In this document: one piece after another, positions 1-64,000 of the stretch
Layout of the letters: the number at the start of each line of letters is the position of its first letter
Position numbering within the stretch: position 1 is the stretch's first letter
Origin: Pseudofrankia saprophytica
Lineage (GTDB): Bacteria; Actinomycetota; Actinomycetes; Frankiales; Frankiaceae
Reading direction: 5' to 3'
Length of the DNA stretch: 64,000 nt
Assembly (NCBI RefSeq): GCF_000235425.2
Contig: NZ_KI912266.1
Span: forward strand, 6,864,035 to 6,928,034
Notes under the pieces: model-generated
What the model was told of the DNA's origin: nothing
Databases searched by the model: none
What the model saw: only the letters and a program-made list of their open reading frames with translations
Translations under genes and position numbers: made by a program

Positions 1-167
1 GCGGCGGCGAACGCGGCGGCGGCGGCCAGCGAGGCGGCAGTGGCGGCGGCGGACGTGGCGGCCAGCGGGGTGGGCGTTCGGCGCCCCCGCCGACCGGCGC
101 GATCGCTGACGCGCTGCGCCGTGCCGGCCTCGTCGACGAGAACGGCGTTCCCCGCACCGGTCGCTGA
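1..167 (+). CDS. C-terminal tail of a Gly/Arg-rich protein (5' end outside window)
   Basis: The reading frame is open from base 3 and stops at a TGA at 165-167. The visible residues are an RGG-type tail of repeated GGR, GGQR and GGG blocks, followed by a short ordered-looking end (DALRRAGLVDENGVPRTGR). RGG tails bind RNA or single-stranded nucleic acid and are common at the C-terminus of actinobacterial DEAD-box RNA helicases and other RNA-binding proteins. The catalytic part lies upstream of the window, so the identity cannot be fixed. A helicase is the favoured guess only. Confidence 0.55.
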   Translation, partial: GGERGGGGQRGGSGGGGRGGQRGGRSAPPPTGAIADALRRAGLVDENGVPRTGR

Positions 168-401
168 CCGGAGGCCGCCGCGCCCGACCCGTCGGCGCGG
201 ATACCCGCACCGACACCCTGATGGCGCCCGGACCGGCTCACACCCCGGTCCGGGCCGCCCCCCAGTCCGGGCCGCCGAACGGCGGGGAAGGGGTTGTCCC
301 GGCGGTTCACGCCCGAACACCACGGCTAACCCGAACGGACGACTACGCACAGTAGTCTGCGCGAGGCGAGCGGTGAGGCGACGGGCGGGAGGGCCGGAGC
401 A

Positions 402-1355
402 GTGCTGGGACGGCGAGACGACCAGGCGGCGACGGCCCAACCGATCGGGTGGGGAGCGCCGCGCTCCACCCGATCCCGCGCCAGGCGTCGGGCCGGCGTG
501 CCCGTGGTGCTCGCGGTCGTCGCGGCGCTCGGCGCGCTCGCGACCGGCTGCGGGAAGAGCCATGACGAGGCCAAACCGGCGGCGCGGCCTGGCCCGACGG
601 CGAGCCCGCCACGGCCGGCGGCCACGGCGGGTGCCGATGACGATCTCGACCCCGCGCACCTGCCGAAGGGATGGAGCCTCGTCGCCTGGCCGCTGGATCA
701 CGACGTCCCGATCTTCGCCGAGTCGGCACCCGACGACGAGGCTGGCGGCGAGGCGGGCGGCGGCTCCGGCGCGCGGGCGACGGCTGCGCCTTCGACCTCG
801 CCGCCGACCGGCGCGGCCGCGCAGATGGCTACCCGCACTCTCACCAACCCGAACGCGCAGGGCGCCCCCTTGGCCCTGCTCGTCGAGCACTACGACGCCG
901 ACTGGCTGCGGGTCTCGCTACCGGTACGGCCGAACGGGACGAGCGGCTGGATCCGGCGAGCCGGTGTACAGCTCGGGGCGACCCCGTTCTCGCTCGCCGT
1001 CGACCGGGCGAGCCACGTCCTCACGGTCTTCAAGGACGGAAAGCCGGTGCGGGCATACCCCGTCGGCATCGGCACCGGAAGCACCCCGACCCCGGCGGGA
1101 CGGTTCTACCTGGCCGAGCTGCTGAAGCCCGCGAGCCCGGCCGGGCCGTGGGGACCGTATGCCTTTGGCCTTTCCGGTTTCTCCGACGTCGTGACCACCT
1201 TCAACGGCGCTGACGGAATCATCGGACTACACGGCACCAACCAGCCGGAACGCGTCGGCACCGACGTGAGCATGGGCTGCATTCGGCTACGTAACGAGGA
1301 CATCACCGAACTGGCCGACCTGCTTCCGGTCGGAACGCCGATCACCATCACCTGA
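402..1355 (+). CDS. L,D-transpeptidase (YkuD domain) lipoprotein
   Basis: Likely cell-wall L,D-transpeptidase making 3-3 cross-links in peptidoglycan outside the membrane. The GTG start is preceded by a GGGAGGG-type ribosome site. An Arg-rich n-region and hydrophobic stretch lead to a lipobox (LATGC, Cys about 50), so it should be a lipoprotein. A Ser/Pro/Ala-rich linker and an SH3-like segment follow. The YkuD catalytic core is C-terminal: HGTN near residue 277, then SMGCIRL with the nucleophile Cys near 293, the expected His-(x)n-SxGCxR arrangement. At 317 aa it is a normal length for actinobacterial Ldt enzymes. It is monocistronic and faces a convergent small membrane gene across a strong hairpin. 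Assignment to a particular Ldt class was not attempted. Confidence 0.9.
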   Translation: MLGRRDDQAATAQPIGWGAPRSTRSRARRRAGVPVVLAVVAALGALATGCGKSHDEAKPAARPGPTASPPRPAATAGADDDLDPAHLPKGWSLVAWPLDHDVPIFAESAPDDEAGGEAGGGSGARATAAPSTSPPTGAAAQMATRTLTNPNAQGAPLALLVEHYDADWLRVSLPVRPNGTSGWIRRAGVQLGATPFSLAVDRASHVLTVFKDGKPVRAYPVGIGTGSTPTPAGRFYLAELLKPASPAGPWGPYAFGLSGFSDVVTTFNGADGIIGLHGTNQPERVGTDVSMGCIRLRNEDITELADLLPVGTPITIT

Positions 1356-1379
1356 CTTCCCTCCCCACGCACGCCGCGG

Positions 1380-1422
1380 GGCCCCGCCGCTGGTCCAGGT
1401 AAGGCGGACCGGCGGCGGGGCC
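1380..1422. terminator. Long hairpin between convergent genes
   Basis: GGCCCCGCCGC at 1380-1390 pairs perfectly with GCGGCGGGGCC at 1412-1422. An inner GGTCC/GGACC stem extends the structure. It lies between the stop of the L,D-transpeptidase gene (1355) and the stop of the minus-strand membrane gene (1454), so it probably terminates both. No T-run follows, as is usual in high-GC actinobacteria. Confidence 0.7.
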
Positions 1423-1453
1423 ATGGCGGGCTGAGGCAGGAATGCTCAGCGGT

Positions 1454-1657
1454 TCATCGCTGGGTGAGAATGAAGTTGTAGAACAGCGCGATCGGCCAGA
1501 GCACGGTGGCGACGAGGGCGGTCAGCAGGCTGGACCAGAAATGCCCGTCCCACCGGTCCACGTGCCAGTATCCCTGGTTCACCGTTATGATCAAGCCAAT
1601 GACTAGGTATACGAGCGTCGCGAGCGACGCCCTCGTGTAGCTACGAACCGCGACCAT
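1454..1657 (-). CDS. Small two-helix membrane protein, tandem copy A
   Basis: A 67-residue protein with two predicted membrane helices (LATLVYLVIGLIITV and ALVATVLWPIALFYNFIL) joined by a short polar loop, NQGYWHVDRWDGHFWSS. The ATG at 1657 is chosen over longer starts because it has a GGGAG site 7 bases upstream and aligns with the start of the paralogue next door. Its product and the product at 1890-2093 are about 70% identical, including the loop motif. I do not recognise a named family. The size and the promoter type suggest a membrane stress protein. Transcription probably comes from the GGGTA-type promoter at 1704-1728. Confidence 0.75.
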   Translation of the reverse strand: MVAVRSYTRASLATLVYLVIGLIITVNQGYWHVDRWDGHFWSSLLTALVATVLWPIALFYNFILTQR

Positions 1658-1703
1658 TGTCACTCCCGGAGAGAGCCCCATAATGTGGCTTGTTTCCGGA
1701 ATT

Positions 1704-1728
1704 TACCCACAATCGACTGGCCATACAC
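1704..1728 (-). promoter_or_regulatory. Putative SigB/SigF-type promoter of small membrane gene A
   Basis: Read on the minus strand this is GTGT, 16 bases, then GGGTA, matching the actinomycete general-stress sigma consensus GNNTN14-16GGGTA. The GGGTA box is about 47 bases upstream of the ATG. The same two boxes are kept in front of the paralogue while the spacer between them has diverged, which supports function. Confidence 0.5.
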
Positions 1729-1889
1729 CCCCGAGGCACGATGAGTTGGGCGGAAAGCGCGGGCCGACCTCGCCCGCGGCGGTACGGACGACCTCGCGGG
1801 CGCGATCCGGTTCGTCTCTGGGCCGATCGGCTGCCCCGGCAGCACGGACATGACCCGCATCGCCAATTTCGGCGCGGGAGAGAAGCTGC

Positions 1890-2093
1890 TCAGGTGCTGG
1901 TGAGAATGAACGTGTAGAACAACGCGAGCGGCCAGAGCACGGTGGCGACAACGCCGGTGAGCAGGCTGGACAGGAAATGGCCGTCCCAACGATCCGGATG
2001 CCAGTAGCCCTGGTTCACCGTGATGATCAGGCCGACGACTAGATAGATAAGTACCCCGACGGTCGTTCTTTTGTACGTCCGAGTGTCGGCCAT
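1890..2093 (-). CDS. Small two-helix membrane protein, tandem copy B
   Basis: A paralogue of the protein at 1454-1657, also 67 residues with two hydrophobic helices and the loop NQGYWHPDRWDGHFLSS. The ATG at 2093 has a GGGGAG site immediately upstream (gggagaatcgATG). Similarity continues into the upstream non-coding DNA (CCCGAGGCACGATGAGT occurs beyond both promoters), so the duplicated unit was about 440 bp and included the regulatory region. Function unknown. Both copies seem intact. Confidence 0.75.
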   Translation of the reverse strand: MADTRTYKRTTVGVLIYLVVGLIITVNQGYWHPDRWDGHFLSSLLTGVVATVLWPLALFYTFILTST

Positions 2094-2144
2094 CGATTCT
2101 CCCCACCGGAAGGCCATGCGGGCGGTCGCCCCCGGGCTGGAAAT

Positions 2145-2168
2145 TACCCACTATCGGCGGTTCTACAC
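2145..2168 (-). promoter_or_regulatory. Putative SigB/SigF-type promoter of small membrane gene B
   Basis: On the minus strand GTGT and GGGTA are separated by 15 bases, about 52 bases upstream of the ATG. It mirrors the promoter of copy A: the boxes are conserved and the spacer is not. Confidence 0.5.
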
Positions 2169-2301
2169 TCCCGAGGCACGATGAGTCGGGCGTCGCCGGA
2201 CCCGTGAGCGCCTGCCCACCAGGCGTCCTGTCGGGCCAGGTTCGGTGTCGCCGGGCCGACGGGGCCACCGCGGACGGGTCCCAAACCGGTACGGTCGCGA
2301 C

Positions 2302-3117
2302 GTGCGTACGAGATGGGCGACAATCGCCGCTATTACGGTTTCGGTGGTGTTGACGGCGGGAATGCTAGCTGCCTGCCAGCCGACGGACACCGCGACGCCG
2401 GACCCGACTACCCCGGCGACAGCCGCGGGCGGCGGCGGGGGTGGCGGGGGCAGCGCCGAGTGCGGCGGCTCCGCGGACACCGCGGATGGCGCCCTCAAGG
2501 TCATCACAGGACCGATTGGCTGCCCGGGCGGCGTCAACACGTTCTGGGCGCAGAAGCTGGGCAGCGTCTGGACGGTGCCGCGCTTCATCGAGTACCACGA
2601 CGGCGACATCCCGCCGGACGAGTGCGGGGCGCAGAGCGATGACCCGGACGACTTCGCCAGCAACGCGTTCTACTGCAGCCTCGACGACACGGTCGCCTAC
2701 AGCGCCGAGTTCATGGCCTCGCTCTCCGAGCAGGACACGGCCTACCCAATGCTGGTGCTCATGCACGAGCTGGGCCACCGGGTCTCGACGCTGACCAGCA
2801 AGGAAGGCGTGGTCTCCCGGTCCGAGGAGAACCAGGCCGACTGCCTGGCCGGCGTCCAGGCCAAGTTCGCGCGCGACGCCGACCGGCTACCCCTCTCCGA
2901 TGCGGTCGAGGGCATCGGCCTCTTCTTCCAGCTCGGCGACTCCGGCGGCTCCTGGTTCTCCGTCGGCGAGCCGAACGCCGACCCGAACGCGCACGGGAAC
3001 CCGTCCCAGCGCGTCGCCGCCGCCCTTCTCGGCTACGGCAAGGGTGCCGACACCTGCTTCAAGATCGGCAAGTCGCCCACCGGCGGGATCTCGCTGTCCG
3101 ACACGATCGGCGGCTGA
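2302..3117 (+). CDS. Neutral zinc metallopeptidase family lipoprotein (YpfJ-like)
   Basis: Exported zinc-peptidase-fold protein. From the GTG at 2302 the N-terminus reads MRTRWATIAA..., a short basic region, a hydrophobic helix and a lipobox ending LAAC (Cys about 25). A Gly run forms the linker. The catalytic HELGH (about 155-159) and the downstream ENQADCLAG (about 176-184) match the YpfJ/Zn_peptidase family pattern of HExxH followed by a QAD motif supplying the third zinc ligand. A GTG at 2245 would add 19 Arg/Gly-rich residues and makes a poorer signal peptide. No ribosome site clearly decides the start. Substrate unknown. It stands alone and its neighbours give no clue. Confidence 0.75.
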   Translation: MRTRWATIAAITVSVVLTAGMLAACQPTDTATPDPTTPATAAGGGGGGGGSAECGGSADTADGALKVITGPIGCPGGVNTFWAQKLGSVWTVPRFIEYHDGDIPPDECGAQSDDPDDFASNAFYCSLDDTVAYSAEFMASLSEQDTAYPMLVLMHELGHRVSTLTSKEGVVSRSEENQADCLAGVQAKFARDADRLPLSDAVEGIGLFFQLGDSGGSWFSVGEPNADPNAHGNPSQRVAAALLGYGKGADTCFKIGKSPTGGISLSDTIGG

Positions 3118-3289
3118 CGGCCGCCGGACCCATCGGTCGGCGGGAGGCGCCAACCACACAGCTCCGCTACCCCCGCTACTTCCCCGCCGGGCGCCCCTTG
3201 GGCTTCCGGCGGGGATTGGCGCCGCCGCGAGGCAAGATGGAGCCGCCGCGGGCGGCGGGCGCCGGCGGCTCGCCGAAGGGACTTCGCGG

Positions 3290-4246
3290 ATGCCGACGCT
3301 GTGCGGGATCGACCTGGAACACCCGGTCATGAACGCGGCAGGCACGGGCAAGTCGCTCGAGGACGTCTCGCGGCTCGCCCGCTCGGCCGCCGCCGCGGTC
3401 ATCGTCGGATCGATCACCGTCGCCGCCCGGACCGGCAACTCCGGGACCACCTACCACGCCGGTGACGGCTTCTCGCTCAACGCGCTCGGCCTGCCCAACC
3501 GAGGCCTGGACTACTACGTCGAGCACCTGCCCGCGATGACACGCCTCGCGCACGATGCCGGCAAGCCGCTGGTGCTGAGCATCGCCGGTTTCTCCGTCGA
3601 GGACTATGCCCGGGCCGCCGCCGCGGTCGCGCCGACCGGCGTCGACCTGCTCGAGCTCAACCTCGCCTGCCCCAACGTCTGGGACGGCGGCACCCAGAAG
3701 CGCATCGCCTGTTTCGACCCGGGCCAGACCGCGACGATCTGCGCCGCCGTCGACGACGTGCTGCGCGCCACGCCGGCCCCGATCCCCTACGGGGTGAAGA
3801 TCTCGCCTTTCTCCGACCCGGAGGCGCTCGCGAGCCTGGCCGACGTACTCGGCAAGCCGGCCAGCGGCGCGACGAGCGGAACCGTTGCCACGAGGGGGGC
3901 AGGGCGCGGCGGTCCGCGCTATGTCTGCTCGACCAACACCTTCCCGAACGCGCTGGCCTTCGACGAGGCGGGGCGGCCGGTGATCGGGGTGGAGCTCGCC
4001 GGGCTCGCGGGGCCGGCGCTGCGCCCGGTCGCCCTCGGCCAGGTTCGCCAGCTGCGCCGGCTCCTGCCCGCCGACATCGAGATCGTCGGCGCCGGCGGGG
4101 TGACGACCGGTCGCGACGTCGCCGACTTCCTGCGGGCCGGCGCCACCGCCGTCCAGGTCGCCACCGCCTACTGGAACCGCGACGGCGACCCGGCCGTCTT
4201 CGGCGAGATCGCCGCCGACTGGGCCGAGAATCTCGCCGAGTACTGA
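3290..4246 (+). CDS. Dihydroorotate dehydrogenase-like FMN enzyme
   Basis: A 318-residue TIM-barrel flavoprotein of the dihydroorotate dehydrogenase class 1 type. Family features seen: MPTLCGIDLEHPVMNAAGTG at the N-terminus, NALGLPNRGL, the substrate/FMN segment LLELNLACPNV, the NTFPN segment, and the C-terminal phosphate-binding VGAGGVTTGRDV with GATAVQVATAYW. A GAAGGGA site precedes the ATG. The enzyme would oxidise dihydroorotate to orotate in pyrimidine synthesis, but no other pyr gene is nearby. Actinobacteria usually have a class 2 PyrD elsewhere, so this could be a second or repurposed enzyme. Confidence 0.75.
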   Translation: MPTLCGIDLEHPVMNAAGTGKSLEDVSRLARSAAAAVIVGSITVAARTGNSGTTYHAGDGFSLNALGLPNRGLDYYVEHLPAMTRLAHDAGKPLVLSIAGFSVEDYARAAAAVAPTGVDLLELNLACPNVWDGGTQKRIACFDPGQTATICAAVDDVLRATPAPIPYGVKISPFSDPEALASLADVLGKPASGATSGTVATRGAGRGGPRYVCSTNTFPNALAFDEAGRPVIGVELAGLAGPALRPVALGQVRQLRRLLPADIEIVGAGGVTTGRDVADFLRAGATAVQVATAYWNRDGDPAVFGEIAADWAENLAEY

Positions 4247-4594
4247 GCCGCGATCTCGAACCGTGGCGGCTGGGCAGGCCTATACGCACGCTGAGGCACC
4301 ACGGTTGCTCACCAGTGATGGGAACTGTGGCTGGGGAGCGAGTCCATGGACTCGCTGGCCAACCACGGTTCGCGTTCGCGGCGGCGGGCCGGCCGGAACA
4401 CGCCCGCCTGGTGACGTCGACGGTGCAGGGGAGCACTCCGGCCTGCCCTCGCGAACGCGCCTACGGCCCTTCCAATGGCGCACGTACTGCACACTTATGG
4501 CGCTAGCTAGCGAGAGACCGTCGCGCTCAGCGGTGTGGGTTCCGGTGGGGACCAGCCTGCGCGGCTACTCCCCGACGGGGGCACTATTACGCGC
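4247..4594. other. Intergenic region holding a 20-bp perfect palindrome
   Basis: This 350-bp gap between the DHOD-like and TerD/vWA genes has no convincing ORF. Its main feature is a perfect 20-nt palindrome at 4337-4356 (AGCGAGTCCATGGACTCGCT). TGTGGCTGG before it and CCAACCACG after it extend the inverted symmetry with mismatches. It may be a terminator for the upstream gene or an operator for the downstream one. Confidence 0.5.
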
Positions 4595-5959
4595 GTGGAG
4601 TTGACCAAAGGCGCGAATGCCGCGCTTCCGGACCGGGCGCTCGAGATCACGGTTGGCTGGCGGCCGACGGACTCAAGCGGCGCCAACACCTCGCTGGATG
4701 TCTGCGCGCTGCGGCTAGGAGCGAACGGCAAGGTCCGCGTGGACACCGATATGATCTTCTTCAACGCGCCGAGCAGCCCGGACGGGTCGGTCCGCCACAT
4801 CGGCCGCACGCCGGACGGAGCCGCCGAGGTGGTCACCGTCGACCCGCCGGCCCAGCCGGCGGACGTGCAGTCGATCGTCGTGACCGCGACGATCGACGTC
4901 GTCACCCCTCTGCTGACCTTCGGCGGCCTGGGCGTCTGGGCGACGGTCAGGGACCTAGCGAACGGCACGGAGGTCGCGAGTTTCACCGCGCCGCCTCTCG
5001 GCCCGGAGAAGGCACTGGTCGTGGTCGAGCTCTACCGGCGCGCCGGTGCCTGGAAGGTCCGGGCCGTCGGCCAGGGCTACGCCTCGGGCCTCGCGGGCCT
5101 GGCGACCGACTACGGCGTGGACGTCGGCGGCGACGAGGACATCTCCGCGCCCACGCCGGCCGCCGCCGCGGACCTGCCCGCGACCGGGGACCCGAGGATC
5201 GACATGCGCAAGCGGCTCGACCTGCGCAAGAAGACCGTCCAGACGATCCTGGCCAAGCAGGGCATCGCCGGCCGGCAGGCGCGGGTCGCGCTGGCACTCG
5301 ACGCCAGCGGGTCGATGCGCGGGCTCTACAAGGCGGGCACCGTGGCGCGCGTCGTCGAACGGGTCGCCGCCGTCGCCGCGACCATGGACGACGACGGGAC
5401 GCTGGACGTCTGGTCCTACGCGACGGAGCCGCTCGCGCTCCCGCCGCTGCGCGTCGACTACCTGGCCGACTGGATCCCGCTCTACGTACGGATGCGCAAG
5501 GCGACGACCGGCCAGGGCGGGGCGGACGCGACACTCGCCCGGGAGCAGGCGGCACGGGCCGCGGGCTGGCCGATCCCGAACTGGGACGGCATCGGCGGGC
5601 AGAACGAGGAGCAGAAGGTGATGGCGCTCATCGTGGAGCACTTCCGCCGGTTGCCCTCGCCGCCGCCGGCGCTCGTGCTGGTGCTCACGGACGGTGGCCT
5701 CTACCGCGACCGGCTGATCGCCGACCTGCTGCGGCGGGCCGCCGACCTGCCGATCTTCTGGCAGTTCATCGGAGTCGGAAAGGCGCGGTACGGCATTCTC
5801 GAGAAGCTGGACACACTTTCCGGCCGGCTCGTCGACAATGCCGGGTTCTTCGCGGTGGACGACCTCGACGCGATCGACGACGAGACGCTCTACCGCCGGA
5901 TGCTTGGCGAGTTCCCTGCCTGGCTGAGCTCGGCCCGCGCCGCCGGCGTTCCGGTCTGA
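4595..5959 (+). CDS. TerD-domain protein fused to a TerF-like von Willebrand A domain
   Basis: A two-domain cytoplasmic protein of the tellurium/stress-resistance superfamily. The N-terminal TerD domain starts VELTKGANAALP and spans roughly residues 1-180, including the conserved WKVRAVGQGYASGL end. A linker leads to a vWA domain with a MIDAS motif DASGS (Asp about 236) and LVLTDGG, resembling TerF and vWA-TerF-like proteins. TerD domains bind calcium and vWA domains bind a divalent metal; together they are thought to scaffold stress-response complexes at the membrane. The GTG at 4595 gives the usual TerD N-terminus, and a longer GTG start at 4535 is possible. It sits beside a GlsB protein and a single-domain TerD protein, forming a stress island. 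Confidence 0.85.
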   Translation: MELTKGANAALPDRALEITVGWRPTDSSGANTSLDVCALRLGANGKVRVDTDMIFFNAPSSPDGSVRHIGRTPDGAAEVVTVDPPAQPADVQSIVVTATIDVVTPLLTFGGLGVWATVRDLANGTEVASFTAPPLGPEKALVVVELYRRAGAWKVRAVGQGYASGLAGLATDYGVDVGGDEDISAPTPAAAADLPATGDPRIDMRKRLDLRKKTVQTILAKQGIAGRQARVALALDASGSMRGLYKAGTVARVVERVAAVAATMDDDGTLDVWSYATEPLALPPLRVDYLADWIPLYVRMRKATTGQGGADATLAREQAARAAGWPIPNWDGIGGQNEEQKVMALIVEHFRRLPSPPPALVLVLTDGGLYRDRLIADLLRRAADLPIFWQFIGVGKARYGILEKLDTLSGRLVDNAGFFAVDDLDAIDDETLYRRMLGEFPAWLSSARAAGVPV

Positions 5960-6018
5960 CGGGCTCGTTCCCTGGCCGGCACCGCCGTCGGGAATGGCCT
6001 TGTCATTCCGAAACGCCG

Positions 6019-6049
6019 CTCGGGGTGTGGCCTTTGGCCACACCCCGAG
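6019..6049. terminator. Bidirectional hairpin terminator
   Basis: CTCGGGGTGTGGCC and GGCCACACCCCGAG form a perfect 14-bp stem with a TTT loop. It lies between the convergent TerD/vWA gene (+, ends 5959) and the GlsB gene (-, ends 6131). Confidence 0.8.
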
Positions 6050-6130
6050 TCTGCGTAACGCCTCTTGCTCCCGTCAGAAGTCGCCCCGGCGGGACGGACG
6101 GGCCGGCACCGTCGGATATTCGCCAGTGGC

Positions 6131-6406
6131 TCAGCGCAGCACGCGCCCGCGGCGGGTCGCCCGGACAATCAGCACCAGGATGATGGCGCCGACGATGGAG
6201 CCGACGATGCCGGAGGGCTGCAGCGCGCCCTCCCCAAGGTCCTTGTCGAACAGCACGTAACCCAGGAAACCGCCGACGAACGAGCCGGCGATACCGAGCA
6301 GGATCGTCGCCAGGATGCTCATCGGGTCCGGGCCCGGAACCAGCAGGCGGGCAACCGCGCCGGCGATGAGGCCAAGAATGATCCAGGAGATGATGGTGAC
6401 TAGCAC
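6131..6406 (-). CDS. GlsB/YeaQ/YmgE family stress membrane protein
   Basis: A 91-residue integral membrane protein with three hydrophobic Gly-rich helices: IISWIILGLIAGAVARLL, ILATILLGIAGSFVGGFLGY and GIVGSIVGAIILVLIV. This is the classic GlsB (transglycosylase-associated) pattern of short helices with repeated G-x-x-x-G faces and the GPDP loop. Family members are induced by general or envelope stress; their mechanism is unknown. The GTG start has a GGAGGG site 5 bases upstream. A GTTT-N17-GGTA pair about 50-75 bases upstream could be a stress promoter but fits the consensus less well than the pair near 1.7 and 2.1 kb. Confidence 0.9.
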   Translation of the reverse strand: MLVTIISWIILGLIAGAVARLLVPGPDPMSILATILLGIAGSFVGGFLGYVLFDKDLGEGALQPSGIVGSIVGAIILVLIVRATRRGRVLR

Positions 6407-6650
6407 GGGAATCCCTCCGACGGGAGACAGTGGATCGGTCGCTATCTACCTCGTCTCGCGCCTTCCCAAACAAGGACAAGGAAGACGAACAGCCGACAGG
6501 TCCGACTCGGCCGCGCGACTCGGCCGCGCCGGGGGTCAGAAGATCCGAGCGGCCAGGAGACTCTGGCGACTCAGGTGACAACGACCGCCGGCGTCTGTCC
6601 AGCGCGGTCGCGCGCGAGCGCGCCGCCAGGGGGCGTGAAGGTCGCCAGGC

Positions 6651-7229
6651 TCAGACGTCGAAGCCGAACTGGCGGGCGATGCCGGCGAGGCCGTCTTGGC
6701 GGCCCTGGCCGAGCGCGCGGAAGTGCCAGCCCCTGTCGTCGCGGTAGAGCTCCCCGAAGAGCATCGCGGTGTCGGCGGCCGCTTCGTGCGTGAGGTCGTA
6801 GCGGGCGAGCTGGACACCCCGGACGGCGTCGACGACCCGGATGAACGCGTGCTGGACGTGTCCGAAGTCCTGGCGGCGGTAGTCGGCGTTGTGGATGGTG
6901 ACCGCGAAGACGACGCGCTCGACCGTGGGGGGCAGCGCGTCGAGCTGGACGTCGATCTGCTCGTTGTCGCCGTCGCCCTCGCCGGTGAGGCTGTCGCCGC
7001 GGTGGGTGATCTCGTTGTGCGTGCTGGACAGATTGTTGAAGAAGACGAAGTAGTCCCGGGACACGATCCGGCCGTCGGCGCGCAGCGCGAGCGCGCTCGC
7101 GTCCAGGTCGAAGTCCTCCTCGGAGCCCCGCGGAGCGGGATCCCAGCCGAGACCGACGGTCACACGGGTGAGGTCCGAGCCCTCTTTGGTGAGCGCGATG
7201 CTGGCGCCCTTGGTGACGTCGACGGTCAT
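6651..7229 (-). CDS. TerD family calcium-binding stress protein
   Basis: A 192-residue single TerD domain. Family landmarks: MTVDVTKGASIALTKEG at the start, DFDLDASALAL with the acidic calcium ligands, SRDYFVFFNN, the GDGDNEQI loop, and the end FRALGQGRQDGLAGIARQFG. The ATG at 7229 follows a GGGGGT site and gives the canonical TerD start. Family members confer tellurite, phage or colicin tolerance in enterobacteria and affect differentiation and calcium signalling in actinomycetes. It points away from the molybdate genes and probably acts with the TerD/vWA protein at 4595-5959. Confidence 0.92.
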   Translation of the reverse strand: MTVDVTKGASIALTKEGSDLTRVTVGLGWDPAPRGSEEDFDLDASALALRADGRIVSRDYFVFFNNLSSTHNEITHRGDSLTGEGDGDNEQIDVQLDALPPTVERVVFAVTIHNADYRRQDFGHVQHAFIRVVDAVRGVQLARYDLTHEAAADTAMLFGELYRDDRGWHFRALGQGRQDGLAGIARQFGFDV

Positions 7230-7292
7230 CGACGGTCTACCCCCACAGCGTAGGGGCCGCCGGGAACACGAATGCGAACGAAGCACACCAGC

Positions 7293-7338
7293 CTGGCCAA
7301 AGGCGTGTGGACGTCGCTGTCGTGCCTCCTTCGGCCAG
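7293..7338. repeat. 47-bp-family palindromic element, copy 1 (46 bp)
   Basis: CTGGCCAAAGG at 7293-7303 pairs with CCTTCGGCCAG at 7328-7338 (one mismatch). It lies in the divergent gap between the TerD and HTH-TOBE genes. The outer arms GGCCAAAGG / CCTTCGGCC match the outer arms of the copies at 16981, 37121, 37181 and 40711. This is the most diverged member. Confidence 0.5.
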
Positions 7339-7497
7339 TTCGGATCAGGGAAACCTGGAGATACCAGGCAACCACACCCAAGTGGCCTATGCGGCCGGAT
7401 GGTCCACTCCACGGCCCTGATCATGGCGGCGAGCGTTTGCTGGCGCCAGTCCGCGCTTGCGGCGCCAACTGGCAGGCAGCTCCGTTAATGCGTCGGT

Positions 7498-7923
7498 ATG
7501 GTGACCATCGTGCCGAACTTTCGGATCAGCGAGGCCGCCGCCCTGCTCGGGGTCAGCGATGACACGGTTCGCCGGTGGGCGGACAGCGGCCGGCTGCCGA
7601 CGGTCCGGGACGATGCCGGGCGGCAGGCGATCGAGGCGGCGGAGCTGGCCCGGTTCGCACGCGAGGTCAGCTCGTCGAGCGAGCCGGCGCTCGGCCGGGC
7701 GCCGATCGCGGGCGAGTCGGCCCGCAACCGCTTCCCGGGGATCGTCACCCGAGTCCTGCGTGACGGCGTGATGGCCCAGGTGGAGCTGCAGTGCGGCCCC
7801 TACCGGGTGGTCTCGCTGATGAGCCGGGAGGCGGCCGACGAACTGGGGCTGGAGCCCGGCGTGCTCGCGGTCGGGGCGGTGAAGGCGACCAACGTCGTCG
7901 TCGAGCTGCCGGTCAGGCGGTAG
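7498..7923 (+). CDS. HTH-TOBE (molbindin-like) protein
   Basis: A 141-residue protein: an excisionase/MerR-like helix-turn-helix (FRISEAAALLGVSDDTVRRWADSGRLP, residues about 7-33) followed by one TOBE/Mop domain (about 72-139, NRFPGIVTRVLRDGVMAQVEL ... VGAVKATNVVVELP). TOBE domains of this type bind molybdate or tungstate as oligomers. The gene immediately precedes modABC on the same strand, so it is probably a molybdate-sensing regulator or molybdate buffer. The ModC downstream lacks its own C-terminal TOBE domain, so this protein may supply that function. The ATG at 7498 starts just before a GTG two codons in. Confidence 0.85.
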   Translation: MVTIVPNFRISEAAALLGVSDDTVRRWADSGRLPTVRDDAGRQAIEAAELARFAREVSSSSEPALGRAPIAGESARNRFPGIVTRVLRDGVMAQVELQCGPYRVVSLMSREAADELGLEPGVLAVGAVKATNVVVELPVRR

Positions 7924-8060
7924 GCGGTAGACGCGCCGCTCCGGCGCGGGTCGCTGGTGACGGCGCGGTCACCCGGCAGCCAGTCACTCAGCAGCACAGT
8001 CACTCGGCGTCGGCGGCCCGTCCGGCCGGCCGGCCTCTTCTCGGGACAGGCGGGGGCAAA

Positions 8061-8960
8061 ATGATCAGACTGTGGACTGACACGAGAGGTCTGGCTGCCG
8101 GGCCGTCGGCGGCCGAGCCGCGACGGCGGCGAGGACTCCGGGGCCGCGACGCGCTGACCGTGTTCCTGGCCGCCATGACGCTGGCGCTGGGCGCCGCCGC
8201 CTGCGGCGACGACACGACCGGCTCGGAGGCGTCCACCGGGGCATCGACGGCCGCGTCGGCGTCACCGACGAAGGACCCGGTGGCGACGTCGGTCACGGTG
8301 TTCGCCGCCGCCTCACTGACCGAGACGTTCACCGCGCTCGCGGACCAGTTCGAGGCCGCGCACCCCGGCGCCGATGTGAAGCTGAACTTCGCGGCCAGCT
8401 CGGCGCTCGCCCAGCAGATCATCGCCGGCGCCCCGGCCGACGTGTTCGCCGCCGCCAGCAACGCCACCATGAAGCAGGTCACCGACGCCAAGCTGACCGC
8501 GGGCACCCCGACGATCTTCGTCCGCAACAGCATGGAGATCGCCGTCCCGCCGAGCAACCCGGCGCGCATCACGAGCCTCGCCGATCTCGCCAAACCCGGC
8601 GTCAAGGTCGCCCTGTGCGAGGAGCAGGTGCCCTGCGGCGCCACCGGCCTCGCGGCGCTGAAGAAGGCCAATGTGACGGTCAAGCCGGCCACGCTTGGCC
8701 AGGACGTCAAGAGCGTGCTGTCACTCGTCCAGCTCGGTGAGGTCGACGCGGCACTGGTGTACAAGACCGATGTCGCCTCGGCCGGTGACAAGGTGCTCGG
8801 CGTCGAGATCCCGGACGCGCAGAATGCCTCGACGGACTACCCGATCGCCACCCTGACCGGCGGCGATCACCAGGCCACCGGCAAGGCGTTCGCCGACTTC
8901 GTCCTTTCGACCACCGGCATCGACGTCCTCGGCAAGGCCGGCTTCAGCAAGCCGCAGTAA
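8061..8960 (+). CDS. modA: Molybdate ABC transporter, substrate-binding lipoprotein
   Basis: A 299-residue periplasmic-type binding protein. After an Arg-rich n-region, a hydrophobic helix ends in a lipobox (GAAAC, near residue 50) and a Ser/Thr linker. The mature part begins VTVFAAASLTETFTALADQF and continues with LNFAASSALAQQI and GAPADVFAAASN, the ModA anion-binding signature including the serines that coordinate molybdate. It captures molybdate or tungstate outside the cell for ModBC. modB starts seven bases after its stop. Confidence 0.93.
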   Translation: MIRLWTDTRGLAAGPSAAEPRRRRGLRGRDALTVFLAAMTLALGAAACGDDTTGSEASTGASTAASASPTKDPVATSVTVFAAASLTETFTALADQFEAAHPGADVKLNFAASSALAQQIIAGAPADVFAAASNATMKQVTDAKLTAGTPTIFVRNSMEIAVPPSNPARITSLADLAKPGVKVALCEEQVPCGATGLAALKKANVTVKPATLGQDVKSVLSLVQLGEVDAALVYKTDVASAGDKVLGVEIPDAQNASTDYPIATLTGGDHQATGKAFADFVLSTTGIDVLGKAGFSKPQ

Positions 8961-8967
8961 CCCATCC

Positions 8968-10089
8968 ATGACAGCTTCCGGAGCCGGCGGCCGCCGCCGC
9001 GCTGCTGGGCGGCCCATGCCGCGCAGCAGCGGACCGGGCGACGCGTCACCCAGCTCCCCGGAACCCGGCCTCCCGGAATCCAGCGCCCCCGGACCCGGAG
9101 CCCCGGAGCCCAGCGCCTCGGCCGCCACGCCGGCGGTCGAGGCCCCCACGGCCGGCCCTGGCCCTGGCCGTGGGGCTGGCCTTGGCCGTGGGGCTGGCGC
9201 GGGTGCTGGCCGTGGCCGTGGTCGGGCCCGCCGTGCGCCGAACCGGAGGGTGTGGCGGCTGCGACGGCGGCGTGGCCACCGGGATGGCGGGCTGCCGTGG
9301 CCTCTGGTCGTGCCGGCGGCGCTCGGCGCGTTGTTGCTGCTGCTGCCGCTGGTCGGGCTGGTGTGGCGGGGGCCGTGGGACGAGCTGCCCCGGCTGCTGC
9401 GCGAGGAGGGCGTCCGCCAGGCGCTGTGGCTGTCGATCCGTACGGCGACCGCGGCGACCGTGCTTTCCCTCCTGCTCGGCGTCCCGCTGGCGTGGCTGCT
9501 CGCGCGGGTGGAGTTCCCCGGGCGGGGGTTGGCCAGGGCGCTGGTGACCCTGCCGATGGTGCTGCCGCCCGTCGTCGGCGGCGTCGCGTTGTTGCTGGCC
9601 GCCGGCCGGCGCGGCGTCGCGGGGCGCTACCTGTACGACGCGTTCGGCGTCAGCCTGCCGTTCACCACCGCCGCCGTCGTGGTCGCCCAGACCTTCGTCG
9701 CGATGCCGTTCCTCGTCGTCGCCGTCGAGGGCGCGCTCCTCGGCGCCGACCGGCGTTACGAGGACGCAGCGGCGACGCTCGGCGCCTCCCCCTGGTACAC
9801 GTTCCGCCGGGTCACGCTGCCGTCGGTCGCGCCGTCGGTCGCCGCGGGGGCCGTGCTGTGCTGGGCGCGGGCGCTCGGCGAGTTCGGCGCGACGATCACC
9901 TTCGCGGGCAGCCTCCCCGGCACTACCCGCACGATGCCGCTGGCCGTCTACTCGGCGATGGAGAGCGACTCGGACGCCGCGATCGCCCTTTCCCTCGTCC
10001 TGCTCGTCACCTCCGTCGTCGTACTCTCCGCCCTGCGCGGGCGCTGGCTGCCCACCGCGCGCGACGCCGTCAGCCGGGCGGCGGCATGA
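8968..10089 (+). CDS. modB: Molybdate ABC transporter permease
   Basis: A 373-residue permease whose conserved part starts near residue 108 (WPLVVPAALGALLLLLPLV). Five or six membrane helices follow, and the EAA loop that contacts ModC is visible (EDAAATLGASPWYTF with downstream P). The first ~100 residues are an unusual Pro/Ser-rich then Gly/Arg-rich low-complexity extension with no counterpart in ordinary ModB. They may be a late addition, or the real start may lie downstream. Its stop overlaps the modC start (ATGA), indicating translational coupling. Confidence 0.92.
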   Translation: MTASGAGGRRRAAGRPMPRSSGPGDASPSSPEPGLPESSAPGPGAPEPSASAATPAVEAPTAGPGPGRGAGLGRGAGAGAGRGRGRARRAPNRRVWRLRRRRGHRDGGLPWPLVVPAALGALLLLLPLVGLVWRGPWDELPRLLREEGVRQALWLSIRTATAATVLSLLLGVPLAWLLARVEFPGRGLARALVTLPMVLPPVVGGVALLLAAGRRGVAGRYLYDAFGVSLPFTTAAVVVAQTFVAMPFLVVAVEGALLGADRRYEDAAATLGASPWYTFRRVTLPSVAPSVAAGAVLCWARALGEFGATITFAGSLPGTTRTMPLAVYSAMESDSDAAIALSLVLLVTSVVVLSALRGRWLPTARDAVSRAAA

Positions 10090-10934
10090 CCGCGGAGGCG
10101 CGCGACGCGGAGGCGGGGGCCGTGGAGTCGGGGTCCCTGGAGCCGGCGGCCATGGAACTGGGATCCCCCGAGTCGACGGCCGTGGAGTCGAAGGCGGCGG
10201 GGCTGCGGGCACGGGTGGTCGTCGGCCGCGGGGCGTTCACCCTGGAGGTCGCGCTGGACGTCGCGCCGGGTGAGGTCGTCGGGGTGCTCGGGCCGAACGG
10301 GGCCGGCAAGAGCAGTCTGCTGGCGGCGCTCGCCGGGTTGCTGCCCCTAAGCGACGGCCTGGTGACACTCGACGGCGAGGTGCTCGACGACCCGGCGACC
10401 GACCGGTTCGTCGAGCCTCGTCACCGGCCGGTCGGCGTCGTCTTCCAGGACTACCTGCTGTTCCGGCATCTGTCGGTGCGCGACAACGTCGCCTTCGGCC
10501 TGCGCGCCCGGCGGCTGGTCTCCCGCCGCGACGCGCCCGCGGCGGCGGACACCTGGCTCGACCGGATGGACCTGTCCGGCTTCGGCCCGCGCAGGCCGGC
10601 GACCCTGTCCGGCGGGCAGGCGCAGCGGGTCGCGCTGGCCAGGGCGCTCGCGACCGGTCCCCGCCTGCTGCTGCTCGACGAGCCGCTCGCCGCCCTCGAC
10701 GCGACCACCCGCGTCGACCTGCGCGCGTTCCTGCGCCAGACGCTGCCCGCGACCGGCGCCGCCGTCCTGGTCGTCACCCACGACCCCACGGACGCGGCCG
10801 CCCTCGCCGACCGCCTCGTCATCCTCGACGCCGGCGCCGTGGCCGCCGAGGGAAAGCCCGCCGATCTCGCCGAGAACCCGCCGACCCGCTACGTCGCTCA
10901 GCTCTTCGGCGCCGCCGAGCCCAGGCGACGGTAG
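10086..10934 (+). CDS. modC: Molybdate ABC transporter ATPase, lacking the Mop/TOBE tail
   Basis: A 282-residue ATPase. A ~40-residue acidic low-complexity N-terminus precedes the ABC domain. Walker A is GPNGAGKS (about 69-76), the Q-loop lies in VVFQDYLLF, the signature is LSGGQAQR and Walker B LLLLDEPLAALD, with the switch His in VVTHD. Canonical ModC proteins are about 350 aa with a C-terminal TOBE domain; here the chain ends directly after the ABC domain (YVAQLFGAAEPRRR). The separate HTH-TOBE protein encoded upstream may compensate. It energises ModAB import and starts inside the modB stop codon. Confidence 0.92.
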   Translation: MTAEARDAEAGAVESGSLEPAAMELGSPESTAVESKAAGLRARVVVGRGAFTLEVALDVAPGEVVGVLGPNGAGKSSLLAALAGLLPLSDGLVTLDGEVLDDPATDRFVEPRHRPVGVVFQDYLLFRHLSVRDNVAFGLRARRLVSRRDAPAAADTWLDRMDLSGFGPRRPATLSGGQAQRVALARALATGPRLLLLDEPLAALDATTRVDLRAFLRQTLPATGAAVLVVTHDPTDAAALADRLVILDAGAVAAEGKPADLAENPPTRYVAQLFGAAEPRRR

Positions 10935-11138
10935 CCGCAGCGGGCATCATCGACATCAAGATCAGCCAGACGGCCCGCGTCACCAACGACCCGCGACGCC
11001 CGGCTGATGACGCGACCGCCAGCGCCGGCCCGTTGACATGATCGCCGGTCGTGCACTCTAGTGGTCATGGAACGGCAGCAGGTGCAACCGCCAGAGGGCT
11101 GAAGTCGCGATCATGCCGGCGTCACCGAGGAGGTGCGG

Positions 11139-11699
11139 GTGGACGACGTCTTCCGGTCCTACCTCGACCCGTCGATCCGCTACGTCTTCTCCCAGAGCCC
11201 GGCGCGGGTCCGCGACCGGAGGGACGCCGAGCGCGACGGGCTCAACTGCGTCACGCTGGCCCACCTGGTGATCCGTGACCTGTTCGGCTACGTGCTTCCC
11301 GCCGAGTTCCAGTCCTTGGAGCTGTTCTACGACCTGGATCGCTTCGAGCCGGTCCCGGCGCTGGCAGGACTGCGTGCGGGCGACCTCGTCTGGCTCGGCA
11401 CGGACCGGCCGCGGGTGCGCCTGGAGGAGTTCGTGCCGCGCTACCAGGGCGGTGAGCTGCTGAACTTCGGGGACTTCCCGGTCAACCACGTCGCCGTCTG
11501 CACCGGCGTCCGTGCGGCCGGCCACGACCTGCTGCTGCACGCCAGCCCAGTCGAGGGCACCACCGCCCTGTGGCCGCTGCACCGCTTCCGCGGCCACGCC
11601 AGATACCGCGTGATCTACGCGATCCGCCGTCTGCGCCCGGATTTCCGCTCTCAGCACGGAGGAGCCCAGGAGCGGACGGCCCTGGGTGACGCCGGCTAG
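11139..11699 (+). CDS. NlpC/P60-like papain-fold protein
   Basis: A 186-residue protein with the order of an NlpC/P60-type cysteine peptidase: a helix-capping Cys in DGLNCVTLAHL (about 35), LRAGDLVWLG, a His in NHVAVCTG and a second conserved segment LLHASPVEGT. No signal peptide is visible, so it may act in the cytoplasm or on an imported substrate. It could instead be a transglutaminase-like relative. The GTG at 11139 is preferred to the one at 11133 because AGGAGG lies five bases upstream. Its TAG overlaps the stop of the convergent ABM gene in the palindrome CTAG. Confidence 0.55.
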   Translation: MDDVFRSYLDPSIRYVFSQSPARVRDRRDAERDGLNCVTLAHLVIRDLFGYVLPAEFQSLELFYDLDRFEPVPALAGLRAGDLVWLGTDRPRVRLEEFVPRYQGGELLNFGDFPVNHVAVCTGVRAAGHDLLLHASPVEGTTALWPLHRFRGHARYRVIYAIRRLRPDFRSQHGGAQERTALGDAG

Positions 11700-12007
11700 G
11701 GGCGCAGCTGGCCCTGTTCGGGGGTGCCGGCCGGGAGGGGGTTGAGGATGGCGAGGTCGAAGGCGCCGTCGGTCAGGCCGTCGAGGCGCTTGACCATCTC
11801 GACGAGGGCGGGCGACTTGGAGTGGGCGGCAAGCGCCGCGTCGTCCGCCCACTCCTCGATGAAGTAGAACTTCCCGGGCGCCTCGTGCACCGAGTAGAGC
11901 TTGCAACCCACTTCCTTGTGCACCTCGGGCACGGCTGCCAGCAGGGCCGCGCGCACCTCGTCGACGTGCTCCGGCTTCGGGACGACGCTGGCGACGATGA
12001 CGGGCAT
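11696..12007 (-). CDS. Antibiotic biosynthesis monooxygenase (ABM) domain protein
   Basis: A 103-residue ferredoxin-like alpha/beta protein of the ABM/YgiN type. Features: MPVIVASVVPKPEHVDEVRAAL, HEAPGKFYFIEEWAD and a DDAALAAHSKSPALVEMVKR helix. Members oxidise phenolic or quinone substrates without cofactor as dimers, or degrade haem; which applies here is unclear. It lies 3' of two acyl-CoA synthetase genes on the same strand (gap 79 bp) and could be the last gene of that operon. Confidence 0.85.
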   Translation of the reverse strand: MPVIVASVVPKPEHVDEVRAALLAAVPEVHKEVGCKLYSVHEAPGKFYFIEEWADDAALAAHSKSPALVEMVKRLDGLTDGAFDLAILNPLPAGTPEQGQLRP

Positions 12008-12086
12008 GACGCTCCTTGGCTCGGTCCGGTGGTCTGTTTGTACCGCGACCGCGCGGGGCCGCGCTCGGCACGCGTGCCCCGCGCGC

Positions 12087-13736
12087 TCAGTTGACCTGGC
12101 GGGCGGTCGTGGACCAGTACTGGGCGCGCAGTGCCTTCTTGTCGGGCTTGCCGAGGGCGCTGACAGGGATCGAGTCGGCGAAGTCGACCGTCTTCGGCGC
12201 GTGGTGGGAGCCCTTGCGGTCGCGGACGAGCGCGGTCAGCTCCGCGGCGAGCTCGTCGTCGGGGGTGGGGACACCCGGCCGGCGCACGACGATGGCCTTC
12301 ACCGCCTCGCCCCACTTCTCGTCGGGGACGCCGATGACGGCGGTGGCGGCGACCGCCGGGTGGGCGGACAGGACGTCCTCGACCTCGCGCGGGAAGATGT
12401 TGAAGCCGCCGGAGATGACCATGTCCTTCTTGCGGTCGACGATGTAGAGGTAGCCCTCCTCGTCGCGGCGCGCGATGTCCCCGGTGTGCAGCCAGCCGTA
12501 CCGGAACAGCTCGGCGGTCTGCTCGGGCAGTTTCCAGTAGCCGCCGCAGTTCAGCGGCCCGCGCACGCAGATCTCCCCCGGCTCGCCGTCCGGCACCTCG
12601 TTGCCCTCGTCGTCGAGCAGCGCGAGCCGTACCCACGGCACCGGGCGGCCGCAGCTGGCCAGCCGCTCCGGCCGGGCCAGGTCGTGCTCCTCCCGGCGCA
12701 GCACGGTGATCGTCATCGGCGACTCGGACTGGCCGTAGTACTGGAAGAAGATCGGGCCGAGCCGATTGATCCCCTCGATCAGCCGGGTCGGCGACATCGC
12801 GGCGGCGCCGTAGTAGATGGTGCGCAGGCTGGAGACGTCGGCGGTGGCGAGCTTCGGGTGGTCGAGCAGCACGTAGATCATCGTCGGGACCAGCATGGTC
12901 GCGCTGATCCGGTACTTCTCGATCGCGTCGATCACCGCGCCCGGCTCGAAGCCGGGCAGCACCACCAGGCAGCCGCCGCGCAGCAGCACCGGGATGAAGA
13001 AGGCCGCGCCCGCGTGGGACAGCGGGGTGCACATGAGGAAGCGGGGCTCATCGGGCCACTGCCACTCGGTGAGCTGGATGTGCGTCATCGCGGCGGCGTT
13101 GCGGTAGGTGCCGAGCACGCCCTTCGGGCGGCCGGTGGTGCCGCCGGTGTAGGTCAGGCCGCCGACATCGTCGGGGCCGACGGCCGGGGCGCGCAGCGGT
13201 GCCGGGGTGAAGCCTCCGGCGAGCGCGAGCAGGTCGGGCCCCAGATCGGTCGGGCCGAACGTGAGGACCTGGCGCAGCGTCGGCACCCGCTCCAGGTACG
13301 CGGCGGCGCGGTCGGCGAACTTCTCGTCGACGACGAGCGTCTCCACCTCGGCGTCGGTGAGCACGTAGACGTGGTCGTCGATGGAGCCGAGCGGGTGCAG
13401 CGACGTCGAGCGGCAGCCGGTGATCATGTTCGCGCCCATGGCGAACAGGACCTCGGGCCGGTTCGGCGCGAGCATCGCCGTGCGGCTGCCGACCCGCAGG
13501 CCGACGGAGGCGTAGGCCTGCGCGTAGCGGCTTATCTCCGCGGCCACCTCGGCTGCGGTGAGCGCGACGTCGCCGATGTAGACGGCCGGCCTGTCGGGGT
13601 TGCGCCCGAGCGCGGCGATGAGCAGGTCGGGCAGGAACGACGGCCGGTAGAGATCGCCGGACTGCGGCGCCTGGGTCGTGGCGGTGGCCGTGGCGGTGGC
13701 CGCGCCCGCGGTGGACGTCTCGGCGGTGGTGGTCAC
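12087..13736 (-). CDS. Acyl-CoA synthetase (AMP-forming), FadD type
   Basis: A 549-residue ANL-superfamily ligase. It activates a carboxylic acid to acyl-AMP and then acyl-CoA. Seen: the phosphate-binding loop YTGGTTGRPKG, the A5 motif YYGQSESP, the A7 motif WLHTGDIARRDEEGYL and the catalytic-lysine end VSALGKPDKKALR. The first ~20 residues are a Thr/Ala repeat. The acyl substrate cannot be read from sequence; the neighbouring FadD19-like gene and the KstR-type site upstream suggest a steroid side-chain or aromatic acid. Its start overlaps the stop of the upstream synthetase (13733-13736), so the two are co-translated. Confidence 0.9.
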   Translation of the reverse strand: MTTTAETSTAGAATATATATTQAPQSGDLYRPSFLPDLLIAALGRNPDRPAVYIGDVALTAAEVAAEISRYAQAYASVGLRVGSRTAMLAPNRPEVLFAMGANMITGCRSTSLHPLGSIDDHVYVLTDAEVETLVVDEKFADRAAAYLERVPTLRQVLTFGPTDLGPDLLALAGGFTPAPLRAPAVGPDDVGGLTYTGGTTGRPKGVLGTYRNAAAMTHIQLTEWQWPDEPRFLMCTPLSHAGAAFFIPVLLRGGCLVVLPGFEPGAVIDAIEKYRISATMLVPTMIYVLLDHPKLATADVSSLRTIYYGAAAMSPTRLIEGINRLGPIFFQYYGQSESPMTITVLRREEHDLARPERLASCGRPVPWVRLALLDDEGNEVPDGEPGEICVRGPLNCGGYWKLPEQTAELFRYGWLHTGDIARRDEEGYLYIVDRKKDMVISGGFNIFPREVEDVLSAHPAVAATAVIGVPDEKWGEAVKAIVVRRPGVPTPDDELAAELTALVRDRKGSHHAPKTVDFADSIPVSALGKPDKKALRAQYWSTTARQVN

Positions 13737-15550
13737 GTGTTCACATCCTCCGGAGTCTGCGCCGCCGCTACCGGCTCAGCCGCGGTCGCGGTCGCGGCGC
13801 GGGCCGCGGCGGCCTCGTCGGACAGGCGCCGCGCGGTCTCCCGGCCCCAGACCGTGTCCGGCTTGCCGGCAGGGTTGCGGACGATTGTATCCAATATATA
13901 TATCTCCTTGGGCGCCTTGTACCCAGCGAGGTGCTGACGGGTGTGAGCGATGAGCTCCGCGGCGCTCGGCGGCGCCGTCGCCGGCGCGCGCAGCGCGACC
14001 AGCGCCACGACCCGCTCGCCGTACCGCTCGTCCGGCACGCCGACGACCGCGACGTCGAAGACCGCGTCGTGTGTCTTGAGCGCGTCCTCGACCTCGTCGG
14101 GGAAGACCTTCTCGCCGCCGGTGTTCACCACCGTGCTGCCGCGGCCGAGCAGCTGGACGGTGCCGTCCTCACGAGCCAGGGCGAGGTCGCCGGGCACGAC
14201 CCAGCGGACGCCGCGGGTGTCGCGCAGGAACGTCGCGTCGGTCTTCTCGCTGTCCTTGTAGTAGCCGAGCGGGATGGCGCCGCGCCGCGCGATCCGCCCC
14301 GGTTCCGGCGAGCCCGGCGGGACCGGGTCGAGGTTCTCGTCCAGCACCGCTGTGTCCCCGGTCAGCTGGAACACCCGCTTCCCGCCGTTCGCGCTGCCGT
14401 TGTGGCCGAACTCGGACGCGCCGTAGGAGTCGAGCAGGAACACGTTCGGCAGCGCGGCGGCGAGGTCGTCGCGGACCTGGCCGGACATCGGCGCGCCCGT
14501 GTTCGAGAACGCCAGCAGCCCGGACAGGTCATAGCGGCCCGGGGCCGCCAACAGCGCGTCGGCGATAGGCCGGGCCATCGCGTCGCCGACGACCGTCATC
14601 GACGTCGCCCGTTCCTCGGCGGCCAGGCGCAGCACGCCGTCGGCGTCGAAGTGGCGGCCGCACCAGATCACGGCCGTCCCAGCGGTGCCGACGCTGATCA
14701 GCAGGCTGAGCTCGGCGGCGCCGTGCATGAGCGGCGCCATGATCAGATAGTTCAACGGCGGGTTCGCGGTGTGGGCGAGGATGTCGGCAAGCGCCCGCGG
14801 CGTGGACCCGTCCGGCAGCGGGCGGCCGATCGCGGCGTGGAACAGGTCCTCGTGCCGCCACAGGACGCCCTTGGGCATACCGGTGGTGCCACCGGTGTAG
14901 AGGACGAACACGTCATCCCCGCTGCGGGCGGTGCGCACCGGGCCGTCGTCGGCCGGCTCGTCCTCGTATCCGACCAGCCGGATCCCGCGGTCGGCGAGCG
15001 CGCCGCCGGGGCCGGCGAGCGTGCCGAGCCCGCCGTCGTCGGCCGGGTCGGTGCCGTCCTCGAGGACGACCAGCACCCGCAGGTCCGGCGCGTCGGCCAG
15101 GATCTCGGCGACGGTCGGCAGGTAGCGGCGCTCGACGACCATCGCCACCAGGTCCGCGTTGACGGCGAGATAGCGCAGCTCGGCGGGTACGTAGCGAAAG
15201 TTGATGTTGATCGACGACGCCCGCAGCTTCATGCAGGCGAACATCGACTCGACCCACTCGGCCCGGTTGACCGCGTAGATCCCGACGTGCTCGCCGGCGC
15301 GCACGCCGGCCCCGCGTAGCAGCCGGGCCGCCCGGTCCATGCGGGCGTCGAGCTCGCCGAACGTCAGCCGGACCGGCGGGGCCACCAGCGCGAGCCGGTC
15401 GGGCACCGCGTCGGCCATCAGCTCGAGCATGTCCGCGAAGTTGATCGGCTCGGGCTCGGGCTCCGACCCGGTCCCCGGCCCGGCGCTCCGGCTGAGCTCC
15501 GACCCGCTTCCCGACTCGTTCTCCGGCTCGTTCTCCGGCTCGATGCTCAC
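13733..15550 (-). CDS. fadD19: FadD19-like steroid-CoA ligase
   Basis: An AMP-forming acyl-CoA synthetase closely resembling mycobacterial FadD19 (remembered, not searched): ADMLELMADAVPDRLAL start, NINFRYVPAELRYL, LLYTGG-type loop VLYTGGTTGMPKGV, WRHEDLFHA, GDAMARPIADAL, IPLGYYKDSEKT and the end VRNPAGKPDTVWGRE. FadD19 activates C26/C24-branched sterol side-chain acids. A Glu/Ser/Pro-rich stretch of about 37 residues precedes the conserved part. Near the C-terminus a short AT-rich patch uses two ATA codons (see findings). The gene follows the binding-protein gene by 45 bp and probably shares a promoter near the KstR-type site at 17323. Confidence 0.78.
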   Translation of the reverse strand: MSIEPENEPENESGSGSELSRSAGPGTGSEPEPEPINFADMLELMADAVPDRLALVAPPVRLTFGELDARMDRAARLLRGAGVRAGEHVGIYAVNRAEWVESMFACMKLRASSININFRYVPAELRYLAVNADLVAMVVERRYLPTVAEILADAPDLRVLVVLEDGTDPADDGGLGTLAGPGGALADRGIRLVGYEDEPADDGPVRTARSGDDVFVLYTGGTTGMPKGVLWRHEDLFHAAIGRPLPDGSTPRALADILAHTANPPLNYLIMAPLMHGAAELSLLISVGTAGTAVIWCGRHFDADGVLRLAAEERATSMTVVGDAMARPIADALLAAPGRYDLSGLLAFSNTGAPMSGQVRDDLAAALPNVFLLDSYGASEFGHNGSANGGKRVFQLTGDTAVLDENLDPVPPGSPEPGRIARRGAIPLGYYKDSEKTDATFLRDTRGVRWVVPGDLALAREDGTVQLLGRGSTVVNTGGEKVFPDEVEDALKTHDAVFDVAVVGVPDERYGERVVALVALRAPATAPPSAAELIAHTRQHLAGYKAPKEIYILDTIVRNPAGKPDTVWGRETARRLSDEAAAARAATATAAEPVAAAQTPEDVNT

Positions 15551-15595
15551 GCCACCGCTCCAAAGTAGATCATGCCGACGCCCACGCGGGACCGC

Positions 15596-17068
15596 TCAGC
15601 CGGAGACGTCGGTGAAGGTGTTGGCGAGTGTCGCGACGTTCTTGTCGTCGCAGTTGAAGAAGCCCTTGTTCGGGCCGGTGGCGTCCTTGTCGTAGACGAA
15701 GCCGTCCGGCGTGACCTTCATCAGCAGGTAGCAGTTCGTGGTCTTCTGCTGGCCGGCGACGAGGTTGCGCTCCGGGTAGAGGCCGCCGGCGGTCCAGGCA
15801 CTCTCGGCGCCGGCCTTGCCGAGCACGCAGTCCACGGTGAGGTCGTCGCCGCAGGCGGTCGCCGACTTGGCCCACAGCACCCAGGCGTTGAGGGACAGCG
15901 CGGTGAAGTCGGTGAGCTTCGCGTTCGGGACGGTCGCGTGCACGAGGTCGACGGCCTCCTTGGTCACCGGGCTCTGCGAGGCCAGCTCCCAGGGGATGTG
16001 GTCGATCACGACGTACGTCGTCGGGAACTTGGTCGCCTTGGCGGCCTGGATCGTCAGCGGGTCGTACAGCTGGTTCTCGAAGATCATGAACTTGAGCGAC
16101 AGGCCGACGTCGTTCATCGCGGTGACCAGCGGCGACGGGTCCTGCAGGCCGATCGGCTGGTAGCCCTGCACGCCCTTGTTCTTGAGCTGCTCGACGAACG
16201 GGCGGAAGTTCGTGACCAGCGGCGGCAGCTCCTGGTAGTCGGCCACCGTGTAGCCGGTCTGGGTGAGCGCCTCCTGCAGCCGCAGGCCCTGCGGGCGCAG
16301 CGTCCCGAGCGTGCTGCCGCCGACGCCGAGCGACTTCATCGCGTCCGGGTACAGCCGGGCCATCGACTGGAAGCCGCCGATCGGGTACCGCGCGGCCGTG
16401 TTCGGCTGGGCGCGCACCTGCAGCTTCGCGTTCAGCGCCTCCGGGGAGACGCCGTAGGCCGGGACCGAGCCGAGCTTGCACTCCTCGCGCGGCTGGACGC
16501 CGGGGGCGTCGACGGCGTTGCCGCCACCGACGATCATGAAGTCGGTCTGGCAGGCGTCGATCATGCGGGCGGCGACGTCGGTCAGCTTGCCGTCGTGCTT
16601 GTTGAGGACCAGCTCGCGGCCGTTGATGCCTCCGGCCTTGTTGCACCAGGCGACGAACGCCTCGCCGACGTCGAAGAACTCCTGGCCGAGGCCCGGCGTG
16701 ATGGTGCTGCCGGGGTCCCCGAAGGTACCGAGCGTGATCGAGCTGGCGGTGACGCCGCGGCCGGTCGCCTTCGAGGCGGTGCCAGGGCCGCAGATGCCCT
16801 TCTCGGTGCCGAAGTCGCCGGCAGCCGCGGCGGCCGGCGCCGACGTGGCCGGGGCGCCTGAGCCGCCCCCGCCCGTCTCGGTCTCGTCCGTCGAGCGGGT
16901 GCAGCCGGCGACGACGACCAGCAGCACGCTGGCCGCGGCGAGAACCGGGACGAGCCGTGCGCGCCGGCGGTCGGCTGGCGGGCCAAAGGGCGTGCGAAAA
17001 TGATCTTTCTTCGCACGCCCGGCGGCCGTTGTCCCGAGCAACACCGGGAGGACGTGTCTGCGGGCCAT
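15596..17068 (-). CDS. Liv-type ABC transporter substrate-binding lipoprotein
   Basis: A 490-residue type-1 periplasmic binding protein (LivJ/LivK fold). The lipobox VVAGC follows a hydrophobic helix about residues 39-56, then a Gly/Thr linker. The binding domain begins with ITLGTFGDPGSTITPGLGQ and contains WCNKAGGINGREL, a family hallmark. The ATG at 17068 has GGAGAGG upstream, but the first ~35 residues are abnormal: part of them is encoded by a 47-bp palindromic repeat (16981-17027). It is a candidate ligand-binding partner for the Liv importer near 57-61 kb, since both have KstR-type sites upstream. The ligand may be a steroid or side-chain fragment rather than an amino acid. Confidence 0.82.
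   Translation of the reverse strand: MARRHVLPVLLGTTAAGRAKKDHFRTPFGPPADRRRARLVPVLAAASVLLVVVAGCTRSTDETETGGGGSGAPATSAPAAAAAGDFGTEKGICGPGTASKATGRGVTASSITLGTFGDPGSTITPGLGQEFFDVGEAFVAWCNKAGGINGRELVLNKHDGKLTDVAARMIDACQTDFMIVGGGNAVDAPGVQPREECKLGSVPAYGVSPEALNAKLQVRAQPNTAARYPIGGFQSMARLYPDAMKSLGVGGSTLGTLRPQGLRLQEALTQTGYTVADYQELPPLVTNFRPFVEQLKNKGVQGYQPIGLQDPSPLVTAMNDVGLSLKFMIFENQLYDPLTIQAAKATKFPTTYVVIDHIPWELASQSPVTKEAVDLVHATVPNAKLTDFTALSLNAWVLWAKSATACGDDLTVDCVLGKAGAESAWTAGGLYPERNLVAGQQKTTNCYLLMKVTPDGFVYDKDATGPNKGFFNCDDKNVATLANTFTDVSG
16981..17027. repeat. 47-bp palindromic element, copy 2 (inside a CDS)
   Basis: GGGCGTGCGAA at 16988-16998 pairs perfectly with TTCGCACGCCC at 17010-17020, flanked by GGCC on both sides. 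It lies in frame within the N-terminal coding region of the Liv-type binding protein, where it encodes residues around GRAKKDHFRTPFGPP. Length and arm sequences match the copies at 37121, 37181 and 40711. Confidence 0.65.
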
Positions 17069-17322
17069 CGGACCTCTCCGTCGTCAGTCCTGCGGTCGTG
17101 TTCGTTCCAGCGGTCTGTTCGTTCCTGGGAGCGCTCGCCGCCGGGCGCGGCCTGCGGGGCCAGGTCGGTCCGGTCGATCTGGCGGTCCGGTCGGCGCGGC
17201 GGTCCGGTCAGGCCGGGCCGCGCCCACCGGGTGGCGGGCGCCGTCGGCCTGCCGTGTCGGGCCATGGCCCCACACGGGTGGTCGAGGCAATACTCCCTGG
17301 TGACGTGAGCGCCGCCACAGAC

Positions 17323-17336
17323 TAGAACAGGTTCCC
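17323..17336. promoter_or_regulatory. KstR-type operator, FadD19/SBP-amidohydrolase interval
   Basis: TAGAACAGGTTCCC fits the mycobacterial KstR core AACNNGTT with a perfect left arm. It lies between the divergent binding-protein gene (start 17068) and the amidohydrolase gene (start 17510), so it could control either side. Confidence 0.55.
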
Positions 17337-17509
17337 CTCCAGGCGAAAGCGAATCCGGCGAACTCCTGACCGATCGTCAGGGCACGGTCCACCCGGCAGC
17401 ACGCACCATCGGCCACCAGCCGGGGACGTCGTGCCAGCATCGGCCCGATGACCTGACGGGTCGTCAGATTCAGCGCTACTGTCGGGACGTCGCGTGGGAG
17501 GAGAGCGCA

Positions 17510-19321
17510 GTGCTCGAGATGGTCGTGCGGGGTGGGTTGCTCGTCGACGGCACCGGGGCGCCGGCACGCGCCGCCGACGTGGGCATACGAGACGGGCGGA
17601 TCGTCGAGGTCGGCGCGCCCGGCACCATCGGGACCACCGAGGCGCCGGCCGGCGGCACGACCGTCGACGCCACCGGTCTGGTCGTCTGCCCCGGGTTCAT
17701 CGACGTGCACACGCACTACGACGCCCAGCTGTGGTGGGACCCGTACGCGACACCATCGAGCCAGCACGGGGTGACGACGGTCCTCGGCGGCAACTGCGGC
17801 TTCACCCTGGCTCCCCTGCGCCCGCGCGGTGCTGGGCCAGCCGGGCCCAGGGGGGTGGACGGGCAGGGCGGGCCGGACGGGTCCGGCGGGCAGGACGAGG
17901 CCGACTACCTGCGCCGGATGATGGCGAGGGTCGAGGGCATGCCGCTGGAGGCGCTCGAGTCGGGTGTCGCATGGGGCTGGGAGTCCTTCGCCGAGTACCT
18001 GGACGGGCTGGACGGCCGGACCGCCGTCAACGCGGGCTTCCTGGTCGGGCACTGCGCGCTGCGCCGCTACGTGATGGGCCCGGCGGCGGTCGGCTCGGCG
18101 GCGGACGAGGAGGCGGTCGCCGCGATGACAGCCATCCTGCACGCCGCGCTCGAGGCGGGGGCGCTGGGCCTGTCCACCACCCTGTCCGGGTCCCACAGCG
18201 ACGGGGACGGTCAGCCGGTCGCCTCCCGCTGGGCGGACCGCGCCGAGCTCACGGCGCTCGCCAGCGCGGTGGGCGGCCACGAGGGGACGTTCTTAGAGGG
18301 CATCGTCCCCGGCTGCCTGAACATGTTCAGCGACGACGAGATCGAGCTGCTCGCCGGGCTGTCGGCGGCGGCCGGGCGGCCGCTGAACTGGAACGTGCTG
18401 ACCATCGACGCCGCCGCGCCCGAGCGGGTGCCGCGCCAGCTCGCCGCCTCGACCCGGGCTCGTGAGCTGGGCGGCCGGGTGATCGCGCTGACCATGCCGA
18501 CGCTGGTCCCGATGAACATGAGCCTGCGGACGTTCTGCGCCCTGCACCTCATCCCCGGCTGGGGCGATGTGCTGAGCCTGCCCATCCCCGAGCGGATCGC
18601 GGCCCTGCGCGGCGCGGACGTCCGGGAGCGGTTGCTCACCGCCGCGAACGCCCCGGAGGCCGGCGTCCTGCGGCGCCTGGCGAACTTCGGCCGCTACGTC
18701 ATCGGTGACACCTACTCCCCCGCGAACGAGGGCCTGTCCGGCCGGGTCGTCGACGACATCGCCGCCGAGCGCGGCCAGGACCCGTTCGCCACCCTGGTCG
18801 AGATCGCCGCCGCCGACGAGCTGCGCACCGTGCTCTGGCCGATGCCGACCGACAACAACCCCGAGTCCTGGGCGCTGCGCGCGGAGACCTGGGAGCACGA
18901 GGACGTGCTGCTCGGCGGCTCCGACGCGGGCGCCCACCTGGACCGGATGGCCGGCGCCCCCTACCCCACCCGTTTCCTCGCCGACTGCCTGCGCGGGCGC
19001 GGCCTGGTCAGCCTGGAACGGGCGGTGGCGATGATGACCGGCGAGCCCGCCGCGGCGTTCGGCCTGCGCGGCCGCGGCGTCGTCGCCGAGGGCAACGCCG
19101 CCGACCTCGTGATCTTCGACCCGACGACGGTCGACTCCGAGCCCGCGCGGCTCGTGCACGACCTGCCGGCCGGCTCCGCGAGGCTCACCGCGGGCTCCGT
19201 CGGCGTCAACGCGGTCTTCGTGAACGGCGTCCAGATCGTCGCCGGCGGCCAGCCGACCGGCGCCACCCCCGGAACCCTGCTGCGCTCCGGCCGCGACACC
19301 GTCACCGTGCCCACCCGCTGA
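17510..19321 (+). CDS. D-aminoacylase-type amidohydrolase
   Basis: A 603-residue metal-dependent hydrolase of the N-acyl-D-amino-acid deacylase branch of the amidohydrolase superfamily. The N-terminal beta-sandwich has VVRGGLLVDGTGAPARAADV. The metal motif HTH is in CPGFIDVHTHYDAQLWWDP, and GGNCGFTLAP, VGHCALRRYVMG and the C-terminal GGSDAGAHLDRM are typical of the family. A GGAGGAG site precedes the GTG. It would hydrolyse an amide or related bond in the cytoplasm; substrate unknown. Given the KstR-type site upstream, a role with sterol- or CoA-derived metabolites is conceivable, but a housekeeping D-aminoacylase is equally possible. Confidence 0.85.
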   Translation: MLEMVVRGGLLVDGTGAPARAADVGIRDGRIVEVGAPGTIGTTEAPAGGTTVDATGLVVCPGFIDVHTHYDAQLWWDPYATPSSQHGVTTVLGGNCGFTLAPLRPRGAGPAGPRGVDGQGGPDGSGGQDEADYLRRMMARVEGMPLEALESGVAWGWESFAEYLDGLDGRTAVNAGFLVGHCALRRYVMGPAAVGSAADEEAVAAMTAILHAALEAGALGLSTTLSGSHSDGDGQPVASRWADRAELTALASAVGGHEGTFLEGIVPGCLNMFSDDEIELLAGLSAAAGRPLNWNVLTIDAAAPERVPRQLAASTRARELGGRVIALTMPTLVPMNMSLRTFCALHLIPGWGDVLSLPIPERIAALRGADVRERLLTAANAPEAGVLRRLANFGRYVIGDTYSPANEGLSGRVVDDIAAERGQDPFATLVEIAAADELRTVLWPMPTDNNPESWALRAETWEHEDVLLGGSDAGAHLDRMAGAPYPTRFLADCLRGRGLVSLERAVAMMTGEPAAAFGLRGRGVVAEGNAADLVIFDPTTVDSEPARLVHDLPAGSARLTAGSVGVNAVFVNGVQIVAGGQPTGATPGTLLRSGRDTVTVPTR

Positions 19322-19693
19322 CCCAGCGGCCGAACGCGCCGAACGCGCCGAACGCGCCGGGCGCAGGGGCGCAGGGGGCTGATTCTGCTCAATAGCCCCA
19401 AGACGGGCGGGCGCCAGCGGAAGTCGCCGGGATTGGCCCGGCCCAGAAGGCCGGCGAGTCCGCCGGCAAAATGGGGCTAATAACGTCGATGTCGGATGCC
19501 GGCCGTTAGCCGTGGCGCTCGTCACACCCGCCGACGGGGCGTGGCGGGTGAGTGGACGGATTGCACAGGCCCGCGGCGGGCCGGTCACGCGGGCGAGGTA
19601 TTGCCACGCCGCGACGGCGACCGGATGCGCGGGGCGACGAATACCAGCTGGTTTCCCAGCCGAGCCGGGATTGTTTTTGGTTTCCCGTGCCAG
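19322..19693. other. Non-coding spacer before the left 678-bp inverted repeat
   Basis: No ORF here looks real. Just after the amidohydrolase stop the 9-mer CGAACGCGC recurs three times in a row, followed by GGCGCAGGGGCGCAGGG. The rest, up to the repeat boundary at 19694, shows no clear signal. Confidence 0.5.
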
Positions 19694-20371
19694 GTGGGGT
19701 GGGTCACGTTGTTGTTGGGGTTTGCCAGCCCGCCGGCTGGCTGTCATGGTGTTTGCAGTGCCCGATCGGGGCACACGCCGGGCGGGACGCCGTATCACTG
19801 CCCCCGCCACACACGGCGCACAGGCTTCGGACCCGATGGCAGGGACCGAAGACGGACCGTCGGACACCTTCAGCGTGTCCCGGCCAGCGCAGCATTTTCA
19901 CGGTCTCCGCCGAACCCTTTCCATCCGGTGGTGGCCTGCCGTGCGTGTCCGTCTTCGTAGGCGTGGGAAAGGACCAGAAGACTCTTGGCTCGTCGTGGCA
20001 TCTCCAACCGCGTCCGCGCGCTCGTCCTCGGCCCGGCCCTGGCCGCCGCCGTCGGCACCGGCATCGCCGTCACAGCGCCCGCCCACGCGGCCAGCCACCC
20101 TGCCTCGGCCCAGCGGTTCCTGTCCGCCGTGATCCCGTGCGAATCCGGCGGCAACCCCCGCGCGGTCAACTCCATCGGCGCCGGAGGCCTCTTCCAGTTC
20201 CTGCCCTCCACCTGGCACGGACTCGGCGGCTCAGGCCTCCCCCAGAACGCCTCCACCAGCGAACAGTGGGCCAAGGCCATGAAGCTCTACAACCAGCAGG
20301 GCACCAACCCCTGGTACGCCTCCAAGGCCTGCTGGGGCAAGCGAATCTGAGCTCCACCAGGCCTGGGCGAG
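19694..20371 (+). repeat. 678-bp inverted repeat, left copy
   Basis: The sequence is the reverse complement of 27350-28027, with no difference found on reading both copies side by side. The outer end begins GTGGGGTGGGTCACG and the inner end is GGCCTGGGCGAG. It carries the whole leader and coding sequence of an Rpf-like gene. The 6,978 bp between the copies hold four genes. Confidence 0.93.
19985..20350 (+). CDS. Rpf-like transglycosylase, secreted (copy 1)
   Basis: A 121-residue secreted protein. The signal peptide is about residues 1-35 (NRVRALVLGPALAAAVGTGIAV ending AHAA). The mature part is a compact transglycosylase-like/Rpf domain: FLSAVIPCESGGNPRAVNS with the catalytic Glu in CESGG, then GAGGLFQFLPSTWHGLGG and NPWYASKACWG. 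Rpf proteins cut peptidoglycan glycan strands and promote exit from dormancy. The TTG start has AAAGGA about 13 bases upstream; no ATG is available. A 290-nt structured leader precedes it within the repeat. An identical gene lies at 27371-27736 in opposite orientation, so both point toward the enclosed segment. Confidence 0.9.
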   Translation: MARRGISNRVRALVLGPALAAAVGTGIAVTAPAHAASHPASAQRFLSAVIPCESGGNPRAVNSIGAGGLFQFLPSTWHGLGGSGLPQNASTSEQWAKAMKLYNQQGTNPWYASKACWGKRI

Positions 20372-20410
20372 GCTGAATAGCCGCGCCAGCGGCACGCTGA
20401 ACACGCACAC

Positions 20411-20440
20411 GAGGCCCCGCGCCAGCCGGCGCGGGGCCTC
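20411..20440. terminator. Hairpin terminator after Rpf copy 1
   Basis: GAGGCCCCGCGCC and GGCGCGGGGCCTC form a 13-bp perfect stem with a 4-nt loop. It lies between the convergent Rpf gene (+) and patatin gene (-). A near-identical hairpin serves the other Rpf copy at 27251-27282, though it lies outside the inverted repeat. Confidence 0.8.
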
Positions 20441-20510
20441 GGCGTGTTCCAGTCCAGCTTCGGCCGTGTCAGGCGGCAGGCCCGGCTCACTTTTCGGGTA
20501 ACGACTGGCA

Positions 20511-22637
20511 TCAGACCTTCGGCGTCATGCGCATGACCGGAGGCGGGGTCGGGTCATCGCCCTGGATGAAACTCAGCGACGGAGCGGCGGCCCAGCCCTG
20601 GGCGAATCCGAGCAGAGCGAGCGTGCGGTCACGCGCCGAGACTCCCCAGGCATTGTTGTAGAGGCCCGCATCGCCGTCCCCGAACCGCTCACCCAAGGTC
20701 GCGAGCATCTCCTGGAACTCGGGCGTGAAAGCCTTCGACATCGCTGTCGATTCGGTGGTCCCCACCAGGTTCTTCTGCAGTTGGCGCATGAGCAGGGTGA
20801 AACGGGCGAAAAGGTGGTCCTCCCAGCTGAAGGTGCTCAGGAAATCCTCACCCACGGCCCCGCCACTCGCGGCCAGGTGCGCGATCTGGTCCGGCGACAT
20901 GGTGATGTGAATACCGCCCGTGCCGTCGGGCAGCTGGATGGAGCGGATCCGGTCCCGGAAGCCGGGCAGCTCGGCTTGCAGCGTGTCCCGCCAGTTCAGC
21001 GACGTGTCGAGAATCTGCAGCAGGAACCCGACGAGACTCCGGATCTGCGCGACCGTCCGCACCCGCTGGCCGGCGTTCGCGACGACCACCGCCGGGGCGA
21101 GCGTCACGGGCGCGGCGGCGGCCGTGGGAGCCTCGGCGGAGAGCGCCCCAGACGCGGCGGAGGGCACGGAGGACGCGGACGGGGTCGGCGGCGTTGACGA
21201 TGCGGGCGGCGCTGAGAACCCCGCGGGCACGTCCGCCGTCGGCGCGGCGCGGCGCGGCCGGCGGACCCGCTCACGCCTGCCCTTCTCGCCGCGCGGCGAC
21301 GGGACCAGGTCGATCCCGAAGGTCGGGCGGCTGGGCAGCCAGGCGTCGAAGAAGTGCACCGGGAAGTTGCTGGCGATCCCGCCGTCGGAGAACCAGTGCC
21401 GGATGGGCCCGGCGCCGCCGGACCCCTGTACCCACAGCGGAACAGCGCAGATCAACACGGGGAAGCTCAGACTCATCCGGGTGGCGACGATGACCGGCAG
21501 GTCCCGGGCCGGGAAGGTGCGCAGGTCGGTGGGCGCGCCCGGCACCGGAACCGTCGTCACCGGGGCGCTGACCCGCTCCAGATGCCTGAGCACCTCGAGC
21601 GGGAACAGGCGGGCGAACTCGGTCGGCGAGTAGAGGAACGCCTCGCCGACAAACGGCAGGTTCAGCGGACGAGCCGCGCTGACGTCCGTGGTCATCATCT
21701 CAAGGACGATCTTCTCGTTCGCCCGGCGCGGATGGCCAAGGTCGGCGAAGGTCAGCGGGGCGTCGCCGACGTCGTGGCCGGCACACGTCTGGATCTGCCG
21801 GTGCAGCCATTGCGTCAGCGCCTCCGGGCCGTCCTCCGCGGCCGGCATGCCGGAACAGGCACCGTAGAAGGCCGCGGGTAGGCCGCGCGCGGTCCACAGC
21901 ACCCTGGCCAGGATCGCTCCGACCAGGCCGAGCAGCGCGGTGACGACGACGCCCGGTACGAGCAGCGGCCAGCCATACCAGCGCTGATCGCCCAGCCTGC
22001 CGCCGAACCCATACAGGACACCGAGAAGGCCGCCGAATGCGATCCCGGCCGCCACCAGCATCGGCAGCCAGAAGTAACGCGCCGCCCACACCAGCGCGAC
22101 CCGGACGCGGCCTAGCCACGACCCGCCGACGCTCTGTAGGCCGAACACCAGGCAGAACAACCAGCTGGTCCCCCGACTCGGTTGGAAAAGACCCTCCAGC
22201 ACGCCCGGCCCGGCGATCTGCTCGCTCGCCGCCGTCAACGCACCGAACCCGCCGGGCCGGCCCGGATCGCGGCGCTGCTGGTATTCGCCGTACTGCGCGG
22301 CGGCGGTCAGTGCCGCCCCGATGGCGCCCGCCGACGCGCCGCCAATGCTGTGGAAGTCGTACCTGTTGTGCAGCTCGGCGACCGCCCGGGGATACACGAT
22401 CCCGCTGGTGATCCCACCTTTCATGATCAGATCACACTGCTCCCGCGAGCCGAGGGCGCCCGGGTTCGCACCAGAGCCCTGGCCCGAACCTGGGAGCGGA
22501 CTCGAATCAGGGCCTTGGCCCTGACCCTGGCCCGGGAGCGGGCTCGGACCAGGGCCAAGGCCTGGGCCCGAGCCGCCGTCGGGTGTTCCCCCGCCAGGGC
22601 TCGCTGGATCGTCCGCACGGGTGCTCGGTGCGCTCAT
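20511..22637 (-). CDS. Membrane-anchored patatin-like phospholipase
   Basis: A 708-residue lipid acyl hydrolase. The patatin nucleophile elbow GGASAGA (G-x-S-x-G) and the dyad motif FSDGGIASNFP (Asp in DGG) are both present. Between them lie membrane helices (WLPMLVAAGIAFGGLLGVLYG and LLVPGVVVTALLGLVGAIL), and after the dyad a Pro/Ser/Ala-rich linker. The catalytic domain is thus split by membrane segments, which is unusual. The ATG at 22637 is chosen because GGGGAGG lies six bases upstream; a frame open another 90 codons looks non-coding. A PG-rich low-complexity region precedes the domain. It would act on membrane phospholipids or sterol/acylglycerol esters at the inner membrane face. Confidence 0.88.
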   Translation of the reverse strand: MSAPSTRADDPASPGGGTPDGGSGPGLGPGPSPLPGQGQGQGPDSSPLPGSGQGSGANPGALGSREQCDLIMKGGITSGIVYPRAVAELHNRYDFHSIGGASAGAIGAALTAAAQYGEYQQRRDPGRPGGFGALTAASEQIAGPGVLEGLFQPSRGTSWLFCLVFGLQSVGGSWLGRVRVALVWAARYFWLPMLVAAGIAFGGLLGVLYGFGGRLGDQRWYGWPLLVPGVVVTALLGLVGAILARVLWTARGLPAAFYGACSGMPAAEDGPEALTQWLHRQIQTCAGHDVGDAPLTFADLGHPRRANEKIVLEMMTTDVSAARPLNLPFVGEAFLYSPTEFARLFPLEVLRHLERVSAPVTTVPVPGAPTDLRTFPARDLPVIVATRMSLSFPVLICAVPLWVQGSGGAGPIRHWFSDGGIASNFPVHFFDAWLPSRPTFGIDLVPSPRGEKGRRERVRRPRRAAPTADVPAGFSAPPASSTPPTPSASSVPSAASGALSAEAPTAAAAPVTLAPAVVVANAGQRVRTVAQIRSLVGFLLQILDTSLNWRDTLQAELPGFRDRIRSIQLPDGTGGIHITMSPDQIAHLAASGGAVGEDFLSTFSWEDHLFARFTLLMRQLQKNLVGTTESTAMSKAFTPEFQEMLATLGERFGDGDAGLYNNAWGVSARDRTLALLGFAQGWAAAPSLSFIQGDDPTPPPVMRMTPKV

Positions 22638-22826
22638 CGCGGCCTCCCCGACCGCCGGCAGGCCGCCTCCCGGCCCACGATCGACGATCACTACCCAAGC
22701 TAGCGTGCCGCCACCCACCGGTCTTCCGGGGCGTCGCACCGCGGCGGGCGCCCGTGGCGTCGGCTGTGGCACCTGAGCAAGCCCATGGGCTTCTTCATCC
22801 GACACGCTTTCACTGGCCGATGAGTG

Positions 22827-22872
22827 ACCGTGTCGGTTGAGCGTGTTCATAGACGTGCTGATCCGACACGGT
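22827..22872. promoter_or_regulatory. 10-bp inverted repeat (operator or hairpin) upstream of the patatin gene
   Basis: ACCGTGTCGG at 22827-22836 and CCGACACGGT at 22863-22872 are perfect inverted arms 26 bp apart. A third CCGACACG occurs at 22799-22806. They lie in the ~400-bp non-coding gap between the patatin start (22637) and the alcohol dehydrogenase end (23043), which otherwise shows no gene. Regulator unknown. Confidence 0.4.
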
Positions 22873-23042
22873 CTGGGTTGGCAGGGGCAGCGCGGTCGGG
22901 GGGACACCGCGGGCTGGCACGGACCGGGGCAGGCCAGGACACCGGGAACCCAGTTCGGCGCCGCTGCGGCCAGCTCAGCCGCACCCGCTCAACTACTCTC
23001 CGTACCCCTACTCGGTGGGTCCCGCGGCGCGGCGCCCGGACG

Positions 23043-24125
23043 CTATGAGGCGAGCGTGAGGACGCCGCGGGCCAGATCGCCGTGCTCCAGATCCTCGATC
23101 GCGCGGTGGAAGTCGGCGACGGGGTAGGTGCGGGTGACCAGCTCGTCCAGCAGCAGCCGGCCGCCCCGGTACAGGTCGACGTACTGGCGGATGTCGGCCT
23201 GTGGCCGCGACGAGCCGTACCGGCAGCCCATGATCGACTTGTCGAGGTAGAGGTCGAACGGCGAGAACGTCGACTGCGTGTCCGCCGGCGCCACCCCGAG
23301 CAGGACGGCCGTGCCGCCCCAGCCGAGCGAGCCGATCGCCGCCTGGATCAGCGCCGGGTGGCCGACGCACTCGAAGACGTAGTCGTAGCCGAGCGGCGCC
23401 GCATCCTCGACGGCGGCCTTCGCCGCGACCGCCGTGTCCTGGCCCGCGGGGTTGACGAAGTCGGTCGCGCCGAACAGCCGCGCGGCCTGCTCCTTCGCCG
23501 GGTTCACGTCCACCGCGACGATGCGCGCCGCGCCGGCGATCCGCGCGCCCTGGATCACGTTGAGCCCGATGCCGCCGACCCCGAGCACGGCGACCGTCGA
23601 CCCCGGTTCCACCTTCGCCCGCCGCAGCACGGCGCCGACGCCGGTGACCACCCCGCATCCGACCAGCGCCGCCGACGTCAGCGGCACATCGGCCGGGATC
23701 GGCACGCACTGGTTGGCCTTCACCACCACCTGCTCGGCGAAGCAGGAGATGTTGGCGAAGTTGTAGGCCGGTTCGCCGCGCCAGGTGAACGGCTGGGGCC
23801 GCAGGCCGAAGGTCGACCGGCACATCGTCGGCCGGCCGGCGTCGCAGTGCTCGCAGGCCCCGCAGTTGCCGAGCGTCGAGAGCACCACGTGGTCACCGGG
23901 TCGCACGTTGCCGACCGAGTCGCCGACCGCCTCGACGACCCCGGCGCCCTCGTGCCCGAGCACGACCGGCACCGGAAAGGGAATCGTTCCGTTGACCACC
24001 GACAGATCGCTGTGGCATAAGCCCGCCGCGGCGATGTTCACCAGCACCTCGCCGGGCCCCGGGCCGCGTACCGCCAGATCGTCGACCAGCTCGGCCTTCT
24101 GGCCGTCCCACACAACACCCCTCAT
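23043..24125 (-). CDS. Zn-dependent alcohol dehydrogenase (MDR superfamily)
   Basis: A 360-residue medium-chain dehydrogenase. Catalytic-zinc ligands are visible in GLCHSDLSVV and GHEGAGVV, the structural zinc site in CGACEHCDAGRPTMC, and the NAD-binding Rossmann motif in VLGVGGIGLNVIQGA. It resembles mycobacterial AdhD/AdhE-type class III-like enzymes. It would oxidise a primary alcohol to an aldehyde. The ATG at 24125 follows GGAGAGGGG. The aldehyde dehydrogenase gene directly upstream on the same strand suggests a two-step alcohol-to-acid conversion, for example of a sterol side chain. Confidence 0.92.
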   Translation of the reverse strand: MRGVVWDGQKAELVDDLAVRGPGPGEVLVNIAAAGLCHSDLSVVNGTIPFPVPVVLGHEGAGVVEAVGDSVGNVRPGDHVVLSTLGNCGACEHCDAGRPTMCRSTFGLRPQPFTWRGEPAYNFANISCFAEQVVVKANQCVPIPADVPLTSAALVGCGVVTGVGAVLRRAKVEPGSTVAVLGVGGIGLNVIQGARIAGAARIVAVDVNPAKEQAARLFGATDFVNPAGQDTAVAAKAAVEDAAPLGYDYVFECVGHPALIQAAIGSLGWGGTAVLLGVAPADTQSTFSPFDLYLDKSIMGCRYGSSRPQADIRQYVDLYRGGRLLLDELVTRTYPVADFHRAIEDLEHGDLARGVLTLAS

Positions 24126-24169
24126 CGTGCGCCCCTCTCCTGGAACTTGGATCAGCTGGTGAACGTGGT

Positions 24170-25630
24170 TCAGCCGGGCCAGACGACGCTCTGCAGCTCG
24201 CTGTAGGCGTGCAGCGCGAACACGCCGCAGTCGCGGCCGACGCCGCTGTGCTTGAAGCCGCCGAACGGCGTCTCGTGGTTGCGGGCGACGGTGTTGACGC
24301 CGACGTTGCCGGTGCGCAGCCGGGTGGCGACCCGGTAGGCGCGCGCGGTGTCCCGGGAGAAGACGTAGTCGTACAGGCCGAACGGCGTGCCGTTCGCGAT
24401 CGCGAGCGCCTCGTCCTCGTCGTCGAAGGGGAGCACGACGACCACCGGGCCGAAGAACTCCTCCTGGGCGACGGTCATGTCGGGCCGGACGCCGGTCAGC
24501 AGCGTCGGCTGCGCGTAGAAGCCGCGTTCCATCGCGGGACGCTCGCCGCCGACGGCGACGGTCGCGCCGGCGGCGACCCCATCGGCCACCAGTTCCTCGA
24601 CGCGGGTGCGCTGTGCGGCCGAGATCAGCGGACCGACGACGGTGGACGGCTCCATCGGGTCGCCCACCTTGCAGAACCCCGCGTAGGCGACCAGCTTCTC
24701 GACGAGCTGGTCGTGGACCGAGCGGTGGACGAGGGCCCTGGTCGGCGCGGTGCAGATCTGGCCGGAGTGGAAGGCCCAGGCGCTGCCGATGCCGGCGGCG
24801 GCCTTGTCGAGGTCGGCGTCCTCGAACACGATCGCGGCGCCCTTGCCACCGAGCTCCATGAGCTGGCGCTTGATGTCGCGGCCGGCGGCCTCGCCGATCC
24901 GGCGGCCGACGGCGGTGCTGCCGGTGAAGCTGACCATGTCGACGTTCGGGGAGGCGACGAGGGCGGCGCCGGTGTCGGGGGTCGAGCCGGTGACGACGTT
25001 GATGACGCCCGCGGGGACGCCGGCCTCGTGGGCGATCTCGGCGAACCGCAGCACCTGCAGCGGGTCCTGCGGAGCCGGCTTGATGACGACCGTGTTGCCC
25101 ATCGCCAGCGCCGGCGCGACCTTGCCGGCCATGTTCACCAGCGGGAAGTTGTACGGGGTGATGCAGGCGACGACGCCGACCGGCGCGCGGCGGGCCACCG
25201 CGCCGACCAGCCCGCCCGGGGCCAGCGGGGTCGCGTCGATGGCCTGCGGCGGGAGCGGCACGAGCGCCGACTCCAGGGCGTGGCGCGCGTAGCGCTGGAA
25301 CCGCTCGACCGCGACCGGGACCTGCATCGTGGACGCGACCCGCATGGTCGCGCCGGTCTCGGCCTGTACCAGCGGCACGAGGTCGTCGTTGTACTTGGTG
25401 AGCAGGTCGCCGATCCGGGCGAGCACCTCGGAGCGGTGCGCCTGGCTCGCCGACGCCCAGCCGTCGAAGGCGGCCCTGGCGGCGGCGGCCGCGTCCTCGG
25501 CCTGGGCGGCGCTCGCCTCGGGTGCCTCGCCGACTAACTGCTCGGTGGCCGGGTTGATGACGCCGTAATGGCCGCCGGCCGGTTCCACCCACTCGCCGCC
25601 CACGTAGATCCGGCTGCTCGGGACGCCCAT
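24170..25630 (-). CDS. NAD(P)-dependent aldehyde dehydrogenase
   Basis: A 486-residue ALDH-superfamily enzyme oxidising an aldehyde to an acid. Seen: the N-terminal fold, ITPYNFPL near the cofactor pocket, the catalytic-Glu motif MELGGKG, the nucleophile Cys in FHSGQICTAPTR and EEFFGPVVVVLPF. Length is normal. It is the first gene of an apparent two-gene operon with the alcohol dehydrogenase (gap 44 bp), transcribed away from the LLM oxidoreductase gene. The shared intergenic region contains the best KstR-type operator in the window, so a role in sterol side-chain oxidation is plausible. Confidence 0.93.
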   Translation of the reverse strand: MGVPSSRIYVGGEWVEPAGGHYGVINPATEQLVGEAPEASAAQAEDAAAAARAAFDGWASASQAHRSEVLARIGDLLTKYNDDLVPLVQAETGATMRVASTMQVPVAVERFQRYARHALESALVPLPPQAIDATPLAPGGLVGAVARRAPVGVVACITPYNFPLVNMAGKVAPALAMGNTVVIKPAPQDPLQVLRFAEIAHEAGVPAGVINVVTGSTPDTGAALVASPNVDMVSFTGSTAVGRRIGEAAGRDIKRQLMELGGKGAAIVFEDADLDKAAAGIGSAWAFHSGQICTAPTRALVHRSVHDQLVEKLVAYAGFCKVGDPMEPSTVVGPLISAAQRTRVEELVADGVAAGATVAVGGERPAMERGFYAQPTLLTGVRPDMTVAQEEFFGPVVVVLPFDDEDEALAIANGTPFGLYDYVFSRDTARAYRVATRLRTGNVGVNTVARNHETPFGGFKHSGVGRDCGVFALHAYSELQSVVWPG

Positions 25631-25835
25631 GGCGTGTCCCCCCTTGTGCTCGGGGTGAGCCGACGGCCGCGCGTGCTCGGCAAGCCTGGTCGCGCGGCGG
25701 GCGGCCCTTGGTCCTCATGCTCCTGACGGCCCGCTGCCTGGTGTCCCTTGGCCGGTACGCGTCCAGAGTTGCGGGCTGACGGTTTCTGACGGTACGTCAG
25801 GCCCGCTTGCGCGGCAGCCCGTCGCGGCTAGAGTG

Positions 25836-25849
25836 TAGAACAGGTTCTA
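25836..25849. promoter_or_regulatory. KstR-type operator (perfect arms), ALDH/LLM divergent promoter
   Basis: TAGAACAGGTTCTA: arms TAGAAC/GTTCTA are perfectly inverted and the sequence fits the KstR consensus TNNAACNNGTTNNA fully. It is 206 bp from the ALDH start (25630) and 217 bp from the LLM start (26066), so both may be under its control. Confidence 0.7.
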
Positions 25850-26065
25850 GTCTGAAGCCGACCGGTCGAAGCACGCGATCGGCGGAAGGCTGTTCGCGCG
25901 CGGAGCGCGCTCCCAGGCTCCCGCGTGATGTTGCTCCGGGGCCGAGCTCCGGACCCACGTCCAGGGGCTTCGCCCCCAAACCCCGATGGGCGGGGCGCGC
26001 GGACACCGCGCCGACGCCTGCCCACGCACCAGACACCAGACACCACGCGAAGGGTGGCCGCGCTC

Positions 26066-27193
26066 ATGGAGTTCGGGATCTTCAACTCGCTCTACCTGCC
26101 GAAGCGGCTGTCCGAGGCGGACCCGGTGGGCGCGGAGCACAGCCGGCTGATGGACGAGGTCACCTGGACGCAGGCGGCGGACCGTTCCGGCTTCAAGTAC
26201 ACGTGGGCGACGGAGCACCATTTCCTGGAGGAGTACTCACACCTGTCGGCGAACGAGGTCTTCCTCGCCTACGTCGCCGGCACGACCAGCAACATCCACA
26301 TCGGCAGCGGCATCATGAACATCACGCCACCGGTCAACCACCCGGCGCGGATCGCCGAGCGCGCCGCGATGCTCGACCACCTCTCCGGCGGCCGCTTCGA
26401 GCTGGGCATGGGCCGTGGTTCCTCGAGCACCGAACAGCAGGGCTTCGGCATCGAGGACCCGGCACTGACGAAGCTGATGTTCGACGAGGTCGTCGCCGAG
26501 CTGCCGAAGATGTGGAAGGACGAGCCCTACTCCCACGAGGGCCGGTTCTTCACGATGCCCGAACGCAATGTGCTGCCGAAGCCCTTCACCAAGCCGCACC
26601 CCCCGCTCTGGGTCGCGGCCGGCAACCCCAGCACGTTCGAGAAGGCCGCCCGGATGGGCCTGGGCGTGCTCTGCTTCGCGAACAGCTCGCCCGATGAGCT
26701 GGCCCCGCTCATCGAGCTCTACAAGAAGAACATCGACAAGGCTGAGCCCGTCGGCGGCTACATCAACAACAACATCATGGTCACCAGCCAGATGCTGTGC
26801 CTGGAGGACGGCGCCCGGGCCAGGCAGATCGCCACCGACATCACCATGAGTTATCAGCACACCCTGGTCTACCGGTACCTCGACACCTTCCCGAAGCCCG
26901 ACTGGGTGCCCGCCTGGCCGGCGACGCTGCCCGAGCCGACCGTCGAGGTCCTCGAGCTGGGCGTGCGCGCCGGCACGATCCTCATCGGCGACCCGGACGA
27001 GTGCGAGCGCGCCGTCCAGACCTACGTCAACGTCGGCGCCGACCAGCTCACCTTCGGCATGCTGTCGACCACCATGCCGATCGACGTCGCCGTCGAGGCG
27101 GTGGAGACGTTCGGCCGCCATGTCCTGCCGAAGTTCGACACCGACCCGGTTCACAGCACCACCCGCCAGCGCGAGGCCCAGCTCGGCGCCTAG
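26066..27193 (+). CDS. LLM-class (luciferase-like) flavin/F420 oxidoreductase
   Basis: A 375-residue bacterial-luciferase-fold protein. It begins MEFGIFNSLYLPKRL and contains TEHHFLEEYSH, GSGIMNITPPVNHPARIAERAAMLDHLSGGRFELGMGRG split over the usual beta-alpha units, and PLWVAAGNPSTFEKAARMG. These are hallmarks of LLM monooxygenases/F420-dependent reductases. Substrate unknown. Mycobacterial KstR-controlled clusters include an LLM protein (Rv3520c). The ATG at 26066 is chosen because a longer frame has no coding character. The perfect KstR-type operator upstream supports sterol-linked regulation. Confidence 0.88.
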   Translation: MEFGIFNSLYLPKRLSEADPVGAEHSRLMDEVTWTQAADRSGFKYTWATEHHFLEEYSHLSANEVFLAYVAGTTSNIHIGSGIMNITPPVNHPARIAERAAMLDHLSGGRFELGMGRGSSSTEQQGFGIEDPALTKLMFDEVVAELPKMWKDEPYSHEGRFFTMPERNVLPKPFTKPHPPLWVAAGNPSTFEKAARMGLGVLCFANSSPDELAPLIELYKKNIDKAEPVGGYINNNIMVTSQMLCLEDGARARQIATDITMSYQHTLVYRYLDTFPKPDWVPAWPATLPEPTVEVLELGVRAGTILIGDPDECERAVQTYVNVGADQLTFGMLSTTMPIDVAVEAVETFGRHVLPKFDTDPVHSTTRQREAQLGA

Positions 27194-27250
27194 GCCGGCC
27201 CGGTCTCGGTCGCGCCTCGGTCGGGTCTCGGTCGGCCGGTCGGGACAGGG

Positions 27251-27282
27251 CGAGGCCCCGCGTCAGCGGACGCGGGGCCTCG
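27251..27282. terminator. Hairpin terminator between LLM gene and Rpf copy 2
   Basis: CGAGGCCCCGCGT and ACGCGGGGCCTCG form a 13-bp stem with a 6-nt loop, serving the convergent LLM (+) and Rpf (-) genes. It is almost the same sequence as the hairpin at 20411-20440. Confidence 0.8.
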
Positions 27283-27349
27283 TGGTGTGGCGGGACCTGG
27301 GTGGTGGCAGGCCGGCCCCGATCCGCGCGGCGGGTGGGGTCGGCGGCTG

Positions 27350-28027
27350 CTCGCCCAGGCCTGGTGGAGCTCAGATTCGCTTGCCCCAGCAGGCCTTGGA
27401 GGCGTACCAGGGGTTGGTGCCCTGCTGGTTGTAGAGCTTCATGGCCTTGGCCCACTGTTCGCTGGTGGAGGCGTTCTGGGGGAGGCCTGAGCCGCCGAGT
27501 CCGTGCCAGGTGGAGGGCAGGAACTGGAAGAGGCCTCCGGCGCCGATGGAGTTGACCGCGCGGGGGTTGCCGCCGGATTCGCACGGGATCACGGCGGACA
27601 GGAACCGCTGGGCCGAGGCAGGGTGGCTGGCCGCGTGGGCGGGCGCTGTGACGGCGATGCCGGTGCCGACGGCGGCGGCCAGGGCCGGGCCGAGGACGAG
27701 CGCGCGGACGCGGTTGGAGATGCCACGACGAGCCAAGAGTCTTCTGGTCCTTTCCCACGCCTACGAAGACGGACACGCACGGCAGGCCACCACCGGATGG
27801 AAAGGGTTCGGCGGAGACCGTGAAAATGCTGCGCTGGCCGGGACACGCTGAAGGTGTCCGACGGTCCGTCTTCGGTCCCTGCCATCGGGTCCGAAGCCTG
27901 TGCGCCGTGTGTGGCGGGGGCAGTGATACGGCGTCCCGCCCGGCGTGTGCCCCGATCGGGCACTGCAAACACCATGACAGCCAGCCGGCGGGCTGGCAAA
28001 CCCCAACAACAACGTGACCCACCCCAC
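27350..28027 (-). repeat. 678-bp inverted repeat, right copy
   Basis: The reverse complement of 19694-20371, of equal length and with no mismatch found by eye. Outside the copies (beyond 28027 and before 19694) the sequences are unrelated, so the edges are sharp. No transposase or recombinase is encoded inside. Confidence 0.93.
27371..27736 (-). CDS. Rpf-like transglycosylase, secreted (copy 2, identical to copy 1)
   Basis: The encoded 121 residues are the same as those at 19985-20350: signal peptide, Rpf domain with the catalytic Glu in CESGG, TTG start and the same 290-nt leader. Both copies are complete and free of stops, so both may be expressed. Perfect conservation implies a recent duplication or continued gene conversion between the arms. 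Confidence 0.9.
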   Translation of the reverse strand: MARRGISNRVRALVLGPALAAAVGTGIAVTAPAHAASHPASAQRFLSAVIPCESGGNPRAVNSIGAGGLFQFLPSTWHGLGGSGLPQNASTSEQWAKAMKLYNQQGTNPWYASKACWGKRI

Positions 28028-28259
28028 TCGCGCATTTCCGGCCTCACCGAAACGCGCGGTGCCAGAAATCAGCCGGAAATTCTCGCGCGCCGTGCAGGGG
28101 GGTTTTCGCCATGCACCGGTCGCTCGTTTACGTGACCGGTCGGTTCCCACCTGGTGCGTGGCGTTCACGGGTCCCGCACGCTGCGTTCATGGATGTGACG
28201 GCCCCCACGCACCGGCGGGCCAGTCCGGCATAAAGCGATATGTGGACCTCTCGAATGCG
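28028..28259. other. Non-coding region outside the right inverted repeat
   Basis: No credible gene. It holds a few short inverted motifs (for example ACCGGTCG / CGTGACCGGTCGG) but nothing that can be named. It ends at the MFS terminator hairpin. Confidence 0.4.
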
Positions 28260-28294
28260 GGCCTCCCCGACCGACGTCGCCGGTCGGGGAGGCC
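28260..28294. terminator. Strong hairpin terminator after MFS gene
   Basis: GGCCTCCCCGACCG (28260-28273) and CGGTCGGGGAGGCC (28281-28294) form a perfect 14-bp stem with a 7-nt loop downstream of the minus-strand MFS gene. Confidence 0.8.
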
Positions 28295-28318
28295 GGGATA
28301 CCTCGATACCTCGATACC

Positions 28319-28358
28319 TCAGTCCGCGGTCAGACCGATCAGTCCGCGGTCAGACCGA
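28319..28358. repeat. Perfect 20-bp tandem duplication at the MFS stop
   Basis: TCAGTCCGCGGTCAGACCGA occurs at 28319-28338 and again at 28339-28358. The second copy is the end of the MFS coding sequence including its stop. The octamer GATACCTC repeats just outside. It looks like a small slippage duplication. Confidence 0.8.
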
Positions 28359-30048
28359 GGCGTGCGGTCTCGGCGGCCACGGCACGCTCATGGGCCTGTT
28401 CGCGTTCCCGTGCCTTACGGGGGTTCCACTCACCGGCCATCGTGAAGATCAGCGGGATGAAGACGACCTGGCCGCCCAGGCAGATCCAGAACCAGGTCCG
28501 CCACTGGTCCGGGGCCTTCCGCTGGGCGTCGACCACCTGTTGGCCGTGTTCCTGGAGGAAGGCCAGGTCGGCGGCCGGGACCTTCTTCGCGTCCAGGAGC
28601 CGCTGGATCGCCTCGGCCTGGGTGAGGTGCGCTCCGGCGGCGACCTCGTTCGCGGCCTTGAGCCCCGCCGTCAGGTCGTTCGGGTTCTTCGCGAGCGCCG
28701 CGGCCGTGTCGGGGTCGATGAGCTGGATCGTCGCGAGCTGGGGCCCGTACTGGGCCTGGATGGCCTGAGCCCGCGGCCCGTTGTCCACCAGCGGGTCCAG
28801 CGCGTTGACGACCAGCGGCGCGGTGAACGCGAGCGCCGCGACGATGAGGCGCAGGATCAGGCCCCACACCGCCAGTCCGGTGGCCGTCAGCGCCGGGTTA
28901 CGCCGTTCCACCGTCTCGGTGAAGCTCGCCATCCAGGGCGCGTAGGTGACTCCCAGGAACGCTCCCAGGCCCATCAGGATGAAGGCCAGGTGGTAGTAAC
29001 CCGTGTGTGCCTGGCCGGTCTGGTTCAGCAGGACGAGGGTCATGGCGATCGTGCCGAGCGCGCCGACCAGCATGAACGGTTTACGCACCCGCAGCCTGTC
29101 GGAGGCGAACCCGATTCCTACCAGCAGGATGGCCTCGAATCCCCACATCCAGTTCCCCACGCCGTTGGCGTCCTGGTCCGTAAGGCTGAAGGTGGTCTCG
29201 AAGTAGACGACGAAGAACCCGACCGCCGTGTAGTAGATGAGCAGGAAGACGGCGATGGCGAACGCCGATCCGATGACGTCGGGCTTCAGCACCTGGCGCC
29301 ACGGATTCCTGCGCGCCGCCTCGACATCGAGCCCGCGTGCCCGGGCCTCGACCAGCGCCCGGTCGCGCAGCGACATCATCAGCTGGTCGCGCAGGGGCGG
29401 GGACAGCTCCCGCAGCCCGACGAGGGCCACGACGAACACGACCAGGCCGGCCACGCCGCAGATGTAGAACTGGTCCTGCCAGGCGTGCAGGTGGCGCAGA
29501 GTGTTGCTGGCCACCGCGGAGACGACGAGGCTGCCGAGCACGGGCCCCAGCGTCCAGAAACCCATCGCCGCGGCACGGCCGACCTGCGGCGAGAAGTCCC
29601 GCACCAACGCCGGGGTCGCGACCAGGATCATGCCCTCGACGAGACTCAGCAGCGCGACCAGGACGCCGAACGTCATCTTGTTCGGCGCGTTCGGCAGGCC
29701 GAAGAGAATGATGGCCCCGGTGAACCCCAGGCCATAGGCGACGAGGTTCGCCCGGCCCCACCGGTCCGCGAGGCCCGCGACCAGCGAGGCGAGCGCGCCC
29801 ACCACGCTGGCGACACCGGTCGTGTAGACGTAGAACATGAACGACATGTCGTACTGCCGCAGGATCGCGGGGGCGACGGCGCCCTGCACATAGAGCTCGT
29901 AGTACTGGACGATGGTCGCGACGACGACGATGCATAAGTAGAGGTATCGCCGCGCGTTTGCCGGATAGCTGTGGAGCTGCCGGCGCCACAGGCGGTGCAA
30001 CGGGCTGATGGACGACCGGGAATCCAGGGGGAAAGCGGCGGTTGTCAC
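28339..30048 (-). CDS. MFS transporter
   Basis: A 569-residue major-facilitator permease with about 12 hydrophobic helices. The helix 2-3 loop motif GLADRWGRANLVAYGLG and the matching central loop FASDRLRVRKPFMLVG are seen. Between the last helices is a long hydrophilic insertion (roughly residues 425-510, IDPDTAAALAKNPNDLT ... QQVVDAQRK), then a final helix and a basic C-terminal tail. The GTG start has a GAAGGGA site about 10 bases upstream. It is divergently placed near kstR's 3' end, and its substrate is not evident. A role in steroid or aromatic acid uptake would fit the neighbourhood but is not shown. Confidence 0.88.
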   Translation of the reverse strand: MTTAAFPLDSRSSISPLHRLWRRQLHSYPANARRYLYLCIVVVATIVQYYELYVQGAVAPAILRQYDMSFMFYVYTTGVASVVGALASLVAGLADRWGRANLVAYGLGFTGAIILFGLPNAPNKMTFGVLVALLSLVEGMILVATPALVRDFSPQVGRAAAMGFWTLGPVLGSLVVSAVASNTLRHLHAWQDQFYICGVAGLVVFVVALVGLRELSPPLRDQLMMSLRDRALVEARARGLDVEAARRNPWRQVLKPDVIGSAFAIAVFLLIYYTAVGFFVVYFETTFSLTDQDANGVGNWMWGFEAILLVGIGFASDRLRVRKPFMLVGALGTIAMTLVLLNQTGQAHTGYYHLAFILMGLGAFLGVTYAPWMASFTETVERRNPALTATGLAVWGLILRLIVAALAFTAPLVVNALDPLVDNGPRAQAIQAQYGPQLATIQLIDPDTAAALAKNPNDLTAGLKAANEVAAGAHLTQAEAIQRLLDAKKVPAADLAFLQEHGQQVVDAQRKAPDQWRTWFWICLGGQVVFIPLIFTMAGEWNPRKAREREQAHERAVAAETARLGLTAD

Positions 30049-30271
30049 GGTTGGCGTCCCTTCTCCGCGCAGGCGGAAAAAACCGGGCTCGCCACCGGCC
30101 TGTGCTCGTTTCCGGTGTCAGGTTGCCTCGTCGAACCGAAGGGCTCGCGGATCGTCTCCAGATGTGTTCATGGCCGGCGGGGTACTCATCGGACACGGCT
30201 CGGTTACTTGATCGTAACGGTGCGGTTGTCGAATGCAACCCCTCACGTCAGGGGTCGGCAGGCGCCGAGAA

Positions 30272-30919
30272 CTACCTGCTGAGAGCCTGCTGGCCGGCGA
30301 GAACGACGGTGACGGTGTCGGCCAGCGAGGCGCGGACGCCGTCGAGGGTCATCCGGTCGCCCAGCCAGTACCGCAGGTCGCTGAGGAAGACCTTGCCGAT
30401 GATGTTGGTGATCAGCTTGTCCCGCTCGTCGATGACGTGGTCCGGGCCGAAGGCGGCCACACCGATGAGGCCGATCATGGCCTCGTCCACGTCGTCGATC
30501 TCGGTGCCGATCGTGGCCGACGCCAGCGTCATCGCCTGGATCAGCGCCTCGGCCACCAGCCGGTCGCGGCTGAGCTCGTCGACCATCCGGTTCATCATCG
30601 CGAGCACCCTGGTCGCCGGGTCCTCGAAGCCGGTCGGCTGGGGCAGCACCGCCTCGCGCAGGCCGGAGAGATGGCGTGCCAGCGCCGAGGCCAGCAGATG
30701 CACCTTGGACGGGAAGTAGCGGTAGAGGGTGCCGAGGGCGACGCCGGCCTGCTCGGCCACCTCGCGCATCTGCACCTCGTCGTAGCCGCCCCGGCTGGCC
30801 AGGGCGAGCGCGGCCGTGAGCATCCGCTCCCGGCGCGCCTGCTGGGACGGCGTGGCCGTCGTCGCCGGTACGCCCTTGGGCGACGGCGACGCGGCCGCCG
30901 AAGTCACGGCCTCGCTCAC
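30272..30919 (-). CDS. kstR: KstR, TetR-family repressor of sterol catabolism
   Basis: A 215-residue TetR regulator. The N-terminal helix-turn-helix reads ALASRGGYDEVQMREVAEQAGVALGTLYRYFPSKVHLL, split here as ALASRGGYDEVQMREV and AGVALGTLYRYFPSKVHLL. The latter nearly repeats the remembered mycobacterial KstR recognition region (VQMR..., VAVGTLYRYFPSKVHLL). KstR represses early sterol genes and is released by 3-oxo-cholestenoyl-CoA esters. The GTG at 30919 is chosen because GAGGAGG lies 7 bases upstream; a TTG at 30958 would add 13 residues. A KstR-type operator lies 45 bp upstream, consistent with autoregulation. Confidence 0.9.
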   Translation of the reverse strand: MSEAVTSAAASPSPKGVPATTATPSQQARRERMLTAALALASRGGYDEVQMREVAEQAGVALGTLYRYFPSKVHLLASALARHLSGLREAVLPQPTGFEDPATRVLAMMNRMVDELSRDRLVAEALIQAMTLASATIGTEIDDVDEAMIGLIGVAAFGPDHVIDERDKLITNIIGKVFLSDLRYWLGDRMTLDGVRASLADTVTVVLAGQQALSR

Positions 30920-30963
30920 CGCAGCCTCCTCGCCGCCAACCAGTCCGCCGACCGTCAAGAAAC

Positions 30964-30977
30964 TAGATCCTGTTCTA
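30964..30977. promoter_or_regulatory. KstR-type operator upstream of kstR
   Basis: TAGATCCTGTTCTA fits TNNAACNNGTTNNA with one change (AAC to ATC). Its position 45 bp before the GTG suggests autorepression. Confidence 0.6.
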
Positions 30978-31415
30978 CTCTAGGCCCGCGCCCCACACCC
31001 CGCAGGCGCACGCGCCGTATCGGAGCATCGAACCGACCGAAACCAGCCAGCCAGTCGGGCGGCCACGGTGCGGCGGAGCAGCCCGACCAGATCGGAAAGG
31101 GCGATCTCCCATCGTTACCGGACGGTCGGGCGAGATGTCCAATTTTGTTACGTAGCTCGCGCGCCTACACCGTCCATCGCCTGCCAGGTATCACCAGCCG
31201 GCCTGGACGAGTCATGACCTCGGCGCCACCGATGCACCCGGTGTGGCGCCTGTCACTCGCGATCGTTACTATTCGCGGCAACTGTTCAGGATGCGTTGCA
31301 TTGGCCCGCTTCAGATCTGTTCGCGGATGTCGTCCGCCAGCGCCAAGCTACGAGCCGGCCTTCCAGGCCCGCATCCACGTTGTCCACTCTGTAGGGATGG
31401 AGATCGGGGGGTCCC

Positions 31416-32327
31416 ATGGCCGACAGCGACGTCGCCCAGAACACGACGGGGAACACCGGATCGGCTCCCACCGACGAGCCCACTGGACGCTCGGACGGTG
31501 AACCCGCGGAACCCGCGGAACCCGCCGATTTCGTCGACCTACGCATCGACATCCCGCACGGCGCCCGCGTCCACGACTACTTCCTGGGCGGCAAGGATAA
31601 CTACCCCGCCGATCGCACGGCAGGCGAGGCGATCCTTGCCTCGGCGCCCTGGATCACCGAGAACGTCCGCGCTGGTCGGAACTTCCTGGGCCGAGCCGTG
31701 CACCTGCTGGCCACCGAGCGCGGAATCCGCCAGTACCTCGACATCGGCGCGGGCCTGCCGACCGCCGGCAACACCCACGAGGTCGCCCAGCGGGCGGCGC
31801 CGGACGCCCGCGTCGTGTACATCGACCGCGACCCCATCGTGCTCGCGCACGGGCGGCCGCTGCTGACCAGCACCCCCGAGGGGACCACCGACTACCTGCT
31901 GGGCGACGTCCGCGAACCCGCCGACATTCTCACCCGCGCGGCGGACATCCTCGACTTCACTCGACCGGTCGCGCTGGTCCTCGCCGGGATCATGCACTAT
32001 CTCCACCAGGCAGATGGTCCCTGGGCGGCGGTACGAACCCTGTCCGCAGCGCTGCCCGCCAACAGCTACCTGGTGCTCACCCACCTGGGCATCGCCGACG
32101 AGATCCCGAGCCTGGATGGCGCCGTCACCACGCTGGACGCGTCGGGCTACTCGCGGCCGCTCACGTCGATGGTCGAGCACTTCTACCCGCGCCCGCTCGA
32201 CGAGATCAAACGGTTCTTCTATGGGTGGGAGCTGCTCGACCCCGGCGTCGCACTCGCGCCACACTGGCGCGCCGAAGATCCGGACCTTGCGGGCGTCTGG
32301 GCCGCCGTGGCCCGCAAGCCGGCCTGA
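31416..32327 (+). CDS. SAM-dependent methyltransferase, PF04672 (DUF574) type
   Basis: A 303-residue member of the actinomycete-specific methyltransferase family. Signature segments: HGARVHDYFLGGKDNY, NFLGRAVHLLATERGIRQYLDIGAGLPTAGN (read as two blocks), VVYIDRDPIVLAHG and a C-terminal FFYGWELLDPGV. The SAM-binding site is the DIGAGLPT loop. The physiological substrates are unknown; genomes of Frankia and Streptomyces carry many copies. The ATG follows a G-run (GGGGGG). An acidic/Pro repeat (PAEPAEPAD) precedes the domain. No operon partner. Confidence 0.9.
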   Translation: MADSDVAQNTTGNTGSAPTDEPTGRSDGEPAEPAEPADFVDLRIDIPHGARVHDYFLGGKDNYPADRTAGEAILASAPWITENVRAGRNFLGRAVHLLATERGIRQYLDIGAGLPTAGNTHEVAQRAAPDARVVYIDRDPIVLAHGRPLLTSTPEGTTDYLLGDVREPADILTRAADILDFTRPVALVLAGIMHYLHQADGPWAAVRTLSAALPANSYLVLTHLGIADEIPSLDGAVTTLDASGYSRPLTSMVEHFYPRPLDEIKRFFYGWELLDPGVALAPHWRAEDPDLAGVWAAVARKPA

Positions 32328-32369
32328 CGGGCATCCTCACGCCGGTCGTGCCCAGCTGCCAGCCGCCCT

Positions 32370-32408
32370 GGTCGGGGCCGTCGGGGCCGTCGGGGCCTGT
32401 CGGGGCCT
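32370..32408. repeat. Short tandem repeat of GTCGGGGCC units
   Basis: GTCGGGGCC occurs four times (the last two with an inserted T after the unit) between the convergent methyltransferase and MaoC-like genes. No function is proposed. Confidence 0.6.
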
Positions 32409-32414
32409 GCCCCC

Positions 32415-32993
32415 TCACACCAGGTAACGGGCGAGAGCGTCGGCCACACAGACGGGCTGGCCAGTCGTCTCAGCCGTCAGGGTGACGCGGTAGGTGGCCT
32501 GGAGGCCGCCGGGGACGTCGGCCACGTCAAGGATGACCAGCCCACCGCGGACGGCGCCGCCGACGGGAAGCGCCGACGGGAAGCGCACCGCGCCGGTGCC
32601 GTAGTTGACACCCATCGCGAAGCCGCGGACGTCGACGAGCCTGGGCAGCACGAAGTTCACCAGCGAGAGCAGGAGCAGCCCTGGCACCGGCCGCTCGGCC
32701 CCCGACCCGGGCCGCCCGGGCGCGCCCAGCGCGCCGGCCGCCCAGCCGGGTCGCGGACCGGCGGTGGCGGCCTCGAACCCGTCGACCCGGTCGGCGCCGA
32801 CCACCAACAGGTCCGTGGGGCCGACCATCCAGCTCGCCGAGGTCCGCAGCTCGTCCGGCCCGGTCAGCGTCAGCGGCCCCGGCGCGGGCTCTCGCCCCGG
32901 CGGCATCTGCCCCGGCGGCGTCCGTCCTGGCGGCGAGGCCGGCTCGGCGAGGGGCGCCGACTCGACGGAACGCGCCGGACGCCCCGTGGTCAT
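32415..32993 (-). CDS. MaoC/hot-dog-fold protein with altered active site
   Basis: A 192-residue protein whose second half fits a MaoC/NodN-type hydratase fold: PGLLLLSLVNFVLPRL, then FAMGVNYGTGAVRFPSALPVGGAVRGG and ARYLV at the end. In ordinary members the segment before the central helix reads like GGxIAHG and supplies the catalytic His; here it reads ERPVPG, and a Pro/Gly-rich insertion occupies the preceding loop, so the His appears lost. It may be a degenerate or non-catalytic subunit. Its ATG overlaps the ipdC stop (ATGA), making it the last gene of the ipdABC operon, which ties it to HIP-CoA catabolism. The first ~65 residues are Pro-rich. Confidence 0.65.
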   Translation of the reverse strand: MTTGRPARSVESAPLAEPASPPGRTPPGQMPPGREPAPGPLTLTGPDELRTSASWMVGPTDLLVVGADRVDGFEAATAGPRPGWAAGALGAPGRPGSGAERPVPGLLLLSLVNFVLPRLVDVRGFAMGVNYGTGAVRFPSALPVGGAVRGGLVILDVADVPGGLQATYRVTLTAETTGQPVCVADALARYLV

Positions 32994-34135
32994 CGGGCGC
33001 GCCCGTCCTCGGTCGACGCGCCGGCCCCGGATGACGCGACCGCCTCGACGGCGCGGAGCTGACCCATCCCGCCGAGGCGGTCGAGCACCCCTGTGGCCTC
33101 CGCGATGATCCTCTCGACCAGCTCGGCGACCGACGGCGTGTCGTCGATCAGCCCCGCGACCTGTCCGGACGTCATCAGGCCGAGGTCGGCGCGGCCCTCG
33201 ACCATCGACGCGCGCAGCAGCATCGGGGTGTTCGCGCTCATCAGGACCTGGCTCCACGACAGGCCGCCGTGGGCCCGCGACGCCCGGCCCTCGCGCAGCA
33301 GCCCACGCCAGCTGGCGCCGGTGTGCCGGCGGAACGCCGCCGCGTTGCGGACCGCGCGCGGCAGCCGGGTGAGCGGGCTGGCCGCCGTCAGCCCGTCGAC
33401 GAGCGGCGTGCGCAGCACCCGGTGGGGGACGCCGTCGACCCGGGTGGTCACGACGGTGCCGTCGAGGCCGGCGGCGAGGTAGTGGGCCTTGACGTTGTCG
33501 GCGACGGTGCTGTCGGCGGTCAGCAGGAAGCGGGTGCCCATGCCGATGCCGGCCGCGCCGTAGGCGAGGGCGGCGACCAGGCCGCGCCCGTCGAAGTAGC
33601 CGCCGGCGGCGACGACCGGGATGTCGACGGCGTCGACGACCTGCGGCACGAGCAGCGACGTGGGGACGGCGCCGGTGTGGCCGCCGCCCTCGCCGCCCTG
33701 GACGAGCACCGCGTCGGCTCCCCAGGAGGCGACCTTCTCCGCGTGCCGGCGGGCGCCGACGGACGGCATCGTCACGATGCCGGCATCGTGCAACCGGAGA
33801 AAGAGATCCTTGCGGGGCGCGAGCGCGAACGACGCGACCCGCACCCCTTCGGAGATCATGAGGCTGACCCGGTCCTCGACGTCCTCGGCGTCCGAGCGCA
33901 GGTTGACGCCGAACGGCGCGTCCGTGCGCTCCTTCACCGAGCGGATCGCCGTGGCGAGCTCGTCGAGGGTCATCGTCGCCGAGCCGAGGATGCCCAGCCC
34001 CCCGGCGGCGGCGGTCGCGGCGGTCAGCCGCGCGCCGGAGACCCAGCCCATCCCGGTCTGCACGATCGGGTACCGGACGCCGGTCAGCTGGGTGAACGCC
34101 GTCTGGAGCCTCGGGTCCGCCGCCGGGGCCGTCAT
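32990..34135 (-). CDS. ipdC: IpdC-like FMN-dependent oxidoreductase (nitronate monooxygenase fold)
   Basis: A 381-residue TIM-barrel flavoprotein: IVQTGMGWVSGARLTAATAAAGGLG at the N-terminus (two blocks), the phosphate-binding loop VQGGEGGGHTG, VVAAGGYFDGRGL and GMGTRFLLT. This is the 2-nitropropane-dioxygenase/nitronate monooxygenase family. Gene order (ipdA-ipdB-ipdC) matches the mycobacterial Rv3551-Rv3553 set, whose third member IpdC takes part in HIP ring degradation as a reductase. The start overlaps the ipdB stop (ATGA). Expected control is by KstR2 via the site at 36074. Confidence 0.85.
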   Translation of the reverse strand: MTAPAADPRLQTAFTQLTGVRYPIVQTGMGWVSGARLTAATAAAGGLGILGSATMTLDELATAIRSVKERTDAPFGVNLRSDAEDVEDRVSLMISEGVRVASFALAPRKDLFLRLHDAGIVTMPSVGARRHAEKVASWGADAVLVQGGEGGGHTGAVPTSLLVPQVVDAVDIPVVAAGGYFDGRGLVAALAYGAAGIGMGTRFLLTADSTVADNVKAHYLAAGLDGTVVTTRVDGVPHRVLRTPLVDGLTAASPLTRLPRAVRNAAAFRRHTGASWRGLLREGRASRAHGGLSWSQVLMSANTPMLLRASMVEGRADLGLMTSGQVAGLIDDTPSVAELVERIIAEATGVLDRLGGMGQLRAVEAVASSGAGASTEDGRAR

Positions 34136-35001
34136 GCCGGCACCTCCCGGAAGCGCAGGCCCGTCGGGTCGAACGCGTCGAGGAGGTCCAGCTCGGCCGA
34201 GGTCGGAGTCGCGGTCGTCGGGACGGCGCCAGGGCCGCCGTCGGGCAGCGCGAGCGCGAAGCCGGTGGCGGCGAGGACCTCGTCGACGGTGACGCCGGGG
34301 TGCACCGAGGCGAGCCGCAGCCGGTGCTGACCTCCCCGATCGGCTTCGTCGATCGGGGAGGAACCCTGGGGGGCGGCGAAGTCGAGCACGGCCAGGTCGG
34401 TGACGACGCGGCCGAGGCCGTGGAAACGGCGCGCGGCCGGCCCGGCGGCCTGCGCCCGGTCGTAGCCGACGCCGCAGACGACGTCCACCCGTTCGACGAA
34501 CACGCGCGGGCTGTGGCGCGCCACCCAGTAGCTGGTGCGGTGGTTGACGGTGTTGCCCGGGGCGCCGCGGGTGCCGATGAGCTGAACCTTGGGACGGCCG
34601 TGCGGCCCGACGGCGGAGATGTTCATGTTGCCATGGGCGTCCAGCTGCGACGGGATCATGATGACGTGGCGGCGGCCGGAGGCGACCACGTCGAAGACCG
34701 AGCGGAACGGCAGCCAGCCCTCGACGACGGCGCCGGCCGGAGCCGCGCCGAGCGGCGGCGGGTCGGCCAGCAGCATCGCCTCGCCGTCGGAGAGCAGCAG
34801 GTCAGGGGCGAAGGTGCGCCGGGCCAGGCGCACGCCGAGCGCTGGCGCCGTCCCGAAGGCGCTGGCGAGGATCTCGCCGTCGCCGCGGAACGCCTCGGCG
34901 CACGCGAGCGCGCAGACGTCCGCCCGCCGGGCGGCGCGCGCCGCGGTCCCGGCGGCGTCATCGGTCCCGGCGGCGGCCGTCGTCGCGTCGAGCTGGGTCA
35001 T
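34132..35001 (-). CDS. ipdB: IpdB, beta subunit of the steroid ring-cleaving hydrolase
   Basis: A 289-residue CoA-transferase-superfamily protein. It matches the remembered mycobacterial IpdB closely: RRADVCALACAEAFRGDGEI, RLARRTFAPDLLLSDGEAML, GRRHVIMIPSQLDAHGNMN, RGAPGNTVNHRTSYWV and SVHPGVTVDEV. With IpdA it forms a heteromeric enzyme that hydrolyses the last steroid ring (COCHEA-CoA) rather than transferring CoA. Start and stop overlap the neighbouring ipd genes by four bases each, giving a tightly coupled operon. Confidence 0.9.
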   Translation of the reverse strand: MTQLDATTAAAGTDDAAGTAARAARRADVCALACAEAFRGDGEILASAFGTAPALGVRLARRTFAPDLLLSDGEAMLLADPPPLGAAPAGAVVEGWLPFRSVFDVVASGRRHVIMIPSQLDAHGNMNISAVGPHGRPKVQLIGTRGAPGNTVNHRTSYWVARHSPRVFVERVDVVCGVGYDRAQAAGPAARRFHGLGRVVTDLAVLDFAAPQGSSPIDEADRGGQHRLRLASVHPGVTVDEVLAATGFALALPDGGPGAVPTTATPTSAELDLLDAFDPTGLRFREVPA

Positions 35002-35912
35002 CGCGCGCCCTCCTTCTCCTGCGTCTCCGGGGTGCGGTCGCCCGCACCCCGCGCCGGACCGTGGTCGGCGCGGACGGCGGCCTGGTATGCGGCCTCGTCA
35101 CCGGCGAGATAGCGGTCCTGGAACGCCGCCCAGCTGGAGCCGTTGCCGCCGGCGGCGGTCACATATGCCCGCTGGAAGGCCTCGTCCCGGTCGTAGTCGG
35201 GCACGCAGCTGGTGAAGTGTGCGCCGTTCGGCGTCTCGACCACGGCGTCGACCATCATCCGGTTGATCCGCAGGGCCTGGACGGGGGCTTCCTTCGTCAG
35301 CTCCGCGGTCTCGACGACCCGTTCGCAGGAGAGCACCCGATGCCGGGCGGCCAGGCAGAACAGGTCGTCGAAGTACGGGTCCGGGCCGAGGAATGCGGCG
35401 TTGCCGGCCGCGTCGGCCCGGTTCGCGTGCACGAACGCCACGTCGAGCGACAGCGCCGGCATCGCGAGGAGCTCCTCACCGTCGTCGTAGGGCGAGGTGA
35501 CGGTACGCAGGCCGGCGAACGTGGCCGGAACGTCGGAGCCGAGGCCGGCGCGGATCGGCAGGAACGGCAGCCGGTGCGCGGCGGCGAGCAGGCCCCACTG
35601 CAGCATGCCCTCGTCGAGCTCGGCGAACTCGATCTCGCCGCGCTGGCGGGCGGCGCGGAAGTGCGGCTCCAGCGGGACCGAGTCGAGCGAGACGAAGCCG
35701 CTGACCAGCTTGCGGACCTTGCCGGCGGCGGCGAGCAGGCCCACGTCCGGGCCGCCGTAGGTGACCAGCGTGAGGTCGGTCGCCGGACCGCGGGCGAGCG
35801 CCCTGACCAGGGCCATCGGTTTGCGGCGCGATCCCCAGCCACCGATGCCGACCGTCATGCCGCTCTCGACCACCGCCACGGCGTCGGAGACTGTGGCCAG
35901 TTTGGCGCCCAT
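34998..35912 (-). CDS. ipdA: IpdA, alpha subunit of the steroid ring-cleaving hydrolase
   Basis: A 304-residue CoA-transferase-superfamily protein nearly collinear with mycobacterial IpdA: GMTVGIGGWGSRRKPMALVR, LTLVTYGGPDVGLL, LDEGMLQWGL, RLPFLPIRAGLGSDVP, GNAAFLGPDPYFDDLF and LRINRMMVDAVVE. The acidic DEGM segment (Glu about 101) falls where the catalytic glutamate region of IpdA lies. It acts with IpdB in the cytoplasm. The ATG at 35912 is preferred over the TTG one codon earlier, with AGGGAC about 10 bases upstream. First gene of ipdA-ipdB-ipdC-maoC, transcribed from the KstR2-type site region. Confidence 0.9.
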   Translation of the reverse strand: MGAKLATVSDAVAVVESGMTVGIGGWGSRRKPMALVRALARGPATDLTLVTYGGPDVGLLAAAGKVRKLVSGFVSLDSVPLEPHFRAARQRGEIEFAELDEGMLQWGLLAAAHRLPFLPIRAGLGSDVPATFAGLRTVTSPYDDGEELLAMPALSLDVAFVHANRADAAGNAAFLGPDPYFDDLFCLAARHRVLSCERVVETAELTKEAPVQALRINRMMVDAVVETPNGAHFTSCVPDYDRDEAFQRAYVTAAGGNGSSWAAFQDRYLAGDEAAYQAAVRADHGPARGAGDRTPETQEKEGAR

Positions 35913-36073
35913 CAACCGTCCCTGTGTCGTCGGTCAGTGATCTGTCATCTGGCCAGACATGTGCCGTCTGGTCAGTCATCTGTCGTCCGGTCGGTCCGGG
36001 CGCGGGTCAGGCGCGGCCAGGTACCGGCCCGCGCCCCGCGGGCGGATCGGCCGGATTCCGAGAGGAACATCTA

Positions 36074-36087
36074 CACAAGCGCTTGCT
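36074..36087. promoter_or_regulatory. KstR2-type operator between ipdA and a divergent SDR gene
   Basis: CACAAGCGCTTGCT fits ANCAAGNNCTTGNT except for the first base. It lies about 160 bp from the ipdA start and 120 bp from the SDR start, in the divergent promoter region. Confidence 0.65.
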
Positions 36088-36209
36088 TGGTTGGGTAAGT
36101 TACCAGCCGTCGACGGCCACCGCGAGAAACTCCGACCGGGCTCGGGCTCGGGCTCGCGCCGGGCCGGTGGGCAATCGGCGATCGGCGCCGAGGTGAAGGG
36201 TGGGCCAGG

Positions 36210-37118
36210 GTGAGCGAGAGCGGGATCTGCGCCGGCCGGGTGGTGATCGTGACCGGCGCCGGCCGCGGCATCGGCCGTGGGCACGCGCTGGAGTACGCCC
36301 GCCAGGGTGCGCGCGTCGTCGTCAACGACGTCGGCGTGGCCCGCGACGGGGCGGCCGCGGGCGAGCCGGTGGCCCGGGCCGTCGTCGAGGAGATCAGGGC
36401 GCTCGGCGGCGAGGCGGTCGCGAACACCGACGACGTCGCCGACTGGGACGGCGCGAAGGCCCTGGTGGCGAACGCCCTCGACGCCTTCGGCCGGCTGGAC
36501 GTGCTCGTCAACAACGCGGGTTTCGTGCGCGACCGGATGATCGTCTCGATGACCGAGCAGGAATGGGACGCGGTGGTGCGCGTCCACCTCAAGGGGCACG
36601 CGGCCCCGCTGCGGCACGCCGCCGCCTACTGGCGTGACGAGGCGAAGGCTGGCCGGCGCCCGGACGCCCGGGTCGTCAACACCAGCTCCGGCGCCGGCCT
36701 GCAGGGCAGCGTCGGGCAGGCCAACTACGGCGCGGCCAAGGCCGGCATCGCCGCGCTCACGCTCACAGCGGCCGTCGAGCTGGCCCGCTACGGGGTGACG
36801 GTCAACGCGATCGCGCCGTCGGCGCGCACCCGGATGACCGAGGGCGTGTTCGCGTCCATGGACCGGCCGGAGTCCGGGTTCGACGCCATGGACCCGACGA
36901 ACATCGCGCCGCTCGTGGTGTGGCTCGGCAGCGAGCTGTCGGCGCACGTCACCGGGCAGGTGTTCGAGGTGGAGGGCGGCAGGATCGCGGTCGCCGCCGG
37001 CTGGCACCACGGCGTGCCGGTCGACCGCGCCGCCCGCTGGGACCCCGCCGACGTCGGTCCCGCCGTCGACAAGCTGCTCGCCGCCACACCCCCGGCCGAA
37101 CCTGTCTACGGAGCCTGA
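36210..37118 (+). CDS. Short-chain dehydrogenase/reductase of the HIP cluster
   Basis: A 302-residue SDR. The cofactor loop is TGAGRGIGRGHALEYA, the structural motif NNAG (VLVNNAGFVRDRM), the active-site Ser in NTSSGAGLQGSVGQ and YxxxK in NYGAAKAG. A C-terminal extension beyond the Rossmann fold (FEVEGGRIAVAAGW...) is typical of the ~300-aa SDRs found in steroid clusters (Rv3548c-like). It would oxidise or reduce a hydroxyacyl-CoA. It is divergent from ipdA across a KstR2-type site and is followed by palindromic repeats and an LLM gene. The GTG start has AAGGGTGGG upstream. Confidence 0.85.
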   Translation: MSESGICAGRVVIVTGAGRGIGRGHALEYARQGARVVVNDVGVARDGAAAGEPVARAVVEEIRALGGEAVANTDDVADWDGAKALVANALDAFGRLDVLVNNAGFVRDRMIVSMTEQEWDAVVRVHLKGHAAPLRHAAAYWRDEAKAGRRPDARVVNTSSGAGLQGSVGQANYGAAKAGIAALTLTAAVELARYGVTVNAIAPSARTRMTEGVFASMDRPESGFDAMDPTNIAPLVVWLGSELSAHVTGQVFEVEGGRIAVAAGWHHGVPVDRAARWDPADVGPAVDKLLAATPPAEPVYGA

Positions 37119-37120
37119 TG

Positions 37121-37255
37121 GGCCTCCAGGCGCGCGAGGCTCCGCCATCGTCGCGCACCCTTCGGCCAAGGCGCCTGATGGGCCTCCAGGCGCGCGAGGC
37201 TCCGCCATCGTCGCGCACCCTTCGGCCAGGCGCCTGATGGGCCTCCAGGCGCGGC
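37121..37255. repeat. Tandem palindromic elements, copies 3 and 4 plus a truncated fifth
   Basis: Two 47-bp elements (37121-37167 and 37181-37227) start GGCCTCCAGGCGCGCGA and end TCGCGCACCCTTCGGCC. A truncated third begins at 37239. They are spaced 59-60 bp apart by CTGATG-containing linkers. The same 47-bp design recurs at 16981 and 40711. They fill most of the gap between the SDR and the LLM genes. Confidence 0.8.
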
Positions 37256-37280
37256 CGACCTCCCACGAAAGGCTGTCCTC

Positions 37281-38291
37281 ATGCTGTCCGTGCTTCGGTT
37301 CAACTTCGCGGTGCCTGGCCTCGACCGGGGCGCGCTCGCGGCGTCCTACCAGGCGGGCGTCGAGATGGCCCGGTACGCCGACGAGAACGGGTTCGCGATG
37401 GTCTCCCTCGAGGAGCACCACGGCGCCGACAACGGCTGGAGCCCGGCGCCATTGACCAACGCGGGACTCGTCCTCGGAGCGACGAAGAAGGTCCACGTCA
37501 TCGTCCAGGCGCTGCTGGTGCCGCTCTCCGACCCACTGCGGCTGGCCGAGCAGCTCGCGGTGCTGGACCTCGCCGGCCGGGGACGGCTCACCGCCGTCGC
37601 GGGCCTCGGGTACCGACCAGAGGAGTACGCCGACGCCGGGCTCGACTGGTCGCGGCGCGGGGCGCTGCTGGACGAGTCGCTGGCGGCGATCCTGGCCGCC
37701 TGGACCGGCGAGCCGTTCGAGTACCGCGGCCGCACGGTGCGCGTGACGCCGCCGCCGGCCAGCGCGCCGGCTCAGCTCATGTGGGTCGGCGGGTCGGTTC
37801 GGGCGTCGGCACGCCGGGCCGCCCGGCTGGGGCTGCCGCTCTGCCCGCCGAACACCCTGCCGGACCTGGAGGCCTACTACTACGAGCAGTGCGCCGAGCA
37901 CGGCACGTCCGGGTTCGTCATCATGCCGCCGGCGGACACGGCGTTCGTGCATGTCGCCGAGGACCCGGAGAAGGCCTGGGCCGAGCTCGGCGAGTACTTC
38001 CTGCACGAGGCGCTGCTCTATTCGTCCTGGCAGCCGGCGGGGCAGACGTCGGCGGCGCACTCGCACGCGGCGACACTCGAGGAGCTGCGCGCCGAGGGCC
38101 GCTACCGCATCCTCACCCCGGACGAGTGCGTCGAACGGGCGGGCAACGTCGCCGAGGGCGGAATGCCACCGGTCACCGTCCTGCATCCGTTGTGCGGCGG
38201 GATGCCGCCGGAGAAGGGCTGGGAGAGCCTGCGGCTCTACGCGGAGGCGGTACTCCCCCGGCTCGCCGCCGGGGCGCGGCCGGTCGGCTGA
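37281..38291 (+). CDS. LLM-class flavin/F420 oxidoreductase of the HIP cluster
   Basis: A 336-residue luciferase-like protein: LEEHHGADNGWSPAP (the EHH region), VLGATKKVHVIVQALLVPL, LAEQLAVLDLAGRGRL and QLMWVGGSVRASARRAARLG. It shares the fold of the LLM protein at 26066 but only the generic motifs, so the two are not recent duplicates. It probably follows the SDR in the same KstR2-controlled unit, 162 bp downstream across the palindromic repeats. The exact substrate is unknown. The ATG has AAAGG upstream. Confidence 0.88.
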   Translation: MLSVLRFNFAVPGLDRGALAASYQAGVEMARYADENGFAMVSLEEHHGADNGWSPAPLTNAGLVLGATKKVHVIVQALLVPLSDPLRLAEQLAVLDLAGRGRLTAVAGLGYRPEEYADAGLDWSRRGALLDESLAAILAAWTGEPFEYRGRTVRVTPPPASAPAQLMWVGGSVRASARRAARLGLPLCPPNTLPDLEAYYYEQCAEHGTSGFVIMPPADTAFVHVAEDPEKAWAELGEYFLHEALLYSSWQPAGQTSAAHSHAATLEELRAEGRYRILTPDECVERAGNVAEGGMPPVTVLHPLCGGMPPEKGWESLRLYAEAVLPRLAAGARPVG

Positions 38292-38847
38292 GCCCGTCCG
38301 GCCGGCCGTGGGGCGCCGGGCACGCTACGCCACGGCCTACCCGTCGGCCGGTCGGCGGGTGTGGTCGGCGCGGCAAGCTCGCGGCCTGCACAGTTGGTGA
38401 CGAAAGACTGGCGAGTAGCGGGGCGCGCTGGCCGTGCCCGGCTGGGACTGTGAACGCGCGAATGCCGGCTGCCGGGACTTTCGACCCGGTATTTTGCGAC
38501 CCGAGTCCCGTTGGGGACGCTTTGTCGTGTTTTGGTTGTCGATGCGTGAACGCGGCCTTCCCCCTTGCGTCGCAGCCGCGCCAGCGCGGCATGTACGCCG
38601 CGTGTTGTCCCACGTGGTCTGTCCGATGCGCGCGATACGCCAGGGATGACGACCGGTAGGCTCATACGGAACGCACCGGACAATAACGGTCAGTAACCCT
38701 GAAAGCCGCCAACGGGGGAAAGTCGGCGAGGGCGAGCGCGCGGGCACCACGGAGGGACGCCACCCTGGCGTCCGTCCTCCGCCGCTTTCCGTGTCGGCGA
38801 GGGGACGTGGGGAACGCCGGACACGACGAGAGAGCGCTCGGGGTGGG
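38292..38847. other. Non-coding region upstream of the conservon
   Basis: No convincing gene on either strand. A small GC hairpin (GCCGCGC / GCGCGGC, near 38572-38587) and the conservon promoter presumably lie here. I could not single out -10/-35 boxes. Confidence 0.4.
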
Positions 38848-40230
38848 ATGACGACGCGGGCTCGGGAACTCCTGAACCGATCACGTGCGCTGCTGGGCGG
38901 CCCCCGCGCGGCGGCCTCGCAGCTGCTCGGCCCGCAGCAGCCAAGACCCGGCCCTCCCCGGACCGGCACGCCGGCCGGCACGGGGGCGCCCCGCCGGGCC
39001 GACGGGGCCGGCGGCCGGCCGACGGAGGCCGAGGAGGCGCTGGGCGCCATCTGCGCCGATCTGGCGCTGCGTGATCTGAACCTGGTCGACTCGCTGCTCG
39101 CGCAGCTGGAGGAGATGGAGTCCCGGGAAGAGGACGCCGACCGGCTGGCGGAGCTCTACCGGCTGGACCACCTCGCCGCCCGGCTGCGGCGCAACGCCGA
39201 GAACCTGCGGGTCCTCGCGGGCCGCGACGCCGGGGACAGCACGTCGGACACGTCGTCGCTGGTCGACGTGATCCGCGGCGCGATGTCGTCCATCGACCAC
39301 TACCAGCGGGTCACCGTCGGGAGGGTCGTCGCCCTGGGCGTCGTCGGGTTCGCGGCCGAGGACGTCAGCCGGCTGGTCGCGGAGCTGCTCGACAACGCGA
39401 CGAAGTCGTCGCCGCCGCACTCGCCGGTGCGGATCGGCGCCCACCTCACCGAGCAGGGCAGCGCGCTGCTGCGGATCGAGGACGAGGGCATCGGGCTCCC
39501 GCCGGACCGGCTGAGCCAGCTCAACGCGCGGCTGGAGGCCGAGCCGGTCCTCGACGACGACGCGGTCCGGCACATGGGGCTGGCCGTGGTGCGCCGGCTC
39601 GCGGCCAGGTACGAGATCAGGACCTGGCTGGACCACCGCCACCCGCACGGCACCACCGCGACGGTCCTGCTGCCGGCTCCCCTCGTCTGCGAGCTGTCCG
39701 ACATCGGCTGGTCGGGACTGCGGACCGTGGTCACCCCGCCGTCCGCCCCCGGCGAGGAGCCGGTCGAGGCGCACTCCGCCGCCGCACCCTCCGTCGAGGC
39801 GATCTCCAGCAACGGCAATGGCAACAGCGCTGTCACCGCGTTGCCCAGCCGGGCGGGGCCGAACGGCCGGGCGGGCTCGCGGACCGCCGCCGCGGTCGCG
39901 GGGGCGCGCGAGGGACGGCCGGCGGGCACGGTCGAGCGCCCGGCCGGCGGGCTCACGGCGTCGGCCACCGGCCCGATGCCCGCGGCGACCGCGTCCGGGA
40001 CGACGGCGAGCGGGCTGCCGCGGCGGGTGTCCCACAGCCTGCGCGACCCGAGCGGCGAGGGGGACGGCCCACGGACCGCCGCGGCGGGACCGGTCGGCGC
40101 GCCCGGCGCCGGCGCGGCCCCGGCACCGACGGAGGCCGACGTGCGTGCCGGCCATCAGAAGCTGCTGGCGGATCTCGGCGCGTTCTCCGAAGGAGAGCAG
40201 GCTGCCCTCGACGAGTTGCGACGGGACTGA
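38848..40230 (+). CDS. Conservon sensor histidine-kinase-like ATPase (CvnA type)
   Basis: A 460-residue protein. The helical segment YRLDHLAARLRRNAENLRVLAG resembles the dimerisation region of conservon kinases. The HATPase domain has the N-box LVAELLDNATKSSPP, the G1 box RIEDEGIGLPP, and a further GLAVVRRLAARY box. The last ~180 residues are Ala/Gly/Pro-rich. Unlike full-length CvnA, no extracellular domain or membrane helices are visible, so this is a soluble variant. It heads a kinase - roadblock - DUF742 - GTPase unit, which in Streptomyces forms a membrane-associated G-protein-like signalling complex. The ATG at 38848 follows a GGGGTGGG stretch. Confidence 0.88.
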   Translation: MTTRARELLNRSRALLGGPRAAASQLLGPQQPRPGPPRTGTPAGTGAPRRADGAGGRPTEAEEALGAICADLALRDLNLVDSLLAQLEEMESREEDADRLAELYRLDHLAARLRRNAENLRVLAGRDAGDSTSDTSSLVDVIRGAMSSIDHYQRVTVGRVVALGVVGFAAEDVSRLVAELLDNATKSSPPHSPVRIGAHLTEQGSALLRIEDEGIGLPPDRLSQLNARLEAEPVLDDDAVRHMGLAVVRRLAARYEIRTWLDHRHPHGTTATVLLPAPLVCELSDIGWSGLRTVVTPPSAPGEEPVEAHSAAAPSVEAISSNGNGNSAVTALPSRAGPNGRAGSRTAAAVAGAREGRPAGTVERPAGGLTASATGPMPAATASGTTASGLPRRVSHSLRDPSGEGDGPRTAAAGPVGAPGAGAAPAPTEADVRAGHQKLLADLGAFSEGEQAALDELRRD

Positions 40231-40238
40231 GGCCGACG

Positions 40239-40685
40239 ATGGTTACCCAGGAGCACAACCGCCACGCCAACCCGGACTTCACCTGGCTGATCGACGACTT
40301 CGTCCGGAAGGTGCACGGCGTCACCCACGCCCTGATCATGTCGTCGGACGGGCTGGCGCTGACCTCGTCCCAGTCGATGAACACCGAGGAGGGGGAACGT
40401 CTCGCGGCCATCGCCAGCGGGATGCTCAGCCTCGCCCGCAACAGCGCGGTCCTCTTCGGCAAGGGAGACTGCGAACAGATCATCGTCCGGCTCTCGCATG
40501 GCTACTTCCTCTTCATGGGAATCGACGCCGGCGCCGGGCTCGCGGTGCTGACCGGACCGGACTGTGACATGAAGGTCGTCGGCTACGAGATGACCCAGTT
40601 CGTGCTGCACGCCGGGCACGCCCTCACGCCGGAGCGGCGCGCGGACCTGCGGCGCGTCCTCGTCGGGCGCCGTCCGGCCGGCTGA
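40239..40685 (+). CDS. Roadblock/LC7-domain protein (CvnB type)
   Basis: A 148-residue protein with one roadblock/LC7 domain: FTWLIDDFVRKVHGVTHALIMSSDGL at the start (two blocks), then GEKL-like GERLAAIASGMLSLARNSA and the beta strands EQIIVRLSHGYFLFMGI. Family members modulate the partner GTPase. It begins 8 bp after the kinase stop. Second gene of the conservon. Confidence 0.93.
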   Translation: MVTQEHNRHANPDFTWLIDDFVRKVHGVTHALIMSSDGLALTSSQSMNTEEGERLAAIASGMLSLARNSAVLFGKGDCEQIIVRLSHGYFLFMGIDAGAGLAVLTGPDCDMKVVGYEMTQFVLHAGHALTPERRADLRRVLVGRRPAG

Positions 40686-40710
40686 GCCGCCTCGAGTGAT
40701 CTGGGACAAC

Positions 40711-40757
40711 GGCCTCCGGGCGCGCGAAGGAAGATCCCTTTCGCACGCCCTTCGGCC
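40711..40757. repeat. 47-bp palindromic element, copy 5
   Basis: GGCCTCCGGGCGCGCGAA and TTCGCACGCCCTTCGGCC form the arms, 47 bp in total, in the gap between the roadblock and DUF742 genes. Position inside a compact signalling operon suggests it is tolerated as a transcribed hairpin, or that it uncouples the two halves. Confidence 0.7.
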
Positions 40758-40775
40758 TTCGAGGAGACAGGGATC

Positions 40776-41165
40776 GTGATGGCGGTGCCGCAGGATTCGA
40801 GGCCGGCGAGGCCGGTCCACACCGCGCGCAGCAAGCGGGTTCGGCCGTACGCGCTGACCGGCGGGCGAACCAGGTCGCGCTACCACCTGCTGGTGGAGAC
40901 CCTGGTGTCCGTACCGCGGTATGACCCGGCACTGAGCGAGGCGCTCATGCCGGAGTCGCAGGCGCTGTACGAGCGCGCCCGCTCGCAGCTGTCGATCGCC
41001 GAGCTGTCGGCCCTGCTGGCGATTCCGCTCGGTGTCGTCCGCGTTCTGATCAGTGACCTGGCGACGCAGGGCGCCGTGCTCATCCACCCGACGGCGCATG
41101 CCTTCCGCGACGACCGCAACGTGCTCGAACGCATCCTCAGCGGCCTGCGGGAGCTTCCCGTCTGA
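40776..41165 (+). CDS. DUF742 protein (CvnC type)
   Basis: A 129-residue DUF742 protein: VRPYALTGGRTRSRYHLLVETLV, then a winged-helix-like half with YERARSQLSIAELSALLAIPLGVVRVLISDL split across two segments. DUF742 proteins bind the conservon GTPase and may act as DNA-binding or scaffold proteins. The GTG at 40776 is nine bases after GAGGAG; an ATG lies one codon downstream. Third conservon gene. Confidence 0.92.
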   Translation: MMAVPQDSRPARPVHTARSKRVRPYALTGGRTRSRYHLLVETLVSVPRYDPALSEALMPESQALYERARSQLSIAELSALLAIPLGVVRVLISDLATQGAVLIHPTAHAFRDDRNVLERILSGLRELPV

Positions 41166-41282
41166 CGGCCCTCGCCGCGCCGGTGCCCTCTCGCGGACGG
41201 GAGGCCGGCCGCGGCCGCCGCCAGGTGCGCCGCCACCAGACCGCGCCGGACATCCAGGCGCCACGACTACAGGAACGCGGAC

Positions 41283-41939
41283 GTGAGCTCTGCCGACATG
41301 ACCATCAGAGATCCGCGCCGCCCGGGCGCGAGGCATAAGGACGACGCAAGCAGCGGTTCACTGACGATCTCGGCGAAGATCGTGGTCGCCGGCGGTTTCG
41401 GCGTGGGGAAGACGACCCTTGTCGGTTCGGTGTCCGAGGTCGCCCCGATCAACACCGAGGCGTGGATGACCGAGGCGAGCGAGGGCGTCGACGACCTCCC
41501 GCCCGGCGGCGGGAAGACGACGACGACCGTCGCGATGGACTTCGGCCGGATCACGCTCGACCCGGACCTCGTGCTCTACCTGTTCGGCACGCCCGGGCAG
41601 GCGCGTTTCTGGTTCATGTGGGACGACCTGTCGCGCGGCGCACTGGGCGCGATCGTCCTGGTCGACACCCGTCGCCTGGACCAGTCCTTCGCGGCGATCA
41701 ACTATTTCGAGAACGACTCCGACGTGCCCTTCATCGTCGCCGTCAATCTTTTTGATGGAAAACTGTGGCACGACCTCGCCGAGGTGCGGGAGGCTCTTGC
41801 GCTGAGCCCGCGAACCCCGCTGGTGACCTGCGACGCGCGCGATCCCGCTTCCGCCGTCGCGACACTGCGCGAGCTTGTGCTCTACACGATGTCGCTGACC
41901 GAGACAACGGAGCCTGGGAGGGCACGAACACATGCGTAA
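41283..41939 (+). CDS. Conservon small GTPase (CvnD type, ATP/GTP-binding)
   Basis: A 218-residue small GTPase. The P-loop is GGFGVGKT (about 37-44), followed by MDFGRITL and the DxxG equivalent in LFGTPGQARFWFMWDD. VNLF in FIVAVNLFDG replaces the usual NKxD, as in conservon GTPases. It would be the switch of the kinase/roadblock/DUF742 complex. The stop overlaps the start of the following flavoprotein gene by eight bases, so the two are translationally coupled. Confidence 0.92.
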   Translation: MSSADMTIRDPRRPGARHKDDASSGSLTISAKIVVAGGFGVGKTTLVGSVSEVAPINTEAWMTEASEGVDDLPPGGGKTTTTVAMDFGRITLDPDLVLYLFGTPGQARFWFMWDDLSRGALGAIVLVDTRRLDQSFAAINYFENDSDVPFIVAVNLFDGKLWHDLAEVREALALSPRTPLVTCDARDPASAVATLRELVLYTMSLTETTEPGRARTHA

Positions 41940-43158
41940 AGTGCTGGTCGTCGGGGCTGGCCAGTCCGGGCTTCAGCTCGCGCTGATGCTTCAGGAACGT
42001 GAATACGACGTCACCGTGATGTCGGCACGCACGCCGGAGGAGATCCGGGGCGGCCGCGTCATGTCCACCCAGGCCATGTTCCACACGTCGTTGCAGCATG
42101 AGCGCGACCACGGCCTGAACCTGTGGGAGAAGGACGCCGTCCGCATCGAGGGCCTCGGCGTTTCGGTCGCCGCGCCCGACGGCGGCCGCGCGCTGGACTG
42201 GTTCGGCCGCCTCGACGACTACGGCCAGTCCATCGACCAGCGCGTGAAGATGGCGGGCTGGGCGGAGCTCTTCGAACAGCGCGGCGGGAAGCTGCTCATT
42301 CACGGCGTCACCACCGCCGATCTGAACTCGCTCACGTCGCTCTATGACCTCGTCGTCGTCGCGGCGGGAAAGGGCGAGCTGGTCCAGCTGTTTGACCGCA
42401 ACCCGGAGCGCTCGCCGTTCACCAGCCCGCAGCGTGCGCTGTCGCTGGCCTATGTGCACGGCCTCGCACCTCGCCCCGAGCATCCCGACCACCCGGGCGT
42501 CCGGTTCAACATCGTCCCCGGCGTCGGCGAGCTGTTCATCATTCCGGCGTACACGACCAGCGGAAACTGCGACATCCTCTTCTTCGAGGGCATTCCCGGC
42601 GGCCCGCTGGACTGCTGGTCCGACCAGCCGGGCCCGGACGAGCACCTCGCGCGCCTGCTCGACCTGGTGCGGACCTTCCTGCCGTGGGAGTACGAGCGCT
42701 GCGCGGACGTGGAGCTCACCGACGCGCGCGCCACGCTCGCCGGCGGCTACACCCCGGTGGTGCGCAGGCCGGTCGGCGAGCTGCCCGGCGGCGGCATCGT
42801 GCTCGGCATGGCGGACGTCGTCGTCGCCAACGACCCGATCACCGGCCAGGGCTCGAACAACGCCTCGAAATGCGCCGTGTCCTATCTGGACAGCATCCTC
42901 GAGCACGGCGACAAGCCGTTCGACCGCGTGTGGATGACGGCGACCTTCGAGAAGTACTGGGACTATGCCCAGTACGTGACCACCTGGACGAACGCGCTGC
43001 TCGGCCCGCCCCCGGAGCACGTGCTGCAGATCCTCGGCACCGCGCAGGCCAAGGACGCCGTCGCCCGCCGGTTCGCCAGCGGCTTCGACAACCCACCCGA
43101 GTTCTTCGAGTGGTTCATGGACCCGGCGAAGACGGCCGCCTACCTGGCGACCGTCTGA
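41932..43158 (+). CDS. StyA-like FAD-dependent monooxygenase
   Basis: A 408-residue styrene-monooxygenase-type flavoprotein: the N-terminal Rossmann loop VVGAGQSGLQLALMLQE, VMSTQAMFHTSLQHERD, LVVVAAGKGEL and NDPITGQGSNNASKCA, all matching the StyA family. StyA oxygenases epoxidise alkenes with FADH2 supplied by a separate reductase, which is not encoded here. Coupling to the conservon GTPase gene is the notable context: Streptomyces conservons are often followed by P450 genes, and this flavoprotein may be a substitute effector. The last 19 bases overlap the convergent secreted-protein gene. Confidence 0.9.
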   Translation: MRKVLVVGAGQSGLQLALMLQEREYDVTVMSARTPEEIRGGRVMSTQAMFHTSLQHERDHGLNLWEKDAVRIEGLGVSVAAPDGGRALDWFGRLDDYGQSIDQRVKMAGWAELFEQRGGKLLIHGVTTADLNSLTSLYDLVVVAAGKGELVQLFDRNPERSPFTSPQRALSLAYVHGLAPRPEHPDHPGVRFNIVPGVGELFIIPAYTTSGNCDILFFEGIPGGPLDCWSDQPGPDEHLARLLDLVRTFLPWEYERCADVELTDARATLAGGYTPVVRRPVGELPGGGIVLGMADVVVANDPITGQGSNNASKCAVSYLDSILEHGDKPFDRVWMTATFEKYWDYAQYVTTWTNALLGPPPEHVLQILGTAQAKDAVARRFASGFDNPPEFFEWFMDPAKTAAYLATV

Positions 43159-44123
43159 CCGGTGAGCAGGGGCATGACCCTGCCCAGCAGCGGCCCGAGC
43201 TGGTCCGCCAACGGCGCGAGCTTGCCGAGCAGCTCCGGGCCGAGCGCCGGCGCATCCGCGCCGCCGTTCAGCGAGGCCAGCATCGGCGCGAAGATCGGCC
43301 CCAGGGCCGGCCCGACGACGTCCATGAGGCTGATGCCGACGTCCGCGCCGGGCCACTCGGCGGCGCCCGGGTCGAGCAGGCCAAGCCATGGGTCGTTCGC
43401 CGCGTAGGTGACCGGTCGAGGCGGGCCGGCCGGCCACATCGCGCGCAGGATGAGCGCGAGGTAGGCAGGGTCCAGCCCGGTGAACAGGCCGCGCACGGCG
43501 GTCCGCGGGGCCATCGCGGCCGGCACGTGCGCGGCCACCTCGACGGCGCCCCACGACGGGAAGACCGCGACCCGGTACTGCGGCCGGGAGAACAGGTAAC
43601 CGGGTGTGCCCGGCACCACCACCTCCCAGGAGCCGTCGCCGAACACCAGGTGCCCGGGGCCCGGCAGGTACGGCGCCAGCTCGTCGATCGGTCCGACGTG
43701 GGCGATCTCGGCGATCGCGGTCCTGATGCTCACCCTGCCGTCGAGGGTCCGGATCCCGTGGGCCTGCAGCCGCCCCACCGTGTAGAGCTCGCCGGGGCCG
43801 GCCGGCACCTGGTCGAGCGCGGCGACCAGCGGCCCGGTGGCGAGGAACCCGGGAACGTCGAGTGTCCCGAGCGGGATGGTCACCCGTTCGAGCCCGATCG
43901 GCCCGAACGGCGGCAGCCGCCCCGCGTCGGAGGCCGCCGGAACCGGCACCCCCACGAGGGCCGACGCGGCGGGCGTGCCGGCGACCCCGGCCGCTCCGAC
44001 GCATCCGACGGCGACCAGGGACGCGGCCACGGCACGAACAGCCCGGCCAGCCCAGCCAGCCCAGCCAGCCCGGCCATGTCGACTACGCACAGTAACCATC
44101 GGCACGTAGGCTAACGGCGGCAC
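43140..44123 (-). CDS. Secreted protein of unknown function
   Basis: A 327-residue exported protein. A long n-region with the repeat WAGWAG (from CCAGCCCAGC DNA repeats) is followed by a hydrophobic stretch and a likely signal-peptidase site around ASALVG. The mature part contains GPIGLERVTIPLGTLDVPGF and a VFGDGSWEVVVPGTPGY segment, but no catalytic motif that I recognise. The GTG at 44123 has GGGAGGG seven bases upstream and is preferred to the ATG at 44099. It is convergent with and overlaps the StyA-like gene. Confidence 0.7.
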   Translation of the reverse strand: MPPLAYVPMVTVRSRHGRAGWAGWAGRAVRAVAASLVAVGCVGAAGVAGTPAASALVGVPVPAASDAGRLPPFGPIGLERVTIPLGTLDVPGFLATGPLVAALDQVPAGPGELYTVGRLQAHGIRTLDGRVSIRTAIAEIAHVGPIDELAPYLPGPGHLVFGDGSWEVVVPGTPGYLFSRPQYRVAVFPSWGAVEVAAHVPAAMAPRTAVRGLFTGLDPAYLALILRAMWPAGPPRPVTYAANDPWLGLLDPGAAEWPGADVGISLMDVVGPALGPIFAPMLASLNGGADAPALGPELLGKLAPLADQLGPLLGRVMPLLTGQTVAR

Positions 44124-44202
44124 GCCGGCCCTCCCGTCCGCCCGCTCCCCGGGCGTGGCGTCAGGGCCGTGGCCTGGTGGCGCCGCGGACGCGGCGGCGC
44201 GG

Positions 44203-45051
44203 CTATGGGTGCTGGCTGCTCACCGAGACGATCTCGCCGGTCATGTAGGTCGAGTAGTCGCTGGCGAGGAAGGCGATGACGGTGGCGACCTCCCAGGGCT
44301 CGGCGGCCCGGCCGAACGCCTCCCGGCGGGAGAGCTCGGCGAGGAGGTCCTCGTCGCTGACCTTGGCGAGGAACGGGTGCATGGCGAGGCTCGGCGCGAC
44401 CGCGTTCACCCGCACCCCGTGGGGGGCCGCCTCCATGGCGGCGCACCGGGTCAGCGCCATGACGCCCGCCTTGGCGGCGGCGTAGTGCGCCTGGCCGGAC
44501 TGGGCGCGCCAGCCGACGACGGAGGCGTTGTTCACGATCACGCCGGCACCGGCCGGCAGCATCCTGCGCAGGGCGGCCCTCGTCGCCCGCATGGTGCCGG
44601 TCAGCGTCACGTCGAGCACCGTCGACCACTGGTCGTCGGTCATCTCGGTCAGCGGCACGTCGCCACCGAGGCCCGCGTTGTTGACGAGCACGTCCAGCCG
44701 GCCGTGGGTGTCGTGGACGGCGTCGAACAGCGCGCCGATCTGCTCCTCGCTGCGCACGTCGCACGGCACCGCCAGCGGCGGCGCGCCGGTCAGCTCGCCG
44801 AGCTTCGCGGCGGCCTCGCCCAGGCGGCGGACGTGGTGGTCGGAGACGACGACGGTCGCGCCCTCCAGCGCCGCGCGCCACGCGGTGGCGAACCCGATGC
44901 CGGTGCCGGCGGCGGCGGTCACCAGGACGACCTTGCCGCGCAGCAGGTCCCGCCCCGGCGGCGGCTCCGGCGCGGGGCGCGGGCCCGCGGCCAAGGGCGC
45001 GCCGGCAGCCGTGGCCGGGGACGTGGTCTCGGCGATCTTCGGGTCAGGCAC
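44203..45051 (-). CDS. ipdF: IpdF-like short-chain dehydrogenase
   Basis: A 282-residue SDR. Cofactor loop TAAAGTGIGFATAWRAALEG (an alanine-rich variant of TGxxxGIG), NNAGLGGDVPL, the active-site Ser in NNASVVGWRAQSGQ and YAAAK. ALTRCAAMEAAPHGVRVNAVAPSLAMHPFL completes the fold (two blocks). The WRAQ-GQ region and the preceding fadE30-type gene match the Rv3559c-Rv3560c order, where IpdF oxidises a hydroxylated HIC-CoA intermediate. The GTG at 45051 overlaps the ACAD stop by eight bases. A Pro/Ala-rich stretch of ~35 residues precedes the fold. Confidence 0.85.
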   Translation of the reverse strand: MPDPKIAETTSPATAAGAPLAAGPRPAPEPPPGRDLLRGKVVLVTAAAGTGIGFATAWRAALEGATVVVSDHHVRRLGEAAAKLGELTGAPPLAVPCDVRSEEQIGALFDAVHDTHGRLDVLVNNAGLGGDVPLTEMTDDQWSTVLDVTLTGTMRATRAALRRMLPAGAGVIVNNASVVGWRAQSGQAHYAAAKAGVMALTRCAAMEAAPHGVRVNAVAPSLAMHPFLAKVSDEDLLAELSRREAFGRAAEPWEVATVIAFLASDYSTYMTGEIVSVSSQHP

Positions 45052-46243
45052 GCGGCAGCCCCAGCGTTCTCTCGGCGATGATGTTGCGCTGGATCTCGCT
45101 CGACCCGGCGTAGATGGTGTCGGCCCGGCTGAACAGGAACAGCGACTGCTCAGGACGCAGCTCGTAGGGCTCGCCGCAGGTGAGCATCGCCTCGGCGCCG
45201 AGCACGTCCATCGCGAGCTCACCCAGCTGCTGGTGCCACGTCGACCAGTAGAGCTTCCCGATCGACGACGCCGGGCCGGGCGGGATGTCGGCGGTGGCGT
45301 CCGCGAGCGTGCGCAGCGCGGTGAAACGCATGATCTCGACGCCGATCCACGCGCGCACCAGGCGGTCGCGCAGGTGCGGTACCTCCCAGCCGCCGTTGCG
45401 CTTGGCCAGGGCGATGATCCGCTCCAGCTCGCGCTTGAAGCCGACCTGCTGGCCGAGCGTGAAGGTGCCGCGCTCGAAGCCGAGCGTGGCCATCCCGATC
45501 CGCCAGCCGTCGCCCTCGGCTCCGACCAGGTTGGCCGCCGACGTGCGCGCGCCGTCGAAGAAGACCTCGTTGAACTCCGACGTGCCGGTCATCGACACGA
45601 TCGGACGAATGTCGATGCCGGGCTGGCGCATCGGGACCAGCAGGTAGGACAGGCCCTTGTGCCGCGCGGAGCCTGGCTCGGTGCGCACCAGCGCGAACCC
45701 CCAGTCGGCCTGATGGGCGAGCGAGGACCAGACCTTCTGCCCGTGGATGACGTAGTCGTCGCCGTCCCGGCGGGCGCGGGTGGACAGCGCGGCAAGGTCG
45801 GAGCCCGCGCCCGGCTCGGAGTACAACTGGCACCACAGGGCCTCGCCCGCGCGGATCGGCGGCAGCAGCCGGCGGCGCTGGTCCTCGGTGCCGAAGGCGA
45901 TGAGCGTCGGGCCGACCATGCCGTCGCCGATCAGCCCGACCCGCGCCGGCGCGTCCGCCCGCGCGTACTCCTCGTGGAAGACGACCTGCTCGGCGACCGA
46001 CAGCCCCCGGCCGCCGTACTCCTTCGGCCACGACAGACAGATCCAGCCAGCCGCGGCTAGCTGGCGCTCCCAGTCGAGGCGCAGCTCGAACGCCTCGTGC
46101 TCGCGGCCGGGTCCGCCGAGGCCGCGGGCCTTCGCGAACTCGCCGGTCAGCGCGTCGGCCAGCCACGCGCGCACCTCCTCGCGGAAGCCGGGCGCCTCCG
46201 CGCCCGCCGCGCCGGTCGGCCCTGACGTCTCGCTCGACACCAC
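45044..46243 (-). CDS. fadE30: FadE30-like acyl-CoA dehydrogenase
   Basis: A 399-residue acyl-CoA dehydrogenase. FAD/substrate segments WCQLYSEPGAGSDLAAL and VIHGQKVWSSLAHQADWGFALVRT (two blocks), FFDGARTSAANLVG, and the C-terminal IYAGSSEIQRNIIAERTLGLPRA (two blocks). Length and gene order (next to kstR2 and ipdF) match mycobacterial FadE30, which desaturates HIC-CoA intermediates. It would use an electron-transferring flavoprotein. A KstR2-type site is 26-39 bp upstream of the start, so it overlaps the expected promoter. Confidence 0.88.
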   Translation of the reverse strand: MVSSETSGPTGAAGAEAPGFREEVRAWLADALTGEFAKARGLGGPGREHEAFELRLDWERQLAAAGWICLSWPKEYGGRGLSVAEQVVFHEEYARADAPARVGLIGDGMVGPTLIAFGTEDQRRRLLPPIRAGEALWCQLYSEPGAGSDLAALSTRARRDGDDYVIHGQKVWSSLAHQADWGFALVRTEPGSARHKGLSYLLVPMRQPGIDIRPIVSMTGTSEFNEVFFDGARTSAANLVGAEGDGWRIGMATLGFERGTFTLGQQVGFKRELERIIALAKRNGGWEVPHLRDRLVRAWIGVEIMRFTALRTLADATADIPPGPASSIGKLYWSTWHQQLGELAMDVLGAEAMLTCGEPYELRPEQSLFLFSRADTIYAGSSEIQRNIIAERTLGLPRA

Positions 46244-46268
46244 GTCCGACAGGTTAGCGCCCAGACCA

Positions 46269-46282
46269 AGCTAGCGCTTGGT
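46269..46282. promoter_or_regulatory. KstR2-type operator upstream of fadE30
   Basis: AGCTAGCGCTTGGT fits ANCAAGNNCTTGNT with one change. Immediately upstream ACCAAG adds another half-site, so two overlapping versions are possible. Confidence 0.55.
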
Positions 46283-46377
46283 TTGCCGTGGGCCCCGCGA
46301 CAACGCGGTCACCGGCCCGAGGCACAGGGCACAAAACGCAAGGCACCAGGCACCAGGCACCGGCCGCTGGTGTCGCG

Positions 46378-47046
46378 CTAGCCGGCCGGGCGGACGCGGA
46401 TGCCGTCGAAGACAGTGGTGAGGAACTGCTCGGCCAGCTCCGCCGGGCCGAGGGGCCCATCAGGGGAGTACCAGTGCACCGACACCCAGATCGCGTCGCG
46501 CAGGAAGCGGTGCGTGAGCCTGGGGTCGAGGTCGGCGCGCAGCTCACCGGCGGCGACGCCGTCGCGCAGCGCCGCGAGCCACAGCCGCTGGCTTTCCGCC
46601 TCGGAGGCGCGCAGGTAGGCGAACCGCGGCAGCGTCGCCAGGTAGCCACGCTCGTTCTGGAACACGGTGACGGCGGCGCGGTGCCGCGCGATCGTGACGA
46701 ACGCGGCCCGCACCAGCGCGGCGATCGTGTCACTCGGGCCCGCCTGGTCGGCGGCTATCGCGGCGTGCCGGGCGTGCAGGTCGTCGAGGAAGCTCGACAG
46801 GAGCTCGTCGACGATCGACTCCTTGGAGTCGAAGTGGTGGTAGAGGCTGCCGGAGAGCATGCCGGCGGCGTCCGCGATCTCCCGGACCGTCGTCGCCCGG
46901 TAGCCCCGCTCCGCGAACAGGCCGGCGGCGATCTCGACGATCGCCGCGCGCCGCTCCGACTCGCCCCCCGCCGCCGCTCGCCCACTCCCGGCGGCGCGGC
47001 CGCCGGAACGTCCCCGGGTTCGACCACGCGTCGGTGAGGTGTCCAC
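46378..47046 (-). CDS. kstR2: KstR2, TetR-family repressor of HIP catabolism
   Basis: A 222-residue TetR regulator. The helix-turn-helix region AAGLFAERGYRATTVREIADAAGMLSGSLYHHFDSKESIVDELL (two blocks) almost repeats that of mycobacterial KstR2 (FAERGLRATTVRDIAD, GILSGSLYHHFASKEEMVDE). The C-terminal RFLRDAIWVSVHWY also matches. KstR2 is derepressed by HIP-CoA. The GTG at 47046 is the most upstream start compatible with the operator position at 47067-47080; no strong ribosome site decides it. Genes ipdF-fadE30 lie downstream on the same strand. Confidence 0.9.
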   Translation of the reverse strand: MDTSPTRGRTRGRSGGRAAGSGRAAAGGESERRAAIVEIAAGLFAERGYRATTVREIADAAGMLSGSLYHHFDSKESIVDELLSSFLDDLHARHAAIAADQAGPSDTIAALVRAAFVTIARHRAAVTVFQNERGYLATLPRFAYLRASEAESQRLWLAALRDGVAAGELRADLDPRLTHRFLRDAIWVSVHWYSPDGPLGPAELAEQFLTTVFDGIRVRPAG

Positions 47047-47066
47047 CTCCGCATTATCGCCCGTCA

Positions 47067-47080
47067 ACCAAGCGCTTGGT
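47067..47080. promoter_or_regulatory. Perfect KstR2-type operator upstream of kstR2
   Basis: ACCAAGCGCTTGGT is a perfect 14-nt palindrome and a full match to the mycobacterial KstR2 consensus ANCAAGNNCTTGNT, about 20 bp before the chosen start codon. Confidence 0.82.
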
Positions 47081-47186
47081 CGGTTCGCTTCCTCACAGCC
47101 GCCCGAGCGCGGCGACACGCCGGGGATTCAGGTGGCTCGGCGCGTCAGGGGCGCACCTGCCCTCCCGTCACCGCATCCGGATACGT

Positions 47187-47870
47187 ATGGTCGTGGGCGT
47201 GGTTCCCGATGCCGACGGATTCGCGGACGATACCGGTGACGACCGCCTGGGCGCTGGTGGCCTCCTCGACGAGGCCGTGACCGACGCCGACCTCTTCGGC
47301 GGTGACGTCCTGACAGACCAGACAGCGGGGGACACGGTCCTCACCGCCCGGATACGGCGGCGCTCGCCGGGCTCGTTGGAGGCGGAGATCCTCAACGTGC
47401 TGCACACCGCGCGCCGCGAGCTCTCCCCCGGCCAGGTGCGCGAGCGTCTTGCCAGCGGCGCCACGCTGTCCTACAGCGCCGTGGTCACGACACTGACCCG
47501 TCTGCACGGCAAGGGGGTCGTCACCCGCCGCCGGGCCGGCCGCGCCTTCCTCTACCTGGCGGAGTCCGACGCGGCGAGCCTGGTCGCCTGGCGCATGAAC
47601 CGCCTGCTCGACGAGCAGGCCGACCACCGCCCGGCGCTCACCCACTTCCTCGCCGCGCTCTCCCCCGGCGACGAGGCGGTGATCCGCCAGCTGCTCGCCG
47701 AAAGCCCCGCCGACCCGGTCGAGCCGGCCACCGGCCACGCGCCGGGCGAGGACGAGCCGGACGGCGCCGCCGGGCGCGTCCCCCAGGACGGGCGGGGCGC
47801 TGGCGAGACGACAGGCCCGTGGGACGGGAGGCACGGCTCCGGCAACGGCCGCGCACCGGCCGGACGCTAG
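47187..47870 (+). CDS. BlaI/MecI-family transcriptional regulator
   Basis: A 227-residue protein with a BlaI-type winged helix about residues 62-145: GSLEAEILNVLHTARRELSPGQVRERL, TLSYSAVVTTLTRLHGKGVVTRRRAGRAFLY (each in blocks). Helices for dimerisation follow (RMNRLLDEQ, FLAALSPGDEAVIRQLL). An acidic ~60-residue extension precedes the DNA-binding domain and a Gly/Pro/Glu tail follows, both unusual for BlaI. The peptidase gene begins one base after its stop, as in BlaI-BlaR1 sensor pairs for beta-lactam or cell-wall stress. Confidence 0.85.
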   Translation: MVVGVVPDADGFADDTGDDRLGAGGLLDEAVTDADLFGGDVLTDQTAGDTVLTARIRRRSPGSLEAEILNVLHTARRELSPGQVRERLASGATLSYSAVVTTLTRLHGKGVVTRRRAGRAFLYLAESDAASLVAWRMNRLLDEQADHRPALTHFLAALSPGDEAVIRQLLAESPADPVEPATGHAPGEDEPDGAAGRVPQDGRGAGETTGPWDGRHGSGNGRAPAGR

Positions 47871-48971
47871 ATGGTCGGCGAGCTGGTCCTCTGCGCGCTG
47901 GTCGCTCCGTTGCTCGGCACGTTCGTGATGCGCCTGCTGGCGGACCGGGTGGCCGCGGGCATCGCCGTCGTCGCCTTCACGGTCTCCGCCTGCCTGCTCG
48001 CGCTCGGGACGGCCCTGGTGCTGCTCGCGGGCGGCATCCACACGACGACGGCCCTGGTCAACACCGGTAAACGGGGATGGACCGCCGAGGCCTGGGCCGA
48101 CGCAGGCCAGGACATGTGGCTGTCCGGGCCGTGCGCGCTCGTCGCCGTCCTGGCCGGCGTCTCGGCGGGGCGGGCGTGGCGCCGGCAGCGGACCGCCCTG
48201 CGGGCCGCCGGGGTCGAGGCGGCCGCGCTACCCGGCGAGGACGTCGTCGTGGTGGTCCCCGGCAAGCACCCGGACGCGTTCACGCTGCCCGGCTCACCCG
48301 GCCGGATCGTGGTCACCGAGTCCATGCGCGCGGCGCTGAGCCCGGACGAGCTCGGGGTGGTGCTCGCGCACGAGCGCGCCCACCTGCGCGGCCGCCACCA
48401 TCGCTACGTCGACGCCACGAGGCTCGCCGCCGCCGGCCAGCCGCTGCTGCGCCCTGTCGCCCGGCTGGTCGAGTACGGCGTCGAGCGCTGGGCCGACGAG
48501 CGCGCCGCGGTCGAGGTCGGCGACCGGGTGCGGGTCGCCCGCGCGATCGGCACGGTCGCGCTGGTCACCGCCGCGACCGGCCCGCCCTCGTCCCCTGGCT
48601 CCGCCTCGACCGGCTCCCGCTGCCCGGCCGGTCACACGTCGCTGGGCGCCGCTCCCTCCGCGCTGCGCATCGCCACTCCCGACTGGCTGGCGGAGCCGGA
48701 GCCCTCCGCGGCCACCGTGTCCCGCCGCGCGCGGCGGGGCGATCCGGTCCGCCGCCCCCCGCGTGCCAGTCGCACCGGTCGGGCCCCCCGGCCGGGTCCG
48801 GTCCCGCGCCGGGTCCGCGCCCTGCTGCGCCCGCTGCCCGCCTCCAGCCACCTGATGCTGCTGACGATCCCGGCCTTCCTGTCGCTCGGCTCCTGCTTCT
48901 TCGCCGGCAACATCTGCTACGACCTCCACCTCCCCCTGGCCATGGCCCTCGAGCTCGAGGCCCAGTTCTAG
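47871..48971 (+). CDS. M56/M48-type membrane metallopeptidase
   Basis: A 366-residue membrane peptidase with helices near residues 5-23, 27-53 and 85-101, the zinc motif HERAH in VVLAHERAHLRGRHH (about 163-170), and the later motif WADERAAVEVGD. After a basic Pro/Arg-rich stretch, a final membrane helix occurs near the C-terminus. No extracellular penicillin-binding sensor domain of BlaR1 type is present; this is the short actinobacterial form. With the adjacent BlaI-like gene it probably forms a protease-triggered derepression pair; the target is unknown. Confidence 0.85.
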   Translation: MVGELVLCALVAPLLGTFVMRLLADRVAAGIAVVAFTVSACLLALGTALVLLAGGIHTTTALVNTGKRGWTAEAWADAGQDMWLSGPCALVAVLAGVSAGRAWRRQRTALRAAGVEAAALPGEDVVVVVPGKHPDAFTLPGSPGRIVVTESMRAALSPDELGVVLAHERAHLRGRHHRYVDATRLAAAGQPLLRPVARLVEYGVERWADERAAVEVGDRVRVARAIGTVALVTAATGPPSSPGSASTGSRCPAGHTSLGAAPSALRIATPDWLAEPEPSAATVSRRARRGDPVRRPPRASRTGRAPRPGPVPRRVRALLRPLPASSHLMLLTIPAFLSLGSCFFAGNICYDLHLPLAMALELEAQF

Positions 48972-49148
48972 GAGAGCCTCGGCGAAGGCGTGGCCGGCCG
49001 TGTCCGCGCCATGATCACGATTTCGGCCCTCGGGTGGTTGCGACTGCCACCGTTCCGCGACCAGCAGAGGGCAGGACCGGCGATCACGCCAACGGGCGGG
49101 GCTTGGCTGAGGCGAGGCTTGGCTGAACGGCGCTGGTCGGCGACGGCG

Positions 49149-49574
49149 CTAGTCGGCGACGGCGCGCTGCGCGGTGATGCTGGTGGGCGTGAGGCGGACG
49201 AGTAGCTCGCCGGGTACGCCGTTGCGGCGGCCGAACTCCTCTGCGCGGTCGGCGCCCATGTAGCGGCCGCCGATCGCGGTCGCCCAGCGACGGACCTCGG
49301 CCAGATCCTCCGACAGGGTCACGGTGCCGCTCACGATCACGAACGCGTACGGCGGCGTGTCGTCGTCGACGCACAGGCTCGCCCGGCCGTCCCTGCGCAG
49401 GTTGCGCCCCTTGACGGTGTCGGCGCCTGTGTTGAACAGGATGTCGTCGCCGTCGAGCACGAACCAGATCGGCGCGATGTGCGGCCGCCCGTCCGCCCGC
49501 ACGGTGGCAAGCTTCCCCGTCCGTGTCCCCGCCGCCGCGAACTCCCGCCACTCCCCCGCACCCATCGCCACCAT
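49149..49574 (-). CDS. Pyridoxamine-5'-phosphate-oxidase-fold F420/FMN protein
   Basis: A 141-residue split beta-barrel flavoprotein: TGKLATVRADGRPHIAPIWFVLDGDDILFNTG (in blocks), then KGRNLRRDGRASLCVDDD and a C-terminal VRLTPTSITAQRAV. This is the PPOX-class, F420-dependent family common in actinobacteria; substrates include quinones, biliverdin and xenobiotics. The ATG at 49574 is chosen because upstream codons are low-complexity. Confidence 0.85.
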   Translation of the reverse strand: MVAMGAGEWREFAAAGTRTGKLATVRADGRPHIAPIWFVLDGDDILFNTGADTVKGRNLRRDGRASLCVDDDTPPYAFVIVSGTVTLSEDLAEVRRWATAIGGRYMGADRAEEFGRRNGVPGELLVRLTPTSITAQRAVAD

Positions 49575-49692
49575 GCCCCCACCCTCGCACACGCCGCGGG
49601 AGGCCAGGGAGAACCTCCACCGGCCCCGGCCCAACGGCCCCGCCAGGCCGAGCCTGGCTGGCTGGCTGGCTGGCTGGCTACCGACGGTCGCG

Positions 49693-50397
49693 TCAGCGGT
49701 CGCGGCGGGCGGTGACACCCGGGGCGTAGGCGCGGACGAAGAGGCTGACATTCGAACGGATGGCCAGGTCCAGTTCGTCGGAGTCCTGAGCCGGTGGTGG
49801 GGAGATCGCGAACGTGCCGAGCTCCGTCATCGCCCACGAGACCCCGGTGACCAGGGTGACGAACTGGCCGGCCGCGCGGGCCGGGTCGTCGATGTCGAGG
49901 GCTCCGGCGTGGGCGAGACGGGCCAGGCTGCCGATGAGGGTGGGCCAGACGGGCGTCGCCGCCCGGGACCGCCACAGCGCCTGGAGGGCGGCATGGCGTG
50001 GCGCCTCCGTCTGAACGAGCAGGCGCAGCGACGCAGTGCCTGGGCTGGCATAGACGTCGTTGATGCGCCGGGCGAGGTCGACGAGGTACTTCTCGGCTTC
50101 GTCGGTGCCGTCCACCCGGTTGGGAAACGCGAGTGTCGCTTCGCGCAGGGCCTGCAGGTTCGCCGTGATCCGCTCATCCACGACCGCGAGGAAGAGCTTT
50201 TCCTTGTCGCCGAAGTGGTTGTACACGGTCTGGCGTGAGGCGGGAGTCGCCGTCGCGATGTCGTCGAGGCTGGTCGCGGCGTAGCCCTGGCGGGCGAAGA
50301 CCTCGAACGCCGCCTTCATGATCGCCTCTCGTTTGGCCTGCGTGCCGCGGCCTGACGCCCCCGCGCCGACACCGCCTGCGTCGCCAGCCACGGGCAC
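49693..50397 (-). CDS. TetR-family transcriptional regulator
   Basis: A 234-residue TetR protein: KREAIMKAAFEVFARQGYAATSLDDIATATPASRQTVYNHFGDKEKLFLAVV (in blocks) is the N-terminal DNA-binding domain. The C-terminal ligand domain resembles the TetR_C AefR-like type. Divergent from the FAD oxidoreductase gene; a 6-bp-arm palindrome at 50432-50447 in the shared region is the likely operator for both. Effector unknown. Confidence 0.9.
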   Translation of the reverse strand: MPVAGDAGGVGAGASGRGTQAKREAIMKAAFEVFARQGYAATSLDDIATATPASRQTVYNHFGDKEKLFLAVVDERITANLQALREATLAFPNRVDGTDEAEKYLVDLARRINDVYASPGTASLRLLVQTEAPRHAALQALWRSRAATPVWPTLIGSLARLAHAGALDIDDPARAAGQFVTLVTGVSWAMTELGTFAISPPPAQDSDELDLAIRSNVSLFVRAYAPGVTARRDR

Positions 50398-50431
50398 AGG
50401 CTACTCTCCTGGACCCAGGCGACTGAATCTC

Positions 50432-50447
50432 TGGACAACGATGTCCA
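50432..50447. promoter_or_regulatory. Palindromic operator in TetR/FAD divergent region
   Basis: TGGACAACGATGTCCA has perfectly inverted arms TGGACA/TGTCCA with a 4-bp centre. It lies 35 bp from the TetR start and about 70 bp from the FAD-gene start, a usual location for autoregulated TetR control. Confidence 0.6.
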
Positions 50448-50518
50448 ATTTGATGGTCGTACTTGTCTCGCCGGGTTACGTACCCGGCTGCCAATCAAGG
50501 AGAGGTCGAGGAGAGGCT

Positions 50519-52012
50519 GTGTCCACACCCAGGGTTCCGCACACGGTGGTCATCGGAGCCGGGCCGGCCGGCCTGACCGCCGCGTACCAGCTGGTGGCAC
50601 GTGACGCCGCCGTCACGGTCTTCGAGTCCGACGACGTGGTGGGCGGCATCAGCCGCACCGTCGAACGTGACGGCTGGCGGTTCGACATCGGCGGCCACCG
50701 GTTCTTCACCAAGGTCGCCGCCGTGGAGGCCCTGTGGCGGGAAATCCTGGCCGCCGACGACTTCCTGGTCCGGCCCCGGATGAGCCGGATTTACTACCAG
50801 GGCAAGCTCTATGACTACCCGCTGCGGGCACTCAACGCCCTGCGCAACCTCGGGCCGGGCCAGGCGGCGCTCGCCATCGGGTCCTACGCCCGGGCACGCG
50901 TCCGCCCGCCGAAGAACCAGGCAGACAACTATGAGGCCTGGCTGGTGGCGCGGTTCGGCTGGCGCCTCTACCGCAGGTTCTTCAAGACCTACACCGAGAA
51001 ACTGTGGGGTATCCCGGTCAGCGAGATGCCGGCCGACTGGGCCGCGCAGCGGGTGAAGAACCTCTCGCTGTCCTCGGCCATCGTCAACGCCGTCCTGCCC
51101 AGGCGGAACCAGAAGGAGATCACCAGCCTCATCGAGGAGTTCCACTACCCCAAGTACGGTCCCGGCATGATGTGGGAGGAGGCCGCCCGCAAGGTCGAGA
51201 AGATGGGTGGCACGGTCACGATGAACACCTCGGTGACGGCCGTGCACCGCGCGGACGGCGGCGCCGTCGCCGTCACCGTGACCACGAGTGCCGGCGACCG
51301 GAGGCGGGTACCCGCCGACCACGTCATCTCGTCCACGCCGCTGTCGACGCTGGTGCTGGGCATGGACCCGCCAGCGCCTGCCCGCGTGGTCGAGGCGGCG
51401 CGTGACCTGCGCTACCGCGACTATCTGACGGTCGCGCTCGTGGTCCCGGCGGAGTTCAGCTTCCCTGACAACTGGATCTACATCCACGATCCCGGGGTCC
51501 GCGTCGGCAGGATCCAGAACTACGGATCGTGGTCCCCCTACCTGGTGAAGGAGGGGAGGACGTGCCTCGGCCTCGAGTTCTTCGTCTTCGAGGGCGACGA
51601 CATGTGGACGAAGCCGGACGACGAACTGATCGCCCTCGGCACCCGGGAGCTCGAGACGCTGGGACTGGTCCGACGAGGGGTCGTGGAGAAGGGCTACGTC
51701 GTCCGGGTCCCCAAGGCATATCCGACCTACGACCAGTACTACCGAAACAACGTCGCGATCATGCGGAAGTGGCTGGCGGAGAACGTCCCGAACGTTCACC
51801 CCGTGGGCCGCAACGGCATGCACCGGTACAACAACGCGGACCACTCGATGCTCACCGCCATGCTGACGGTGGAGAACATCGTCGACGGCACCAGCCACGA
51901 CGTCTGGACCGTCAACGTCGAGGAGGAATACCACGAGGAGAAGCGCCCGGCCGGCCGCGCGCGCCCGACGGGCACCGGCCGCGACGCCCCCATCATTCCT
52001 CGACGGTCGTGA
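50519..52012 (+). CDS. FAD-dependent amine-oxidase/UDP-galactopyranose-mutase-like protein
   Basis: A 497-residue flavoprotein. The FAD-binding loop is VVIGAGPAGLTAAYQL followed by FESDDVVGGISRT and FDIGGHRFFT. RFFKTYTEKLWGIPVSEMPADW and the end HRYNNADHSMLTAMLTVENI (two blocks) are typical of the protoporphyrinogen-oxidase/UGM-like family often encoded with sugar-transfer genes. No partner glycosyltransferase is present here, so the substrate is uncertain. The GTG at 50519 has GGAGAGG upstream. Confidence 0.85.
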   Translation: MSTPRVPHTVVIGAGPAGLTAAYQLVARDAAVTVFESDDVVGGISRTVERDGWRFDIGGHRFFTKVAAVEALWREILAADDFLVRPRMSRIYYQGKLYDYPLRALNALRNLGPGQAALAIGSYARARVRPPKNQADNYEAWLVARFGWRLYRRFFKTYTEKLWGIPVSEMPADWAAQRVKNLSLSSAIVNAVLPRRNQKEITSLIEEFHYPKYGPGMMWEEAARKVEKMGGTVTMNTSVTAVHRADGGAVAVTVTTSAGDRRRVPADHVISSTPLSTLVLGMDPPAPARVVEAARDLRYRDYLTVALVVPAEFSFPDNWIYIHDPGVRVGRIQNYGSWSPYLVKEGRTCLGLEFFVFEGDDMWTKPDDELIALGTRELETLGLVRRGVVEKGYVVRVPKAYPTYDQYYRNNVAIMRKWLAENVPNVHPVGRNGMHRYNNADHSMLTAMLTVENIVDGTSHDVWTVNVEEEYHEEKRPAGRARPTGTGRDAPIIPRRS

Positions 52013-52114
52013 CGGCGGGCCCTGGCCGGATCAGCGGCGACCCACAGTAGGCCGGGCCCAGGCTGGTGGACACCAAGGGCGGCGCGGTTCTGGCTGGGCC
52101 AGGTCGAGTTGGAT

Positions 52115-52693
52115 ATGGGTGTGAAAAACGAGGTTCGCCGTATCACCGAGTCCGACGGCACGCGGCTGCGCGAGGTGCGGCTGGCCGCGCTCGCCGACGC
52201 GCCCGCGGCGTTCTGGCAGACGTTCGACGGCGAGGCCGCGCGACCACACGACGACTGGCACCGCCGGGCCGTCCGGGCCGCGACGGGGGACGGGCACGCG
52301 ACGTTCCTGCTGGAGCGCGACGGCGAGCCGGCCGGGATGGTCGACGTCCACCGGCCGTCGATGGCCCCGGAGTTCCGCGAGTTCGCCGCGATGTGGGTCG
52401 CGCCGGCCGTGCGCGGCACCGGCGCGGCCGACCTCCTGATCGAGGGCGCGCTGGCCTGGGCGCGCTCGGTCGGCGCGATCGGGATCCGGCTGTGGGTGGA
52501 GGTCGCGAACCACGCGGCGCAGCGGGCGTACCGCCGGCACGGGTTCCAGCAGATCGGTGGTCCCGACCGTGACCACGCCGACCCGGCCGGGAAGTCCTAC
52601 CTGCTGATGGCGCTCGCGCTGAACGCCGAGGCGGCGGCGTCGCCGACCTTCCTCGCCCGCGCGAGCGCCCCCTGGACCGACGAGTCCGCCTGA
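52115..52693 (+). CDS. GNAT family N-acetyltransferase
   Basis: A 192-residue acetyltransferase: GDGHATFLLERDGEPAGMV, MWVAPAVRGTGAADLLIEGALAWAR with the RGTGAA acetyl-CoA loop, and LWVEVANHAAQRAYRRHGF. These are motifs A/B of the RimI/GNAT fold. The substrate is unknown. The ATG at 52115 is used; a TTG two codons earlier is possible. It is the last ordinary gene before the atypical island. Confidence 0.9.
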   Translation: MGVKNEVRRITESDGTRLREVRLAALADAPAAFWQTFDGEAARPHDDWHRRAVRAATGDGHATFLLERDGEPAGMVDVHRPSMAPEFREFAAMWVAPAVRGTGAADLLIEGALAWARSVGAIGIRLWVEVANHAAQRAYRRHGFQQIGGPDRDHADPAGKSYLLMALALNAEAAASPTFLARASAPWTDESA

Positions 52694-52730
52694 ATCACCG
52701 CCGGCGCCGCCAGGGCCCGCGGTGTCGCAC

Positions 52731-52836
52731 TTCATGATCTGGTGGGATTTTCGGAGCCATGGATATGCGTGTCTCAGGACATACAGTCATACGACTGTCC
52801 AGACCTGCGCTTGCTTGACGCTTGCTAGAGCAAGCG
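52731..52836. repeat. Left imperfect inverted repeat of a 3.5-kb island
   Basis: TTCATGATCTGGTGGGAT, TTCGGAG, GTGTCTC, ACATACAGT and GACCTGCGCTT occur here in order, and in the same order on the opposite strand from 56223 down to about 56125. The overall match is about 75-80% by eye over ~85 bp. The inner end carries the hairpin CGCTTGCT-AG-AGCAAGCG (52819-52836). Confidence 0.75.
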
Positions 52837-53402
52837 CCGCTCGGGTCGATCCGTTGGCGATCTTAGTGCGTGCTGCTGTCGGCGGGGCGTGACAGTCGCT
52901 GTAGGCGGGGCGTGGTGGAGGCATCCAGGTGGGTCCAGAGAGGCAGTTTGAGGGCTGCGGCCCATGTCCCCCGCTACCTGCTACAGAATGCGGTGTGTGG
53001 TGGTCGGTGGGGGTGCGGGGTGTAGCGGCGGGTGTAGCGCTGTCGCGACCCCGCCGCATGTCGCTCCACGTCGGCGCGTTCGCGTCGCGGACTGGACCAG
53101 CGTAGCGGCCGCTGTTGCATTCGGTTCGCTTTAATAGCCGGAGCACTTGCGCCACAGCGGAGGTCTTCGACGGCCGGAGCGATCGCATGCCGATACCGCG
53201 AAGCATAGAATGACACTCCGAGGCGGTCTGAGCGAAATTCTGACGCGAACCCGGCCCTGAAGGGGTCGAGAAATAGGCCAACGCCGTACAGCCCTCCGCC
53301 CGCAGCCACCAACCGAACAACCCTCCAACTCACCCAGCAAGACTAATTACCGAAAAGCATTGTCATCGAGAATCGCCTATAGCGAGGGAAAGGTTAAACC
53401 TA
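52837..53402. other. Non-coding left part of the island
   Basis: No credible ORF. GC content and codon structure look lower than in the flanking genes. No tRNA or integrase is visible. Confidence 0.4.
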
Positions 53403-53765
53403 GTGGCCATACGGCCGGGGAAAAGGAACGGAATAATTCTGAAACTCGAAGTGGAGCGTACGCTCATCGAGGCAGGTCTTCTCATGGCGCCGCCGCTCCA
53501 GATGGCTCTCTGCTCTGGGTTCTATATCGAGCCGTCCGATCTCCGGCCGCTGGAGGAGATCCCGGACCCGAGTATCGCCGTAACGTGGCTGGTTCACCCA
53601 AATCTGCGAGAGAAATATCCCACGGCATGGCCAGAAGCGCGCGAGATGCAGAGCGCGCGAGATACTATGCTCGTCGCCATAAAAAGTATTTTGGAGTTTG
53701 CGGGCTTCGAGGTTGAGGTGGACGACAATGAAATGCCCGACTTTCTCTTTGTGAGCTATCCGTGA
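53403..53765 (+). CDS. Small orphan protein of unknown function
   Basis: A 120-residue protein with a GTG start after GAGGGAAAGG. The sequence looks protein-like (VTWLVHPNLREKYPTAWPEA, MLVAIKSILEFAGFEVEV, then an acidic patch and LFVSYP) with AT-richer codons than the neighbours. No family recognised, no signal peptide or membrane helix. It is convergent with the XRE-TPR regulator gene and lies inside the island. Confidence 0.5.
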   Translation: MAIRPGKRNGIILKLEVERTLIEAGLLMAPPLQMALCSGFYIEPSDLRPLEEIPDPSIAVTWLVHPNLREKYPTAWPEAREMQSARDTMLVAIKSILEFAGFEVEVDDNEMPDFLFVSYP

Positions 53766-53853
53766 TGGATGCCATCCGGGCGTGATGGAGCGATCGAATC
53801 GGCACGTGACTGCCACCGGGTCGGGCGCCCTGGGTGCGGCGCTTTCGCTGACG

Positions 53854-55080
53854 CTAGTCCTCCCCCCTTGGGCGCCGCATCGCTTCGTAAACAGCTTTTA
53901 GATCGCTGGCCCTGGAAAAACGCTCCTCCTGCATGGCGTCCGCTACTTCCAATATTCGCCAGAAATGCGAAGGCACGATCTTTCCTGATTCGACTGCTCC
54001 CATTGCCGCGTGGAGCGCCTCATCACTTTTTCCCATGTAGGTAAGCGTCAGTGCAAGGTCGATGCTTGCCATCGCGGCCCGCCGTGGCCAACGAGCGGGA
54101 GCGGACATCGGGGCGCCAATCTTGGTGATCACTTCGCGGGCGAAGTCCTCGGCGGCCGAGTCACGTATCCATGTCAGTGTCGTGGCCGTGTAGGAAACGG
54201 CTTTCGCAGGATCGTACCGATAGTGATGTTCCGGGCGGGTAGGATCACTGAGCGATGATGCCATCTTCTGAACGCGGCCGATCGCCCTGTACGTATCGCC
54301 GCGTGATCCCAGGCGTGCCCATCCTCGGCCTTCCTGTGCTGCCGCTTGTATCATGATCGAACTTCCGTGTGGAGCGAAACTTTGCGCTGCGCGTGACAGG
54401 TCGACGGCCATGCGGAAGTCGCCGGAGGTCAGCGCCTGCCACGCTCGCGTTTCATAGCACCATGCGATGATCTCGGGGTTCTCTGCCTGCTCCGCAAGGC
54501 TCATCGCGGTGGCCAGATAGGTGGACGCGGCACGGTCGCGTTTCAGGTCGATAAGAACCGTCGCGCCCAACAGCGACAGCCAGCCCCCGACCAGCAGAAG
54601 CCGACGGTGCTCATGAAGCGTTTTCCGAGCATCCAGCAGTTTCCCGACGTTGCTTAACGACTGGTTGATCTCCAGCAGGATCCGGCTGGGGTGCTCGAAC
54701 TGATACCGGCACGCCAGATCGTCGAATCCGGACTCAAGATAGGTGAGCGTCGCGTCTCCTACGTCGCTCGCCGCGACCCGTCGAGCAAGTTCTCCCGCTT
54801 CATCCGAGTCTTCCTGCGCCGAGGCCACGGCGATAGAAAAGACGTCCGATGTGTGCCGCGTAGGTGGCGCCGCCGAAATAAGCCGGTCAAGTTCGTGGTA
54901 GTCGACGCCCAGCGCCTTGGCTAGTCCGCTTCGGTGCTCGGGGTAGGGTTCCGTTCTTCCTTGTTCCCAGCGTGCGACTGTCGATCGATCGACGCCGACG
55001 GATTCGGCTAGCCCTTCCTGGCTGTAGCCCATGGCCTTCCGCCGCGCGGCAAGCGCGGGTCGCTTCTGGGGAGTCGGCAC
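53854..55080 (-). CDS. XRE-family regulator with TPR-like sensor region
   Basis: A 408-residue protein. Residues about 8-65 form an XRE helix-turn-helix (ARRKAMGYSQEGLAESVGVDRSTVARWEQGRTEP in blocks). The rest is a series of helical repeats rich in small residues (YLATAMSLAEQAENPEII, ALTSGDFRMAVDLSRAAQ, DLALTLTYMGKSDEALHAA) typical of the TPR-type sensor domains of Streptomyces/Frankia XRE regulators that respond to peptides. The GTG start has GGAGG eight bases upstream. It is the only clear regulator in the island and is transcribed away from the GTAACC motif cluster. Confidence 0.85.
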   Translation of the reverse strand: MPTPQKRPALAARRKAMGYSQEGLAESVGVDRSTVARWEQGRTEPYPEHRSGLAKALGVDYHELDRLISAAPPTRHTSDVFSIAVASAQEDSDEAGELARRVAASDVGDATLTYLESGFDDLACRYQFEHPSRILLEINQSLSNVGKLLDARKTLHEHRRLLLVGGWLSLLGATVLIDLKRDRAASTYLATAMSLAEQAENPEIIAWCYETRAWQALTSGDFRMAVDLSRAAQSFAPHGSSIMIQAAAQEGRGWARLGSRGDTYRAIGRVQKMASSLSDPTRPEHHYRYDPAKAVSYTATTLTWIRDSAAEDFAREVITKIGAPMSAPARWPRRAAMASIDLALTLTYMGKSDEALHAAMGAVESGKIVPSHFWRILEVADAMQEERFSRASDLKAVYEAMRRPRGED

Positions 55081-55306
55081 GCTGGTCCTCCGCGTCGGCT
55101 GCCGGGCTCATGGAACGGTGCTCGCCTCAGTATGCGCCGAACGCATGCCCTGCACCGAGGATGCGCCACAGACGCCCTCGCCGCACTCGCGCGGATACCT
55201 GACGCTCAGTGACAAGCCCCCGGGCCGGCCAAACCACCACCCGACCGGCCCGGGGTGCCCGAACGGATGACAGCCACGCTCAGGTCCTTGGGCACGTCAA
55301 AGGTGG

Positions 55307-55495
55307 ATGTGTGAAATGGGCAGTAGGTATCGGCGCAGACGTCGCCCTCGGCGTCAGCTTGGCTCGTGGACCGTCGCCATCGTCGACAACGGAAAAGGCC
55401 CAAGACTCACATGGGTGCGGCTCTACCACCCCCATGAACACAATCATCGAGACACCGCGAAGGCCGCTGGTTTAACCCGCCCACTTCAACCCTGA
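55307..55495 (+). CDS. Possible small basic protein
   Basis: A 62-codon frame: an Arg-rich start (RYRRRRRPRR) and a plausible folded end (WTVAIVDNGKGPRLTWVRLY, then a His-rich HPHEHNH). GTG at 55307 follows AAAGGTGG; an ATG is three codons later. It may be a real small regulator-associated protein, but length and composition leave it uncertain. Confidence 0.35.
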   Translation: MCEMGSRYRRRRRPRRQLGSWTVAIVDNGKGPRLTWVRLYHPHEHNHRDTAKAAGLTRPLQP

Positions 55496-55555
55496 AGCCA
55501 TTCATCGCGCCCATGGCCACGCCGCGCGCGCCGCGCGCCGGGACGGGCAAGGGGT

Positions 55556-55716
55556 GTAACCGCCGGCCCACAGCGTAACCGCAGGGTTACCCCCCTGGTT
55601 ACCTCCCGTACCATCCCTGACCAGCGCAGATGCCACCGTGTAACCGGTAACCGCGCAGCCCGACACTCGCTCCGAACCGCCTCTAACGCGGTCCAGCCCA
55701 CCGCCGACGTGGTTAC
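55556..55716. repeat. Cluster of seven GTAACC motifs
   Basis: GTAACC or its complement GGTTAC occurs at 55556, 55575, 55585, 55597, 55640, 55647 and 55711. In GC-rich random DNA far fewer than one would be expected in 161 bp. The motifs sit 5' of the XRE-TPR gene and are arranged in both orientations, as in operator arrays or replication/transfer iterons. Confidence 0.75.
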
Positions 55717-55899
55717 CCGCTACCGCCCGCACGCGCTACCGCACGGTGTTGGGGGTGCATACCTCGTCAACCATAACCGGATTCATCAACAGCACGGATC
55801 ACTTCAGTTCGCACCACAATTATGATCTTCATATGGTCCCATGCCCCTGCCCCTGCCCCGGCGGCGTCCGCCTTGGACCGTCGGCGAGATCGCGTTCAT

Positions 55900-56004
55900 C
55901 CTGTCCGACGTCGCGGCGAATCCTGTCCGACGTCAGGGGCGCGGCCGGTGCGATCTCGTGCCCCTGACGTCGGACAGGAAATCACGATTGCCTCAGACGT
56001 CTGA
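55900..56004. repeat. 20-bp perfect inverted repeat plus related palindromes
   Basis: TCCTGTCCGACGTCAGGGGC (55921-55940) and GCCCCTGACGTCGGACAGGA (55960-55979) form perfect 20-bp arms 19 nt apart. CTGTCCGACGTC also occurs at 55900-55911, and the palindrome TCAGACGTCTGA lies at 55993-56004. So four half-sites of one motif are packed into about 100 bp. Confidence 0.85.
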
Positions 56005-56124
56005 CACGACGCGAGACAGGAAGGGCGGGCGGGCATTGCGAGGCGGCGCTAACTCTTGTTAGCAATTCGCTTGCGCCAGCTAGCATTTTGGCCCGGTGGC
56101 TCAGTCGGGATTCCATCGCCTCAC

Positions 56125-56223
56125 CTGCGCTTGCTGAAGTAAGCGCAGGTCAGAACCCCGCTTCTCACTGTATGTGCCGAGACACGTAACGCTATGACTC
56201 CGAAGATCCCACCAGATCATGAA
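56125..56223. repeat. Right imperfect inverted repeat of the 3.5-kb island
   Basis: The reverse-complement counterpart of 52731-52816. Its inner end forms the hairpin ACCTGCGCTT/AAGCGCAGGT (10-bp arms). Just inside it, near 56048-56063, is the short hairpin GCTAAC-TCTT-GTTAGC. Confidence 0.75.
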
Positions 56224-56312
56224 CGGCTCGCGTGTCTGGGGCAGGGGCGCGGGGGCGGTGGGCAGGAAGGGAGCAGGAGAGCGGGAGAGCAGGAGAGCAG
56301 GAGCGGGAGCGG

Positions 56313-56476
56313 GAGAGCAGGAGCAGGAGCGGGAGCGGGAGAGCAGGAGCAGGAGCGGGAGCGGGAGAGCAGGAGCAGGAGCGGGAGCGGGAGAGCAGGA
56401 GCAGGAGCGGGAGCGGGAGAGCAGGAGCAGGAGCGGGAGCGGGAGAGCAGGAGCAGGAGCGGGAGCGGGAGAGCAG
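56313..56476. repeat. 26-bp minisatellite, six to seven units, purine-rich strand
   Basis: Units start GAGAGCAGGAGCAGGAGC and add GGGAGCGG; they recur at 56313, 56339, 56365, 56391, 56417, 56443 and 56469, exactly 26 bp apart. Shorter GAGAGC repeats precede (56285, 56293). The plus strand is almost entirely purine plus C. It ends right at the stop of the minus-strand membrane gene at 56482 and is probably its 3' non-coding DNA. Confidence 0.92.
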
Positions 56477-56481
56477 GAGCG

Positions 56482-56934
56482 TCAGGCGGGTGGGTTCTGG
56501 CGGTCGAAGAGGATGCGGGCGAGCCAGAAGCGCAGGAACGCGGCCATCGAGTAGCGCACGAACAGCGCGGCGCCGACGACGCTGAGCGACACTCCGACCG
56601 TGCCCAGGACGATCGCGTCGCGTTGCTGCAGCGGGTTCGTCGTCCCGTGCGAGATCACGTACGCGATGATCCCCAGCACGGGCCCGGCCGCCAGCAGCAA
56701 GGCGCCCAGCCGCAGCAGCGCCCCCTCGGTCCGAGTCCGCGGGTCGCGGATGCGCAGCGCCGCCATCTGGGCCCGGAAGTCGTCGGCTCGGCCGGCGCCG
56801 CCCGCGTCACCCGCCCGTCTGGCCACGGCCGGTGGCGGCTGCCCGGCCTCCCCAGCGGGGCCGGCCGTGCCGGCGGCGCCGGTGGTGTCGGCGGTGCCGG
56901 TGGTGTCGGCGGTGCCGGTCGTCTCGATCGTCAC
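56482..56934 (-). CDS. Small membrane protein after the Liv operon
   Basis: A 150-residue protein: a Thr/Gly/Ala repeat N-terminus, then RIRDPRTRTEGALLRLGALLLAAGPVLGIIAYVI (in blocks) and a second helix (LGTVGVSLSVVGAALFVRYS) with a final amphipathic RFWLARILF. Two membrane helices; no recognised family. Its GTG overlaps the livF stop (GTGA), so it is the last gene of the importer operon and may assist it. Confidence 0.75.
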   Translation of the reverse strand: MTIETTGTADTTGTADTTGAAGTAGPAGEAGQPPPAVARRAGDAGGAGRADDFRAQMAALRIRDPRTRTEGALLRLGALLLAAGPVLGIIAYVISHGTTNPLQQRDAIVLGTVGVSLSVVGAALFVRYSMAAFLRFWLARILFDRQNPPA

Positions 56935-57833
56935 GATCTCACCTCGTCGATCGTCGTCATCGCGTCATGCCTGACCGCGGGCGCCCGGGCCACGCGGTGC
57001 CGCACCTGGCCGGGGGCGGCATCGGGACTGCTCTCGTCGCGGGCGGACCGGCCGCCCAGGTAGGCGCCGGAGAGACCGCCGGCGATGTCGGCCGGCCGGC
57101 CGGCGGCCGCGATCCGGCCCTCGACCAGCACGGCCGCGGTGTCCGCGACCTCCAGGACCGCGGCGGCGAACTGCTCGACCACGATGATCGTCACGTTCTC
57201 GGCGGCGATCGCCCGGACGGACGCGTACAGCTCCGCCACCACCAGGGGCGCGAGCCCCATCGACAGCTCGTCGAGCAGGAGCACCGCCGGGTCGGCGACG
57301 ATCGCCCTGGCGAGCGCGAGCATCTGCTGCTCGCCGCCGCTCATCGTGCCCGCCGGCTGGTGCAGCCGTTGGCCCAGCTTCGGGAACCGGGCGACCGCCC
57401 GTTCCTCGACGTCGGCCCGCGACCGGCCGCCGCGGTAGGTCATCATCCGCAGGTTCTCCCGGACGGTCAGGCTCGGGAAGACTCCCCGTCCTTCCGGGAT
57501 CAGGCACAGCCCGCGCCGGGCCAGGTCGACCGGGTCGGCGCCGGTCACCCGCCGGCCGCCGAGCACGACCTCGCCACCGCTCGGCGCGTGCAGACCGGCG
57601 ACGACGCGCAGCAGGGTCGACTTGCCGGCGCCGTTCGGGCCGAGGACCGCGAGCACCTGGCCCGCGCCGACGGCGAGGTCGACGCCGTGCAGCACCTCGA
57701 CCCGGCCGTAGCGGGCGCGCACGCCGCGGGTCTCGACCAGCGGCGCAGGCGCGCCGCCCGCAGCGGCGCCGGGCACGGCACCCGCGCCCGGCCGTGGCCT
57801 GGTGGTCGCTCCGGCCGGTGGGACGACGGTCAT
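56931..57833 (-). CDS. livF: Liv-type ABC transporter ATPase (LivF)
   Basis: A 300-residue ATPase: Walker A GPNGAGKS, the Q-loop region GLCLIPEGRGVFPSLTVREN (two blocks), the signature MSGGEQQMLALARA and Walker B LLLDELSMGLAPLV. The EGRxxFPxLTV and SMGLAP segments are LivF hallmarks. A Pro/Ala-rich N-terminus precedes the domain. Start overlaps the livG stop. It would drive import by the LivHM permease. Confidence 0.92.
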   Translation of the reverse strand: MTVVPPAGATTRPRPGAGAVPGAAAGGAPAPLVETRGVRARYGRVEVLHGVDLAVGAGQVLAVLGPNGAGKSTLLRVVAGLHAPSGGEVVLGGRRVTGADPVDLARRGLCLIPEGRGVFPSLTVRENLRMMTYRGGRSRADVEERAVARFPKLGQRLHQPAGTMSGGEQQMLALARAIVADPAVLLLDELSMGLAPLVVAELYASVRAIAAENVTIIVVEQFAAAVLEVADTAAVLVEGRIAAAGRPADIAGGLSGAYLGGRSARDESSPDAAPGQVRHRVARAPAVRHDAMTTIDEVRS

Positions 57834-58651
57834 CGCGGTTCCTTCCCGCCCGGACCGGCCGTGGCGGTGAGACCCGCACCGCCCGGGTCAGCACCGGAGG
57901 CGCTGGCGGCAGCGCCGATCCCGGCGGTCGCGGCGTCGGGGACGGTGCCGAGGTAGGCCTCGCGGACGCGGGGGTCGGCGCGCACCGTCGCCGGGTCGCC
58001 CTCGGCCATCAGGGTGCCGAAGTCGAGCACGTAGAGGTGCGCGCAGACGCCCATCACCAGCGTCATGTCGTGCTCGACGAGCAGGATGGCCAGGCCCTCG
58101 CCGGCGAGCTCGCCGAGCAGGTCCGCGAAGGCCGCCGTCTCCTCCTCGTCCTGGCCGGACGCCGGCTCGTCGAGCAGCAGCACCCGCGGGCGCACGGCCA
58201 GCGCGCGGGCGAGCTCCAGGCGCCGGCCGAGGCCGGTGGGCAGCGTGTCCGCGCGGCGGTCGGCGAGCGCGGCGAGGCCCACTCGGGCGAGCAGCTCTCG
58301 CGGGTCGGCGCCGCCGCCGGGCGCCGAGCGGCGGCGCAGCCGGGCTGCGAGCTGCACGTTCTCCAGGACGGTGAGCTGCCCGAACAGCTCCAGGATCTGG
58401 AAGGTCCTGGCGAGACCGCGCCGGGCGCGCCGGTAGGGGGCAAGCCGGGTGATCTCCTTCCCGTCGAGCAGCACCTGGCCGGAGCTGGGTGGGAGCAGGC
58501 CGGTCAGGACGTTGAACAGCGTGGTCTTGCCGGCGCCGTTCGGGCCGATCAGCCCGGTGACCCGGCCGGCCTCCACACCGAGGTTGACGGAGTGCAGCGC
58601 GACGTGGCCGCCGTAGCGGACCGTCACGTCGCGGACCTCAAGCAGCGCCAA
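57830..58651 (-). CDS. livG: Liv-type ABC transporter ATPase (LivG)
   Basis: A 273-residue ATPase: LLEVRDVTVRYGGHVAL, Walker A GPNGAGKTT, the LivG-typical RGLARTFQILELF, and Walker B VLLLDEPASGQDEEET. The signature reads LPTGLGRRLELARAL, where the usual SGGQ is replaced by TGLG; LivG proteins commonly have YGxQR-type variants. The TTG at 58651 is chosen because GGGGAGG lies just upstream; upstream codons lack domain similarity. It overlaps the permease stop by 14 bases. Confidence 0.9.
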   Translation of the reverse strand: MALLEVRDVTVRYGGHVALHSVNLGVEAGRVTGLIGPNGAGKTTLFNVLTGLLPPSSGQVLLDGKEITRLAPYRRARRGLARTFQILELFGQLTVLENVQLAARLRRRSAPGGGADPRELLARVGLAALADRRADTLPTGLGRRLELARALAVRPRVLLLDEPASGQDEEETAAFADLLGELAGEGLAILLVEHDMTLVMGVCAHLYVLDFGTLMAEGDPATVRADPRVREAYLGTVPDAATAGIGAAASASGADPGGAGLTATAGPGGKEPR

Positions 58652-60866
58652 CGCGAACCTCCCCGAGGCTGGGCTCGTCGACGCTGGCCAGGGCCAGCCG
58701 GGCGTCGAGGACGTCGAGGTCGGCCTGGCTGACCGGGGCGTCGAAGCCGAGCCATTCCAGCGGACCGGACAGGCCCTCATCCGGCCCGGCGGGGGCGGTG
58801 GCCGCCTCGGACAGGGCGGTGGGCACTCCGGACGCGCGGTCGGCGAGGGAGCGGGCGAGCAGGGGCGCCGCGACGGCGACCACCAGGATCCCCAGCAGGA
58901 ACACCCCGCCGTCGACCGCGTGCACCAGCCGCAGCACCCACAGCCCGGTGACGACGCCCAGGGAGCCCACCAGTACCGCCGGCACCCGGCGCACCGGCTC
59001 GTAGGCCGGCCGCAGCACCGACGGGATCAGCCCGTTCGGGTTGGCCGCGAGCGCCAGCGCGGCGAGGCCGGCGAGGGTGGCGGTCACCCGGGCGGCGGAG
59101 TCGCCGGCGGCGCTGCTGACCGCGGCGGTGCCGAGCAGCAACCCGGCGGCCAGGCCGCTGCCGATCGAGCTCACGCCGGCGACGACGACGAGCAGCAGCA
59201 GGGTGAGCCCGGTGAAGAAGCTGAAGGAGTCCGCGGTGGTGGAGCGCACCGCGGAGGCGTAGACGCCGCCGCCGAGCCCTGCGAGCCCGGCCGACAGGGT
59301 GAACACGGCGAGCGTCGTCAGCCGGACGTTCATCCCGAGGGTCGCCGAGGCGGCCGGGCTCTCCTTGACGGCGATGAGCCGCTGGCCGAGCTCGCTGCGC
59401 CGCACCGCCACGACGACGAGCGCGGCGAGCACGAACAGCACCGCACCGGTGATGAAGAACGCCTTCGCCGAGTCGGTGTGGAAGCCGCCGACGCGGAACC
59501 GGTCGGCGGACAGCGTCCCGCCCTGGAACAGGTCGAACCGGTGGCCGGCCACGGTGAACGACGGCAGCTGGAAGATCCAGTTGTCGAGGGTGACGGCGAA
59601 CGCGCCGGTCAGCAGCGCCAGGTAGATCCCGGAAAGCCGCAGCGCCGGCAGCGACACCACGGCGCCGACGACGGCGGCGACCGCGACCGCGAGCAGCAGC
59701 GCCGCCGGGTTGCCGCCGTTGCCGGCATGGGCGACGACGGCCGCGCCGATGCCGGCGAAGCTCAGCTGGCACAGCGAGATCCGCCCGGCGTAGCCGACGA
59801 GTGGGACCATCGACACGCCTACGATCGCGAGCCCCCACATGGACGTGGAGGCGTAGAGGTCGGCCTTCGACAGGGTCGTCGCCGCGATGACCGCCCCGAA
59901 GACGACGGCGGCGCCGAACCACAGCCCGCCGCCCCAGGTGGGTGTCGGGGTGATCTCGCGCACGGCGAGCGCCGGCCGGCCGCGCAGCCGGGAGGCGCGC
60001 AGCACCAGCAGCGCGACGAGCAGCACCAGCACCGGCACCACCGGCAGCGCGCCGCGCAGGTACTGCTGGCCGTAGTGGACCTTCGGCAGGTAGCCGACGG
60101 AGTAGTCGGCGGCGAGGCCGACGGCGAGCGCCCCGACGAACGTCATCGGCAGGCTGCGCAGCCGGCCGATGACGGCGGCGGCGTAGGCGTTCACGATCAG
60201 CAGCGTCAGCGGGATCGCCGACATGGTGAGCTTCGGCGCGATCAGGATCCCGGCGAGCGCGGCGAGCGCGGTGCCGGCCATCCAGGCCAGGCGCGCCGAC
60301 GTGCTGGGGCGCGCGCCGTTGAGGGTGGCCAGCCCCGGGTCGTCGACGCGGGCGCGCATCGCGATGCCGGCGCGGCTGTGGTGCAGCAGCAGCCACAGGG
60401 CGAAGGCGACCGCCGCGGCGACGCCGAGCACGAGCACGTCGTTGTAGGGCACCGAGATGGTGCCGAGGTGGAAGCCCTTGCCGGCGAACAGCTCCTGGCT
60501 GCGCCGGAACGTGCTCGGGTCCCAGAGCCACTGGACGAGCGAGACGAGCACGACGAGGACGGCGACGGTGACGACCAGCCTGGTCGACTCCGGGGCGCCG
60601 GCGAGGCGGCGCATCACCACCCGCTCGAGCAGCAGGCCGAACAGCGGGGCGGCGACGAGGACGCAGAGCGGCAGCGCGAGCGGGGCCGGCAGCCCCCAGC
60701 CGACGGCCAGCTGCCAGTAGGTGAAGGCGGCGAGCATCCCGGTCGCGCCGTGGGCGATGTTGAACACGCCGGTGGTGACGTAGGTGAGCGTCAGCCCGGA
60801 CGCGCTGATCGCGTAGATGCCCGCGGTGGTCAGGCCACTGATGGTGAAGACCAGGAACTCGTGCAC
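58638..60866 (-). CDS. Fused LivH-LivM permease
   Basis: A 742-residue membrane protein joining two permease halves. The LivH part begins FLVFTISGLTTAGIYAISASGLTLTY (two blocks), with the FNIAHGATGML motif and a loop RLRSLPMTFVGALAVG. After a linker (SRLRGRPALAVREITPTP) comes the LivM part: LVGYAGRISLCQLSFAGIGA and KESPAASATLGMNVRLTTLAVF (two blocks), plus GVSSIGSGLAAGLLLG. About 17 helices are predicted by eye. The GTG at 60866 has GGGAGG upstream. A ~60-residue hydrophilic tail is present. It is the first gene of the operon, facing KstR-type sites. Confidence 0.9.
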   Translation of the reverse strand: MHEFLVFTISGLTTAGIYAISASGLTLTYVTTGVFNIAHGATGMLAAFTYWQLAVGWGLPAPLALPLCVLVAAPLFGLLLERVVMRRLAGAPESTRLVVTVAVLVVLVSLVQWLWDPSTFRRSQELFAGKGFHLGTISVPYNDVLVLGVAAAVAFALWLLLHHSRAGIAMRARVDDPGLATLNGARPSTSARLAWMAGTALAALAGILIAPKLTMSAIPLTLLIVNAYAAAVIGRLRSLPMTFVGALAVGLAADYSVGYLPKVHYGQQYLRGALPVVPVLVLLVALLVLRASRLRGRPALAVREITPTPTWGGGLWFGAAVVFGAVIAATTLSKADLYASTSMWGLAIVGVSMVPLVGYAGRISLCQLSFAGIGAAVVAHAGNGGNPAALLLAVAVAAVVGAVVSLPALRLSGIYLALLTGAFAVTLDNWIFQLPSFTVAGHRFDLFQGGTLSADRFRVGGFHTDSAKAFFITGAVLFVLAALVVVAVRRSELGQRLIAVKESPAASATLGMNVRLTTLAVFTLSAGLAGLGGGVYASAVRSTTADSFSFFTGLTLLLLVVVAGVSSIGSGLAAGLLLGTAAVSSAAGDSAARVTATLAGLAALALAANPNGLIPSVLRPAYEPVRRVPAVLVGSLGVVTGLWVLRLVHAVDGGVFLLGILVVAVAAPLLARSLADRASGVPTALSEAATAPAGPDEGLSGPLEWLGFDAPVSQADLDVLDARLALASVDEPSLGEVRVGAA

Positions 60867-61030
60867 GCGCGACCTCCCGTCCCCCTGCCCGCCGGCTGGC
60901 GGTCTCCAGCCGGCCTGGGTCGCCGGGCGACCACGGCCGCGCCGCACGGCGCGGCCAGCCCGGCGATCACGGCCGCCCGCACGGACGGCCGGCAATCGCT
61001 GTGGCCTACGCCACAGGACGCTCGGGGACA

Positions 61031-61044
61031 TAGAACACGTTCTT
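61031..61044. promoter_or_regulatory. KstR-type operator upstream of the Liv importer operon
   Basis: TAGAACACGTTCTT fits TNNAACNNGTTNNA except at the last base. It is 165-178 bp upstream of the permease start. Confidence 0.65.
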
Positions 61045-61216
61045 AATCGATCATGCAAGGTTTTCACCCGAGTCGCCCGCCAGCAGCCACGAGCCTCGCC
61101 GAAAGGCGGCACATAGTAATCATGCAAATACTATGCGCGATATGAGGGCAGTCCGAGATGCCCGTCTCGCGCGGACGACCGGCACCGTCACCGCCAGCGC
61201 CCTACCGAGGCATCAC

Positions 61217-61270
61217 TAGAACACGTTCTCGTTGTGCGGTAGAACGCGGTAGAAGTAGGAACACGTTCTC
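61217..61270. promoter_or_regulatory. Two KstR-type operators upstream of the DUF35-ltp operon
   Basis: TAGAACACGTTCTC at 61217-61230 and AGGAACACGTTCTC at 61257-61270 share AACACGTTCTC and lie 40 bp apart (centre to centre). A third half-site TAGAAC is at 61240. They precede the plus-strand operon start (61354) by about 85-140 bp. Together with the site at 61031 they make a divergent control region. Confidence 0.65.
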
Positions 61271-61353
61271 GTCGCGGCGCACTCGTCGCGGGGTTCTCGT
61301 CGCTCTCCCGCCCGGCAGGTCCGCGCGGGTGGGCGCGACGCCGGGAGGCAGCC

Positions 61354-62412
61354 TTGCCTGTGTCAGCTGGTGCCAGGTCTGGACCAAGGATTGTCACCAA
61401 CACCGTCGAGTTCCCCTACCGCCGCAGCCTCGGGCCGGTGGTCGGCACCTTCGTCGCCGCGCTCGCCCGGGGCCAGATCCTCGGGGTGCGCAGCGGCGAG
61501 CGGGTGCTCTGCCCACCGCTCGAGTACGACCCGGACACCGGCGCCGCCACGTCCGGCGAGTTCGTCGCCGTCGGGCCCGCCGGCACTGTCCGCTCGTGGA
61601 CGTGGGTGGGCGAGCCGAGCACGCGCCACCCGCTGGACCGGCCGTTCGCGTTCGCCCTCATCCAGCTCGACGGGGCCGGCACGAGCCTGGTGCACGCGGT
61701 CGACGCCGGCGGTGAGGACGCGATCCGCGCCGGCCTGCGGGTCGTCCCCCGCTTCCGCGCCGAGCCGGCCGGGCGCACCGACGACCTGGCCTACTTCGTC
61801 CCCGAGGGTGTCGAGACCGTCCACGCGGGCGTCGTGGACGGCGCCACGCTCGCGGCCGCCGCCGGCGAGCCGCGCGCGCCACTCGAGCCCGTGGAGACGA
61901 TGGAGTTCTGGTCGTCGCTGACCTACAAGGAGGCGCTGTCGGCCGCCACCGAGCGTTACGCGCGCTCCCTGCTCGCCGGCCAGCTGCTCGGCCAGCGGTG
62001 CCCGACGTGCGGGAAGGTCTACGTCCCGCCGCGCGACTTCTGCCCGATCGACGGGATCCCCCTGGACGAGGGCGACGACCTGGCGCTGCCCGACCGCGGC
62101 GTCGTCACCAACTTCACGATCGTCACCCCGGTGAAGTACCCGGGCCAGAAGGAGACCGAGCCGTTCGTAAGGGTCTCGGTGCTGCTCGACGAGGTCGATG
62201 CCCTCATGGGCCTGCAGCCCGTCGTCGACGTCTCCAACGAGGAGGTACGGGTGGGAATGCGGGTCGAGGCGGTGTGGGTGCCGATGGCGGAACGCAACTC
62301 CGACGAGATCGGCAACCGGGGGTGGGGATCCGCGTCCGGCGCGATCACCGGGTGGCGACCGACCGGCGAGCCTGATCTGCCCGCCGAGCGCTACATCGAC
62401 CGGGTCTTCTGA
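61354..62412 (+). CDS. DUF35 OB-fold partner protein (Rv3521-like)
   Basis: A 352-residue protein with two DUF35-type halves. The zinc-ribbon/OB segment QRCPTCGKVYVPPRDFCPIDG (two blocks, Cys-x2-Cys and a third Cys) is in the second half. The first half begins PYRRSLGPVVGTFVAALARGQI. DUF35 proteins are obligate partners of SCP2-thiolase-like (Ltp) aldolases in steroid side-chain removal. The TTG at 61354 follows GGGAGG; a GTG two codons later is possible. Mycobacteria have the same order (Rv3521, ltp4, ltp3). Confidence 0.85.
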   Translation: MPVSAGARSGPRIVTNTVEFPYRRSLGPVVGTFVAALARGQILGVRSGERVLCPPLEYDPDTGAATSGEFVAVGPAGTVRSWTWVGEPSTRHPLDRPFAFALIQLDGAGTSLVHAVDAGGEDAIRAGLRVVPRFRAEPAGRTDDLAYFVPEGVETVHAGVVDGATLAAAAGEPRAPLEPVETMEFWSSLTYKEALSAATERYARSLLAGQLLGQRCPTCGKVYVPPRDFCPIDGIPLDEGDDLALPDRGVVTNFTIVTPVKYPGQKETEPFVRVSVLLDEVDALMGLQPVVDVSNEEVRVGMRVEAVWVPMAERNSDEIGNRGWGSASGAITGWRPTGEPDLPAERYIDRVF

Positions 62413-63626
62413 TGGGCACCGATCTGGGCTCGAACGGAACCAGGGAACCGGTCTTCGGCGAGCCGATCGCCATCGTCGGTTACGCCATCTCGCCGATGAC
62501 CGAGTTCGCCGAGGACACCGAGGTGCGGCTCTGCCTGGACGTCGTCACCCGGGCGCTCGCCGCCTCGGGTCTCGGCCGCAAGGAGATCGAGTTCACCTGC
62601 TCGGGCAGCGCCGACTACCTGTCCGGCGGCACGTTCACCTTCGTCGCCAATCTCGACGCCGTCGGCGCCTGGCCGCCGATCCGCGAGTCCCACGTCGAGA
62701 TGGACGGCGCCTGGGCGCTGCACGAGGCGTGGGTGCGGCTGCTGATCGGCGAGGAGCGCACCGCGCTGGTGTTCGGCTCCGGCAAGTCGTCCACCGGCGA
62801 CCTGTCCCGGGTGCTCGCCCTGCAGACCGACCCCTACTACCTCGCGCCGCTGGGAGCCGACCCGCTCTCGCTGGCCGCACTGCAGGCGCGGGCTCTGCTC
62901 GACACCGGCCGGGCGACCGAACGCGACCTCGCCACCGTCGCCGCGCGGGCGCGCCGGGCGGCCGCGACCAGCCCCCACGCCCTGCCCGCCTTCGCCGCCG
63001 CCGGCGCCGCCGGCTCGGACGGCGGGAGCGGCGGCGACAGCGAGAGCCTGGACACCCAGGTCGACGCGCTGCTCGCGGCCGACTACGTGCGCTCGCCGCT
63101 GCGCGCGCACGACACCCCGCCGGTGACCGACGGCGCGTGCGCGCTGGTGCTCGCGACCGCCTCCGTGGCCAACCGGCTCGCCGCCGAGAAGGGCATCACC
63201 CCGGTGTGGATCACCGGCCTCGAGCACTTCGTCGAGCCGCACCAGCCGGGCATGCGGGACCTCACCGACTCGGTGTCGACGAGGCGCGCGGCCCAGGCGG
63301 CCGGGCTCGCCGACGGCGGCCCGGTCGAGGTGGCGGAGCTGTCCGCGCTCTACAGCCACGAGGAGATCATCCTGCGGGACGCCCTGGGCCTCCCGGACGA
63401 CTGCGAGATCAACCCGTCGGGCGGGCCGCTGGCCGCGAACCCGACGATGGCCACCGGGCTGGTGCGCGTCGCCGAGGCGGCCAGGGCGATCCACGAGCGC
63501 GGCGTGAGCCGGGCGCTCGCGCACTCCACCTCCGGCCCGTGCCTGCAGCAGAACCTCGTCTGCCTGCTGAGCGGCCAGCCCTTCGGCCAGGAGGCAACCA
63601 CCAGCCAGGAAGGAGGGGCGCGGTGA
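62412..63626 (+). CDS. ltp4: Ltp4-like SCP2-thiolase family protein
   Basis: A 404-residue thiolase-fold protein of the Ltp type: IAIVGYAISPMTEFAEDTEV at the start, FGSGKSSTGDLSRVLALQTDPYY in the middle (two blocks), HDTPPVTDGACALVLAT and ELSALYSHEEIILRDALGL, with the C-terminal INPSGGPLAANPTMATGLVR motif. Its partner would be the upstream DUF35 protein. It likely takes part in retro-aldol or thiolytic cleavage of a sterol side-chain CoA ester. Its ATG overlaps the previous stop by one base (TGATG) and its stop overlaps the next start (GTGA). Confidence 0.82.
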   Translation: MGTDLGSNGTREPVFGEPIAIVGYAISPMTEFAEDTEVRLCLDVVTRALAASGLGRKEIEFTCSGSADYLSGGTFTFVANLDAVGAWPPIRESHVEMDGAWALHEAWVRLLIGEERTALVFGSGKSSTGDLSRVLALQTDPYYLAPLGADPLSLAALQARALLDTGRATERDLATVAARARRAAATSPHALPAFAAAGAAGSDGGSGGDSESLDTQVDALLAADYVRSPLRAHDTPPVTDGACALVLATASVANRLAAEKGITPVWITGLEHFVEPHQPGMRDLTDSVSTRRAAQAAGLADGGPVEVAELSALYSHEEIILRDALGLPDDCEINPSGGPLAANPTMATGLVRVAEAARAIHERGVSRALAHSTSGPCLQQNLVCLLSGQPFGQEATTSQEGGAR

Positions 63627-64000
63627 GCGGCGAGCCGTGCGCGGTCATCGGGATCGGCCAGACCCATCACAAGAGCAAGCGCCTGGACGTGTCGCTCGCG
63701 GGCCTCGTCCGGGAGGCGGCGGCCCGCGCGCTCGAGGACGCGGGCCTGGACTGGCCCGACATCGACGCCGTCGTCATCGGCAAGGCACCGGACGCGTTCG
63801 AGGGCGTCATGATGCCCGAGCTCTACCTCGCCGACGCGCTCGGCGCCGCGGGCAAGCCCATCCTGCGGGTGCACACCGCCGGCAGTGTCGGCGGCTCGAC
63901 CGCGATCGTCGCCTCGCACCTGATCCACGCGCGGCGCCACCGCCGCGTGCTCGCGGTCGCCTTCGAGAAGCAGTCGGAGGGCAACGCCCAGTGGGGCCTG
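63623..64000 (+). CDS. ltp3: Ltp3-like SCP2-thiolase family protein (3' end outside window)
   Basis: The visible 126 residues begin MSGEPCAVIGIGQTHHKSKR, followed by DIDAVVIGKAPDAFEGVMMPELYLAD (two blocks) and HTAGSVGGSTAIVASHLIHA. At the position of the thiolase nucleophile Cys this protein has a Ser (AGSVGGS), as in non-thiolytic Ltp proteins. The GTG at 63623 follows AGGAGGGG. Third gene of the DUF35-ltp4-ltp3 operon; the rest lies beyond the window. Confidence 0.8.
   Translation, partial: MSGEPCAVIGIGQTHHKSKRLDVSLAGLVREAAARALEDAGLDWPDIDAVVIGKAPDAFEGVMMPELYLADALGAAGKPILRVHTAGSVGGSTAIVASHLIHARRHRRVLAVAFEKQSEGNAQWGL

Follow-up and report, generated by a model that had tools for sequence, protein, structure and literature searches.

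The 3.5-kb island at positions 52731-56223 of the window (the 64,000-nt stretch of Pseudofrankia saprophytica DNA that was analysed) probably stems, in strongly reduced form, from one or two AICEs and is located in a REP-like palindrome. AICEs are actinomycete integrative and conjugative elements that are moved as double-stranded DNA by an FtsK-like TraB protein. No ORF for a transposase, integrase, or other recombinase was present in the island, in agreement with the initial annotation, nor was one for a replication initiator, and traB/tra was represented only by probable 3' remnants beside two clt arrays; the evidence for an AICE origin therefore consists of non-coding sites, short remnants, and a regulator. 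One array (clt1) has kept 8/8 boxes and the other (clt2) 4/8, and the regulator belongs to the AICE-type NsdA family. The clt sites, the traB 3' remnants, and the NsdA-like regulator together argue for derivation from a conjugative element rather than from a transposon. The earlier description of the island as a non-autonomous element or remnant holds in that it is lineage-specific, inserted, and without a recombinase of its own, but its ends are not simple transposon terminal inverted repeats (TIRs); their outer halves are the arms of a dispersed palindrome that predates the insertion. The features are listed in Table 1.

Table 1. Features of the island, with positions in the 64-kb window.
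Feature	Position	Strand	Remarks
Left PAL-A arm (TTCATGATCTGGTGGGATTTTCGGAG plus half loop)	52731-52758	+	Outward flank CGGTGTCGCAC, matching the B-side flank
AT, exact dyad centre, possible recombination core	52759-52760	.	Same AT at 56194-56195
Inner left inverted repeat CGTGTCTCAGGACATACAGT	52768-52787	+	Part of the insert, possible attP half-site; 18/20 with 56167-56186 inverted
Left hairpin PAL-C (ACCTGCGCTTGC..GCAAGCGC)	52803-52837	+	Recurs near AICE-like genes of relatives
clt2, decayed GTAGC-class clt	52945-53110	-	4/8 boxes; 74-79% to arrays 3' of traB in G006 and G002
Orphan 120-aa ORF	53403-53765	+	
NsdA-family XRE-TPR regulator	53854-55080	-	NF053720, 116.5 bits (cutoff 75)
59/62-aa basic protein	55316-55495	+	Divergent from the XRE gene; dN/dS 0.17
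Probable 3' remnant of deleted traB (..PEAIHRAHGHAARAARRDGQGV and stop)	55476-55559	+	Assigned from frame and position; TAA inside clt box 1
clt1, intact eight-box GTAAC-class clt	55556-55723	+	Offsets 0, 19, 30, 42, 84, 91, 156, 163
PAL-B dispersed palindrome	55891-55979	.	At least 15 further places in the same genome; also in G001, G003, and G005
Right hairpin PAL-C	56123-56150	+	
Inner right inverted repeat ACTGTATGTGCCGAGACACG	56167-56186	-	Possible attP half-site
Right PAL-A arm	56192-56223	+	Outward flank CGGCTCGCGTGTCTGGGG, matching the A-side flank

Ends and insertion site of the island

The imperfect inverted repeats that had been claimed for the island ends were confirmed, with 84% complementarity over 57 nt (52731-52787 vs. 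56167-56223) and 85% over 20 nt in a second block (52797-52816 and 56137-56156). These values were far above those of shuffled sequences, as the top 57-nt inverted match reached 48/57, whereas none of 60 dinucleotide shuffles exceeded 31. The hairpin on the inner side of each end was likewise present. The inverted repeats are two superposed things, namely the arms of a palindrome (PAL-A) outside and the insert's own repeats inside: at each end, the outer ~30 nt form a PAL-A arm, and the next ~20 nt together with the hairpin belong to the insert. The inner repeats alone matched at 18/20 positions, which none of 400 shuffles reached (maximum 15), and they form a P-like 56-nt dyad when joined at AT. 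A match to the inner repeat in a single viral contig was AT-rich and was judged to be due to chance.

PAL-A is a 58-bp palindrome with dozens of copies in the same genome. The outer ~30 nt of the arms gave 38 BLAST matches there, and a pattern search detected 80 half-sites (control pattern, 0), most of which pair into 58-bp palindromes whose loops are 6 nt long (e.g., CCATGG). The two arms in the window, when joined at AT, fold as a perfect hairpin, and their loops (CCATGG and CTATGA) both have AT at the dyad centre. Intact PAL-A copies carry two differing flanks, an A side and a B side. Using a flank profile built from 36 copies, the right flank of the island was assigned to the A side (18.0 bits beyond TGAA, a score reached by 0/20000 random 24-mers) and the left flank to the B side (7.6 bits, p 0.034), and the reverse assignment was rejected. 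Because the flanks match opposite sides of one PAL-A unit, the two arms represent the halves of a single split unit, and the insert of ~3.43 kb sits precisely within the 6-nt loop of a single PAL-A copy. The possibility raised in the initial annotation that the terminal blocks are dispersed repeats thus applies to their outer halves, but only this copy is split by the insert.

An empty site, which the initial annotation had suggested looking for, was found in two relatives. The joined flanks, with the arms omitted, match contiguously in G001 (contig C142, 87%) and G005 (contig C234, 85%), where the GNAT gene and a convergent 150-aa gene are only about 55-90 bp apart and neither PAL-A nor the island is present. 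The island is not a locus that is fixed in all relatives; the insertion is absent from these two, and its junctions are defined.

Insertion into a dispersed palindrome could also be due to an RNA-guided recombinase of the IS110/IS1111 type, with REP-like palindromes as its targets and AICE debris as its passenger. A second, multi-copy family without terminal inverted repeats (E2) interrupts other PAL-A loops of the genome as well, and REPs are documented targets of ISs (PMC1525189). However, the island has no DEDD transposase and none was recognised in those E2 copies that were examined, the ends of the insert (E1) differ from those of E2, and E1 has inner inverted repeats of ~20 bp, unlike IS110. 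The serine-integrase genes of the genome are not located near split PAL-A copies. Since neither a cognate integrase nor an intact attP was found, an IS110-like route is retained as an alternative, albeit a rather unlikely one. The insertions of E1 and E2 indicate that elements of more than one type have landed in PAL-A, an actinobacterial dispersed palindrome.

A non-autonomous DDE transposon or MITE, with the whole 57-85 bp repeats as TIRs and the solitary palindromes as products of internal deletion, would account for the long inverted repeats and for the joint lack of PAL-A and the insert in relatives. This explanation is very unlikely, because PAL-A copies have their outside flanks in common and the island is bordered by an A flank at one end and a B flank at the opposite end, which means that no mobile unit terminates at the palindrome. 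Past the loop, the outermost ~8 nt of the two E1 ends do not match each other, and the ends match only from there inward. The only possible target duplication is 2-3 nt in length; readable as a 3-bp ATG at the two ends, it would favor a transposon, but TIRs that match at their outermost bases and are accompanied by a target duplication were not found. Moreover, searches of the genus and of 35 genomes from the order detected no other copies of the insert's own ends.

clt arrays and probable traB remnants in the island

Seven of the 18 GTAACC/GGTTAC hexamers of the window fall in 55556-55716. These motifs, initially described as iteron-like, are a clt, a candidate TraB/FtsK-type translocase site. 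The regions 55556-55724 and 52971-53079 match arrays in other genomes, and in homologous elements the repeat array is located directly 3' of traB. All eight clt1 boxes (8/8) are present, with the same spacing as in loci L071 and L073. Compared with the array of L134, 39/40 nt are identical in the boxes and 75/127 between the boxes (Fisher p = 4.5e-7). The last box of clt1 is GCTAC, the form of the other class, and a similar mixture was observed in some intact arrays (e.g., L159). The decayed clt2 is near the left island end, in an orientation opposite to that of clt1; beyond weak matches, the left 664 bp match their own genome only at a GTAGCG array (C2:937000).

The frame upstream of clt1, which ends in PEAIHRAHGHAARAARRDGQGV and a stop codon, resembles the C-terminus of TraB (AAIRDAHQRR..), and the traB 3' remnant adjoining clt2 reads RRERADV-E, with the stop codon TAG changed to GAG. 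These remnants comprise ~20 codons and are weak as sequence matches. The orientations of clt1 and clt2 would place both traB genes toward the island interior, and two source elements may therefore have contributed to the island.

clt layout and TraB classes in related AICEs

A few Streptomyces plasmids have known transfer-recognition sites. The definition of clt for Pseudofrankia and Frankia AICEs came from a comparison that was prompted by the intact array of the island. In G001, G002, and G006, arrays are located directly 3' of a gene encoding a ~710-aa protein. This family is homologous to TraB of NC_007431 (31%, E 1e-19), which we take to be pSVH1, the 12.65-kb plasmid of S. venezuelae, and also to many plasmid proteins annotated as FtsK/SpoIIIE; the TraB clade had no sequence match in Pfam, NCBIfam, or PDB. 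The arrays consist of up to eight pentamer GTARC boxes at near-fixed offsets (0, 19, 30, 42, 84, 91, 156, and 163), the first of which overlaps the traB stop codon. An array was present 3' of traB in the loci with enough sequence; it is interrupted by other DNA in L218 and by a contig end in L160, and has fewer boxes in L251.

GTAAC boxes were associated with TraB C-termini of the form SVAV/SIAV..QVQKG (L134, L219, L159, L218, L220, and L222), and GTAGC boxes with SVDV/SVNV..QVRKG or QVLKG (L118, L071, L130, L073, L221, and L251); the array of L160, which is stopped by the contig end, also belongs to the GTAGC class. The class-specific TraB residues fall in predicted wing strands of a fold model with low overall confidence (pLDDT 39; ~65-82 in the C-terminal winged-helix region). 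The two clt classes appear to track two TraB C-terminal wing sequences, a correlation that rests on few independent events because the box classes may correspond to two clades. TraB is predicted to bind to the GTARC boxes. Relatives also harbor tra-less elements that contain an integrase gene and a clt-like array (L133 and L227). Because clt can be searched for without traB, it reveals stranded or mobilizable elements that are missed by gene-based AICE searches. The clt definition, together with its correlation with TraB, is the main general gain of this analysis.

Genes and other features of the island

The contents initially attributed to the island (a small ORF, an XRE-TPR gene, a 62-aa ORF, GTAACC motifs, and an inverted repeat) were all there, although the inverted repeat, given as 20 bp, was measured as 23 nt and belongs to PAL-B. 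A sub-threshold Rfam miRNA match on PAL-B was judged to be due to chance. The orphan 120-aa ORF, whose structure model was poor (pLDDT 40), had no homologs among plasmids, phages, or viral contigs, in Pfam and other families, or in the 35 genomes searched within the order. The XRE-TPR protein is 82% identical to its homolog in G003 (contig C244), with a dN/dS of 0.16; this value and that of the 59/62-aa protein (Table 1) indicate that both are real genes. Homologs of the small protein adjoin XRE-TPR genes in G001, G002, G003, and G005. Large NsdA-related XRE proteins are a standard regulator type of Frankia AICEs (PMC3218068), and the XRE/62-aa pair is not confined to AICEs (G001:C160 and G005:C265).

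A chromosomal regulatory module composed of the XRE-TPR and small-protein genes, with the GTAACC/GTAGCG repeats as operators and no mobile relic, would fit the purifying selection on both genes and the chromosomal location of the pair in G001 and G005, but is highly improbable given that the arrays are 3' of traB and overlap its stop codon in more than 10 independent loci, that they track TraB class and not the presence of XRE, and that the site is empty in relatives.

Proposed origin and mobility

For an island derived from AICEs, the genes traB, rep, and int would have been deleted from the ancestral element or elements. Entry may have been mediated by a site-specific recombinase that acted at the dyad centre of the palindrome (AT core), with the inner repeats as putative attP half-sites; AICE-like elements of the genus often encode large serine integrases. 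Because clt1 is complete, mobilization in trans is possible in principle: clt1 could be bound by the GTAAC-class TraB of an incoming AICE, and the island would then be moved in trans, or clt1 might alternatively pull the neighbouring chromosome along. No homolog of the TraB of this clade was found in the same genome (G000), and thus the island is at present probably a silent passenger with a working XRE/small-protein pair. It is distinctly unlikely that the island represents a minimal dual-specificity hitch-hiker, which would carry both clt classes, be spread by whichever AICE enters the mycelium, and use palindromic repeats as landing sites.

Comparison with known systems

The island resembles elements described by Ghinet et al. 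(2011; PMC3218068), which are integrated and lack tra or rep, and it shares the NsdA-like XRE protein typical of Frankia AICEs. In contrast to those elements, it lacks tra, rep, and int, occupies a REP-like palindrome instead of a tRNA gene, and has kept an identifiable clt. Insertion into dispersed palindromes is also a property of REP-targeting ISs (ISPsy8, ISPa11, ISPpu9/10, and ISRm22; Tobes and Pareja, 2006; PMC1525189), whereas the island is without a transposase, has AICE-type contents, and occupies the loop of a 58-bp actinobacterial palindrome. Like elements of the Salmonella genomic island 1 type, the island would move in trans via a helper element; however, this would involve double-stranded DNA and TraB/clt instead of a relaxase, oriT, and T4SS, and the island lacks an integrase of its own. 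In Streptomyces, traB-less remnants are on record, as are defective AICEs that helpers may mobilize (PMC9513070).

The closest counterparts of the arrays are the clt/TRS of Streptomyces plasmids (pSVH1, pIJ101, pJV1, and pWTY27; PMC3583192), which are repeat arrays at or near the 3' end of traB-type genes. The array of pWTY27 overlaps the 3' end of the traB-type gene, and in those plasmids that have been studied an FtsK-like Tra protein recognises the arrays (PMC3583192). The arrays described here differ in having pentamer GTARC boxes, a conserved eight-box layout, and two classes.

Candidate clt arrays and recurring gene pairs

An eight-box clt array, the candidate TraB recognition site, lay directly 3' of traB at L134, L071, and L118, and its two classes tracked residues in the C-terminal wing of TraB. 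Three other loci, in G006, G001, and G005, each contained a serine recombinase gene together with a GTAGC-class clt-like array, and no TraB homolog of the clt-linked clade was found near them; these are candidate tra-less mobilizable elements. A further GTAGCG array was located on the second replicon of the P. saprophytica genome, with a 172-aa ORF about 600 bp away, and a similar ORF adjoins the array in G001. The second-replicon array is probably another AICE relic.

A gene cluster encoding XRE-TPR and NUDIX proteins, conserved between G001 and G005, was adjoined by a gene for a small protein of the 62-aa type. The XRE regulator and the small basic protein form a recurring pair.

Repeat families in and around the island

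PAL-A is a REP-like family, a 58-bp palindrome with asymmetric conserved flanks, that is represented by 80 half-sites in P. saprophytica and also occurs in G001 and G005, while none was seen in G003, G006, or G002 at the thresholds used. PAL-A loops in P. saprophytica are also split by E2, a second family of elements present in multiple copies, whose ends (AGAGCGAGGAACCGAAATTACTCAGG / CTCTGGCACGCAAGAACGCAAT) are conserved and not inverted. The cargo differs between copies, including a TIR-WD40 protein, Fic/Doc with RHH, a HIT protein, and an HflX-like N-terminus, and no transposase was recognised in the copies examined. Some E2 copies have PAL-B embedded in the right end. This dispersed palindrome, also found within the island, occurs in at least 15 other places in P. 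saprophytica and in many copies in G003. A 26-bp tandem repeat (GAGCAGGAGCGGGAGCGGGAGAGCAG), absent in G001 and G005, separates the island from the convergent 150-aa gene.

Coordinates of the repeats, elements, and arrays
Feature	Source	Position
PAL-B	window	55891-55979
26-bp tandem repeat	window	56267-56480
PAL-A examples		L003 1505; L021 473; L217 8065
E2 copies	P. saprophytica	L122 9439-15877; L124 7774-10970; L126 11307-12168; L137 8928-9789; L128 7767/10258-12468; L123 10491; L125 5352; L127 10823
Eight-box clt 3' of traB		L134 14596-14763; L071 2275-2445; L118 ~9700-9870
Serine recombinase and array	G006:C187	L133 14348-16185
Serine recombinase and array	G001:C25	L227 7183-10121
Serine recombinase and array	G005:C147	L132 ~14878-16478
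GTAGCG array	P. saprophytica, C2:937000-937043	L077 5001-5044
62-aa-type protein and XRE-TPR/NUDIX cluster		L120 8736-10115; L121 10422-11951

Follow-up and report, generated by a model that had tools for sequence, protein, structure and literature searches.

What binds a dense cluster of one hexamer that lies beside a regulator gene, and is its binder encoded nearby? The question is raised by a 64,000-nucleotide stretch of Pseudofrankia saprophytica DNA (the window), in which a preliminary description had noticed seven GTAACC motifs within 161 bp. Their binder had been sought among regulators, replication initiators and transfer proteins, either the neighboring XRE-TPR protein or an external one.

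The GTAACC array and its statistics

A direct motif search found GTAACC at 55556, 55575, 55640 and 55647 on the + strand and at 55585, 55597 and 55711 on the - strand, so that the count, the two orientations and the tandem 55640/55647 were all as first described. An eighth site, GCTAC at 55719-55723, is one base off and had been overlooked. Read as GTAAC in forward (F) and reverse (R) orientation, the clt-like array covers 55556..55723 (+) with sites F 55556, F 55575, R 55586, R 55598, FF 55640/55647 and RR 55712/55719.

The window holds 18 GTAACC in total against 7.9 expected (sd 3.2), a number reached in one of 100 dinucleotide shuffles, and seven of the 18 are within the 161 bp. When all hexamers were scored in 180-bp stretches over the whole window, the GTAACC cluster scored 12.4 (-log10 Poisson), and higher scores came only from a minisatellite at ~56.25-56.48 kb. 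Six Markov-simulated 64-kb sequences, for which the scan step was coarser than for the real window, had best hexamer clusters scoring 4.9-7.3. In a genome-wide check for clustered GTAACC, suggested in the preliminary description, the genome (9.98 Mb in two contigs, C1 and C2) contained 16 same-strand pairs spaced by no more than 30 bp versus 9 for a reversed control pattern, three of the 16 being in the window array and one in a second full array on C2.

The same layout at the 3' end of traB-like genes

With the whole intergenic region as a DNA query against 41 genomes, the array region was found in Pseudofrankia asymbiotica NRRL B-16386 (G005) and in a 5.43-Mb Frankia genome that we take to be Frankia CcI3 (G016). 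When the array alone was the query, 35 genomes yielded three matches outside the window: two are in G005, the third in G016. The stop codon of a 734-aa protein falls within the first GTAAC of the array in G005. This translocase has no Pfam or NCBIfam match; it matches the phage FtsK/SpoIIIE family (E 7e-13), its family profile matches solved FtsK structures (4e-10), and it is 31% identical to the TraB region of pSVH1 (E 1e-19). Among its nearest relatives on plasmids are proteins annotated as FtsK-like, that of pSVH1 included.

A search for TraB-like proteins gave 42 matches in 20 of the 35 genomes, 14 of which are 57-100% identical to the query. GTAAC sites were seen at six of these 14 close TraB loci (4-8 each, beginning at -3 relative to the stop; one array is truncated) and GTAGC sites at seven (4-9 each), while at the last, L080, a single GTAGC is seen before the flank or contig diverges. 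Both types have a common layout of F, F, R, R, tandem FF and, ~60 bp later, tandem RR. The window sites are 87-98% identical to those of nine other arrays and the spacers 46-57%, in a comparison that took its site columns from the window and its arrays from searches for their GTAAC. This recurrence of the layout in related Frankiaceae, together with the score of 12.4 against 4.9-7.3 in simulations, bears out the earlier claim that GTAACC is clustered beyond chance.

The 28 more distant TraBs are mostly followed by other hexamers. A hexamer cluster score of at least 6 just after the stop was found at 21 of the 38 TraB loci with enough downstream DNA versus 10 of 945 control stretches, a contrast whose p-value overstates the case since the loci are related to one another and not independent. 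The other 17 loci scored below 6, including four of the six GTAAC-type loci (L061, L062, L081 and L059, 2.6-5.0), where the case rests on the aligned layout. The positive control pSVH1 gave the expected result, four direct and one inverted GACCCGGA, its repeat motif, within ~110 bp after traB; the Pseudonocardia plasmid pPaSha2, which carries one of the most closely related FtsK-like plasmid genes, showed no clear array. A genome-wide pattern scan gave 34 stretches, eight of which were accepted; the other 26, inspected only in part, are in unrelated taxa, many with GTAAC clusters. The tandem-pair pattern had no match in a viral contig collection, and a longer pattern for the paired start sites matched, with one mismatch, at six places in 35 genomes, none of these places being an accepted array.

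In relatives, traB/FtsK-like genes bear arrays of the same layout at their 3' ends. Among the binders first considered, the comparison therefore favors a transfer protein external to this genome. The XRE-TPR protein is disfavored. We propose, with a probability of roughly 80%, that the array is a clt-type recognition array for TraB, separated from traB in the window copy. Such a putative clt would be a docking site for TraB, the DNA pump by which mobile elements pass from cell to cell. One subfamily of TraBs from integrative elements of Frankiaceae would recognize GTAAC(C), and a sister subfamily would use GTAGC in the same layout.

TraB tail residues and the base of the site

Four of 766 alignment columns separate the GTAAC-type from the GTAGC-type proteins without exception among the 14 close TraBs, columns with a gap in any row having been left out. 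They are A705 versus D/N, Q713 versus R/L, A719 versus D, and 729; all fall within 705-729 of 734, in the last 30 residues of TraB. In a tree of the remaining TraB protein, L080, with a GTAGC-type tail and its one GTAGC, is nested among GTAAC-type proteins, so that the GTAAC/GTAGC label needs two changes on the tree. Three to four tail residues switch together with the A/G base of the site. A winged helix is reported for the tail of pSVH1 TraB in the accessible text of PMC3583192; the predicted structure of the tail here is of low confidence (pLDDT 41.4). The arrays would give a concrete and testable clt code, made up of one site base and a few TraB tail residues.

A 3.5-kb insertion with a second, decayed array

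The homologous arrays lie directly at the 3' end of traB, whereas no traB adjoins the window copy, a clt-like array without its own traB inside a discrete insertion. The inserted segment (52731..56223) measures 3493 bp between the outer ends of its inverted repeats and holds both this array and a second one as well as the XRE-TPR gene. The left terminal inverted repeat (52731..52787, +) is 57 nt long and 84% complementary to the right one (56167..56223, -), with which it pairs, and the similarity continues to ~52816. The G+C profile of the insertion is below that of the flanks. It is absent from the matching site of two congeners, G005 and Pseudofrankia sp. BMG5.36 (G006), where a mere ~50-65 bp separates the operon at 56.48 kb from the gene that ends near 52.7 kb, and the element DNA was not found in eight congener stretches (L148-L155). 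The outer ~27 bp of the inverted repeats (52731-52757 and 56197-56223) are the halves of a 57-bp palindromic repeat (TTCATGATCTGGTGGGAT...) dispersed in the genus, intact copies of which are found in congener loci L156, L160-L162, L166 and L168. The segment may therefore have entered a dispersed palindromic repeat. Integrase/recombinase domains (PF00589, PF00239) had no match within the window at E 0.001; as the insertion has inverted-repeat ends but no recognized recombinase, its mobility stays a proposal. Neither the traB/ftsK-like gene nor the site-specific integrase of a self-transmissible AICE was found in it.

The second array, of GTAGC type, lies at 52971..53084 (-) and was delimited by alignment to traB-downstream DNA. 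Four in-register sites are kept (52973, 52980, 53022 and 53034), two site positions are mutated, the outer site pair was not found, and a further GTAGC at 53102 is out of register. It aligns to six traB-downstream sequences, which represent four distinct loci and two overlapping fetches, with scores of 55-62 against shuffle maxima of 18-28; in a panel of at most 48 sequences its best score was 61 against a null maximum of 23. The GTAAC sites of the insertion are intact and those of this array are not. A third array type suspected at the insertion ends (GCTTGC/GCAAGC, 52.80-52.84 and 56.05-56.16 kb) was rejected, its alignment to the traB-downstream panel being within the null (left end 17 versus a maximum of 18, right end 13 versus 17).

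Several other features surround the array. A hairpin-forming repeat of ~80-170 bp (CCTGTCCGACGTC arms, 55896-55985) has many copies in this genome and in congeners. On the side of the array away from the XRE-TPR gene, just beyond the insertion, come the minisatellite, of GGAGCGGGAGAGCAGGAGCA type (56254-56480), and then the last part of an operon for branched-chain amino acid transport. An amine oxidase segment (49721-52006) is differently placed and oriented in genomes G001-G003 and lies on other contigs in G005 and in Frankia nepalensis CN7 (G004), a local rearrangement adjoining the insertion.

No close TraB found in this genome, and other loci with arrays but no traB

No close TraB was found in the genome of the window at E 1e-30, and the family profile gave only weak matches to other FtsK-like proteins (E 5e-15 or worse), none of them within the window. 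Three of these lie near integrases (C1:7940147, C1:778993 and C2:1331614). The 10-13 kb around each weak match contained no cluster of at least four GTAAC or GTAGC, and for this reason these proteins are not proposed as users of the array. In G016, five GTAGC at 4910-5083 of L177, one of four such stretches, are ~1.5 kb from a weak FtsK-like match and may be a sign of a resident user of the GTAGC array in that genome.

Four loci besides the window have arrays without traB; L059, with a further array 6 kb from its traB, was excluded from this set. Eight GTAAC and eight GTAGC positions are present in L107, on C2 of the genome of the window (a tyrosine integrase by tRNA-Val is ~3 kb away), and in L130 of Actinoplanes subtropicus (tyrosine integrase ~30 bp away). 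L053 of G016 has seven GTAAC and eight GTAGC positions, with the open frame of a serine recombinase ending ~0.5 kb away, and L125, on contig_66 of P. asymbiotica, has eight GTAAC only; for L130 and L125, 8 kb each were examined. The two arrays of L107, L053 and L130 are 60-165 bp apart. Both types together were found at none of the 14 close traB loci in the flanks examined, two of which are short.

That these three loci pair complete GTAAC and GTAGC clts close to a recombinase gene, with no traB, suggests mobilizable elements for which two or more foreign TraBs could serve, and loci of this kind predict hijacking by more than one TraB. A broader idea, to which we give slightly less than an even chance, is that traB-less elements of Frankiaceae and Actinoplanes stack GTAAC and GTAGC clts and are carried by whichever conjugative element is present, as multi-key hitch-hikers. 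The window insertion would then be a small member, with one intact and one worn key flanking the XRE-TPR gene.

Use in trans, decay and other explanations

The simplest account of the window array, judged from sequence, would be a clt whose TraB is missing from this genome. The window clt would be separated from any traB, in a 3.5-kb insertion with the XRE-TPR gene and a decayed GTAGC clt, and a TraB from another element could use it in trans; both TraB binding and use in trans are inferred. As the pump gene is missing, the element would be either a hitch-hiker or a relic, and the window copy is most likely a clt used in trans or what is left of one.

The relic reading, in which the array was left behind by an integrative conjugative element after loss of traB and has no present function, is for the window copy nearly as likely as use in trans, although we hold it short of even odds. 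In keeping with it, no close TraB was found in the genome and no integrase within the window, and the GTAGC array is decayed. Yet all eight GTAAC positions are kept, seven of them perfect, while the spacers differ by about half; two clt types in one small insertion are hard to reach by simple decay of a single element, and other loci that have no traB carry intact paired arrays.

The neighboring gene (53854..55080, -) encodes a regulator of the NsdA family (NCBIfam 116.5 bits, cut-off 75). It is transcribed away from the array, its start being 476 bp off, and this divergent position is what would make an operator array conceivable, with the XRE-TPR protein regulating its own gene or a neighboring one by binding to GTAACC. 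The arrays of L053 and L059 likewise have an XRE-TPR protein encoded at most ~3.5 kb away, but the three proteins adjoining arrays are barely alike. Nor is the array kept upstream of orthologous genes: the G004 orthologue (80-82% identical) shares 369 bp of matching upstream DNA, yet there is no GTAACC on its 3.4-kb contig, and none was found in a 10-kb stretch with a homologue in G040 (51% identical). Arrays at traB 3' ends were moreover seen with no orthologue of the window XRE protein found beside them, other XRE-TPR proteins occurring in some of the elements. We consider an operator quite improbable. In L033, a CTGCTA/GCTAGC cluster (471-650) was seen ~1 kb from a distant homologue of the XRE-TPR gene.

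Short repeats, direct as well as inverted, within a mobile element also resemble the iterons of a replication origin, here of an integrated plasmid or integrative element; those of pWTY27 are described as repeats of that sort in the accessible text of PMC3583192. This is in our view very improbable, as the layout is tied to traB and not to a rep gene (in a partial rep search) and changes in the sites go with changes in the tail residues of TraB. A chance cluster or low-complexity effect can be discounted almost entirely: the total of 18 motifs is matched by an occasional shuffle, but the cluster score is far over the simulations and the recurrence of the spacing in nine other arrays refutes it.

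Comparison with known systems

The proposed clt resembles the TraB/TraA-bound clts of the Streptomyces plasmids pSVH1, pWTY27, pIJ101 and pJV1 in having short direct and inverted repeats 3' of an FtsK-like gene, the repeat sequence being element-specific. The clt of pWTY27, as given in the available text of PMC3583192, comprises the last 16 bp of traA and 159 bp beyond, a position similar to that of the arrays described here. What differs here is a new repeat, GTAAC/GTAGC, a fixed eight-site layout with two tandem pairs, and a window copy without a traB gene. In Streptomyces chromosomes, clt-like sequences at a distance from traB have been described, and pSVH1 TraB is reported to bind such sequences in the S. 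coelicolor chromosome (accessible portions of PMC4170104, PMC3218068 and PMC12857230). The window array is likewise chromosomal and away from traB, but in contrast to those sites it has the full layout, an insertion with inverted-repeat ends and a second array type alongside.

Elements without tra were noted among actinomycete elements by Ghinet et al. 2011 (PMC3218068, in the part accessible). Frankia AICEs and remnant or mobilizable elements without tra or rep share with the present case the genus group and an FtsK-like Tra as the only transfer protein; no clt sequence is named for Frankia AICEs in the accessible literature, and the window insertion differs in having no recognized integrase. 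Integrative and mobilizable elements would similarly depend on the transfer protein of another element, but according to the portions of the literature available they use a relaxase and type IV secretion, whereas double-stranded DNA transfer by TraB is presumed here. As far as the literature outside subscription papers shows, the GTAAC/GTAGC code, clts in Frankiaceae and traB-less loci with two clt types appear to be new.

A second stretch shared by the arrays

Between the left and right site groups of the window array lies CTGACCAGC (55617..55625, +), a stretch also overlooked in the preliminary description, which recurs in related arrays and has variants downstream of traB genes. TGASCWG was found at most 130 bp from the traB stop at 22 of 38 loci versus 54 of 1356 control stretches. 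The aligned CTGACCWGC stretch points to a possible second shared part of the clt. Among plasmids, TGACCWGC occurs at most 230 bp after traB at 10 of 12 loci, two of the loci being near copies, and CTGACCTGC is at a fixed distance after traB in most of the Streptomyces plasmids examined (10/12), for example at +146 in L181.
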